35,904 nucleotides of DNA. Source: Lachnospiraceae bacterium (lineage in GTDB: Bacteria > Bacillota > Clostridia > Lachnospirales > Lachnospiraceae). The notes below the pieces were generated by a model. It was given only the letters and a program-made list of their open reading frames with translations. It was not told the origin of the DNA and did no database searches. Where the stretch lies: the NCBI GenBank assembly GCA_017889125.1, contig JAGHER010000032.1, positions 1-35,904 on the forward strand, in the 5' to 3' direction. Of the stretch, positions 1 to 35,904 are shown in pieces. How positions within the stretch are numbered: position 1 is the stretch's first letter; every line of letters starts with the position of its first letter. The translations under genes and the position numbers were made by a program.

Positions 1-82
1 CGGACAAAACCGGGATTTGCAATGCTTATCTGGGCTTTACTCTGCTCAGGAAGCAGTCATTCAGCCATGGCAGACAGCTGCC

Positions 83-616
83 TCAGGCAAACATCCCGCC
101 CAGCCAGATGCTTGCCCCGACCCCCGCGGCCGTGGCAAGCAAAGCACCCCAGAGGGCGTACCTGGTTTTTCGTATTCCTACGCTTCCAAAATAAATGCTC
201 AGGCAGTAAAATACCGTCTCCGTACTGGAAAGCATCAAAGACGCCATCAGTCCCAGAGGACTGTCCGGCCCATGGGCCTTAAAGATATCCAGCATCAGCC
301 CCAAAGCAGCCGAGTTGGATACCAGCCGCATAAGGGTCACAGGAATCAGCTCTGCCGGAATATGCAGCAGAGACGCCGGTCTTGCCAAAAGCGCCGACAG
401 AAAATCAAGAAAGCCAGAGGCCCGCAGCACTCCCACTGACACCATAAGCCCCGTCAGGGTAGGGAAAAGCTCCGCCGTGATTTCCATCCCCTCCCTGGCT
501 CCTTTTAGGAAATCATCAAAAACCGGCCGCCTGGACAGAAGGCCGAAGGCCACAAGATAAAATATGGTAAAAGGCATCAGCGCCGATGACAGCCAGATAA
601 AAAAGGATATCCACAT
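83..616 (-). CDS. spmB: Spore maturation protein B (SpmB)
   Basis: 177-residue integral membrane protein of the nucleoside-recognition (Gate) family. With SpmA it is needed in sporulating Firmicutes for full dehydration of the spore core. Residues about 8-27 form the first hydrophobic segment; the internal stretch LVSNSAALGLML and the STETVFY motif near residue 131 are typical of SpmB, and the length matches the family. An in-frame stop lies three codons upstream, so ATG 616 is effectively the only start, yet it has only a weak Shine-Dalgarno (a GGGA about 12 nt upstream). spmB normally follows spmA directly and is translationally coupled to it; here spmA is at 11058-11624, same strand, about 10 kb upstream. 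Family assignment is firm; the effect of separation is inferred. Confidence 0.93.
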   Translation of the reverse strand: MWISFFIWLSSALMPFTIFYLVAFGLLSRRPVFDDFLKGAREGMEITAELFPTLTGLMVSVGVLRASGFLDFLSALLARPASLLHIPAELIPVTLMRLVSNSAALGLMLDIFKAHGPDSPLGLMASLMLSSTETVFYCLSIYFGSVGIRKTRYALWGALLATAAGVGASIWLGGMFA

Positions 617-838
617 ACGCGACTATTTTCCCTGTACTTTTCCACAATTTATGATAAGGAAGGCGGGGATATTCACAGTAACCCCGCCAGCCGCACGATA
701 TTCACCGGATAACATAGCAATTCTTTCCGGTGGATGGTATAATAGGAGCACTTGGCGAGGTATTGTCGAGGTTAGAAGCCATGGTACAATAAGTTCATCA
801 AGTATAAAATCGCAGGGTGACAACAACGGAGGTATCTT

Positions 839-1297
839 ATGCTTACGATTATATATGGAGATGCAGAAAACAGCATTTATAATACGAGTGTATATTTTAA
901 AAATACTTATGAACCGGAATGGCTGGAATCAGAGCTGGCGAAAAAGATGATCAAAGATGTGGATAATTCTGATGTTTTAAGCGGAGAGTGCATTAACAGC
1001 CCTGTTTTAGGACAGATTCCGCCGGAGAGACTGTCCGGCGGTGTAAAAACGCTGTTGCTGATGCTGAATGAGTCGGATAAAATTTTCAATGCTTCCACAT
1101 GCGGAGATAATTGTGCAAAATGGATCTTGGAAATAGCAAAACAGAAAGATCTAACGATCAATCTCAGGCATATGATGAGCTTTGGAAGGGATACAGCATT
1201 TGAAATACGGGTAGAAAATGGTGGGGAGATCGTCCATTCCATGAGGGAGCTGGTTCCAATCGCCAACCAATACTTAAATGAAATGGAACAGGAGTAG
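839..1297 (+). CDS. DUF4869-like protein, first gene of a two-gene cassette
   Basis: 152-residue soluble protein, no signal or membrane segment. I assign it to the DUF4869 type from memory of the family pattern (short N-terminal strand MLTIIYGD, central LSGG-K-T-LLLML, then CGDNCA and a conserved RHMMSF-like segment); function unknown. A GGAGG lies 7 nt before the ATG. It ends 5 bp before the ATPase gene at 1303, whose SD (AGGAG) lies in the last codons of this gene, so the two are probably translationally coupled. Residues 65-68 (LSGG followed by VKT) resemble the signature loop of ABC/SMC-type ATPases, although no Walker A is present here. The pair is visibly AT-richer and uses more ATA/AGA/AAA codons than flanking genes, suggesting separate acquisition. 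No toxin, nuclease or regulator domain is recognised. Confidence 0.72.
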   Translation: MLTIIYGDAENSIYNTSVYFKNTYEPEWLESELAKKMIKDVDNSDVLSGECINSPVLGQIPPERLSGGVKTLLLMLNESDKIFNASTCGDNCAKWILEIAKQKDLTINLRHMMSFGRDTAFEIRVENGGEIVHSMRELVPIANQYLNEMEQE

Positions 1298-1302
1298 CGC
1301 TT

Positions 1303-2280
1303 ATGAAAGGGGCACATAGAATCATTGTAGAATCCAAAAAAGTAAAATATGATTTCACCATCAAAAGGAATATCACCATTCTTACGGGAAACAGCGGATC
1401 TGGAAAAACTGTCCTGATCGAACTGATCCGGGATTACAGAAGATATGGTTCTGACAGCGGGGTATTTCTTTCCTGTGACCGGGAATGCAGGACGATTGAT
1501 AACGAAGACTGGGAAAGACAGATTTCTGAAACATCGAACAGCATTATATTTATAGACGAAGGAAACCGTTTCCTGAGATCCAGAAAATTTGCAGACCTGC
1601 TGCAGAAATCGGATAATTATTTTGTGATTGCCACGAGAGAAAAACTCCCGATGCTTCCCTACAGTGTGAATGAAATTTACGGTTTCCGTCAATCCGGAAA
1701 GTTTCACAACGCAAAGCAGAAGTACAATGAAATTTATCATCTATATGGGGAAATATCGGAGGAGAGGATGATCGTTCCAGAATATGTACTTACTGAGGAT
1801 TCAAATTCCGGATATGAATTTTTCAGGGAATTGTCAAAAGAAAGAAATATCACCTGCATCAGTGCAAATGGAAAATCCAATATTATTTCCTGCTTGCAGA
1901 AGATGGAGAGAAAAAAAGGAACATGTCTGGTGATTGTGGACGGCTCAGCATTTGGATCCGAAATGCGGGATATCAGCGAATACCTGAATGACGTTGATCA
2001 TATTATTTTATACGCTCCGGAGTCCTTTGAATGGCTTTTGCTTTCAACAGATATGATTCCGAATGTCCGGGTAACACATATCCTTGAACAGCCGGAAGAA
2101 TATATTGACAGTAAAGAATATGTCAGTTGGGAGAGATTTTTTACCTCCCTTCTGGTAAGTAAGACACAGGGCAATCCGCTCTGGGCATATTCTAAGAAAA
2201 AACTTCCGGATATGTATTTATCATCAAAGATTTTAAATGCTGTAAAAGTTCAGATGAAGCTAATTGTCTGGAATAGCTAG
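1303..2280 (+). CDS. P-loop ATPase with possible TOPRIM-like C-terminal half
   Basis: 325-residue cytoplasmic protein. Residues 29-36 (GNSGSGKT) are a clear Walker A after a short N-terminal beta segment; residues 81-90 (IIFIDEGNRF) are a Walker B with the catalytic Asp-Glu; residues 107-112 (FVIATR) could be a sensor-1 strand. The ATPase core is small, about 130 residues. The second half has an acidic residue after a strand (VLTED, about 161-165), an ANGKSN segment (188-193), an IVDGSAFG turn (211-218) and an APESFEWLL helix (238-246). This order recalls OLD/DUF4435-type TOPRIM domains, but it is only a pattern match and the usual DxD reads D-G-S. It follows the DUF4869-like gene by 5 bp and probably acts with it. 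Substrate and role unknown; a defence or nucleic-acid function is a guess. Confidence 0.7.
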   Translation: MKGAHRIIVESKKVKYDFTIKRNITILTGNSGSGKTVLIELIRDYRRYGSDSGVFLSCDRECRTIDNEDWERQISETSNSIIFIDEGNRFLRSRKFADLLQKSDNYFVIATREKLPMLPYSVNEIYGFRQSGKFHNAKQKYNEIYHLYGEISEERMIVPEYVLTEDSNSGYEFFRELSKERNITCISANGKSNIISCLQKMERKKGTCLVIVDGSAFGSEMRDISEYLNDVDHIILYAPESFEWLLLSTDMIPNVRVTHILEQPEEYIDSKEYVSWERFFTSLLVSKTQGNPLWAYSKKKLPDMYLSSKILNAVKVQMKLIVWNS

Positions 2281-2354
2281 TTTTTTATATATTGATATTT
2301 GGCCAATTATTTCTAGCCATTATTTCCGTTTCACGATAAGATGGAGGTTTTCCC

Positions 2355-3194
2355 ATGCTTTCTGCTCTCTTTCTGGCAGATGATGCCAGCTACACGAAAA
2401 CAGAACAGCAGATTATTGAATTTATCTGCCAGAATCCAAACAGCTTCCTCACCGTTTCCATCTCCCAGCTTGCCAGACGGCTGGAGGTTTCTGACGCAAC
2501 AATTTCCCGGTTCGCCCGCCATGCAGGATACCAGGATTTTAAGGAGTTAAAAACCGCCGTGGCCAATGCCATGGAAGGGGCAGGCCCGGCGGAAAAGCTT
2601 AAGGAGAGCATCTCCTCGGAAAAAAATGCCGGTCTGGAGCAGTTTCTTCTCCACCAGCAAGGCTGCATCCAGAAAACACTGGAGCGGATGGACCGCCAGG
2701 CCTTTTTCCAGGCTGCAGAAGCCATCTGTCAGGCAGATTCCATATACATCCACGGAAAAGGCGCATCCCACTGCCTGGCCCAGCTTCTGGCCTTCCGGCT
2801 GAAGCGCTTTGGAAAAAGAGTATGCCTTATGCCCTCCGGCGGCTCTGAGCTTTTTGAGGACCTTGTCCATGCCAAAGCAGACGATGCCCTCATCACCTTC
2901 GGCTTTCAGAAGCTTCCCGCCGAAGCAAAAATTCTCTTAAAGCAGGGACAGGCCGCAGGCTGCCGCACCATCCTCTTCTGCAGCCGGATTTACACCGAGC
3001 TGGAGTCAGCAGATCCCATCCGCCTGTTCATCTACCGCGGCGAGCCAGAGGAATATCATTCCATGACTGCCGCCATGGCTGTGCTGGATGCCCTGGTGCT
3101 GGAGATTGCCTCTGCCATGGGAGAAAGGGCTGTAGAGCAGTTAGACCGGCTTCATCAGTTAAAAGGACAGTACCGGGTAAGCACCGACACGTAA
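2355..3194 (+). CDS. RpiR/MurR-family transcriptional regulator (HTH + SIS)
   Basis: 279 residues. Residues about 1-75 are an RpiR-type helix-turn-helix (YTKTEQQIIEFI...SISQLARRLEVSDATISRFARHAGYQDFKELK); residues about 105-240 are a SIS sugar-phosphate binding domain (IHGKGASHCLAQLLAFRLKRFGKRV). Such proteins sense phosphosugars and repress or activate sugar, cell-wall or nucleoside genes. A GGAGG at 2342-2346 fixes the ATG at 2355. It is read toward the minus-strand PHP/ECF genes and its 3' end overlaps the PHP gene by 40 bp. Control of the neighbouring transporter operon is plausible from proximity but not shown by any site. The effector cannot be named. Confidence 0.88.
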   Translation: MLSALFLADDASYTKTEQQIIEFICQNPNSFLTVSISQLARRLEVSDATISRFARHAGYQDFKELKTAVANAMEGAGPAEKLKESISSEKNAGLEQFLLHQQGCIQKTLERMDRQAFFQAAEAICQADSIYIHGKGASHCLAQLLAFRLKRFGKRVCLMPSGGSELFEDLVHAKADDALITFGFQKLPAEAKILLKQGQAAGCRTILFCSRIYTELESADPIRLFIYRGEPEEYHSMTAAMAVLDALVLEIASAMGERAVEQLDRLHQLKGQYRVSTDT

Positions 3195-3952
3195 TCTCCG
3201 CCCAGATTGTGAATCTCCTTCAGTGCAGCCTTCAATATCCCCGCAGTTTTCACCTGGAAGGAAATATTTCCAGATATCTGAATCTCGTACCGGCCATCTG
3301 CAATGGCCTGTTTCAGCCCTTCCACCGTAGAGATTGACCGGGCAAAGCGGGTGCACACGCAGCCATACTGAAAAGCCTGATGGGTGTCGCTTCCGCTGAC
3401 CACCGGGATGCCAAACTCCTGGCCTAATCCGTAAACCAGCCGTTCGGTTTCCTCTTTATCCAAGGCCAGATCCTTTCCATTCAGGTCCAGGAAATCAAAT
3501 TGCTCTAAAAGCTCACGGGAAAGCTCCGGGATATGTCCCCCCTCCCGGTAAGGATGTCCGGCGCCGATCATTACCGGATATTCCCGAAGAAGCCCCAAAA
3601 GCTCACGAAAAGGCAGGAAGCTTCCCTTTTCCTTATAAGGCTCAAGGCGCCGGTTTAATTCCAGGATATCCTCCATCCTTCCCACCGTCAGCACATGGCC
3701 CCCTTCTGCAATGTCCGTCTCCATGCCTGGAAAGATCCGCAGTCCCTCTGCCAGAAAGGTGTCCCCGTCCCGCTGAAAATTCTCCGCAATGTACCCGTAC
3801 ACCTGGTCAAATCCCAGGGTATTAAAATGCTCCGTCAGGCAGATGGCATCCAGCCCCGCCTGCTTCGCCTCCCCAAAAAGCCAGTCTGTATAAATCCGGG
3901 AAAAAGGCAGCTTTTTTGCCAGCTTTCCGTGTGTATGAAAATCTATCTTCAT
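3155..3952 (-). CDS. PHP-domain metal-dependent hydrolase
   Basis: 265 residues, close to the usual length of single-domain PHP phosphoesterases. Motifs: DFHTHG (residues 4-9), CLTEH (37-41), the GMETDIAEGGH region (about 75-86), AGHPYREGGH (about 130-139) and SGSDTHQ (about 202-208), which supply the His/Asp/Glu ligands for two or three metal ions. PHP proteins hydrolyse phosphoesters such as nucleotides, oligonucleotides or histidinol phosphate; the substrate is not evident. It starts 20 bp after the stop of the EcfT gene and is likely the last gene of the ECF operon, so a role in processing the imported compound is possible. Its last 40 bp overlap the convergent RpiR gene. Confidence 0.85.
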   Translation of the reverse strand: MKIDFHTHGKLAKKLPFSRIYTDWLFGEAKQAGLDAICLTEHFNTLGFDQVYGYIAENFQRDGDTFLAEGLRIFPGMETDIAEGGHVLTVGRMEDILELNRRLEPYKEKGSFLPFRELLGLLREYPVMIGAGHPYREGGHIPELSRELLEQFDFLDLNGKDLALDKEETERLVYGLGQEFGIPVVSGSDTHQAFQYGCVCTRFARSISTVEGLKQAIADGRYEIQISGNISFQVKTAGILKAALKEIHNLGGDYVSVLTRYCPFN

Positions 3953-3972
3953 GCCTTATTCATCTCCTTTTT

Positions 3973-4815
3973 CTACAGCATTCCGCCCCTAACCCACCAG
4001 GAAAATCCCACACAGGCCGCCATCCAGGCTGCGGAAATCCCCACAAACCAGATATCCCGGTTCCCTAAGCGCAGGGAAGCAAGGCGGATCCGTTTGACCG
4101 CCATATTCTGGGAAGCGTACCGGTATCCCTTAAGCTCCAGGGCCTCCACCGTAGTGCGGGAGCGTTTGGCCGTGTTGAGCATCAGCGGATAAAAGGCCAT
4201 CATAATCACCTTTACCTGATAAACGAACCATCTTACCTTTCCCACAAAGGTATCTTTTGCCGGGGCATTTCCCCTGAGCCGGTAGGAAAGAAGGATATTC
4301 TGAAATTCCTCCATCAGCACTGGCAGCATCCGGTATCCGAAGGAAATGGAGAAGGAAAACCGCTCCGGACAGCCGAACCACTCCAGGCCGTTTGCCAGCC
4401 GGTCCGGGTCCAGGCCGGAAAATACCGTCACCGAGGCCAGGGAAACCACCGCCACCTTAAGGGTCATCACCAGAAGCGGCGCCACCGTCTCCATATTTCC
4501 CCCGAAAAACAAAGAGATAAGCAGCAGATACCCGGTCTGGGTGAACACACCTATGCAGAACAAAAACAGCACCAGCGGCGCTATCCGGGCCATGCACGCC
4601 AAAGCAGCCACCAAAAGAAACATCCCCAAAAGAAGCACCACGTCCTTCATAAACCAGGGCGCCAGGCCAAAAAACAGATACCACAAAAGCAGGATCCGCG
4701 GATCCAGTGCGGCAATCACCGTGTCATTGTTGCCGTAAGCATTTTTCATCACCTGGTTCCGCAGAAAATCAATGGAAATCTTGTCAAATAAATTTTCAGA
4801 CAGCTTCTCCAGCAT
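3973..4815 (-). CDS. ECF transporter transmembrane component T (EcfT)
   Basis: 280-residue membrane protein. Hydrophobic helices occur at about residues 42-80, 83-110, 128-150 and the C-terminal end (WFVGISAAWMAACVGFSWWV). Between helices lies the coupling region containing the SYRLRGN segment (about 185) and a second ALELKGYR segment (about 222), which match the Ala-Arg-Gly-type coupling motifs that dock onto the ATPases. It is the scaffold of an energy-coupling-factor importer. Its start overlaps the end of the fused ATPase gene by 20 bp, a sign of translational coupling. Confidence 0.9.
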   Translation of the reverse strand: MLEKLSENLFDKISIDFLRNQVMKNAYGNNDTVIAALDPRILLLWYLFFGLAPWFMKDVVLLLGMFLLVAALACMARIAPLVLFLFCIGVFTQTGYLLLISLFFGGNMETVAPLLVMTLKVAVVSLASVTVFSGLDPDRLANGLEWFGCPERFSFSISFGYRMLPVLMEEFQNILLSYRLRGNAPAKDTFVGKVRWFVYQVKVIMMAFYPLMLNTAKRSRTTVEALELKGYRYASQNMAVKRIRLASLRLGNRDIWFVGISAAWMAACVGFSWWVRGGML

Positions 4816-6568
4816 AACCGAACCCCTCTCCCTTCATCTCTTGAAAACAATTCGCTTCCATCTCCTGGAAGCAATTTACTTCCATCTCCTGGAAACAATC
4901 AATAAATTCCTCAATGGTATAACAGTCTGCCTTCTCCGAAAGGGCCCGGCCCATGGCATAGATTTCCGGCGGCTGGATGCCCACCTGCCGCTCCACCTCC
5001 CGGTCAGCGAAAATTTCCTCTCTGGCCCCGTCAGCAATAAGCCTTCCGTCCTTTAGCACCAGAATCCTGTCCGCCCACTGACAGACCAGCTGCATATCGT
5101 GGGTGGCAATCACCACCGTTTCCGTGATGCCCTTTAACAGCTCCAGCGTCCCCATAATCTCGTGGCGGGTAGCGATATCCAGGTTGGCTGTAGGTTCATC
5201 CAAAAGAAGGATTCCCGGATTCAGGGCAATGCCGATGGCCAGAGATGCCCGGCGCATCTGCCCGCCGGAGAGAAGACGCCCATCCCGGTCCTTAATGCCC
5301 GTCAGGTGGAACAGCTCCAGAAGCTTTTCCGTACGTTCCCGCCAGTCCGGCACCTTTCGTACCCGCATGGCATAGGCGATATCCGCCTCAATGGAATCCT
5401 TGATAAACATCTCCTCCGGGTTCTGGTACACCATGGAAATCCGCTTTGCCATTTCCTCCGGGCTCATCTTCCGGGTATTCTGCCCCTGAAGGGAGATCCT
5501 TCCCGCCTCCGGTTTCATCAGGCCGATCATCAGCTTCATCATGGTGGATTTTCCCGCCCCGTTGGAGCCGATCAGGGCCACCTTTTCCCCTCTGCGGATT
5601 TTCAGGGAAAACCCGTCAAAGATGGGGCGGCTCTCGCCCTTCACGGCCCGGTAACCGGCCCGGATATTTTCCAGATCTACCATGACCTCCCCCAGAGGCT
5701 TCTCCTCCTGATGCCTCCCCACACAGGGCCAGAAGCGGCAGGAGGAAAAGGCTTCCTTTCCCTCCTCCAAAGTGGTGGGCAGAGGAACATTTTCCAGCAA
5801 AATTCCCCGTTTTTTCAGCTGATAAGCCGCCAAAGTAACCTGGGGCGGGAAAATATTGCTCTCCTCCAGATCCTCCACCTGCCGCAGGGCCTCCCTGGCA
5901 GGAAGCTTCCAGAGGATCTCCCCGTCCCGCATCAGGATGGCGTGCTTACAGTACCGGGCGATGTACTCGGTATGATGCTCGATGACTATGATGGTCTTTC
6001 CGTATTCCCGGTTCAGCTTTTCTAAAATCTCATAGGTCTGCCTGGCATGAAAAGGGTCAAGCTGGGCGATGGGCTCATCCAGGATTAACACCTCCGGCCC
6101 CAGGGCCAATGCTCCAGCCAGGGCCAGAAGATGCTTTTGCCCCCCGGACAGCTGCCAGATAAAATCCCCTTCCTTCTCCTTCAGCCCGCACATGGAAAGT
6201 GCCTTCCTCCCCCGCTCCTCATGCCCCTCCAGGGCGTAATTCAGGCAGGCAAAGGATGCATCATCCAGCACCGTAGGCCGCACAATCTGATTTTCAAAAT
6301 CCTGGTACACATACCCCACCTTGCGGGCCAGACTGCCCACCTGCTGCTCCTGGGTATCCTCCCCGCCAATGAGGACGTGCCCCTCCATATCGCCGGAAAT
6401 GAAATGAGGGATCAGCCCGTTTAACGTCTTACACAAAGTGGACTTCCCGCAGCCATTGTTCCCAATGACTGCAAGGAAGTCTCCCTTTTCCACATGAAGA
6501 CGGATCTTCTTCAGAGACGGCTTCTCCGCCCCCGGATAAGTAAAGGTCAAATCTTCGATTCGTATCAT
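4796..6568 (-). CDS. Fused double ECF/ABC ATPase (EcfA1-EcfA2 in one chain)
   Basis: 590-residue cytoplasmic energizer of an ECF vitamin/micronutrient importer, two ABC ATPases in one polypeptide. First domain: Walker A GNNGCGKST at 37-45, signature LSGGQ at 140-144, Walker B LILDEP at 161-166, H-loop at 198-199. Second domain: Walker A GSNGAGKST at 334-342, signature LSGGQM at 433-438, LLLDEPT at 454-460, H490. All catalytic elements appear intact. ATG 6568 is chosen over the ORF-extending upstream ATG because an AGGAGAGG lies just before it. The extreme C-terminus (about 558-580) carries three copies of an 8-residue CFQEME repeat. Follows the S component by 34 bp and overlaps EcfT by 20 bp. 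Confidence 0.93.
   Translation of the reverse strand: MIRIEDLTFTYPGAEKPSLKKIRLHVEKGDFLAVIGNNGCGKSTLCKTLNGLIPHFISGDMEGHVLIGGEDTQEQQVGSLARKVGYVYQDFENQIVRPTVLDDASFACLNYALEGHEERGRKALSMCGLKEKEGDFIWQLSGGQKHLLALAGALALGPEVLILDEPIAQLDPFHARQTYEILEKLNREYGKTIIVIEHHTEYIARYCKHAILMRDGEILWKLPAREALRQVEDLEESNIFPPQVTLAAYQLKKRGILLENVPLPTTLEEGKEAFSSCRFWPCVGRHQEEKPLGEVMVDLENIRAGYRAVKGESRPIFDGFSLKIRRGEKVALIGSNGAGKSTMMKLMIGLMKPEAGRISLQGQNTRKMSPEEMAKRISMVYQNPEEMFIKDSIEADIAYAMRVRKVPDWRERTEKLLELFHLTGIKDRDGRLLSGGQMRRASLAIGIALNPGILLLDEPTANLDIATRHEIMGTLELLKGITETVVIATHDMQLVCQWADRILVLKDGRLIADGAREEIFADREVERQVGIQPPEIYAMGRALSEKADCYTIEEFIDCFQEMEVNCFQEMEANCFQEMKGEGFGYAGEAV
4831..4902. repeat. Three 24-bp tandem repeats in the EcfA 3' end
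   Basis: Units at 4831-4854, 4855-4878 and 4879-4902, the last two nearly identical. On the coding (minus) strand each encodes an 8-residue unit of the form CFQEME plus two residues, appended after the second ATPase domain. The repeat ends just before the EcfT start overlap. Confidence 0.85.
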
Positions 6569-6602
6569 GAAATCCTCTCCTGTTTTTCTCTGACACCGTT
6601 TT

Positions 6603-7529
6603 TCAGGCCGCATTTCGAAGCTGCGCATTCCGCTTCATCCAGAAAATCACAATGGCTGCTGCCGCTGCCGCCACGCCCATTCCTGCGGCCATAGCCCCGC
6701 TGCTCTCCGCCCAGGATGCCTCCCAGTCAATTAACGCCATGCCGCTCTCTGCCAGATACTCTGCGCCGATGGCCACAGCGAAACCAATGAGGGACAATAC
6801 CACTGCCTTTGCCGGAATCACCGGCTCTGCAGACGTACGTTCTTCAAAAGACTGCGTTCCAACAGCCTGCGTCCCAACAGTCTGCGTTCCAACAGCCTGC
6901 GCTCTAACGGTCGGCACTCCTGCCTGCCGCGGCTTCATTCCCAGAAGGGGCTCGATCTTTCCATAGAGCTTCGGCACCAGATACATGGTGGGAAGCATGC
7001 AGAAGAGAATACCGGAAAACAGCACATCATTCAGGAAGGCAAAGCCCTCAGTGAAAAATACACTCTCCGGAAGTCCCGGCACTGCTTCAAATTCTGCCAC
7101 TGCCGTCTGCACCTTCACAATGTCCACAACCATTCCCATGAACTGCTGCAGGATCACCCCCAGGATGGCGGCAAATCCCACCATACGCACATTCTTCGGA
7201 TTCCGCACCAGACACCCGGCAATGTACACGCCGATGGCCACGGTAAGAAACTTTTCCAATTCCCCCAGTCCCCCGAACTGTCCCAGCATAATCTCGCTGA
7301 ACACCAGCTCGCCGGTGGATGCGCCCAGAGCCGCCGAAAGCGGATCAAAGAGCATGGCCAGAGAAAGAGGAATAAACAAAAAATACTCTACGGAAAACTC
7401 CACAATTCCTACCTGGAATTTGGGAATCAGCTCCGTCATCAGGGTTGCCAGCCCATACAGGGACATGGTCAGGACAAAAATCATCAGCTTCTGCGGCTGA
7501 CTGATGCCGCTGTTTTTTTTCACACTCAT
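6603..7529 (-). CDS. ECF transporter substrate-binding (S) component, substrate unknown
   Basis: 308-residue membrane protein with five to six hydrophobic helices over the first 185 residues (MIFVLTMSLYGLATLM, FLFIPLSLAMLF, FLTVAIGVYIAGCLV, MVGFAAILGVILQQFMGMVV, VLFSGILFCMLPTMYLV), a hydrophilic linker with a four-copy VGTQ-type repeat, and two further C-terminal helices. Heading an operon with fused EcfA and EcfT identifies it as the S component. It is longer than typical S components (about 180-200 residues) because of the linker and extra helices. Start ATG 7529 is chosen because GGAGG lies 8 nt upstream; the ATG at 7547 would place the SD inside the gene. I cannot assign the ligand. Confidence 0.8.
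   Translation of the reverse strand: MSVKKNSGISQPQKLMIFVLTMSLYGLATLMTELIPKFQVGIVEFSVEYFLFIPLSLAMLFDPLSAALGASTGELVFSEIMLGQFGGLGELEKFLTVAIGVYIAGCLVRNPKNVRMVGFAAILGVILQQFMGMVVDIVKVQTAVAEFEAVPGLPESVFFTEGFAFLNDVLFSGILFCMLPTMYLVPKLYGKIEPLLGMKPRQAGVPTVRAQAVGTQTVGTQAVGTQSFEERTSAEPVIPAKAVVLSLIGFAVAIGAEYLAESGMALIDWEASWAESSGAMAAGMGVAAAAAAIVIFWMKRNAQLRNAA
6853..6912. repeat. Four 15-bp tandem repeats in the S-component linker
   Basis: Units at 6853-6867, 6868-6882, 6883-6897 and 6898-6912; the fourth is diverged. They encode a five-residue GTQAV/GTQTV repeat in the hydrophilic linker between the S-component core and the extra C-terminal helices. Because 15 is a multiple of three, copy-number change would keep the frame. 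Confidence 0.85.
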
Positions 7530-7780
7530 TGGAATACCTCCATACACATACCAGTTTTTGGCTGCCTTTTGACTGTTTTTTCATTTACTTCTTCATTATA
7601 AAAAGCCAATGTAAAGTATTCCATCAGGTTTATGTAAAATGTAAATAAATTTTCATCCTATTTGTTTTTGTTTTCATTTCTTTCATTTTCATTGCTGTAT
7701 CTGCTCCCCTGGTTGATTTTTTCATGATTTTCCTTCGCCTCCAGTATACATGGAGTAAATCCCTTCTTCAGGACTTTCCC

Positions 7781-8614
7781 ATGCGCAGAATATTCAGCAG
7801 AAAATGTCTGGCCACCGCCGCCCTCTTCGTCTTCTCCTTCCTCATCGGCCGCTTCGCCGCACAGACCCTGGCCCCTTATCAGACCAGCCAAATCAACTCT
7901 CCTGTCCAGGCCGCCGGTCAGCAGCTTCTCTTTCATGAAGGAAACTGGGGCCTAAGCTTTCAGGAGGAAGGGAAGCCCCCGGTAGCCAATGCCTCCATGG
8001 ACTATTTATCTCAATTTAATGCCTTCTACGCCCAGGACACGGAAGAAAAGGTTCTCTACCTTACCTTCGACGCCGGATATGAAAATGGAAATACCGCTGC
8101 CATCCTGAATGCCCTGAAAAAGCATCAGGCGCCTGCCACGTTCTTTTTAGTGGGAAATTATCTGGAAACCAGCCCGGAACTGGTAAAAAGAATGGTGGAG
8201 GAAGGCCACACTGTGGGAAACCACACCTTCCACCACCCGGATATGTCGAAAATCGCCTCCAAAGAGGCCTTTGAAAAAGAACTAACTGATCTGGAAACCC
8301 TGTACCAGCAGGTCACCGGACAGACAATGAAAAAATACTACCGCCCGCCTCAGGGCAAATACAACGAAGAAAACCTGCAGATGGCCTGCGACATGGGCTA
8401 CAAGACCTTCTTCTGGAGCCTGGCCTATGTGGACTGGTACGAGGATAAGCAGCCTTCAAAAGAAGAAGCCTTCAAAAAGCTCTTGGGCCGCATCCATCCC
8501 GGCGCCATCGTCCTCCTCCACAGCACCTCCAAAACAAACGGTCAGATCCTGGATGAGCTGCTGACCAAATGGGAGGAAATGGGCTACCGCTTCGGCTCAC
8601 TGGATGAACTGTAG
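7781..8614 (+). CDS. Polysaccharide deacetylase, PdaA-like
   Basis: 277 residues: an N-terminal signal/anchor helix (about 9-28), a linker, then a NodB-type carbohydrate esterase 4 domain. Motif 1 TFDAGYENG (95-103) has Ala where most NodB proteins have a second Asp, close to the TFDNGYEN form of PdaA; motif 2 NHTFHHPD (147-154) supplies two metal His; YYRPPQGKY (186-194) is motif 3; VLLHS (244-248) is motif 5. PdaA removes acetyl groups from muramic acid so that muramic delta-lactam forms in the spore cortex, which fits the nearby spm genes; other peptidoglycan deacetylase roles are possible. Start ATG 7781 has AGGA 7 nt upstream; the longer ORF from 7724 would bury the signal helix. Confidence 0.88.
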   Translation: MRRIFSRKCLATAALFVFSFLIGRFAAQTLAPYQTSQINSPVQAAGQQLLFHEGNWGLSFQEEGKPPVANASMDYLSQFNAFYAQDTEEKVLYLTFDAGYENGNTAAILNALKKHQAPATFFLVGNYLETSPELVKRMVEEGHTVGNHTFHHPDMSKIASKEAFEKELTDLETLYQQVTGQTMKKYYRPPQGKYNEENLQMACDMGYKTFFWSLAYVDWYEDKQPSKEEAFKKLLGRIHPGAIVLLHSTSKTNGQILDELLTKWEEMGYRFGSLDEL

Positions 8615-8627
8615 CCGAAACCTCTGC

Positions 8628-9002
8628 TTACCGGCAAAGCTTCTCCTTCCACTCTGCCTCCTTAAAGCCAGTCAAAACACCATCCTCCAAAACCACCAGC
8701 GGGCGCTTTACCAGCATCCCATCTGTGGCCAGAAGGGCCAGCTGCTCCTCCTCCGTCATGGCCGGAAGCTTATCCTTAAGCCCCAGCTCCTTATAGAGGT
8801 TCCCGCTGGTATTAAAGAAACGTTTTAACGGCAGGCCGCTTCGTTCATACCAATTCCGAAGCTCATCCGCCGTAGGATTCTCCTCCCGAATAGGCCGGGT
8901 ATCAAAAGGAATGCCCTGCTGCTCAAGCCACGCCAGGGCCTTCCGGCAGGTGCTGCATTTCTCATAGCACAGTACGGTAATGGGAGTTTTGCTCATCTTC
9001 AT
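8628..9002 (-). CDS. ArsC/Spx-family thioredoxin-fold protein
   Basis: 124 residues. CSTC at residues 16-19 followed by RKALAWLEQQG, then the RPIREENPTADELRNW and MLVKRPLVV segments, match the ArsC/Spx/MgsR superfamily. The two-cysteine CxxC form is as in Spx-like proteins and YffB/ArsC relatives. It may be a thiol reductase or a redox-sensing regulator; nothing nearby suggests arsenic resistance. ATG 9002 is preferred because AAGG lies 5 nt upstream; ATG 8996 is also possible. It lies 13 bp from the convergent deacetylase and 24 bp after the LtaS-like gene, so it may be co-transcribed with the latter. Confidence 0.88.
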   Translation of the reverse strand: MKMSKTPITVLCYEKCSTCRKALAWLEQQGIPFDTRPIREENPTADELRNWYERSGLPLKRFFNTSGNLYKELGLKDKLPAMTEEEQLALLATDGMLVKRPLVVLEDGVLTGFKEAEWKEKLCR

Positions 9003-9026
9003 CTCATCCTTTCCTCTTATTATCAT

Positions 9027-10817
9027 TTATTCGGACACCTGAAACAATGACGCAATCTGATTCCGCTCGAACATATAATGGTAGCGCAGCAGATCATACT
9101 GGTGGAGCAGCGGATACTCCTCCTTTTCCTCCCAGCCATCCCAATTCTCCCAGGCTCCATCGCTGGTATAATACCCCAGAATGTGCACCACAGGCAACTG
9201 CTGATAAAGATAGCGGAGAAATGAAACAAAATCTGTAGCTTGCAGATTCGCCCGCTCCAAAATCGCACAGGAAAGAAACATCGCGCTCAGATTCTCCTCC
9301 AGCATACTCTCTGTATCGTAATTTGTCCAGATGAAAAAGGGCGTAATGTACTGCCGCAGGTAATCCTCTTCCTCCACCTCGTCCAGAGAACAGCCGTACA
9401 GTGCCTCATAAAATTCCGTCTCCACACTGGGCTGATGGTCACCGAAAAGAATAATCATGGTAGGCTCGTCCACACTGGCATAATACTCCAGCAGATACTG
9501 AAGGGCCTGATCTGACTCCCGCATCAGAGACAGATACTGCTCCGTCATGGGCATGTTTTCATAATCCGTCAGATGAACCGTCGAAGGGTAATCCATCTCA
9601 TAACCGCCATGATTCTGCATCGTCACATCAAAAACAAAAAGCGGCTGTCCTTCCTCCTTTTCCTCCGTAAGCTGGATAATCTTCTGATAATTGCCCAGAT
9701 CCGACACATAACCCCGGATAGTCGGCGAATCCAGGAAGGACTCAATACCGTAAAATTCATCAAAAAGCATGTTCCGGTAAGCCTCATCCCGATTCCAGTT
9801 GGCCTTTTCATTAGGATGCATAGCCACTGTGCGGTAACCCTGCTCCTTTAAAATACTGGTCAGACCGTAGCTGGGATTCCGCATATAGATCTGATAGGGA
9901 ACAGAGCCTGAAGGCGTAAAGGCGATGGAAATGCCTGTAAGAAATTCATATTCCGAGTTGCTGGTCATCGCGCCAAACACTGGCATATACAGATTTCCCT
10001 TGATGCAGTTTTTCTCCAGAGAATCATAAAATTCCATAAAGGGCAGATCCGTCTCAAAATCATTCACCACCCGCAGATCTGCATAGCTTTCATTCATAAT
10101 GCAGATGATGTTCTCCGGCACCACATCACTTTCTGTACTCCATAAAGGTGTATCCTCTTCTTCCTCCCAATCCCAAATCTCCTCCTGCATCTCCCGAACT
10201 GTCCACAGGGAATATCCCTCTGGCGGATCTACCGAAAGATAATCCATCACCCGTAGGGTAGAGAGAAGATAGCCATACTGAGCATATGACCAGCTGGGAT
10301 ACCACATATTGATTTCCATGCCCAGCGCCGTGATCCCATACTGAAAAAACACCGTGAGAAACAGTGCCATGGAAGCCAGAGCCCCTGCCGCCGTCCCCAT
10401 CCAGACCTTCTTTGAAGGAAGGCGCACAGGAAGCAGCCAGATCAGCACTGTCCACAAAAGGATCACCATCACAGCTGCCGCAATCTGCAGTGTAATATCA
10501 TACTGGTAAGTATCTGCCACCGTCATGGCTGTGCCGAAGGCCATGATATCCCAGATCATAATCGGCCGTCCCCGGAACTCCACCACAAAATGCTCCGCCA
10601 GCGCCCACACCGTGAGAACCACATTCAGCACCGTAAAGCCCACTCTCATGGAATTGGTCACTGCAAACACCACAAAATAAAGCAGAAAAAACAGCACCAG
10701 ATTCATCATCAGAAAAACAGGTTCAATCTCCATCAGATTTCCTGTAATCCACTCAAATACACCGAACATCACAAACGGCGATAACACCAGCACTGCTGCC
10801 CCTGCTTTTCTTTTCAT
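9027..10817 (-). CDS. LTA synthase-like membrane sulfatase-fold enzyme
   Basis: 596 residues from the chosen start. Five hydrophobic segments fill roughly the first 180 residues, followed by an extracellular alkaline-phosphatase/sulfatase domain beginning at ENIICIMNES, where the Glu is an expected metal ligand. The GAMTSNSEYEF segment places a Thr as the likely nucleophile, as in LtaS (GKTSDSEF); HPNEKANWNRD and FGDHQPSV supply further metal and substrate residues. Such enzymes transfer glycerol phosphate from phosphatidylglycerol to teichoic acid or glycans; phosphoethanolamine transfer is a lesser alternative. Start ATG 10817 has GAGGA 6 nt upstream; ATGs at 10835, 10841 and 10898 are in frame, so the N-terminus is uncertain. 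Confidence 0.87.
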   Translation of the reverse strand: MKRKAGAAVLVLSPFVMFGVFEWITGNLMEIEPVFLMMNLVLFFLLYFVVFAVTNSMRVGFTVLNVVLTVWALAEHFVVEFRGRPIMIWDIMAFGTAMTVADTYQYDITLQIAAAVMVILLWTVLIWLLPVRLPSKKVWMGTAAGALASMALFLTVFFQYGITALGMEINMWYPSWSYAQYGYLLSTLRVMDYLSVDPPEGYSLWTVREMQEEIWDWEEEEDTPLWSTESDVVPENIICIMNESYADLRVVNDFETDLPFMEFYDSLEKNCIKGNLYMPVFGAMTSNSEYEFLTGISIAFTPSGSVPYQIYMRNPSYGLTSILKEQGYRTVAMHPNEKANWNRDEAYRNMLFDEFYGIESFLDSPTIRGYVSDLGNYQKIIQLTEEKEEGQPLFVFDVTMQNHGGYEMDYPSTVHLTDYENMPMTEQYLSLMRESDQALQYLLEYYASVDEPTMIILFGDHQPSVETEFYEALYGCSLDEVEEEDYLRQYITPFFIWTNYDTESMLEENLSAMFLSCAILERANLQATDFVSFLRYLYQQLPVVHILGYYTSDGAWENWDGWEEKEEYPLLHQYDLLRYHYMFERNQIASLFQVSE

Positions 10818-11057
10818 GTTCTTCCTCACTCTCATCTGCATGCAGCCCTTCCCAACAAGCACTTTCTCAAGCCTTCTGCGACAGCCTTCCCCTGTCACCG
10901 CCCGGCAGCTTCCTCGCTGTATGCATTTCTTACATTACTCATTTCATCATAACATATTCTTAACAGAAAAATAAGAAAAACACAAAAATTTAACAATTAC
11001 CGGTGAAATCCAGCGCACCAGCATCCATGTTCCTTTGCGCGAAGTGCGTATTCCATT

Positions 11058-11624
11058 TCATTTCCGATCCATCACCTTACAGAAAATCACTCCCGCCGCC
11101 GTGCTGATTATGGTCGCCGCCAAAGCCGGGCCGGTGATTGCCGCCGGGTCCGCACTTCCATACTGGCTCCGGTAGGCCACGATAGTAACGGGAATCAGCT
11201 GCAGGGAAGAGATATTGATAATCAGAAAGGTACACATCTCCCGGCTGGCTTTATCCTGCCCCTCCTCCTTAAGAGCCTTCATGGCCCGAAGCCCCGCCGG
11301 TGTAGCCGCGCTTCCCAGCCCCAGCATATTGGCAATCATATTCACCGCGATATGCTTTCTGGCCGGATGATTCGGCTCCAGCCTGGGAAACAAAAAGCGC
11401 AAAACCGGCTCCATCCGCCCCGCCAGCCAGTCCACCAGCCCTGATGCCTGGCCGATCTCCAGGATTCCATTCCAGAAGGTCATGATCCCCAGCATGGTTA
11501 TGCCCAGAGAAACCGCCTCTGCCGCCCCGTTAAGTGCCCCCATGGTCACTTCATCCAGTGTGCCATTCACCGTGCCCCACAAAATCCCAATCAGAATCAT
11601 CCCTGCCCACAGATAATTCAGCAT
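11058..11624 (-). CDS. spmA: Spore maturation protein A (SpmA)
   Basis: 188-residue membrane protein of the nucleoside-recognition family. The start MLNYLWAGMILIGI, the NGAAEAVSLGITMLG segment, the NMIANMLGLGSAATPAGLRAMK motif and the FLIINISSLQLIP helix are all typical of SpmA. ATG 11624 has GGAGG 8 nt upstream; the longer ORF from 11654 begins before this SD. In most sporulators spmA directly precedes spmB, but here the next downstream gene on this strand is the LtaS-like gene and spmB is at 83-616. SpmA and SpmB act together in spore core dehydration. It stands at the left side of a long intergenic region, so it probably has its own promoter, which I could not place with confidence. Confidence 0.95.
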   Translation of the reverse strand: MLNYLWAGMILIGILWGTVNGTLDEVTMGALNGAAEAVSLGITMLGIMTFWNGILEIGQASGLVDWLAGRMEPVLRFLFPRLEPNHPARKHIAVNMIANMLGLGSAATPAGLRAMKALKEEGQDKASREMCTFLIINISSLQLIPVTIVAYRSQYGSADPAAITGPALAATIISTAAGVIFCKVMDRK

Positions 11625-11712
11625 AATCCCCGCCTCCATGAAGACAGGCACCAAAACTGCCCTATCTTCCTATTCTATCTTCTTATTTTATTTGAAGGCA
11701 AGGGAGATTATT

Positions 11713-11857
11713 CGTTACTGTGCATGTCTGGCATTTTCACTCGCTGAAAATGCCAGACCAGTACATGAAAAGCAGCCAAAGAATCCAGCCCATCGCCGCA
11801 GGCGATTTGGAATGGGCTGGATTCTGTTACAGTTCGCGCCCAGCGTGGACTGTAACG
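11713..11857. repeat. Three-hairpin element in a gene-free stretch
   Basis: The stretch 11625-12123 (about 500 bp) has no supported gene. It contains three strong inverted repeats in a row: 11726-11739 with 11745-11758 (14 bp perfect, 5-nt loop), 11780-11793 with 11812-11825 (14 bp perfect, with an inner CGCC/GGCG stem) and 11826-11833 with 11849-11856 (8 bp). The outer ends CGTTAC (11713) and GTAACG (ending 11857) are complementary. This looks like a non-autonomous repeat element or a structured RNA; on the minus strand the second hairpin is followed by ATTCTTT and could also help end the fatty-acid operon. The remaining 11858-12123 shows only a weak inverted repeat (about 12096-12111). Confidence 0.6.
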
Positions 11858-12123
11858 ATTATTCGCCGCTTACTGCTGAACCATCCGGCAGATATATTCT
11901 TTTATCCCTTCCTCCGAATCCAGCGGCCAGCTTTCATTAACTGTCTCATAATAAAAACAGAGATGAACTGCCCTCCTCTTCATTCAGGCAATCCACCTCT
12001 GTATCCTATTCTCCTATCTTCACTTCTCCATCCGCATTTCACCCAAACCCCGTTTTGCCATCAGGTTTTCCACACGGATTTCCTTCATCCAATAATCATT
12101 CGATTATCCCAGAAGATCGCTGC

Positions 12124-13218
12124 CTACTCCCCGCACAGATCCTCCATCACCTCTGCCACCGTCTCCATCTTCTCGCACTGCCATGCGTTATATCCGCAGA
12201 AAAGCAGAGCATCGTCGGTCTGGCCGCTGGCGGCACGGATCAGCGCCAGGCTGATGCAGTAGGGGGCTGTCAGGGGGCTGCAGTGCTCCAGACAGCGGAA
12301 GCACCGGGTGATCTTCTCCTTCCCTCCCTGCATCTTCTCCAGGAAAGGATTGCGGATGGCCCGCCCCGGCATGCCTACCGGGCTCTTGACGATCATGATA
12401 TCCTCTTTCTTCGCCTTCAGGTATGTATCCTTGTAGGCCTGAGGCGCATCGCACTCCTCAGTGGTCACAAAGCGGGTGCCCACCTGGACGCCGTCCACCC
12501 CAAGAGACATGTGATGTTCCATATCCTCCCGGGAGAATACGCCTCCTGCGCTGCACACCGGGATATGGCGGCCGTACTTTTGAGAATAGGTCTCCACCAC
12601 CTTAAGGATTCCGCGGATCTCCTCATCATAAGCGGCCTGATCGTAGGTCTGATCCGTATCCTCCCGGTCAGCCTTAAACTTCGTCAGCTCCTCCCGGGAA
12701 AATCCCAGATGGCCGCCTGCCAAAGGCCCCTCGATCACCACCAGATCCGGCGCCCGGTGATACTTCCGGTCCCACATCTTGCAGATAACGGAAGCAGACT
12801 TGGGAGACGAAACAATGGGCGCAATCTTAATCTCGCTTCCCTCCACATACTCCGGAAGGCTTACCGGCAGCCCGGCGCCGGAGACGATGATATCCGCCCC
12901 CACCTCCACCGCCCGCTTTACGTACTCCGGATAATCCTTTGTAGCCACCATGATGTTAAAGCCAATGACACCATCCGGCGCGATCTTTCTGGCCTTCTCC
13001 ATCTCTTTTTCCATGGCCCGCAGATTTGCTTCCTTGGCATTCTGGAAAAAATCCGGCTCACGAAAGCCGATTTGTGCGGTAGAGATCAGACCGATCCCCC
13101 CAGCCTTTGCCACAGCACCGGCCAGGGAAGAAAGGCTGATGCCTACGCCCATTCCCCCCTGAATTACCGGCCTTTCTACTTTTACATCCCCGATCATCAG
13201 AGACTTATATCTGCTCAT
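12124..13218 (-). CDS. FabK/nitronate monooxygenase-family flavoprotein
   Basis: 364 residues. N-terminal RPVIQGGMGVGIS and the VSGAGLPVSLPEY, IEGPLAGGHLGFS and GGVFSREDMEHHMSLGVDGVQVGTRFV segments define the FMN-binding TIM barrel shared by FabK enoyl-ACP reductases and nitronate monooxygenases. A cysteine-containing C-terminal tail (CFRCLEHC) and a longer mid-region set it apart from the operon's FabK (20405-21328). It begins 2 bp after the accDA stop, so it is the last gene of the fatty-acid operon. Either an accessory enoyl reductase or a detoxifying flavoenzyme; the fusion to the operon favours a lipid link, by inference only. Confidence 0.85.
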   Translation of the reverse strand: MSRYKSLMIGDVKVERPVIQGGMGVGISLSSLAGAVAKAGGIGLISTAQIGFREPDFFQNAKEANLRAMEKEMEKARKIAPDGVIGFNIMVATKDYPEYVKRAVEVGADIIVSGAGLPVSLPEYVEGSEIKIAPIVSSPKSASVICKMWDRKYHRAPDLVVIEGPLAGGHLGFSREELTKFKADREDTDQTYDQAAYDEEIRGILKVVETYSQKYGRHIPVCSAGGVFSREDMEHHMSLGVDGVQVGTRFVTTEECDAPQAYKDTYLKAKKEDIMIVKSPVGMPGRAIRNPFLEKMQGGKEKITRCFRCLEHCSPLTAPYCISLALIRAASGQTDDALLFCGYNAWQCEKMETVAEVMEDLCGE

Positions 13219-13220
13219 GA

Positions 13221-14975
13221 TTACATTCTCCTAAACCGCTGGTAACGGTTTTCCGCCAGCTTCTGCCCGTCTTCGCCTTCCAGATTTTCAAAGAATTCTG
13301 CCATCGCCTCATCGATGCAGGCTGCAGCAGAAGGCAGCTCCTCCAGAGAGAACTTCTCTCCCTCCGGAATAATCCGCTCGATCAATCCTCTCTCCTTCAG
13401 ATCCGCCGCCGTGATCTTCATCACCTTGGCCGCCTCCGGCGCCTTCTTGCTGTCCTTCCAGAGAATGGACGCAAAGCCCTCGGGAGACAGGATAGAATAA
13501 ATGGCGTTCTCCATCATCCACACCTGATCGGCCACAGCCATAGCCAGGGCGCCGCCGCTTCCGCCTTCTCCAATAACCAGAGAAAGCACAGGAACCTTTA
13601 AGTCTGCCATCTCAAAGAGGTTGCGGGCAATGGCCTCGCCCTGTCCCCGCTCCTCAGCCTCCAGTCCGCAGAAGGCTCCAGGCGTATCCACAAAGCAGAT
13701 CACCGGCCGTCCAAAGGTCTCCGCCTGCTTCATCAGCCGCAGGGCCTTCCGGTATCCATCCGGAGAGGGCATGCCGAAATTCCGCTTAATGTTTTCCTTT
13801 GTACTTCTTCCCTTCTGCTGGCCGATTACCGTCACCGGCATACCGTGGAAGAGGGCGATTCCGCCCACAATCGCGCCGTCATCCTTGAAATAACGGTCGC
13901 CGTGGAATTCCATAAATCCGTCAAACAGCGCATCAATATAATCCGATGCCACAGGCCGGTCTGCCTTTCGGGAAAGGAGCACCGTATCCCAGGCAGAACG
14001 CTCCGTCAGCTGATTCTCCTTCTTAACGGAAGAGCTTTTTCCTTCGCCATCCGCATCAGCCTCTTCTGCCTCTGCGGCAAGGCTCTCCCGCATCAGCTTC
14101 ACGCCATCCTTAAAGAAGGAAAGCTCGTGGCGGTGCATATCCAGAATCTGGCTGATCACCTGCTTCTGATCCTTCCGCTCCACGATCATATCCACAAATC
14201 CATGATCCAGCAAAAATTCCGCTCTCTGGAATCCTTCCGGAAGCTTCTGGCCGATAGTCTGCTCGATTACTCTGGGGCCGGCAAAGCCGATCAGGGCCTT
14301 GGGCTCCGCAATAATGATATCCCCAAGCATGGCAAAGCTTGCAGTAACGCCTCCCGTAGTGGGGTCCGTAAGGACACTGATAAACAGCTGGCCTGCCTCA
14401 TGATGCTTCTTTAATGCCGCCGAGGTCTTGGCCATCTGCATCAGGGACACCAGTCCCTCCTGCATTCTGGCGCCGCCGGAGGCCGCAAAGATAATCACCG
14501 GCAGCTGCTCCTTCGTCGCCCGCTCCACCGCCTGGGTAATCTTCTCACCTACATTGTGGCCCATGCTGCTCATCATAAACCTGGCATCACAGACGCCTAC
14601 CACTGCCGGATGGCCATTGATCTTCAGCTTTCCGGTGACGATAGCCTCGTCCAGACGGCTTTTTTCCTTGGCCGCCTGGATCTTCTTTTCGTATCCCGGG
14701 AAGTCCAGAGGATTGGAAAACTCCATCTTTTCATTCCACTCCTCAAAGGTTCCCTCATCCGCCAGCATCTCGATCCGCCTGTATGCGTGCATCCGGAAAT
14801 ACCCGCCGCACTTGGGGCAGACATAATAATTGTTTTTTACATCCTCCACATAAATGGGCTGTCCGCACTTATTGCACTTTCTCCAGAGTCCCTCCGGAAT
14901 GCTGGGTTCCCCCTTCGGCGCCCGGTATCTGGTATCAATTCGTGTATAAGTCTTCTTAAACATATCCCGAATCAT
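13221..14975 (-). CDS. accDA: Acetyl-CoA carboxylase carboxyltransferase, fused beta-alpha (AccD-AccA)
   Basis: 584 residues joining both carboxyltransferase subunits. The beta part (about 1-290) begins with a four-cysteine zinc ribbon (C34, C37, C53, C56) and contains the [10 protein letters not shown] and [16 protein letters not shown] crotonase-fold motifs. A charged linker (about 300-325) leads to the alpha part (about 325-584) with [37 protein letters not shown] and [11 protein letters not shown]. The alpha part lacks most of the N-terminal helical region seen in stand-alone AccA. The enzyme carboxylates acetyl-CoA from carboxybiotin on AccB. ATG 14975 follows a GAGGTG; the upstream GTG 14981 overlaps the SD. 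Between accC and the second FabK-like gene. Confidence 0.95.
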
Positions 14976-15037
14976 GCGCACACCTCTCTCTGCCTGAAGC
15001 TTTTATTTACAACATGCCAGGAGTAAATACTCCAGCA

Positions 15038-16390
15038 TTATTTACAATACTGTGGAAAATACTGCGGAATGAATCCCGTATCCGTCTCTCCGCTCTGGAA
15101 AGCCGGATGATTAAGGATCTCATACTGGAAATCCACGTTAGTCTCAATACCCTCGATGATCAGCTCACCCAGGGCACTGCGCATCTTGGCAATGGCCTCC
15201 TGCCGGTCCTTTCCGTGAACGATCAGCTTAAGCAGCATGGAATCGTAGTTGGAGGGAACCTTGTAATCGCCGTAAATATGGGTATCCAGCCGCACGCCGT
15301 TTCCTCCCGGCAGATGGATATTGGTGATGGTTCCGGGACATGGCATAAAGTTCCGGGCAGGATTCTCCGCATTGATCCGGCACTCTAAGGCGTGTCCGGA
15401 GATCTTGATCTCCTCCTGAGTCACGCTTAAAGTCTCCCCGGCAGCTACGCGAATCTGCTCCTTGATCAGATCCAGGCCGGTCACCATCTCTGTCACGGGA
15501 TGCTCTACCTGAATCCGGGTATTCATTTCCATAAAATAGAAATTCTTATCTTTATCCAAAAGGAACTCGATGGTTCCCGCATTTTCATAATTTACTGCCT
15601 TGGCAGCCATAACTGCCGTCTGACCCATGCGCTGGCGCAGCTCATCGGAAATCACATCACAGGGAGATTCCTCCAGCACCTTCTGGTGCCGTCTCTGGAT
15701 AGAGCAGTCACGCTCGCCCAGATGAACCACATTCCCGTGCTTGTCCGCCATAATCTGGAATTCAATGTGCCGGGGCTGCTCGATATACTTCTCAATGTAC
15801 ATGGTGTCATCAGAAAAGCCCTTCACCGACTCCAGCTGGGCATTCTGGAAATTCTCCGTAAAATCCTCCGAACTTCTGGAAATCCGCATTCCCTTTCCGC
15901 CGCCGCCGGAAGAAGCCTTAATCATCACCGGAAATCCGATGGATTCCGCCAGCTCAAGGCCCCGCTCCGCCGTATATACCGGCTCCTTTGTGCCGGGCAC
16001 TACCGGTACGCCTGCCTCCATCATGGTCTTTCTGGCCTCAGACTTATTTCCCATCCGGTTGATGATCTCTGCGGAGGGGCCGATAAAGGTAATGCTGCAC
16101 TTCTCGCAAAGCTCCGCAAAGCGGGCATTCTCCGACAAAAATCCAAATCCCGGATGGATGGCGTCTGCCTTTGTCACTACACAGGCACTGATAATCCGCT
16201 CCATATTCAGATAGCTCTGGGAGGAGGCTGCCGGGCCGATGCAGATGGCTTCATCTGCCAGCATGGTGTGCAGCGCATCCCGGTCTGCCTCTGAATAGAC
16301 AGCCACCGTCTTAATTCCCATTTCTCTGCAGGCCCGGATGATCCGCACTGCGATCTCGCCCCGGTTTGCAATTAAAATTTTATCAAACAT
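15038..16390 (-). CDS. accC: Biotin carboxylase, acetyl-CoA carboxylase subunit
   Basis: 450 residues, standard length. N-terminal FDKILIANRGEIAVRIIRACRE; the glycine-rich ATP-grasp loop SSGGGGKGMRI; HLGERDCSIQRRHQKVLEESP; and MEMNTRIQVEHPVTEM with the bicarbonate/biotin site residues. It carboxylates the biotin on AccB using ATP and bicarbonate. It sits between fabZ (19 bp upstream) and accDA (62 bp downstream), completing a four-domain carboxylase within one operon. Confidence 0.97.
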   Translation of the reverse strand: MFDKILIANRGEIAVRIIRACREMGIKTVAVYSEADRDALHTMLADEAICIGPAASSQSYLNMERIISACVVTKADAIHPGFGFLSENARFAELCEKCSITFIGPSAEIINRMGNKSEARKTMMEAGVPVVPGTKEPVYTAERGLELAESIGFPVMIKASSGGGGKGMRISRSSEDFTENFQNAQLESVKGFSDDTMYIEKYIEQPRHIEFQIMADKHGNVVHLGERDCSIQRRHQKVLEESPCDVISDELRQRMGQTAVMAAKAVNYENAGTIEFLLDKDKNFYFMEMNTRIQVEHPVTEMVTGLDLIKEQIRVAAGETLSVTQEEIKISGHALECRINAENPARNFMPCPGTITNIHLPGGNGVRLDTHIYGDYKVPSNYDSMLLKLIVHGKDRQEAIAKMRSALGELIIEGIETNVDFQYEILNHPAFQSGETDTGFIPQYFPQYCK

Positions 16391-16409
16391 GGCAACCTCC
16401 CGCTGTGGC

Positions 16410-16832
16410 CTAACCGACCATAAATGTCAATTCCGCAGAGACAGCTACCTTTCCGTCTACCGTAGCGGTAGCCTGGCCGATTCCCACCGGCCCCTTCTGC
16501 TTGATGATCCTACACTCCAGGCGAAGCTTGTCCCCCGGAACCACCTTCTTCTTAAACTTTGCGCTGTTGATGCCGCCAAAATACGCCACCTTGCCCTTAT
16601 TCTCTTCCATAGAAAGAATGGCTACCGCGCCAGTCTGCGCCAGGGCCTCGATAATCAGCACGCCGGGCATTACCGGCTCCTGGGGAAAATGGCCTGCGAA
16701 AAACGGCTCGTTATAGGTTACCGACTTATATGCTACAGCCCCCACGCCCGGCTCCAATTCTTCTACACAGTCAATCAGAAGAAAAGGATGGCGGTGAGGG
16801 ATAATTTCCTGAATTTCCTTAATCCCTAACAT
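16410..16832 (-). CDS. fabZ: 3-hydroxyacyl-ACP dehydratase FabZ
   Basis: 140 residues, hot-dog fold. The catalytic His is in [13 protein letters not shown] (H48) and the catalytic Glu is E62 in [10 protein letters not shown]; the HRHPFLLID start is typical of FabZ. It dehydrates 3-hydroxyacyl-ACP to trans-2-enoyl-ACP. AGGAGG precedes the ATG. A long hairpin (16851-16910) separates it from accB upstream; the ribosome binding site lies just outside that hairpin. No FabA-type isomerase or FabM is seen in this operon, so the route to unsaturated chains is not evident here. Confidence 0.97.
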
Positions 16833-16850
16833 AGCATCCTCCTGTTTTTT

Positions 16851-16910
16851 CAGCCGCCTCTTCTAAGGAAACACATGAATCAGCGTTTCCCTAAAGAAAG
16901 GAGGCGGCTG
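16851..16910. other. Long intra-operon hairpin between accB and fabZ
   Basis: Arms 16851-16860 and 16901-16910 are a perfect 10-bp match, extended by TTCT/AGAA and by 16867-16872 (GGAAAC) with 16885-16890 (GTTTCC), around a 12-nt loop. In the direction of operon transcription it is followed by A residues and the fabZ SD, not by T residues, so it is not an intrinsic terminator. It may be a processing or stability element that sets the relative dose of AccB and FabZ. Confidence 0.7.
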
Positions 16911-16925
16911 TGAAAATCTTACCCC

Positions 16926-17429
16926 TTATCCAATACGGAATAAAGGCTGTCCGTACTCTACCGTATCCTCATTGTTTACCAGAATGGCTTCCACCACGCC
17001 GTCGTACTCGCTCTCGATCTCATTCATCAGCTTCATGGCCTCGATGATTCCCAGAACCTGACCCTTCTTCACCTGATCGCCAACCTTTACAAAGGGTTCA
17101 GCATCCGGTGAGGAAGCGCTGTAGAATACGCCAACTAAAGGAGAGGTAACTACCTTATCCGATCCGATCTCAGCAGAAACAGCCGGTTCCTTTGCGGGCT
17201 GTGCTGCCGGTTCCGGTGCTGCAGCCGGGGCAGCGGTGAAAATGCTGTTTACCAGGCTTACTTCCTTCATCTCCGGCTCTGCTGCGGAAACAGCTGCCGG
17301 CGCCTGTACGGCGATGACTTCCTTCTTGCGCTTTAAGGAAATCTTCATATTGCCTTCTTCCAGTTCAAAGCTGGTGAGGCCGTAATCGCTTACCGCCTTA
17401 ATCAGCTTCATGATTTCATTCATATCCAT
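16926..17429 (-). CDS. accB: Biotin carboxyl carrier protein (AccB/BCCP)
   Basis: 167 residues. An N-terminal helical segment (1-40), an Ala/Pro-rich mobile linker (about 42-90) and a C-terminal biotinyl domain with EAMKLMNEIES; the biotin acceptor is K133. It carries carboxybiotin between AccC and AccDA. Placed between fabF (27 bp upstream) and the hairpin preceding fabZ. Confidence 0.97.
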   Translation of the reverse strand: MDMNEIMKLIKAVSDYGLTSFELEEGNMKISLKRKKEVIAVQAPAAVSAAEPEMKEVSLVNSIFTAAPAAAPEPAAQPAKEPAVSAEIGSDKVVTSPLVGVFYSASSPDAEPFVKVGDQVKKGQVLGIIEAMKLMNEIESEYDGVVEAILVNNEDTVEYGQPLFRIG

Positions 17430-17456
17430 ATGCCGTTCCTCCTGCCTGCTTTGGCA

Positions 17457-18695
17457 TCAGTCCTGGTACTTCTTTACCAGGATGGTTGCATTGTGTCCGC
17501 CGAATCCCAGAGAGTTGCTGATGGCGCAGTTTACTTCCATGGAAACGCCCTCGCCCTTGGTGTAATCCAGATCGCAGCCCTCTCCTTCCTTCTCCAGTCC
17601 TGCCGTTGCGTGTACAAAGCCTTCCTGAATAGACTTTACACAGGTGATAAATTCAACGCCACCGGCTGCCCCCAGAAGGTGGCCGATCATGGACTTGGTG
17701 GAATTGATCTTTACCTTATATGCGTGATCGCCCAGGGCCAGCTTGATGGCCTTGGTCTCAAAAAGGTCATTGTGATGGGTGCTGGTGCCGTGTGCATTAA
17801 CGTAATCCACATCCTCCGGCTTCATTCCCGCATCCTTGATGGCATTTGCCATGGCTCTGGCCGCACCGCTTCCGTCCTCTGCCGGGGAAGTGATGTGATA
17901 TGCGTCACAGGTGGCGCCGTAGCCGCCGATCTCCGCATAGATCTTTGCGCCTCTTGCCAGGGCGTGCTCTAAGGACTCCAGCACAACTACACCGGAACCC
18001 TCGCCCATAACAAAGCCGTCCCGGTTCTCATCGAAGGGGCGGGAAGCGTGCATGGGATCTTCACTGGTGGAAAGGGCTGTCAGCGCGGCAAAGCCTGCCA
18101 CGCCGATGGGGCAGATGCTTGCCTCTGTGCCGCCTGCCAGCATTACGTCCGCCTCGCCGTACTGAATGGAGCGGTAGGCCTCGCCGATGGAGTGGGTGCC
18201 GGTAGCACAGGCAGTAACCACATTAATATTCTTTCCCTTTAAGCCAAACTGGATACCTACGTTTCCGGCAGCCATGTTGCTGATCATCATGGGCACCAGA
18301 AGGGGGGCAACACGGTTCGGTCCCTTCTCCAGAAGGATCTTGTAGCTCTTCTCAAAGGCCTGCATGGAGCCGATGCCGGAGCCGATGGATACGCCTACCA
18401 TGAAGGGATCTTCCTTGGTCATATCCAGGCCGCTGTCCTCGATGGCTTCCTTTGCCGCTGCCACCGCATACTGGGAGAACAGCTCCATTCTTCTGGCAGC
18501 CTTGGGATCCATATAATCCTTGGCGTTAAAGCCCTTTACCTCTGCTGCCACCTTTGCCTTGTAATCGGTTGTATCAAAGTAGCTGATGGGCCCAATACCC
18601 ACCTTTTTTTCCTTTAAGCTGTTCCAAAAGCTGTCAACGTCATTTCCGATGGGAGTGATGGCTCCCAGACCGGTCACTACAACTCTTCTGCTCAT
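17457..18695 (-). CDS. fabF: 3-oxoacyl-ACP synthase II (FabF)
   Basis: 412 residues, standard length. Starts RRVVVTGLGAITPIGND; the active-site Cys is C163 in VVTACATGTHSIG; the two catalytic His are in NAHGTSTHHND and KSMIGHLLGAAGG. It performs elongating condensations of acyl-ACP with malonyl-ACP. It follows fabG by 23 bp in the operon and is the only elongating condensing enzyme visible (no FabB). Confidence 0.97.
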   Translation of the reverse strand: MSRRVVVTGLGAITPIGNDVDSFWNSLKEKKVGIGPISYFDTTDYKAKVAAEVKGFNAKDYMDPKAARRMELFSQYAVAAAKEAIEDSGLDMTKEDPFMVGVSIGSGIGSMQAFEKSYKILLEKGPNRVAPLLVPMMISNMAAGNVGIQFGLKGKNINVVTACATGTHSIGEAYRSIQYGEADVMLAGGTEASICPIGVAGFAALTALSTSEDPMHASRPFDENRDGFVMGEGSGVVVLESLEHALARGAKIYAEIGGYGATCDAYHITSPAEDGSGAARAMANAIKDAGMKPEDVDYVNAHGTSTHHNDLFETKAIKLALGDHAYKVKINSTKSMIGHLLGAAGGVEFITCVKSIQEGFVHATAGLEKEGEGCDLDYTKGEGVSMEVNCAISNSLGFGGHNATILVKKYQD

Positions 18696-18718
18696 ATTAT
18701 CCTATCCCTTCTCTATCA

Positions 18719-19462
18719 TCACATCGCCATGCCGCCGTCTACGCAGATTACCTGGCCGGTAATATACTTGGCCTTCTCAGATGCCAGGAACACCGCTGTC
18801 TGGGCGATATCCTCCACATCTCCGAAATGCTTCATGGGGATCTGCTCCGTCACGGCCGTCTTCACCGCATCCGCAAGCACTTCCGTCATCTCTGTGGCAA
18901 TGAACCCGGGGGCAATGGCATTTACCGTAATGCCTCTGCTGGCCAGCTCTCTGGCCGCTGCCTTGGTCATGCCGATCACGCCTGCCTTGGAGGCGCTGTA
19001 ATTCACCTGTCCTGCATTTCCCATCACGCCGGACACAGAGGAAATGCTGATAATCCGTCCGGATTTCTGCTTTAACATCTGTCTGGAAACGTGCTTTACG
19101 CAGTTGAAGGCGCCCTTTAAGTTGGTGGCGATTACCGCGTCAAAATCCTCCTCGCTCATCTTCATCAGGAGGTTATCCCGGGTAATGCCCGCGTTATTTA
19201 CCAGAATATCCAGATGGCCGTAGCGCTTAATCACGTCTGCCATCATCTCGCCGCAGGCGGCAAAATCCGATACATTGCACTGAATAGCCTCTGCCTTCCC
19301 GCCAGCTGCCTCGATCTGCTCCACCACTTCCGCTGCTCTGGCTGCAGAACCATTGTAATTGACAATCACGGCCGCGCCCTCGGCTGCCAGAGCCAGAGCG
19401 ATGGCCCTGCCGATTCCCCGGCCTGCGCCGGTTACCAGTGCTACTTTATTTTCCAGCATCAT
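18719..19462 (-). CDS. fabG: 3-oxoacyl-ACP reductase (FabG)
   Basis: 247-residue short-chain dehydrogenase. NADPH site [10 protein letters not shown] (11-20), NNAG motif at about 90, catalytic Ser in SSVSG and the YSASK Tyr-Lys pair. It reduces 3-oxoacyl-ACP. The start ATG at 19462 overlaps the fabD stop in an ATGATG arrangement, with GGAGG about 10 nt before it; a second ATG directly follows. The overlap implies coupled translation of FabD and FabG. Confidence 0.97.
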
Positions 19463-20382
19463 TTCTGCAGTACCTCCAAAGCTTTTTCGATGTCTTCCAT
19501 CTTTTCTATATTAAGGACCTTTACGTCCCGGTTGATCTTCTTCATAAATCCTGCCAGCGTCTTGCCCGGTCCGATCTCGATAAAGGTGTCCGCCCCTGCT
19601 GCAATCATGGCTTCCACACTCTGCTGCCACCGCACGGAGGAGGAAACCTGCTTCATCAGAAGGTCCTTTACCTGGGCGGCATCTGTCACAAAATCAGCGG
19701 TAACGTTGGCCACATAGGGAATTGCCGGTGTGTGGATCTCCACGCCCTCTAACACCTTCCCTAACTTCTCTCCTGCTTCCGTAAGCATACCGGAGTGGAA
19801 GGGACCGGATACATTTAACATAACCGTTCTCTTGGCCCCTGCTTCCTTTAAGCGGACGCAGGCCTCCTCCACAGCTTCCTTCCTGCCGGAGATCACAATC
19901 TGCCCCGGACAATTGTAGTTTGCTACCCACACATCATCCATGGCATTCACTACTTCATCAATCTTCTCTGCGCTCAGGGCCAGAATAGCTGCCATAGCGC
20001 CGATTCCCACGGGAACCGCCTCCTGCATCAGGATTCCTCTCTGACGCACAGTGGCAATGGCATCCTCCTCGCTCATTACGCCGGCTGCAACTAAAGCTGC
20101 ATATTCTCCCAGGCTTAAGCCCGCCGCCATATCCGGCTTCACGCCTTTCTCCTCCAGCACCTTCATCATGGCAATGCTGGTAGTTACCATGGCCGCCTGG
20201 GTGTACTCGGTGATATCCAGTCTGTCATTCTCCTGAAAGCACAGCTCGGGCATTGAAAAGCCTAAAAGCTGAGAAGCTTTGTCGTATGTATTCTTACCGA
20301 TTTCCGTGTTTTCGTAAAAATCCTTTCCCATCCCGATGTACTGGGCTCCCTGGCCCGGGAAAATAAATGCAATCTTGCTCAT
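19459..20382 (-). CDS. fabD: Malonyl-CoA:ACP transacylase (FabD)
   Basis: 307 residues. FPGQGAQ at the N-terminus; nucleophile Ser in GLSLGEYAA (about S90; Leu replaces the common His of GHSLG); catalytic His in SGPFHSGM. It moves malonyl from CoA to AcpP, supplying every elongation step. Lies 22 bp after fabK and overlaps fabG by 4 bp. Confidence 0.97.
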
Positions 20383-20404
20383 ATGCAGCTCCCTCTTCTC
20401 TTTC

Positions 20405-21328
20405 TTACCACTTTAACAGCTTTCCAGCCTGCTCCATCATCTCGTCGATCATTTCCTTACAGGTCTGTTCCTTGCTGATCAGGCCTGCAATCTGTCCTGC
20501 CATTACCGTTCCATCAGTGATATCTCCCTCCTGAACAGCCTTGCGCAGGGTTCCCAGGGTCAGGTACTCCAGCTCCTCAAAGCTCTTTCCCTCCTGCTCC
20601 AGACGATTGTACTCTCTGGTCATCTTGTTCCGCAGGCAGCGCACCGGATGTCCGTGGCTGCGCCCGGTTACGGCCGAATCGATATCCTTGGCCTTGATGA
20701 TTCTCTGCTTGTAATTCTCATGGACAATGGACTCCTTGGAAACCACGAAACGGGTTCCGATCTGCACAGCCTCTGCGCCCAGCATAAATGCGGCCGCAAT
20801 GCCTCTGCCGTCGCCAATTCCGCCTGCAGCGATTACCGGGATAGACACTGCATCTACTACCTGGGGAACCAGGGTCATGGTGGTGGCCTCTCCGATGTGT
20901 CCGCCGGACTCAGTGCCCTCTGCCACTACGGCGTCAGCACCATACTTTTCCATTCTCTTGGCTAAAGCTACGGAAGCCACAACCGGGATTACCTTGATAC
21001 CGGCAGCTTTCCACATATCCATGTACTTCTCCGGATTACCAGCGCCGGTGGTGACCACCTTCACGCCTTCCTCCACAACAACCTTTGCCACTTCCTCGGC
21101 ATAAGGACTTAACAGCATGACATTTACGCCTACGGGCTTGTCCGTAATGGCCTTTGCCTTGCGAATTTCATCTCTTACAACCTCAGCGGGAGCATTTGCC
21201 CCGCCGATCAGGCCGAGACCGCCCGCTGCAGATACGGCAGCTGCCAAATGATGCTCCGCTACCCAGGCCATACCTCCCTGGATAATTGGGAATTCGATTC
21301 CTAACATTTCTGTTACTCTTGTTTTCAT
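20405..21328 (-). CDS. fabK: Enoyl-ACP reductase II, FMN-dependent (FabK)
   Basis: 307 residues. FPIIQGGMAWVAEH, the VTTGAGNPEKYM and GTESGGHIGEATT segments, and GGIGDGRGIAAAFMLGAEAVQIGTRFV define the FMN-binding barrel. Between acpP and fabD in a fatty-acid operon, with no FabI or FabL in view, it is the enoyl reductase of this pathway. ATG 21328 has AGGAGG 6 nt upstream; the longer ORF from 21358 starts before the SD. FabK-type enzymes are insensitive to triclosan in known cases. Confidence 0.95.
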   Translation of the reverse strand: MKTRVTEMLGIEFPIIQGGMAWVAEHHLAAAVSAAGGLGLIGGANAPAEVVRDEIRKAKAITDKPVGVNVMLLSPYAEEVAKVVVEEGVKVVTTGAGNPEKYMDMWKAAGIKVIPVVASVALAKRMEKYGADAVVAEGTESGGHIGEATTMTLVPQVVDAVSIPVIAAGGIGDGRGIAAAFMLGAEAVQIGTRFVVSKESIVHENYKQRIIKAKDIDSAVTGRSHGHPVRCLRNKMTREYNRLEQEGKSFEELEYLTLGTLRKAVQEGDITDGTVMAGQIAGLISKEQTCKEMIDEMMEQAGKLLKW

Positions 21329-21382
21329 TCTTTCCTCCTGCCGCACTGCGCGGTACAATCTTATGATTTAAATAGCGTTTTC

Positions 21383-21616
21383 TTAAGCCTCTACGCCCTT
21401 ATTCTTCAGGTAATTCATTACGTCGCCTACGGTAGCCAGGTTCTCCAGATCCTCAGCCGGGATCTCTACGCCGTACTCATCCTCCAGAGCCATTACTAAC
21501 TCGAATAAATCCAGAGAGTCTGCGCCTAAATCATCCTTAAAAGAGGATGCCTCTGTAATGGTGTCTGCCTCCACGCTTAACTGGTCTGCAATCAGTTCCT
21601 TCATCTTCTCCAACAT
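21383..21616 (-). CDS. acpP: Acyl carrier protein
   Basis: 77 residues, acidic. The phosphopantetheine attachment Ser is S34 in GADSLDLFELVM. GGAG lies 9 nt before the ATG. It carries the growing acyl chain between all Fab enzymes. Lies 68 bp after fabH and 54 bp before fabK. Confidence 0.97.
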   Translation of the reverse strand: MLEKMKELIADQLSVEADTITEASSFKDDLGADSLDLFELVMALEDEYGVEIPAEDLENLATVGDVMNYLKNKGVEA

Positions 21617-21684
21617 AGCTTTGATCTCCTTTTTTGTTTTTTGATTTTTTAGATTCTTGATTTATGGTACGCCTGCCGTGGTGT

Positions 21685-22647
21685 TTACCATTCCAGCAGG
21701 ATCGCTCCCCAGGTCAGTCCTCCGCCGAAGCCGGCAAGGACAATCTTGTCTCCCCGATTCAGCTTTCCTTCCCGGTTCATCTCATCCAGAAGAATGGGAA
21801 TGGAAGCTCCGGAGGTATTTCCATACCTCTGGATATTCATAGGAAACTTCTCAATTGGTTCCTTCAGACGCTTGGCCACCGAATCAATGATCCGCTCATT
21901 GGCCTGGTGGAGTATGTAATACTTCACCTCGCTCATCTCTGTACCGTTGGCATCCAGCACCTGGCGGATGCACTCGGGAACCTTCTTTACAGCAAATTTA
22001 AAGACCTCCTGCCCGTCCATGGAGATGTATCCCATCTCCGGCTTTTCTTCCGTAAGGAAATTTCCGCCGGAACGGGCCTGGCAGGTAAGTACCTCCCATT
22101 TCTTTCCGTCGCAGCCCATGACACCCTCGAAGAATCCATCCTCCTCAGCTGTCACCACCGCCGCGCCGGCGCCGTCTCCAAAGAGCACGCAGGTCCTTCG
22201 GTCACTCCAGTCCACCAGCTTGCTTAAGTCATCCGCGCCGATTACCAGGGCTTTCCGGTAAAGACCGGACTTTAAAAAGCTGTGGGCCGTCATCAATGCA
22301 AATACAAATCCGGAGCAGGCGGCACTGAGATCAAATCCAGCTGCGTTGACCGCTCCGATGGCTGCCTGCACCTGGCAGGCGCCGCTGGGAAAACAATATT
22401 CCGGCGAAGATGTTCCCATGATAATTAAATCCAGCTCCTCCGGGGAGATTCCCGCATTCTCGCAGGCAAGTCTGGCCGCCTCAGCCGCCATCCCCGCAGT
22501 CCCCAGCCCGGTGGTCAAGTGCCGCTCATGGATACCTGTCCGGGGGCGGATCCACTCATCGCTGGTATCGACAATGTTCGCCAAATCGTCGTTCGTCACC
22601 ACCCGCTCTCCAGGGCAGGACCCGGTTCCTATGATTTTTGTCGTCAT
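21685..22647 (-). CDS. fabH: 3-oxoacyl-ACP synthase III (FabH), first gene of the operon
   Basis: 320 residues. Active-site Cys C111 in LSAACSGF, His in YILHQANERI and Asn in RYGNTSGAS complete the catalytic triad. It condenses acetyl- or branched acyl-CoA with malonyl-ACP and so starts chains. The ATG at 22647 is preceded by AAGGATGG. The operon promoter and FabT-like operator lie at 22683-22730, giving a leader of about 45 nt. Confidence 0.97.
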   Translation of the reverse strand: MTTKIIGTGSCPGERVVTNDDLANIVDTSDEWIRPRTGIHERHLTTGLGTAGMAAEAARLACENAGISPEELDLIIMGTSSPEYCFPSGACQVQAAIGAVNAAGFDLSAACSGFVFALMTAHSFLKSGLYRKALVIGADDLSKLVDWSDRRTCVLFGDGAGAAVVTAEEDGFFEGVMGCDGKKWEVLTCQARSGGNFLTEEKPEMGYISMDGQEVFKFAVKKVPECIRQVLDANGTEMSEVKYYILHQANERIIDSVAKRLKEPIEKFPMNIQRYGNTSGASIPILLDEMNREGKLNRGDKIVLAGFGGGLTWGAILLEW

Positions 22648-22682
22648 AATCCATCCTTCATTCTTTATTCTGGACCTATTAA

Positions 22683-22701
22683 TACTTTGAATTTCAAAGT
22701 A
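22683..22701. promoter_or_regulatory. FabT-like operator palindrome
   Basis: TACTTTGAATTTCAAAGTA is a perfect 19-bp palindrome (central T at 22692). It contains the TTTGA-N3-TCAAA core known from FabT (MarR-family) operators of Firmicutes fatty-acid genes. It starts immediately downstream of the -10 box at 22702-22707, so a bound repressor would cover the transcription start. The regulator gene itself is not in this window. Confidence 0.85.
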
Positions 22702-22730
22702 ATCATAGTGAATTCATATGCGTTTGTCAA
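22702..22730 (-). promoter_or_regulatory. Promoter of the fab-acc operon
   Basis: On the minus strand: -35 TTGACA (22725-22730), 17-nt spacer, -10 TATGAT (22702-22707). Near-consensus sigma-A promoter; expected start about 22695, inside the operator palindrome. Confidence 0.88.
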
Positions 22731-22806
22731 GAGTTTTTCAGCAAAAGTATCGTCCCCCCAGGAACCTCTGTTTTTTCCCACAATATTCTGACTATAATGG
22801 TAAACA

Positions 22807-22836
22807 TTGACATATCCTTACAATTTATGGTATTGT
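22807..22836 (+). promoter_or_regulatory. Probable promoter of the abrB-like gene
   Basis: TTGACA at 22807-22812 and TATTGT at 22831-22836 with an 18-nt spacer. Perfect -35, weaker -10. Divergent from the fab promoter about 80 bp away. Confidence 0.6.
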
Positions 22837-22885
22837 ATAACTGCAGGGGGTGAACTTAAAATCATTTATAAAGGGGGTTTTATTT

Positions 22886-23149
22886 ATGAAAACCACAGGT
22901 GTTGTTCGTAAGCTGGACGAGCTTGGAAGGATTACCCTTCCCATTGAACTGCGAAGAAGCCTTGATCTGGATGTTAAAGACGGACTGGAAATCTCCGTTC
23001 AGGACAACTGCATCATCCTGAGAAAAGCCGAATCCGCTGACATCTTCAACGGAAGTACCGAAGATCTGGTGGAATACGAGGGACGGAAAGTCTCCAAGGA
23101 ATCCATCCGCCGTCTTGCCAAAATCGCCGGTATGACCATCGTTGAATAA
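22886..23149 (+). CDS. AbrB/SpoVT-family transition-state regulator
   Basis: 87 residues. N-terminal MKTTGVVRKLDELGRITLPIELRRSLDL is the swapped-hairpin DNA-binding domain of AbrB; the C-terminal part (about 55-87) probably mediates tetramerisation. AbrB-type proteins repress stationary-phase and sporulation genes during growth. ATG 22886 is chosen because AAGGGGG lies 9 nt upstream; the longer ORF from 22850 starts before it. It sits near rsmI, as abrB does in B. subtilis, and reads away from the fab operon. Confidence 0.93.
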   Translation: MKTTGVVRKLDELGRITLPIELRRSLDLDVKDGLEISVQDNCIILRKAESADIFNGSTEDLVEYEGRKVSKESIRRLAKIAGMTIVE

Positions 23150-23185
23150 TCCAGTTTCCCATTACGGAAAGTTTTATGAACATAA

Positions 23186-23235
23186 AGAAGAAGGACTGAA
23201 GCAGGCGCTGCCGCCTGCGGCAGACCTTCTTTTTT
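23186..23235 (+). terminator. Intrinsic terminator after the abrB-like gene
   Basis: Core stem GCAGGCG (23201-23207) with CGCCTGC (23212-23218), extended by outer matching bases 23188-23198 and 23221-23231 with small mismatches, followed by a T run (23230-23235). Confidence 0.85.
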
Positions 23236-23329
23236 ATTTGCTTATTCACTTGTTGCATTCATCGTCCAGAAAAACGCTTCGCCCAGGCTCCTGCCGCCTC
23301 CTGCAAGTGCAGGCAAAAGCCTCTCCGAC

Positions 23330-24871
23330 CTATCGCAGGTACGGTCCCGCTGCCTTCTCTACCCCATCCGGTGTCTCCTTCGCCCATGCGGCAAAATCCA
23401 TTCCGGAGGCCTTCACCGTATTTCCCAGCTCTACCAGGAACCTGGGAATATCCTCCTCCAGCATGGTGCCGATCTCCTTTCCCATCTGCTCCATGCCCTG
23501 GCGGTCACATCCATGGTAAAAGAGCACGAATGCCGGATAAGGCTTCTTGTCAATCATCTTCACGCCGCCCCGAAAGCCGATGGCTCCAATCTGGTGGGTA
23601 CCGCAGGAAGATGGACATCCGGAAATATGAATCTGCGGAAGAGCTCCCTCAGGAAGATTAGCCTCCCGCACTGCCTCCACAGCCGCCCGAAGAAGCTTCT
23701 GGGAATCCCGGACGCCTACCTGGCAGATGCTGGCGCCAATACAGGCCACCGAGGTCTCAAACTCCGTCTGAGCTCCGTCAGAAAGCACTGCCTGTACCTT
23801 CTCAGCCTCCGCTCCGGTAAGATTAATCACATAGAGGGATTCATCGGGAGAAAGCCGCAGCTCCACCTGATCCATGTCTTTGATTATATCATAGATCTCA
23901 CGGAATTTACATGGATTTATGCCGCCTCCTACAGGATGATAGTGATATCGATAAAGCCCCGGCTGTTTCTGTGCCGAGATCCATCTTCCTTCAGCCTGAC
24001 TTCCATCTCCGGTCTTGGTGATTTCCTCTCTGTCGGGATTTATGGTCAGCTCCTCACCGGACTGATACACGCCCTCAAGCTTTTCCTGGAAAGCCTTCTG
24101 GTACCCCTCCCGGCCCAGGGTATCCTGCATATAGCGGGTTCTGGCCTTTGCCCGGTTCTCGTAATTTCCATATGCCCGGAAGGTCTCCCACATGGCCCGG
24201 ATATAATAAAGCACCTGATCCGGCTTTACCGCCTCGCCTACCTTCACGCCAAACTTTGGATTAGCGCCCAGTCCTCCGGCACTGTACACATCAAAAAGGC
24301 CGTCGGGCCGGGCCACGAAGCCCAGATCCCGGAAGGTGGCATGGCTTACATTGGCAGGTCCATTAGAAAAGCCCACCTTAAGCTTCCGGGGCATCTTTTC
24401 CGCATTAATAAAATTCATCAGATAGTCTGCCGCTGCCTCTGCGTAGGGAAGCACATCAAAATACTCCTCCTCAGTGCCGGATAAGGGAGACATCATCACA
24501 TTCCGCGGGAAATCCCCGCCGCCGCCCATGGTCACAATACCGTGATCCAGCGCCTTCTCCATAATATCGCATACTGCCTCAGGCTTAAGATTATGAAGCT
24601 GCACCGTCTGGCAGGTAGTCAGATGAACCAGGTCCACCTGGTGCTTTTCCACCATATCGGCAATAAAGCTTAATTTCTCCTTGGTCATCCTCCCGGCAGT
24701 CATCCGCAGGCGGAGCATATTTTCCTTTCCGCTTCTCTGGGCGTAGCTGCCGTACTTTCCGGAAAAGCCCTTATAGCTCCCCTTATCCATCTCCCCGGCA
24801 TAAAACAGGTTGGTTTTCTCTTTAAACTCTGCCAGCTCTGCCTTCCACTCCTGTGGTTTTATTGTCTTCAT
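23330..24871 (-). CDS. Siroheme nitrite/sulfite reductase
   Basis: 513 residues. Two ferredoxin-like and two core domains; the 4Fe-4S/siroheme ligands are the C-x5-C in CIGASIC (about 395) and the C-x3-C in SGCPSSCGTH (about 433). The RLRMTAGRM and HLTTCQTVQLH segments match ferredoxin-dependent nitrite/sulfite reductases. Six-electron reduction of sulfite to sulfide or nitrite to ammonia; sequence alone does not decide which. No siroheme synthesis, sulfate activation or electron-donor gene is adjacent. It lies 39 bp after rsmI on the same strand and may be read through from the holB promoter. The SD (AGGA) is close to the ATG. Confidence 0.9.
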   Translation of the reverse strand: MKTIKPQEWKAELAEFKEKTNLFYAGEMDKGSYKGFSGKYGSYAQRSGKENMLRLRMTAGRMTKEKLSFIADMVEKHQVDLVHLTTCQTVQLHNLKPEAVCDIMEKALDHGIVTMGGGGDFPRNVMMSPLSGTEEEYFDVLPYAEAAADYLMNFINAEKMPRKLKVGFSNGPANVSHATFRDLGFVARPDGLFDVYSAGGLGANPKFGVKVGEAVKPDQVLYYIRAMWETFRAYGNYENRAKARTRYMQDTLGREGYQKAFQEKLEGVYQSGEELTINPDREEITKTGDGSQAEGRWISAQKQPGLYRYHYHPVGGGINPCKFREIYDIIKDMDQVELRLSPDESLYVINLTGAEAEKVQAVLSDGAQTEFETSVACIGASICQVGVRDSQKLLRAAVEAVREANLPEGALPQIHISGCPSSCGTHQIGAIGFRGGVKMIDKKPYPAFVLFYHGCDRQGMEQMGKEIGTMLEEDIPRFLVELGNTVKASGMDFAAWAKETPDGVEKAAGPYLR

Positions 24872-24910
24872 CTTCCTGCTCTCTCTTTCCTGGCTTTCAC
24901 CATTCTCTCT

Positions 24911-25765
24911 TTAATCCTGTTTCTCTTCCTTCAGCAGCGCCTGATACACATCCCGCCTGCTGATGCCCCTGTCCTTAGCCACCGCCTTCATGGCGCTTTT
25001 GGAATCCATCCCCTCTGCCAGATACCGCTCCATGTGCTGGGAAAGGGTGATGGCTTCCCAGGATTTCTGCTTTTCCCGCTGAATTTCCTCTGGCGGACGC
25101 CCGGCAATCACCAGCACGTACTCCCCCTTCGGCTCATTTGCCCGGTACTTTTCCATGGCCGCCGTCAGGGTGGTAGGCTCCGCCTCCTCATACCGCTTGG
25201 TCAGCTCTCTGCAGATAGTCATCCGCCGCTCTCCCAAGGCCCCATAAAGCTCCTCCAGCGTAGACAGAAGGTGATGGGGCGCCTCATAGAGAACGATGGT
25301 TCTGGTCTCATTGGCCAGCTCTGATAAAATCCTGCTCCGCTCTTTCTTATCCGGCGGGAGAAAGGCCTCGAAGCAAAACCTTCTGGTGCTGAGTCCCGAC
25401 ATGGTCAAAGCAGTGATGCAGGCCGCCGGCCCCGGCAGAGAGGTAACGGGAATGCCGGCCTCCATGCACTGGCGAACCAGCTCCTCCCCCGGGTCGGAAA
25501 TTCCCGGAGTCCCTGCATCGGTGATCAATGCCACATTAAGCCCCTTCTGCATCTGCTCCACCAGATACCGCGCCTTATCTACCTTATTATACTCATGATA
25601 ACTGGTCATGGGCGTATGAATCTGAAAATGATTCAAAAGCTTGATGCTGTGCCGGGTATCCTCAGCACCGATCAGATCCACCTCCTTTAAGGTGTTCAGT
25701 ACCCGCAGGGTAATATCCTCCAGATTTCCAATGGGAGTGGCACACAAATATAATTTTCCTGCCAT
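24911..25765 (-). CDS. rsmI: 16S rRNA (cytidine1402-2'-O)-methyltransferase (RsmI)
   Basis: 284 residues from the chosen start. KLYLCATPIGNLEDITLR, GAEDTRHS, LITDAGTPGISDPGE and SLPGPAACITAL are the signature segments of the tetrapyrrole-methylase-like fold used by RsmI, which methylates C1402 in the ribosomal P site. ATG 25765 has AAGGAG 5 nt upstream; the ORF extension to 25864 overlaps trmN6 and is not needed. Follows trmN6 by 46 bp, as in B. subtilis. Confidence 0.95.
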   Translation of the reverse strand: MAGKLYLCATPIGNLEDITLRVLNTLKEVDLIGAEDTRHSIKLLNHFQIHTPMTSYHEYNKVDKARYLVEQMQKGLNVALITDAGTPGISDPGEELVRQCMEAGIPVTSLPGPAACITALTMSGLSTRRFCFEAFLPPDKKERSRILSELANETRTIVLYEAPHHLLSTLEELYGALGERRMTICRELTKRYEEAEPTTLTAAMEKYRANEPKGEYVLVIAGRPPEEIQREKQKSWEAITLSQHMERYLAEGMDSKSAMKAVAKDRGISRRDVYQALLKEEKQD

Positions 25766-25811
25766 GGCCTCTCCTTCCTGTAAAGTCCGCATCTTCATGA
25801 CGCAGCATAGT

Positions 25812-26573
25812 TTAATATCCGTACACGCTTCGGATTTCCTCCGAATAAACGCCGGGCTCCGCAAAGACCACCACCGGCTTTTCCACCTTCACCATGGGCC
25901 GCCCTCCGCGGACTGCCTCGATTAACACCATATTGGCCTCCCGGTCAATAAAGGGATGGACAAACTTGATCCGCTTAGGCTCTAACTTCCAGGCCGTCAG
26001 CACATTAATGATCTCCGCCAGCCGGTGGGGCCGGTGCACCAGGTAAAACCGGCCGCCGGGCTTTACTAAGACAGCCGCCTGCCCCACCACATCCTCCAGA
26101 GTACAGAGCACCTCATGGCGGGAAATCGCCTTTCTCTCGTTGGGATTCTTAAGACCGTGAGCGTCATTCATATAGGGCGGGTTGGAGGTCACCACATCAA
26201 AGGATGCGGCCGCAAATCGTGCGGAGGCCTCCTTAATATCCCCCTCCACGATCTCCACCTTATGATGAAGCCCATTGAGCAGCACGCTGCGCCGGGCCAT
26301 ATCTGCCACCTCCGGCTGGATCTCCAGACCGGTAAAATGGCTGCCCTCCGTCTTCGCCTCCAGAAGGATAGGGATAATCCCCGTGCCTGTCCCCAGATCC
26401 AGCACACGCTCCCCCGGCCTCACCTGGGCAAAGCCGGATAAAAGCACCGCGTCCATGCCGAAGCAGAAGCCATCCCGGCTCTGGATAATCCGATATCCAT
26501 TCCGCTCCAGATCATCAATCCGCTCGTTCTCCCGCAGAAGGATCTTCTCTCCTGTATTCTCCATTTCCGTCAT
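25812..26573 (-). CDS. tRNA1(Val) adenine-37 N6-methyltransferase-like (TrmN6/YabB)
   Basis: 253 residues. SAM-binding VLDLGTGTGIIPILL (about 57-71) and the N6-adenine motif SNPPYMND (about 131-138). Related to E. coli TrmN6 (YfiC) and B. subtilis YabB. The ATG overlaps the ricT stop by 4 bp, showing coupled translation, and the gene sits between ricT and rsmI as in B. subtilis. Substrate is inferred from family and context. Confidence 0.9.
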   Translation of the reverse strand: MTEMENTGEKILLRENERIDDLERNGYRIIQSRDGFCFGMDAVLLSGFAQVRPGERVLDLGTGTGIIPILLEAKTEGSHFTGLEIQPEVADMARRSVLLNGLHHKVEIVEGDIKEASARFAAASFDVVTSNPPYMNDAHGLKNPNERKAISRHEVLCTLEDVVGQAAVLVKPGGRFYLVHRPHRLAEIINVLTAWKLEPKRIKFVHPFIDREANMVLIEAVRGGRPMVKVEKPVVVFAEPGVYSEEIRSVYGY

Positions 26574-27490
26574 GACAGCTTGGACTTTCCTTCCTTTTTC
26601 TCCAGGGCCTCCAAAGCCTTCAGCTCGGAATGCTGACGCTTATCATTCTGACCGTCCTTTTTCTCCTTCTTCCGGCGGGGCTTAAACCGCAGCTGCTCCA
26701 CCCGGTATTCCCGGATTTCCTTCTCATCGTGATTTACCGTCACCAGCACCTTCACCAGCTGACGAAGCACATTCACACTCTGCACCTCACCTTTAAGCCC
26801 GTCATCGGTGGTGACAAAATCTCCATTTCCCGGAAGCTTGCTGTTTAATACCTGATACGTCTCCTCCTCATTCTTTAAGCAGCACATGAGACGGCCGCAG
26901 ACACCGGAAATCTTGGTGGGATTTAAGGAAAGATTCTGCTCCTTAGCCATCTTGATGGAAACGGGAATAAATTCCGACAGATAAGAATGACAGCAAAGCG
27001 TACGGCCGCAGATGCCGATACCCCCCAAAATCTTTGTCTCGTCCCGCACGCCCACCTGGCGCAGCTCAATCCTGGTCTTAAACACAGCCGCCAGATCCTT
27101 TACCAGCTCACGGAAATCGATTCGCCCGTCAGCAGTAAAATAAAACAGCACTTTATTGTTATCAAAGGTATATTCCGCATCGATCAGCTTCATCTCCAGC
27201 CCTCTCTTGCGGATCTTCTCCAGACAAATCTTAAACGCTTCCTTTTCCTTCTCTTTATTTTTCGCCTCGATGGCCCGATCCTCTGCCGTGGCCATGCGGA
27301 TCACCTGCTTTAAGGGCTGGATCACCTTCTCCTCCGGCACCTCCCGGCTGCCGAGAACCACATAGCCAAACTCGATTCCTCTGGCCGTCTCCACGATTAC
27401 ATTGTCTCCGGTCTTTATCTCCAGGCCGGCGGGATCAAAATAATAAATCTTTCCCGCCGCCCTGAACCGGACGCCGATTACTTTCGTCAT
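26570..27490 (-). CDS. ricT: PSP1-domain protein RicT (YaaT)
   Basis: 306 residues. PSP1 C-terminal domain with cysteine motifs GICGRTLCCHSYL (about 150-162) and GVCGRLMCCLKNEEE (about 196-210), which fit the Fe-S-binding cysteines of the RicA-RicF-RicT Y-complex. In B. subtilis that complex stimulates Spo0A phosphorylation and guides RNase Y processing of mRNAs. A Lys-rich tail (about 275-306) follows. It lies 3 bp after holB and overlaps trmN6. Confidence 0.93.
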   Translation of the reverse strand: MTKVIGVRFRAAGKIYYFDPAGLEIKTGDNVIVETARGIEFGYVVLGSREVPEEKVIQPLKQVIRMATAEDRAIEAKNKEKEKEAFKICLEKIRKRGLEMKLIDAEYTFDNNKVLFYFTADGRIDFRELVKDLAAVFKTRIELRQVGVRDETKILGGIGICGRTLCCHSYLSEFIPVSIKMAKEQNLSLNPTKISGVCGRLMCCLKNEEETYQVLNSKLPGNGDFVTTDDGLKGEVQSVNVLRQLVKVLVTVNHDEKEIREYRVEQLRFKPRRKKEKKDGQNDKRQHSELKALEALEKKEGKSKLS

Positions 27491-27493
27491 CCT

Positions 27494-28483
27494 TTAATTC
27501 TCCTTCATTACTAATAGCATGAGCTCCAGGACAAGCTCTGTATTTACATTGGCATTCAGCCGTACTCTGGCCTTATCCACCGCCGCAAGAATATTCTCTA
27601 AGCCGTCATAGCCGCTGTTCTTGCTGATCTCATTGATGGCCGTGTACTGATCCTTGAAAATCAGCAGGTTCACATCCTTGGTTACCTTAAACATCAGCAC
27701 ATCCCGATACCACAGCTGCATGAAATCCAGACATTCATAAAGGTCGATTTCCTCCTCCCTGAGCTTTCGGATAAAATTCAGGATATCGGCAATATCCATC
27801 TCCTTCAGATGGTTCAGAAGATACAGCATCTCACTGTGCATCAGCTTAAAGTCCTCAGACGAAGCCAGATGAATGGCTTTTCCCAGATTTCCTCTGGCAA
27901 AGGCTGTGTATACGTCCGCATCCTGCTCCTTCACGCCCATGGTCTCCTCAAGATAGGTCTTTACCACCGAATCCTTCAGAGGCTTTAGCTTTAACTGCAC
28001 GCATCTGGACAGGATGGTGGACAGAAATGCATCCTCGTTGGATGTGAGAAGAAGGATTACCCCGTAAGCAGGCGGCTCCTCGATCGTCTTTAACAGGGCA
28101 TTCTGCGCCTGGACCGTCATCTTCTCCGCCTCATCCACAATATAAATCTTGTAGCCGCCGTTGTAGGGACGGACGGCCATCGTATCATTAATCTGACTGC
28201 GGACATCCTCCACGCCGATGCTTGCCGGCTTTTCATGGGTGACATAAATCAAATCCGGATGATTTCCGCTGAGCACCTGACGGCAGGAATGGCACTCCAA
28301 GCACGGCTCCGTCCCGCCCTTTTCACAGAGAAGAGACAGGGCAAAGGCATTGGCCAGGGACTTCTTCCCCATTCCCTTTTCCCCGGTTAAAATATACGCA
28401 TGGGAAACCTTGTGAAAGGCAATCGCCTTTGTAAAATGCTCCTTTATGGCTTCCTGACCTAAAATATCTGCAAATCCTGGCAT
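27494..28483 (-). CDS. holB: DNA polymerase III delta' subunit
   Basis: 329 residues. Walker A-like GEKGMGKKS (about 34-42), a four-cysteine zinc module (C54, C62, C65, C68), VDEAEKM Walker B and the SRC arginine-finger motif (LSRCVQL). It is part of the clamp loader that places the beta clamp at primer junctions. GGAGGGGGG precedes the ATG. First gene of a compact holB-ricT-trmN6-rsmI group. Confidence 0.95.
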   Translation of the reverse strand: MPGFADILGQEAIKEHFTKAIAFHKVSHAYILTGEKGMGKKSLANAFALSLLCEKGGTEPCLECHSCRQVLSGNHPDLIYVTHEKPASIGVEDVRSQINDTMAVRPYNGGYKIYIVDEAEKMTVQAQNALLKTIEEPPAYGVILLLTSNEDAFLSTILSRCVQLKLKPLKDSVVKTYLEETMGVKEQDADVYTAFARGNLGKAIHLASSEDFKLMHSEMLYLLNHLKEMDIADILNFIRKLREEEIDLYECLDFMQLWYRDVLMFKVTKDVNLLIFKDQYTAINEISKNSGYDGLENILAAVDKARVRLNANVNTELVLELMLLVMKEN

Positions 28484-28523
28484 GTAAATCCCCCCTCCGG
28501 TCTGATTATTCCGCTTCCCTAAT

Positions 28524-28552
28524 ATTTTACTCTATTATGCGTAGAAACACAA
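28524..28552 (-). promoter_or_regulatory. Probable promoter of the holB group
   Basis: Minus strand: -35 TTGTGT (28547-28552), 17-nt spacer, -10 TAAAAT (28524-28529). About 40 nt before the holB start and after the terminator at 28625-28663. Confidence 0.6.
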
Positions 28553-28624
28553 TAAAAATCCATCTCCACAGCCCCTTCCAGGTCACGGAAATTTTCCGCT
28601 TTCAGCCGCTATCCTGGAAAGGCA

Positions 28625-28663
28625 GAAAAAAGCCGGCCTTTCCACACTCTGGAAAAGCCGGCT
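28625..28663 (-). terminator. Intrinsic terminator after the 28699-29166 gene
   Basis: Stem 28631-28644 with 28650-28663 (13 of 14 pairs, 5-nt loop), followed on the minus strand by six T (28625-28630). It separates the BTAD/unknown gene pair from the holB group. Confidence 0.9.
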
Positions 28664-28698
28664 CCAATAATCCATACGGAATTTCTCCGTCTATCTCT

Positions 28699-29166
28699 CT
28701 ATTCTTCTGCTTCATTTCTGCAGAGAGCGCTGTCCAGCAGCTTTAACAGCTCCAGAACACTGCAGAAATCCTCCTCCATCTCTTCCTCAATCCAGACAAG
28801 ATTTCCCTGCCAGGTAGAATTCTGGCGGTACTGCACATGAAGGATAAAGGTAGCATCCTTTCCCCTCTGCTCCAGTATCTCCTGGGAAGTATGCACAGGC
28901 TCCGGCATAGGAAGTCTCTTTTCCGGTCCGGCAGTCTCTCCCTTTTTCAGCTTCTTAAAGCTGCGGTACCTGGTAGACGCCTGAGGATAATTAATCTGGT
29001 CAAAAAACTGATCCAGAATGGTAATCATGCTGCCGCTCTTCTGAAACGGGATGGCCTCTCTGCTGTATTTATGATAAATTCTTCCGCTGTAGTCTCCCTC
29101 TGCCCGCAGATCAATGCAGATACAGGTAAGATTCGGCGCAGCTGTATTTATTCGATATTGTCCCAT
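28699..29166 (-). CDS. Unknown protein paired with a BTAD regulator
   Basis: 155-residue soluble protein that I do not recognise. The first part (about 10-60) is predicted mostly strand, with CICIDLRAEGDYSGRIYHKY and ITILDQFFDQINYPQ; a charged loop (about 65-90) follows; the end is acidic and helical (EEEMEEDFCSVLELLKLLDSAL). No signal peptide, membrane helix or catalytic motif seen. It follows the BTAD regulator by 27 bp and is ended by a strong terminator, so the two form one unit and may act together. Confidence 0.75.
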   Translation of the reverse strand: MGQYRINTAAPNLTCICIDLRAEGDYSGRIYHKYSREAIPFQKSGSMITILDQFFDQINYPQASTRYRSFKKLKKGETAGPEKRLPMPEPVHTSQEILEQRGKDATFILHVQYRQNSTWQGNLVWIEEEMEEDFCSVLELLKLLDSALCRNEAEE

Positions 29167-29193
29167 ATCCTCTGTCTCCTTTTCCCGTCCCTT

Positions 29194-30447
29194 TTATTTC
29201 TTCTTCCAGCGGCTGCCGGCAGCGCCAAAGCTTAAGCCCGACTTTTCCTTGCGGATCTCCGCAATCGAAGAAACGTAATAGCGCAGCTGTACCTTCTGGG
29301 TAGGACAAATCTCTCTGAATTTTCCATTAATTCGTGTGAAGGTAATCTCACAGTCCTCCTGCTTGATGCCGATTAACAGCACAAGATACTGATTGGGACT
29401 GTACCGTGTATACAAATCTCCCCGCCGCAGCGACCGGCAGATGGCCTGATTCAGTCCTGCCGCAAACTCCGTCAGAAGATCCTCCCGCTCCATGGGATTG
29501 CCCTTGCTGTCCGTCAGCGTACAGAGCATAAGAAATACCGACTGGCCGCTCCGCTCAATCATGCGGACAATGATACGGTAGCTGTCAATAAAGCTGGGGT
29601 AGCTGCAGTAGTAAGCCCCGGGAACAAATTCCTTTTCCTTCAGGCTGTCCTTAATATCCGTCAGGGTACCCATGGCATAATGAATCTGCCCGCTCATGGC
29701 TCTGAATCTGGCCAGCATCTTTTCTGATGGGGACAAACCCAATTCCTCAAAGAACAGCGTGGTGGCATCCTCGTAAACCTTCAGCGCTTCCTTGTACCGG
29801 TTCATGGCCAGAAGACAGTCGATCTGCACCAGCTGCCATTCCTCGAAAGGATAAATCTCAATCGCTCGGCTGCACAGCTCCAGCATGTCCTCATATCGGC
29901 CGCTCTCCTTCAGCAGGCCGCAGACCTCCCGCAGACAGTTAAAATAGGTATCCTTGCAGCGGACACTCTCCACAGCCACCCATTCCTCATTAGCCAGAAA
30001 AGGGAGAAACTCTCCCGTATAGCTCTCGCAGACCTTCTTTAATTCCTCCAGCTTCCGCTGGGGATCCTCAAGCCGTAAAGCCATCTCGGCATTTTCCAGA
30101 AAAAGCTTATAATCAATATGAAAATCAAGATGGCCTCCGAAGCGATAAATTCCCTTTTCCACCACAATGTAATCGTCCTTGGGAATAATCGTATCCTCCA
30201 GAAGCCTGCGCAGACGAAACACCAGTATCCGAAAAGCATTTTTCGTATCCTGGGTATCATCACGTCCGTATAAAGATTCCAGCAGCTGTACCCTGGGGAC
30301 CCCTTCATCCCCCGCTCCCAAAAGCATGAGAAAAAGCTGCATCACCTTGCTTGTATTGTTACATTTAATCGTAAATGTTTCCTCACCATAGTAAAAAGAC
30401 AGACCGCCCAGCATATTTGCTGTAAATACAGGTCCCTTCTTCTCCAT
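29194..30447 (-). CDS. Transcriptional regulator with BTAD domain (SARP/AfsR-like)
   Basis: 417 residues. N-terminal winged helix of OmpR/SARP type (about 10-100: LGGLSFYYG..., KNAFRILVFRLRRLLED), then the helical bacterial transcriptional activator domain (about 105-260: YTGEFLP...WVAVESVRCKDTYFNCL, YEDMLELCSRAIEIYPFEEW, RYKEALKVYEDATTLFFEELGLSPS). The C-terminal 150 residues (MIERSGQSVFLML..., GDLYTRYSPNQYLVLLIG) recall a degenerate GGDEF-like ligand-sensing fold, an inference. AGGGGG lies 5-10 nt upstream of the start. No target is evident; it lies just downstream of the decarboxylase. Confidence 0.87.
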   Translation of the reverse strand: MEKKGPVFTANMLGGLSFYYGEETFTIKCNNTSKVMQLFLMLLGAGDEGVPRVQLLESLYGRDDTQDTKNAFRILVFRLRRLLEDTIIPKDDYIVVEKGIYRFGGHLDFHIDYKLFLENAEMALRLEDPQRKLEELKKVCESYTGEFLPFLANEEWVAVESVRCKDTYFNCLREVCGLLKESGRYEDMLELCSRAIEIYPFEEWQLVQIDCLLAMNRYKEALKVYEDATTLFFEELGLSPSEKMLARFRAMSGQIHYAMGTLTDIKDSLKEKEFVPGAYYCSYPSFIDSYRIIVRMIERSGQSVFLMLCTLTDSKGNPMEREDLLTEFAAGLNQAICRSLRRGDLYTRYSPNQYLVLLIGIKQEDCEITFTRINGKFREICPTQKVQLRYYVSSIAEIRKEKSGLSFGAAGSRWKKK

Positions 30448-30584
30448 AATATCCCCCTGCGTATCTCCCGCTCTAAATAAAAATGCATCAACCTACCATT
30501 CTGGTAATTCTTGTTTGATTATAAATCATTTCATATTCTTTTTCAACTTACATTTATCTTTCATTTTTCCTTTTTACGATTTCT

Positions 30585-32090
30585 TTACAAAAGAACTTTA
30601 AGCCAGTATTTTCCGTTATATTTTAATCCGTGTACAGAAAATCCTTGTTTTTCATAACGCAGAATTTTTTGAATCATTTCATCCGTAATCAATTCGCCCG
30701 GCACCAGGCAGGGAATTCCCGGCGGATAAAGATACACATACTCAGCCGCAGCTCTTCCCACACAGTCAGACAAAGGGATCTCTTCCCCCGCCATCTCTGC
30801 CGCCTGAAAGAGAGGATATACTGCCTGCACCGTCATGCTTTTATCTCCAGCTTCCAACGGTTCTAATATTTTCCATTTATTACCATTCGTTTCCAGAATT
30901 TCCAGAGAAAGCTCCCGATCTATGGCTTCCGCCGCCGCATAAAGCCGTTCAAATCCCTCTTTCCTGTCCCAGAGACTGGTTAAAGCAAGCCCATACTGGG
31001 GCGCACACATCTCCAGCTCCAGGTGATACGCTCTTCTAAGCTTCTCCCCAAGCCATGAGCCACTTTTTCCTGTCCTGCCGGTATACAGGATGATTTTTGA
31101 AAGATCCAGGTCATAAACGCCCTTCTTTCCCTTCCATTCCCCTCCGGGAACTGCCAAGACGGAAAATTCCTCCGTCCTCCTGCGAAACCGTTCCAGCTCC
31201 TCAGAAAGCCAGCTCAGTCGGCGGCGTCCTTCACCATTCATATATCGGATGCACTGCTCCGCTGCCGCCAGAAACAGATATGATGGGCTGCTGCTCTGGT
31301 AAATGGAAAGAAACCACCGGATCCGATCTATCCGCTCGCGCCCCAGATATTTTTCTTTCATATGCAGAATCGCGGTCTGGGTAAAAGAAGGAAGGGTTTT
31401 ATGGAGACTCTGAATCACCACATCCCCTCCCATATCCAGAGCAGAGACAGGGAAATCTGCTTCTCCTCCAAAAGGAAAATGAGCTCCATGTGCCTCATCC
31501 ACAATTAACGGGATCCCCCTTTTATGGGCTGCATCAGCAATCCCCCGCACATCCGACACAACTCCATCATAGGTAGGCGACACAATCAAAACCGCCTGAA
31601 TATCCGGATACCTTTCCAGGATTTTTTCCACATCCTCCGCCAGGATCCCTCCGTTTATCCCCAACTCCTCTATAAATTGTGGATAAACATACTCGGCATA
31701 CAAGTTATTGAGGAAAATTGCATTGTAAACCGACTTATGGCAGTTGCGGCTTACCAAGATCCGGCCGCCTTTTTTCACACATCCGCTGACCGCCGCCAGG
31801 ATTCCCCCGCTGCTTCCATTGACCAGATAGCAGCTTTCATCCGCCCCGTAGACAGCTGACGCCTCATCCATAGACTCACGAAGCATCCCCTCCGCATGAT
31901 GCAGGTCATCAAATCCATCAATCTCCGTAATATCAATGGAGAAAGGATTGGGAAATCCCCCGGCAAGCCCTTCTGCCGCCTCTAAATTACGCTTATGCCC
32001 CGGCATATGGAAAGGATAATAATCTGACTCCGCATAATGCTTAAGCTGCTCAAGGATGGTCTTTTTTTCATTTGTTCTCACTTTTATCAC
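30585..32090 (-). CDS. Orn/Lys/Arg decarboxylase family protein (YaaO-like)
   Basis: 501-residue PLP enzyme of fold-type I. MPGHKRN near residue 30, SSGGILAAVSG, SRNCHKS, VDEAHGAH (Asp for the PLP ring) and QSLHKTLPSFTQTA (Schiff-base Lys) are the family motifs; a short C-terminal domain with PPGIPCLVPGE follows. It decarboxylates a basic amino acid, possibly arginine or lysine as first step to a polyamine. B. subtilis yaaO also lies near holB. The start is GTG: 32090 or, with a better SD (AAGG), GTG 32081. Confidence 0.92.
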   Translation of the reverse strand: MIKVRTNEKKTILEQLKHYAESDYYPFHMPGHKRNLEAAEGLAGGFPNPFSIDITEIDGFDDLHHAEGMLRESMDEASAVYGADESCYLVNGSSGGILAAVSGCVKKGGRILVSRNCHKSVYNAIFLNNLYAEYVYPQFIEELGINGGILAEDVEKILERYPDIQAVLIVSPTYDGVVSDVRGIADAAHKRGIPLIVDEAHGAHFPFGGEADFPVSALDMGGDVVIQSLHKTLPSFTQTAILHMKEKYLGRERIDRIRWFLSIYQSSSPSYLFLAAAEQCIRYMNGEGRRRLSWLSEELERFRRRTEEFSVLAVPGGEWKGKKGVYDLDLSKIILYTGRTGKSGSWLGEKLRRAYHLELEMCAPQYGLALTSLWDRKEGFERLYAAAEAIDRELSLEILETNGNKWKILEPLEAGDKSMTVQAVYPLFQAAEMAGEEIPLSDCVGRAAAEYVYLYPPGIPCLVPGELITDEMIQKILRYEKQGFSVHGLKYNGKYWLKVLL

Positions 32091-32124
32091 CTTATTCTAT
32101 CCTCTTATTATTCTCCTGATTAAT

Positions 32125-32153
32125 TTGCATTTTCCTATCCGCTTCGCTATAAT
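32125..32153 (+). promoter_or_regulatory. Strong promoter of the 32200 small gene
   Basis: TTGCAT (32125-32130), 17-nt spacer, TATAAT (32148-32153). Start expected about 32160, 40 nt before the ATG. Divergent from the decarboxylase. Confidence 0.75.
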
Positions 32154-32199
32154 AAAGCCAGCTTTAACCAAAAACAGGCAGAAAAGGAGCTTCTTCATT

Positions 32200-32430
32200 A
32201 TGCGAACCGAAACCTTTAAAATGGAACGCCCCAACCTGGTGAAGGCTGGGGACGAGGTAAAAATTATTGAACGGCCGGGAACCAGCAGCTACAGCTACAT
32301 CATCGACCCGGCCGTAGCCATGTCCGGCTGCTACAAAGCCAAAGAACGCATCAAATCCCAGTACGGCATCGTAAAAGAGGTTCAGGAAAATGACCGCGGC
32401 TTTTACGTAATCGTGGAATTTGATGAGTAA
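32200..32430 (+). CDS. Small unknown protein, 76 residues
   Basis: Not recognised. Soluble, mixed charge, no membrane segment. A central YSYIIDP-AVAMSGCYKAKERI stretch and a C-terminal beta-rich GIVKEVQENDRGFYVIVEFDE; the pattern suggests a small beta-barrel. GGAG lies 10 nt before ATG 32200; the longer reading frame from 32056 lies upstream of the promoter and is rejected. A near-consensus promoter precedes it, so it is probably well expressed. Confidence 0.75.
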   Translation: MRTETFKMERPNLVKAGDEVKIIERPGTSSYSYIIDPAVAMSGCYKAKERIKSQYGIVKEVQENDRGFYVIVEFDE

Positions 32431-32435
32431 ACCTA

Positions 32436-32526
32436 CATGCGCCCGGCAAGCGGGTGCACCACCAATCTATGAAAGTATGGCGGGCGCATGGGGCATCCCT
32501 GAATACATGCCGCCTATCCGGCGGCA
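32436..32526. other. Paired hairpins between convergent genes
   Basis: CATGCGCCCG (32436-32445) matches CGGGCGCATG (32481-32490) around a 35-nt loop, and GCCGCC (32509-32514) matches GGCGGC (32520-32525) around TATCC. Neither is followed by a T run on either strand, so a simple intrinsic terminator is not supported. Confidence 0.6.
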
Positions 32527-32541
32527 GGACTTCCAAAGTAA

Positions 32542-34614
32542 TTACGAATAACCTGGTCCGATGAAATCTACCTGACCAGAATTGCTCCCTGACTGCGGAT
32601 TCGCCTCAATAATGGGAATATTGGAATCCCCTGGTCCCGCAGGCGGCTGGCTCCCGTTATCGTATCCAGGCCCGCCGCTGCCCGCATTCTCAGTTGGAGA
32701 AGGACTGGTCTGCACTGGTTCCGCCGGCGCTGACGGTGCAGGCGTTTGCGTTGTTTCCGGAGGCTGCGCTGCTGATGGACGGGTAGGCTCCGGTGTCTGC
32801 GTCGCTGATGGGCGGGTAGTTTCCGGACTCTGTGAAGCCGACGGACGGCTGGTTTCCGGTGCCTGCGTAGCTGACGGACGAGTAGTCTCCGGGCTCTGTG
32901 AAGCCGATGGATTTGTTGTTCCCGGGGTCTGCGCAGACGATGTCTCGGAGTTTTCCTCTCCGAATGTTCCAGACGGATTCTCGTTTTCCCCATTGTCCGC
33001 CACGCCTCCTGCATCAGTAAGCCCGCTTCCTGCCGGTACGGCCACTACCTTCTGCAGCGTATCAGAAAACTGATAAGCCTTTTCCGATAAGACGGTCCAG
33101 GTTCCAGAAGCCCGGCTGTAGCTGCAGGACCGAAGATAAGTGGTAATGGTATTTCCTTCTACCATCACAAGAGTAAGCAGATCATTATCCTCCAGAACAC
33201 CACTGCCCCTGGATGCAGAATCATCAATCACATTCACCGTTCCATCCAGATCAATCACTGCAATCTGCCCATAACAGTTCTTCCAGCTCACTGGGGTATA
33301 CTCGCCGTAAATTTTCCCCTTTTCCGGATAATAATACAAGTTCAGAATATTTCCCTCAAACATCTGGCTGATCTGCCGGTTGCCGCTTCCGTCCGGAGAG
33401 ATCTGGAAAATGGCACTGTAACGTGTTCCATCTGCTCCCCGCTGAACATAAGCGCTGTAATAAATCATCCCCTCGGCAATACAGAAGCTGTTAATCCCGT
33501 AATCCGACTGAGCAATAACCAATTTCGTTCCTGCAGAATCCTTCTGGTATAATGCTGCCCCCGAAGAACCCTGCTCCAGCGTAAACTCTGCTCCGCCGTA
33601 GCTTTGGTCTGCCGGATAAACACTGACAATCCTTCCATCCCCATTCAAATCATATAGCCGGTCGCCAATGACCTGGTTTCCAGAAGAATCTCCAGAAACC
33701 GGCTGTCCCGAAGCATCCACCAGATAGCAGGCATTATCCTTTATCTGAACCCGGTACTGACTCTCGCCCACCGATTGGACCGTACCTTCTCCAGCCTTTT
33801 TGATCTGTCCCTGGGAAGCATAATACACACTGCCATCCTCAAGCACCAGATATCCGGTCACATCCTCCGCCAAAAGTTCCTTCTCCGAAGCTCCCGGCAT
33901 CATTCGATACAGCTGGTTGCACAGCTTCTGCTCCTCAAGGCTTAAACTGCCAAAGGATTGCGCTGTCACCTGGGGAAGGTAATAAATATACCCTCCATGA
34001 ATCTGCAGAGAATTATGGGTGGACATCTCCGGATTGCTCTCACCTCCCAGAGCCTTTGCCTCCGTCTCCGTAGTTTTCCGGTAATAGATCGGCTTAAAGC
34101 TTCCTGTATACCCAGATTCTGAATCCAGATAACACCAAAACGCATTGCTCTTAACCAGGCTGTCCAGATTCTGCAGATTATCCTCTCCGGTAAGGCCAGT
34201 CCATGCCCTGTCCAGCTGAATATCATTCAAAACTCCATCCTCATTAAAGGAAAAAATCTGTCCATCCATGGCCACATCATCCACCGCCATATAGCCATCT
34301 GTATCCAGATAATAAAGATTACCTCCAAAAACAAGCCACTGATCAGAAAGATAATTCCCTTCATCATCCAGATACCGGGTACCCGCATCCTCCTCAATCC
34401 AGCCAGACACCGTTTCCGCATCAATTTCCAGCTCACTGGTTCCCTCCAAAGAGGTCTCCAGCGTCCACTGAGCAGAATCCCCCACAATCTTCTCATACAC
34501 CGTCATAACTACCCAGACAGCAGCAAACAGCGCTGCCAGGGCACAAACCGACATAATCCCGGCCCATATATAAGAAGTGCGGATTCTCTGCCCCTTTCTT
34601 CTCTTTCTATTCAT
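32542..34614 (-). CDS. Membrane-anchored extracellular protein with repetitive Pro/Thr/Ser tail
   Basis: 690 residues. A basic start (MNRKRRKGQRIRTS), one membrane helix (about 15-38) and a large extracellular part. Early on, RYLDDEGNYLSDQW and LYYLDTDGYMAVDD resemble cell-wall (choline-type) binding repeats; the middle (about 150-520) holds many GGYIYYLP- or IYYSAYV-like beta-propeller blades as in DUF5050 proteins; the C-terminal 150 residues are low-complexity Pro/Thr/Ser repeats, wall-spanning in style, though the chain is N-terminally anchored. ATG 34614 has GAGGTG 7 nt upstream; the ATG at 34722 precedes the promoter. Function unknown; it may monitor or bind the cell wall. Confidence 0.8.
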   Translation of the reverse strand: MNRKRRKGQRIRTSYIWAGIMSVCALAALFAAVWVVMTVYEKIVGDSAQWTLETSLEGTSELEIDAETVSGWIEEDAGTRYLDDEGNYLSDQWLVFGGNLYYLDTDGYMAVDDVAMDGQIFSFNEDGVLNDIQLDRAWTGLTGEDNLQNLDSLVKSNAFWCYLDSESGYTGSFKPIYYRKTTETEAKALGGESNPEMSTHNSLQIHGGYIYYLPQVTAQSFGSLSLEEQKLCNQLYRMMPGASEKELLAEDVTGYLVLEDGSVYYASQGQIKKAGEGTVQSVGESQYRVQIKDNACYLVDASGQPVSGDSSGNQVIGDRLYDLNGDGRIVSVYPADQSYGGAEFTLEQGSSGAALYQKDSAGTKLVIAQSDYGINSFCIAEGMIYYSAYVQRGADGTRYSAIFQISPDGSGNRQISQMFEGNILNLYYYPEKGKIYGEYTPVSWKNCYGQIAVIDLDGTVNVIDDSASRGSGVLEDNDLLTLVMVEGNTITTYLRSCSYSRASGTWTVLSEKAYQFSDTLQKVVAVPAGSGLTDAGGVADNGENENPSGTFGEENSETSSAQTPGTTNPSASQSPETTRPSATQAPETSRPSASQSPETTRPSATQTPEPTRPSAAQPPETTQTPAPSAPAEPVQTSPSPTENAGSGGPGYDNGSQPPAGPGDSNIPIIEANPQSGSNSGQVDFIGPGYS
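32752..32949. repeat. 33-bp tandem repeats encoding the Pro/Thr/Ser tail
   Basis: Six 33-bp units (32752, 32785, 32818, 32851, 32884 and 32917, the last diverged). Each encodes 11 residues of the form PETTRPSATQA. Units alternate SASQS and SATQ(A/T), giving a 66-bp higher-order period. Confidence 0.85.
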
Positions 34615-34666
34615 GTCTTTCACCTCAAATCCTGTCATCCTAAAGAGCTTTTCCAAAACTTCTTTT

Positions 34667-34695
34667 ATCCTACCAGACATTATCAGTATGTACAA
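34667..34695 (-). promoter_or_regulatory. Probable promoter of the 34614 gene
   Basis: Minus strand TTGTAC (34690-34695), 17-nt spacer, TAGGAT (34667-34672). It lies between the terminator at 34723-34760 and the start codon. Confidence 0.55.
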
Positions 34696-34722
34696 GGAAA
34701 AAAAACTTACAATATGCGACAC

Positions 34723-34760
34723 AAAAAAGCGGAAAACCTTAATCTTCCTAGGTTTTCCGC
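34723..34760 (-). terminator. Intrinsic terminator upstream of the 34614 gene
   Basis: GCGGAAAACCT (34729-34739) with AGGTTTTCCGC (34750-34760), 11 bp, 10-nt loop; six T on the minus strand at 34723-34728. It shields the membrane-protein gene from transcription coming from the tRNA/antisense side. Confidence 0.85.
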
Positions 34761-34784
34761 CTTTATCCTTACTTGTTTTCTGGC

Positions 34785-34813
34785 TTGCCTTTTACTTTGA
34801 ACATTGATATAAT
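34785..34813 (+). promoter_or_regulatory. Promoter of the small toxin-like gene
   Basis: TTGCCT (34785-34790), 17-nt spacer, TATAAT (34808-34813). Leader of about 65 nt to the ATG at 34886. Confidence 0.8.
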
Positions 34814-34885
34814 ATCCAAAGTCAAATTACTACAAGGACGGTTATTGATTTGCCCTTCCATCAGTAAAGGAAGGGGGGATGTGCA

Positions 34886-34963
34886 ATGGATACAAATGAT
34901 GTTTTAACATTGATTTTAGTTATCTTTGCCGCTCTGACTTACATAGATTCACATAAAAAATAA
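34886..34963 (+). CDS. 25-residue hydrophobic peptide, putative type I (holin-like) toxin
   Basis: Encodes a peptide starting MDTNDVLTLILV and ending SHKK: a short polar start, one membrane helix (about 6-20) and a basic end, the pattern of small Firmicutes toxins annotated as putative holin-like toxins. A very strong SD region (AAGGAAGGGGGG, 34867-34878) precedes the ATG, but CCCTTCC (34853-34859) can pair with GGAAGGG (34869-34875) and hide it. The stop codon lies inside a 16-bp terminator stem (34955-35002), and a convergent promoter (35041-35069) would make an antisense RNA over the 3' end. This is the layout of txpA/ratA and bsrG/SR4 loci. Toxicity is inferred. Confidence 0.75.
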   Translation: MDTNDVLTLILVIFAALTYIDSHKK

Positions 34964-35002
34964 CAGTCCTCGTAGCCCGGAAAGCTAGGACTGTTATTTT
35001 TT
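34955..35002. terminator. Bidirectional terminator shared by toxin-like gene and antisense RNA
   Basis: Perfect 16-bp stem (34955-34970 with 34987-35002) around a 16-nt loop; A6 on one side and T6 on the other give a terminator on both strands. Confidence 0.9.
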
Positions 35003-35034
35003 CCTCTGGGCAATCAAGCCTTACCCTTGATTGT
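34955..35034 (-). ncRNA. Putative antisense RNA antitoxin
   Basis: Predicted from the convergent promoter at 35041-35069 and the terminator at 34955-35002: about 80 nt, with a 5' stem-loop (35011-35018 with 35026-35033, 7-nt loop) and a 3' part complementary to the toxin mRNA end. Ends are estimates. Confidence 0.6.
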
Positions 35035-35040
35035 AATTTG

Positions 35041-35069
35041 ATTATAGCATGGGTGGCTGGAAAATGCAA
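35041..35069 (-). promoter_or_regulatory. Promoter of the antisense RNA
   Basis: Minus strand TTGCAT (35064-35069), 17-nt spacer, TATAAT (35041-35046). No reading frame follows it on this strand. Confidence 0.78.
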
Positions 35070-35080
35070 TCTGTGTTACG

Positions 35081-35106
35081 AAAAAGCACTGGAAACGGTG
35101 CTTTTT
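35081..35106. terminator. Small bidirectional terminator
   Basis: AAAAAGCAC (35081-35089) with GTGCTTTTT (35098-35106), A and T runs on both sides. It lies between the tRNA cluster and the antisense promoter. Confidence 0.7.
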
Positions 35107-35134
35107 TGTTTACTTTATCTTTTTTCTGGAATAA

Positions 35135-35179
35135 CAAAAAACAGTGGAATCCCTCATTTTTACTGAGTTTTTCCGCTGT
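35135..35179 (-). terminator. Terminator of the tRNA cluster
   Basis: ACAGTGGAA (35141-35149) with TTCCGCTGT (35171-35179), inner CTCA/TGAG stem, followed on the minus strand by T residues (35135-35140). It lies 12 nt after tRNA-Lys. Confidence 0.8.
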
Positions 35180-35190
35180 CTATGACTTAC

Positions 35191-35263
35191 TGAGCGTGCC
35201 GGGATTCGAACCCGGGACAACTTGATTAAAAGTCAAGTGCTCTACCGCCTGAGCTACACGCCC
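35191..35263 (-). tRNA. tRNA-Lys (TTT)
   Basis: 73 nt. Anticodon loop CTTTTAA within a CTTGA/TCAAG stem gives TTT. Acceptor GGGCGTG/CACGCTC, discriminator A, T-loop GGTTCGAATCC. The CCA end is not encoded. Last of five tRNAs on this strand. Confidence 0.96.
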
Positions 35264-35311
35264 CGATGCTATTGTTTAATTTTCGTTGAGATGCTTTTTT
35301 ACATAAAAAAA

Positions 35312-35385
<74 letters not shown>

Positions 35386-35450
35386 ACATTCATATTAAAT
35401 TATATCCCTTCAACAACACTATTATACATCATATTGTTGAAAGAATCAAG

Positions 35451-35532
35451 TGGATGGAGGTGGATTCGAACCACCGAAGCAATTTGCAGCAGATTTACAG
35501 TCTGTCCCCTTTGGCCACTCGGGAATCCATCC
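35451..35532 (-). tRNA. tRNA-Tyr (GTA)
   Basis: 82 nt with a long variable arm. Anticodon loop CTGTAAA gives GTA. Acceptor GGATGGA/TCCATCC, discriminator A; CCA not encoded. Confidence 0.95.
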
Positions 35533-35554
35533 AAATTAATCCGTTAACACGGAA

Positions 35555-35627
35555 TGGGACCTACAGGGCTCGAACCTGTGACCCTCTGCTTGTAAGGCAG
35601 ATGCTCTCCCAGCTGAGCTAAGATCCC
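35555..35627 (-). tRNA. tRNA-Val (TAC)
   Basis: 73 nt. Anticodon loop CTTACAA in a CTGC/GCAG stem gives TAC. Acceptor GGGATCT/AGGTCCC, discriminator A; CCA not encoded. Confidence 0.96.
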
Positions 35628-35658
35628 AATGCTGTCACTATTTATTTTTGAAGAAAAA

Positions 35659-35732
35659 CGACCCGGAACGGGTTCGAACCGTCGACCTCCGCCGTGACAG
35701 GGCGGCGCTCTAACCAGCTGAGCCACCGGGCC
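35659..35732 (-). tRNA. tRNA-Asp (GTC)
   Basis: 74 nt. Anticodon loop CTGTCAC in a CCGCC/GGCGG stem gives GTC; discriminator G, as expected for Asp. Lies about 75 nt after the 23S rRNA end. Confidence 0.96.
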
Positions 35733-35807
35733 GTATCAAGGGTATGTACCCTCAAAACCACATACTGAAAATCTTTCCTTCCATCCATTCTTCCCTAATG
35801 CCTACCT

Positions 35808-35904
35808 GGATAAGCCCTCGACCGATTAGTGACAGTCAGCTCCATACATTACTGCACTTCCAGCTGTGCCCTATCTACCTCGTCGTCTTCAAGGGGTCTT
35901 ACTC
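35808..35904 (-). rRNA. 23S rRNA, 3' end (partial)
   Basis: On the minus strand the sequence runs from GAGTAAGACCCCTTGAAGAC through GACGAGGTAGATAGG to GGTCGAGGGCTTATCC, the conserved last segment of bacterial 23S rRNA. The gene continues beyond the window. The 3' end is approximate. No 5S rRNA follows before tRNA-Asp. Confidence 0.9.

Follow-up and report, generated by a model that had tools for sequence, protein, structure and literature searches.

Gene content of the locus

The window, which is the whole stretch of DNA analysed here (35,904 nucleotides of a Lachnospiraceae genome), carries near its start two small co-directional genes, designated A and B, that are separated by 5 bp (1298-1302). 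Their coordinates, signals and motifs are collected in Table 1. An earlier sequence-only reading of this DNA had described two coupled genes with the Shine-Dalgarno sequence of the second lying inside the first, and the open reading frames and the AGGAG at 1290-1294 agree with that description. The promoter-like element upstream of A is considered weak because nine such sites occur in that region, where shuffling gives a mean of 5.4 (sd 2.5). The same reading had called the pair AT-richer than its neighbors and different in codon use, and this holds true: G+C content is 39.9% for the pair versus 51.7% in the rest of the window, with 1 of 345 equal-length sliding stretches as low, and GC3 of A and B is 0.43-0.44 versus 0.62-0.69 in three neighbors, spmB, rpiR and an ECF-transporter gene (names assigned by eye and by Pfam profile matches). 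Both frames are under purifying selection, with dN/dS of 0.04-0.08 for A (computable in four of six pairs) and 0.08-0.12 for B (five of six), values that are rough because dS is near saturation.

Table 1. Features of the A-B cassette, with positions in the window
Feature	Positions	Strand	Basis
Inserted stretch, missing from the spmB-rpiR gap of two same-genus genomes	655-2340		blastn, limits from G693
Promoter-like TTGTCG-16-TACAAT upstream of A	763-790	+	consensus match only
Shine-Dalgarno-like GGAGG of gene A	828-832	+	sequence
Gene A (DUF4869 protein, 152 aa, ATG)	839-1297	+	ORF; PF16163 E 1.8e-58
LSGGVK of A (residues 65-70), conserved S-x-G-x-K, ABC-signature-like	1031-1048	+	alignment; ABC profile comparison
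CGDN of A (residues 88-91), conserved CGxN	1100-1111	+	alignment
Shine-Dalgarno-like AGGAG of gene B, within the 3' end of A	1290-1294	+	sequence
Gene B (P-loop ATPase domain + TOPRIM-like domain, 325 aa, ATG)	1303-2280	+	ORF; domain split in type II relatives
P-loop ATPase domain of B, N-terminal, residues 1-150	1303-1752	+	hhalign to stand-alone ~142-aa type II P-loop gene, probability 98.4
Walker A GNSGSGKT, residues 29-36	1387-1410	+	G29, S31, G34, K35 invariant in 26 rows
Walker B IIFIDE, residues 81-86	1543-1560	+	E86 invariant in 26 rows
TOPRIM-like domain of B, C-terminal, residues 157-325	1771-2277	+	aligns to stand-alone type II C (probability 94.6) and RloB
TED 164-166, E165 on Glu of RloB 'TEG'	1792-1800	+	E165-D166 in 26/26 rows
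D213 of 'VDGSAFG', on first Asp of RloB D-x-D	1939-1941	+	26/26 rows
PESFEW 239-244, on RloB 'SNxxFExW'	2017-2034	+	E240, S241, F242, E243 in 26/26 rows

Insertion, distribution and mobility

The cassette is lacking in two genomes of the same genus, where spmB and rpiR lie next to each other. Window positions 87-654 and 2341-3177 aligned by blastn to positions 832-1399 and 1487-2323 of the G693 locus (L164), leaving 87 bp between them, and window positions 96-653 and 2382-2918 aligned to 845-1402 and 1522-2058 of the G692 locus (L165), leaving 119 bp; the same gap in the window measures approximately 1.7 kb. The search for empty sites covered 11 genomes of the genus, of which four, including the window's own, had an rpiR match, and G696 (41% identical, other neighbors) was left out. 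The two empty sites bear out the insertion beside spmB that had been read from the sequence. Among other genes lie nine relatives, with 74-81% DNA identity to the window in their main pieces; two of them (L014 and L015) have upstream genes in common with each other, and similarity to the window largely stops at the ribosome-binding site of A and at the end of B. The exception is a 41-bp upstream stretch common to the window and L010, which forms part of the repeated motif described next.

The motif GCACTTRGCGAGGTATTNTCGAG (window 748-770, + strand), upstream of A, occurs at three places in the genome with up to three mismatches, and at none for the reversed pattern. It was considered as a cassette part and rejected, as it has three genomic copies and lies upstream of the cassette in one relative only (L010). 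It is a repeated element. Vehicles for the insertion were likewise sought among integrases, transposons and terminal repeats. No integrase or transposase gene is present in the cassette, no terminal repeats were seen, and the direct and inverted repeats near the insertion are short ones that do not mark its limits.

A DUF4869 match (E 0.001) was found in 57 of 299 genomes of the same family, Lachnospiraceae, with 54 above the curated cut-off, and in 1 of 398 genomes of a phylum-wide sample, which was the window's own. Matches also occur on records classed as plasmids from Agathobacter, Ruminococcus albus (conjugative) and Collinsella. The cassette-bearing Agathobacter rectalis 'plasmid' (L167) also has proS, a CCA tRNA nucleotidyltransferase gene, an HU gene and yabP, which gives it the look of a chromosome-like replicon. 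From G111, a genome of the same genus, 14 loci of this kind were fetched (L053-L063, L065-L067); directly after the truncated B of one of its cassettes lies a gene that is Fic-like by eye (L055, 4830-5717). The A-B pair is horizontally mobile. Vertical inheritance with a housekeeping operon, named in the sequence-only reading as a finding that would speak against a conflict module, fails as a description of the pair given the empty sites, the differing flanks and the plasmid records.

Relatives of the pair as separate genes

Gene B is a single chain in the window and its nearest relatives (type I). In a second, divergent branch (type II), the cassette consists of three separate genes: A, a P-loop gene of approximately 142 aa (Bn) and a gene of approximately 230 aa (C). 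Profile comparison gave probabilities of 99.8 for A against type II A, 98.4 for the first half of B against Bn and 94.6 for the second half of B against C. Gene order varies among relatives. The order C-A-Bn is found at eight loci (L111, L113, L114, L115, L121, L124, L125, L131) and the order A-Bn-C at nine (L062, L116, L118, L119, L120, L123, L126, L127, L129), some of whose C genes are short or truncated at a contig edge. Two type II loci, L117 and L128, contain Bn with no A found, and C is missing at L132, where A and Bn are present. In seven very divergent loci (L058-L061, L066, L067, L122), A-Bn precedes a third gene with an E-D motif at its start, a gene that is short in L058 and L060; this third gene was linked by an iterated profile for L066 and L067, by a weak profile score for L058, L059 and L061, and for the rest by motifs read by eye. 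B precedes A at L053, L102, L104 and the divergent L108. No conserved third neighbor of type I was seen in flank clustering. The window's own genome has a second, divergent pair of DUF4869 and P-loop genes, of type II, near a contig start (L003; G000:C75:195-1059), upstream of genes that by eye are rplS-like and signal-peptidase-like.

An ATPase domain and a TOPRIM-like domain in gene B

The intact Walker A and Walker B motifs noted previously, GNSGSGKT and IIFIDE, are present in the first domain of B. Among the best 25 of 26 Pfam families, AAA_14 (1.7e-7) was the only match above cut-off, and matches to general P-loop families fall mostly at the Walker A region. Searches against solved structures by sequence returned matches in the P-loop region and weak unrelated ones.

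The second domain resembles the TOPRIM nucleases of the RloB/OLD kind, a profile similarity of moderate probability. A pooled profile of type I and type II C sequences scored 36.7 against 29 RloB proteins, with a probability of 57%; this score was reached by 0 of 200 column shuffles (maximum 16.4), and the reversed profile scored 19.0. The separate scores were 31.8 for type II C, whose shuffles reached at most 24.0, and 28.5 for type I C, whose shuffles reached at most 23.1. Thirty flank families served as further controls, a set that includes one true relative, type III C, which came out on top at 24.6; the best unrelated family scored 19.0. Pfam matches were weaker. The OLD-like_TOPRIM match of B has an E of 0.098, no RloB match (cut-off 31.5 bits) was among the best 25 of 26 families for the window's B, and type II C scored 13.4 bits (E 0.09) against RloB, below the same cut-off, in one of three sequences scanned.

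The glutamate expected after strand 1 of a TOPRIM fold is present as E165, which is found in 26 of 26 rows and aligns to the RloB glutamate. At the D-x-D motif the first aspartate is invariant, and the second position is alanine in 24 and serine in 2 of the 26 type I rows, so that catalysis by the C domain is uncertain. Type II reads D-x-x-x-D-N at this site and keeps E-D, D...D-N and F-E. The window's own genome has four RloB-family matches besides the cassettes studied.

Gene A and the ABC-type ATPases

The partner of the ATPase had been called DUF4869-like and without assigned function. Its match to PF16163 is indeed complete, covering profile positions 1-128 of 128 with 196.4 bits against a curated cut-off of 28.9, and neither DUF4869 nor PF16163 is named in any paper of the literature searched, outside of which fall most subscription papers and all preprints. 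Two motifs stand out. In LSGGVK, G68 and K70 are invariant and S66 is nearly so (36 rows). In CGDN, C88 and G89 are invariant and D90 and N91 nearly so in the type I A alignment, and the G and N are invariant in type II.

When the type I A profile was compared with 81 flank families, the top match was to ABC transporter ATPases with a score of 30.4; the other families had a mean of 13.4 (sd 2.6), the next best being 22.0, and 0 of 100 shuffles reached the ABC score (maximum 27.1). The alignment is colinear, placing LSGGVK on the signature, passing through a gapped Walker B region, placing RHMM on THYM, which we take to be the ABC H-loop, and running to the last strands. Type II A compared with the ABC profile was not significant, 22 of 100 shuffles scoring as high. 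A relationship of DUF4869 to RloA was rejected, as the profile comparison was not significant, and a solved-structure search by sequence gave no credible match for A. The type I alignment raises the possibility that an ABC signature motif is provided in trans by A.

Linkage of A and B and decay of B

All 33 full-length, stop-free B matches, found in a search that scored up to seven candidates per genome, have a DUF4869 match alongside. Together with the 57 of 299 family genomes noted above, this supports the tight linkage and the patchy distribution that the sequence-only reading had proposed to check. The 35 intact A-before-B pairs have gaps of -29 to 119 bp and have the form of two small adjacent co-directional genes, as in toxin-antitoxin modules. 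Distances in A and B are correlated (r 0.85 over 25 loci, 0 of 2000 permutations).

To describe decay, a gene was called intact if at least 0.90 of its profile was matched in one frame. There are 65 type I loci, most of them found via A, and leaving out two that touch contig ends (L107, L174) gives 63. Both genes are intact at 43 loci and both are broken at one; at 19, A is intact without an intact B, and an intact B with a broken A occurs at none. Among the 19, B is broken in 15 and was not found nearby in four (three bacterial loci and one phage). The sequence-only reading had held that frequent occurrence of each gene alone would count against it. This mostly fails, in that no intact type I B lacks A at the 63 loci, and what stands of it is the A alone at three bacterial loci and in one phage and the P-loop gene without A at the two type II loci. 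B being twice as long as A, the asymmetry was corrected for length, and it remained at 18:0 with the phage left out (p 0.001) and at 15:0 with the B-missing loci also left out (p 0.004).

The first breaks in B are concentrated. Eleven of 15 fall in model positions 151-235, a stretch that takes in the beginning and core of the TOPRIM-like domain (p 0.0002, for a window chosen after looking), three of these eleven (153, 156, 157) being at the joint of the two domains, and 3 of 15 fall in the ATPase domain (p 0.03). Break positions were entered by hand, with L096, whose match starts at 96, entered as 1. Some breaks may be assembly errors of draft genomes, though such errors are not expected to favor positions 151-235. 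On a tree of A, the intact or lost state requires 16 parsimony changes compared with 16.2 for shuffled labels, from which the losses of B look scattered over the tree, and at least six changes are forced by well-supported branches. This tree has 57 rows; the locus with both genes broken (L011) and eight loci on plasmid or phage records were left out, the window was added and L107 was counted as intact. The pattern of breaks is that expected if the TOPRIM-like part is costly and A is harmless or useful. Read from the sequences of the loci, the decay suggests a resemblance to a toxin/antitoxin pair in which the TOPRIM-like part has been disabled repeatedly and A kept.

Genomic company and viral records

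In the first 25 of 138 families, the genes nearest to the cassettes are of mixed kinds: metabolic genes, regulators and transporters. At E<=1e-15, 18 PADLOC families were matched by the 120 nearest genes versus 24 by 120 distant genes, nearly all as single members; the near genes were taken from 148 of 165, with long ones and C genes left out, and the far genes were 120 of 139. As near-gene matches are not enriched, the cassette lies outside recognized defense islands in these samples. A setting in defense islands was accordingly rejected, and the proximity to defense genes that the sequence-only reading had proposed to check is not supported. DUF4435 was considered as a yardstick and proved too rare (1 of 120 genomes).

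One phage, recovered in three metagenomes (L049 = L050 = L051), contains a full DUF4869 gene (E 6.1e-46; L049 8001-8447), the neighbors of which are on the other strand. An ATPase of the B kind was not found on the phage records of 180 kb and 224 kb, which are possibly fragments. Judged by eye, the L049 gene has several DNA methyltransferase-like genes nearby, as well as one gyrase/topoisomerase-like and one RNase H-like gene. A second viral record (L047) has the pair with B broken by one stop, and five faecal 'Bacteriophage sp.' records, which are unverified scaffolds, contain the pair. The type II A and C profiles and another type I A found nothing in viral contigs.

Interpretation

In the reading we favor, the A-B pair is a conflict module, toxin-like or abortive-infection-like, that moves horizontally and follows the ATPase-plus-TOPRIM plan with the addition of a third partner specific to the family; A and the ATPase domain would control a TOPRIM-like effector. 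Its probability is put at slightly above one half, confidence having been lowered a little because the P-loop gene occurs without A at L117 and L128. In the proposed mechanism, gene B would unite two parts, a small P-loop ATPase domain and a TOPRIM-like effector that is likely a nuclease and possibly directed at RNA or tRNA as in PARIS. The DUF4869 protein would bind the ATPase domain and either keep the effector inactive or sense the trigger. A phage trigger or the loss of A would then free the effector, resulting in growth stop or death of the infected cell. That the effector is a nuclease, that A inhibits it, that a trigger acts on the module and that it takes part in phage defense are our inferences, and the part played by A, which is proposed as a guard or antitoxin-like partner, is deduced from the decay patterns. 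The sequence-only reading had also raised the possibility of a conflict or nucleic-acid-handling module; of these, a conflict module is the claim at issue here: linkage (33/33), patchiness (57/299), mobility and toxin-antitoxin-like decay strengthen that claim, and the absence of clustering near known defense genes weakens it.

A more specific and tentative form of the module, which we regard as rather unlikely, is a split ABC-type machine in which the ATPase domain of B would provide Walker A and Walker B and DUF4869 would provide LSGGxK in trans. ATP held between A and B would then gate the TOPRIM-like effector, the parts would have been shuffled between fused and separate genes, and the lone DUF4869 of the phage could be a decoy or antidote. 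An antitoxin mimic encoded by a phage and directed against DarTG has been published (PMC11481870), and with this precedent the L049 gene may be an antidote.

Should the cassette be purely an addiction (toxin-antitoxin) device that spreads selfishly and offers no protection from phages, solitary copies scattered among mixed, mostly non-defense genes, copies on plasmid records and the decay pattern of an addiction pair would all be in keeping. We nevertheless consider this improbable: a large phage record with A alone fits more readily with a system that acts on phages, and the presence of an ATPase domain, along with strong diversification (14 divergent loci fetched from one genome), suggests sensing. 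Slightly less probable again is a benign accessory module for nucleic-acid repair or RNA processing, in which the TOPRIM-like domain would be a processing enzyme and the losses neutral decay. Patchiness, mobility, the scattered loss of B with A kept and the clustering of breaks in one region argue against such a module, which draws on the purifying selection, the lack of enrichment of defense neighbors, the A-less P-loop genes at two type II loci and the non-defense roles of some OLD-family ATPases, the last according to PMC12796447. Least probable is a degenerate, non-catalytic TOPRIM that acts as a sensor, with A or a host protein as the effector, for which the D-G-A/S of type I and the D-x-x-x-D-N of type II at the D-x-D site could speak, but which is doubtful given that all 26 rows share E165, D166, D213 and ESFE (240-243), that type II retains its E-D, D...D-N and F-E, and that breaks fall mostly at the TOPRIM-like domain.

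If the conflict-module reading is true, DUF4869 is the partner of a mobile ATPase-TOPRIM effector across a major family of gut bacteria and on plasmids, and is found alone in at least one phage. It would also explain a multi-copy family with 14 loci in one genome, and it could reveal a new way to build an ABC-like ATP site from two proteins.

Comparison with known systems

One close likeness is to RloA-RloB and AbiL (AbiLi-AbiLii), which like the cassette combine a P-loop ATPase with an RloB-like TOPRIM and have the motif order TE[DG]...D...FE. RloB is related to OLD_TOPRIM, and AAA:TOPRIM_OLD pairs have been validated as toxin-antitoxin pairs, according to passages of PMC10440598. In the cassette family the two parts are either fused (type I) or encoded by separate genes (type II). 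Unlike RloAB, the cassette adds a DUF4869 gene. The ATPases differ as well. The RloA-like neighbors are 388-475 aa long (24 proteins, chosen by a Walker A pattern from 30 RloB loci), whereas the ATPase domain of the cassette is approximately 150 aa and its Walker B follows Walker A closely; compared with an ABC-type RloA of approximately 400 aa, its match to the RloA profile covers 26 columns at the P-loop only.

In PARIS, the TOPRIM effector AriB cleaves tRNA once released by the ATPase AriA (excerpt of PMC12409363), and ATPase and effector occur fused or apart (excerpts of PMC12409363 and PMC10568477). In PADLOC, B matches AriA best (4e-5). This likeness is limited to the P-loop region, spanning 70 residues (24-93), no DUF4435 match was among the best 25 of 26 families for B or was found in the window's own genome, and the cassette differs from PARIS in its extra gene A.

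The OLD classes (class 1 OLD, Gabija GajA and retron-Eco8 OLD) place an ATPase at the N terminus and a TOPRIM at the C terminus of a single chain (PMC10568477), and non-defense roles are described for some OLD-family ATPases (PMC12796447). Gene B has an ATPase domain and then a TOPRIM-like domain on one chain in the same manner; however, its ATPase domain is too short for the complete ABC type and its OLD-like_TOPRIM match is the weak one given above. No helicase or reverse-transcriptase partner gene recurs beside the cassette. Within Pfam, gene A is a clear member of PF16163, and the link of this family to B, its three-gene form and its phage-borne member are described here.
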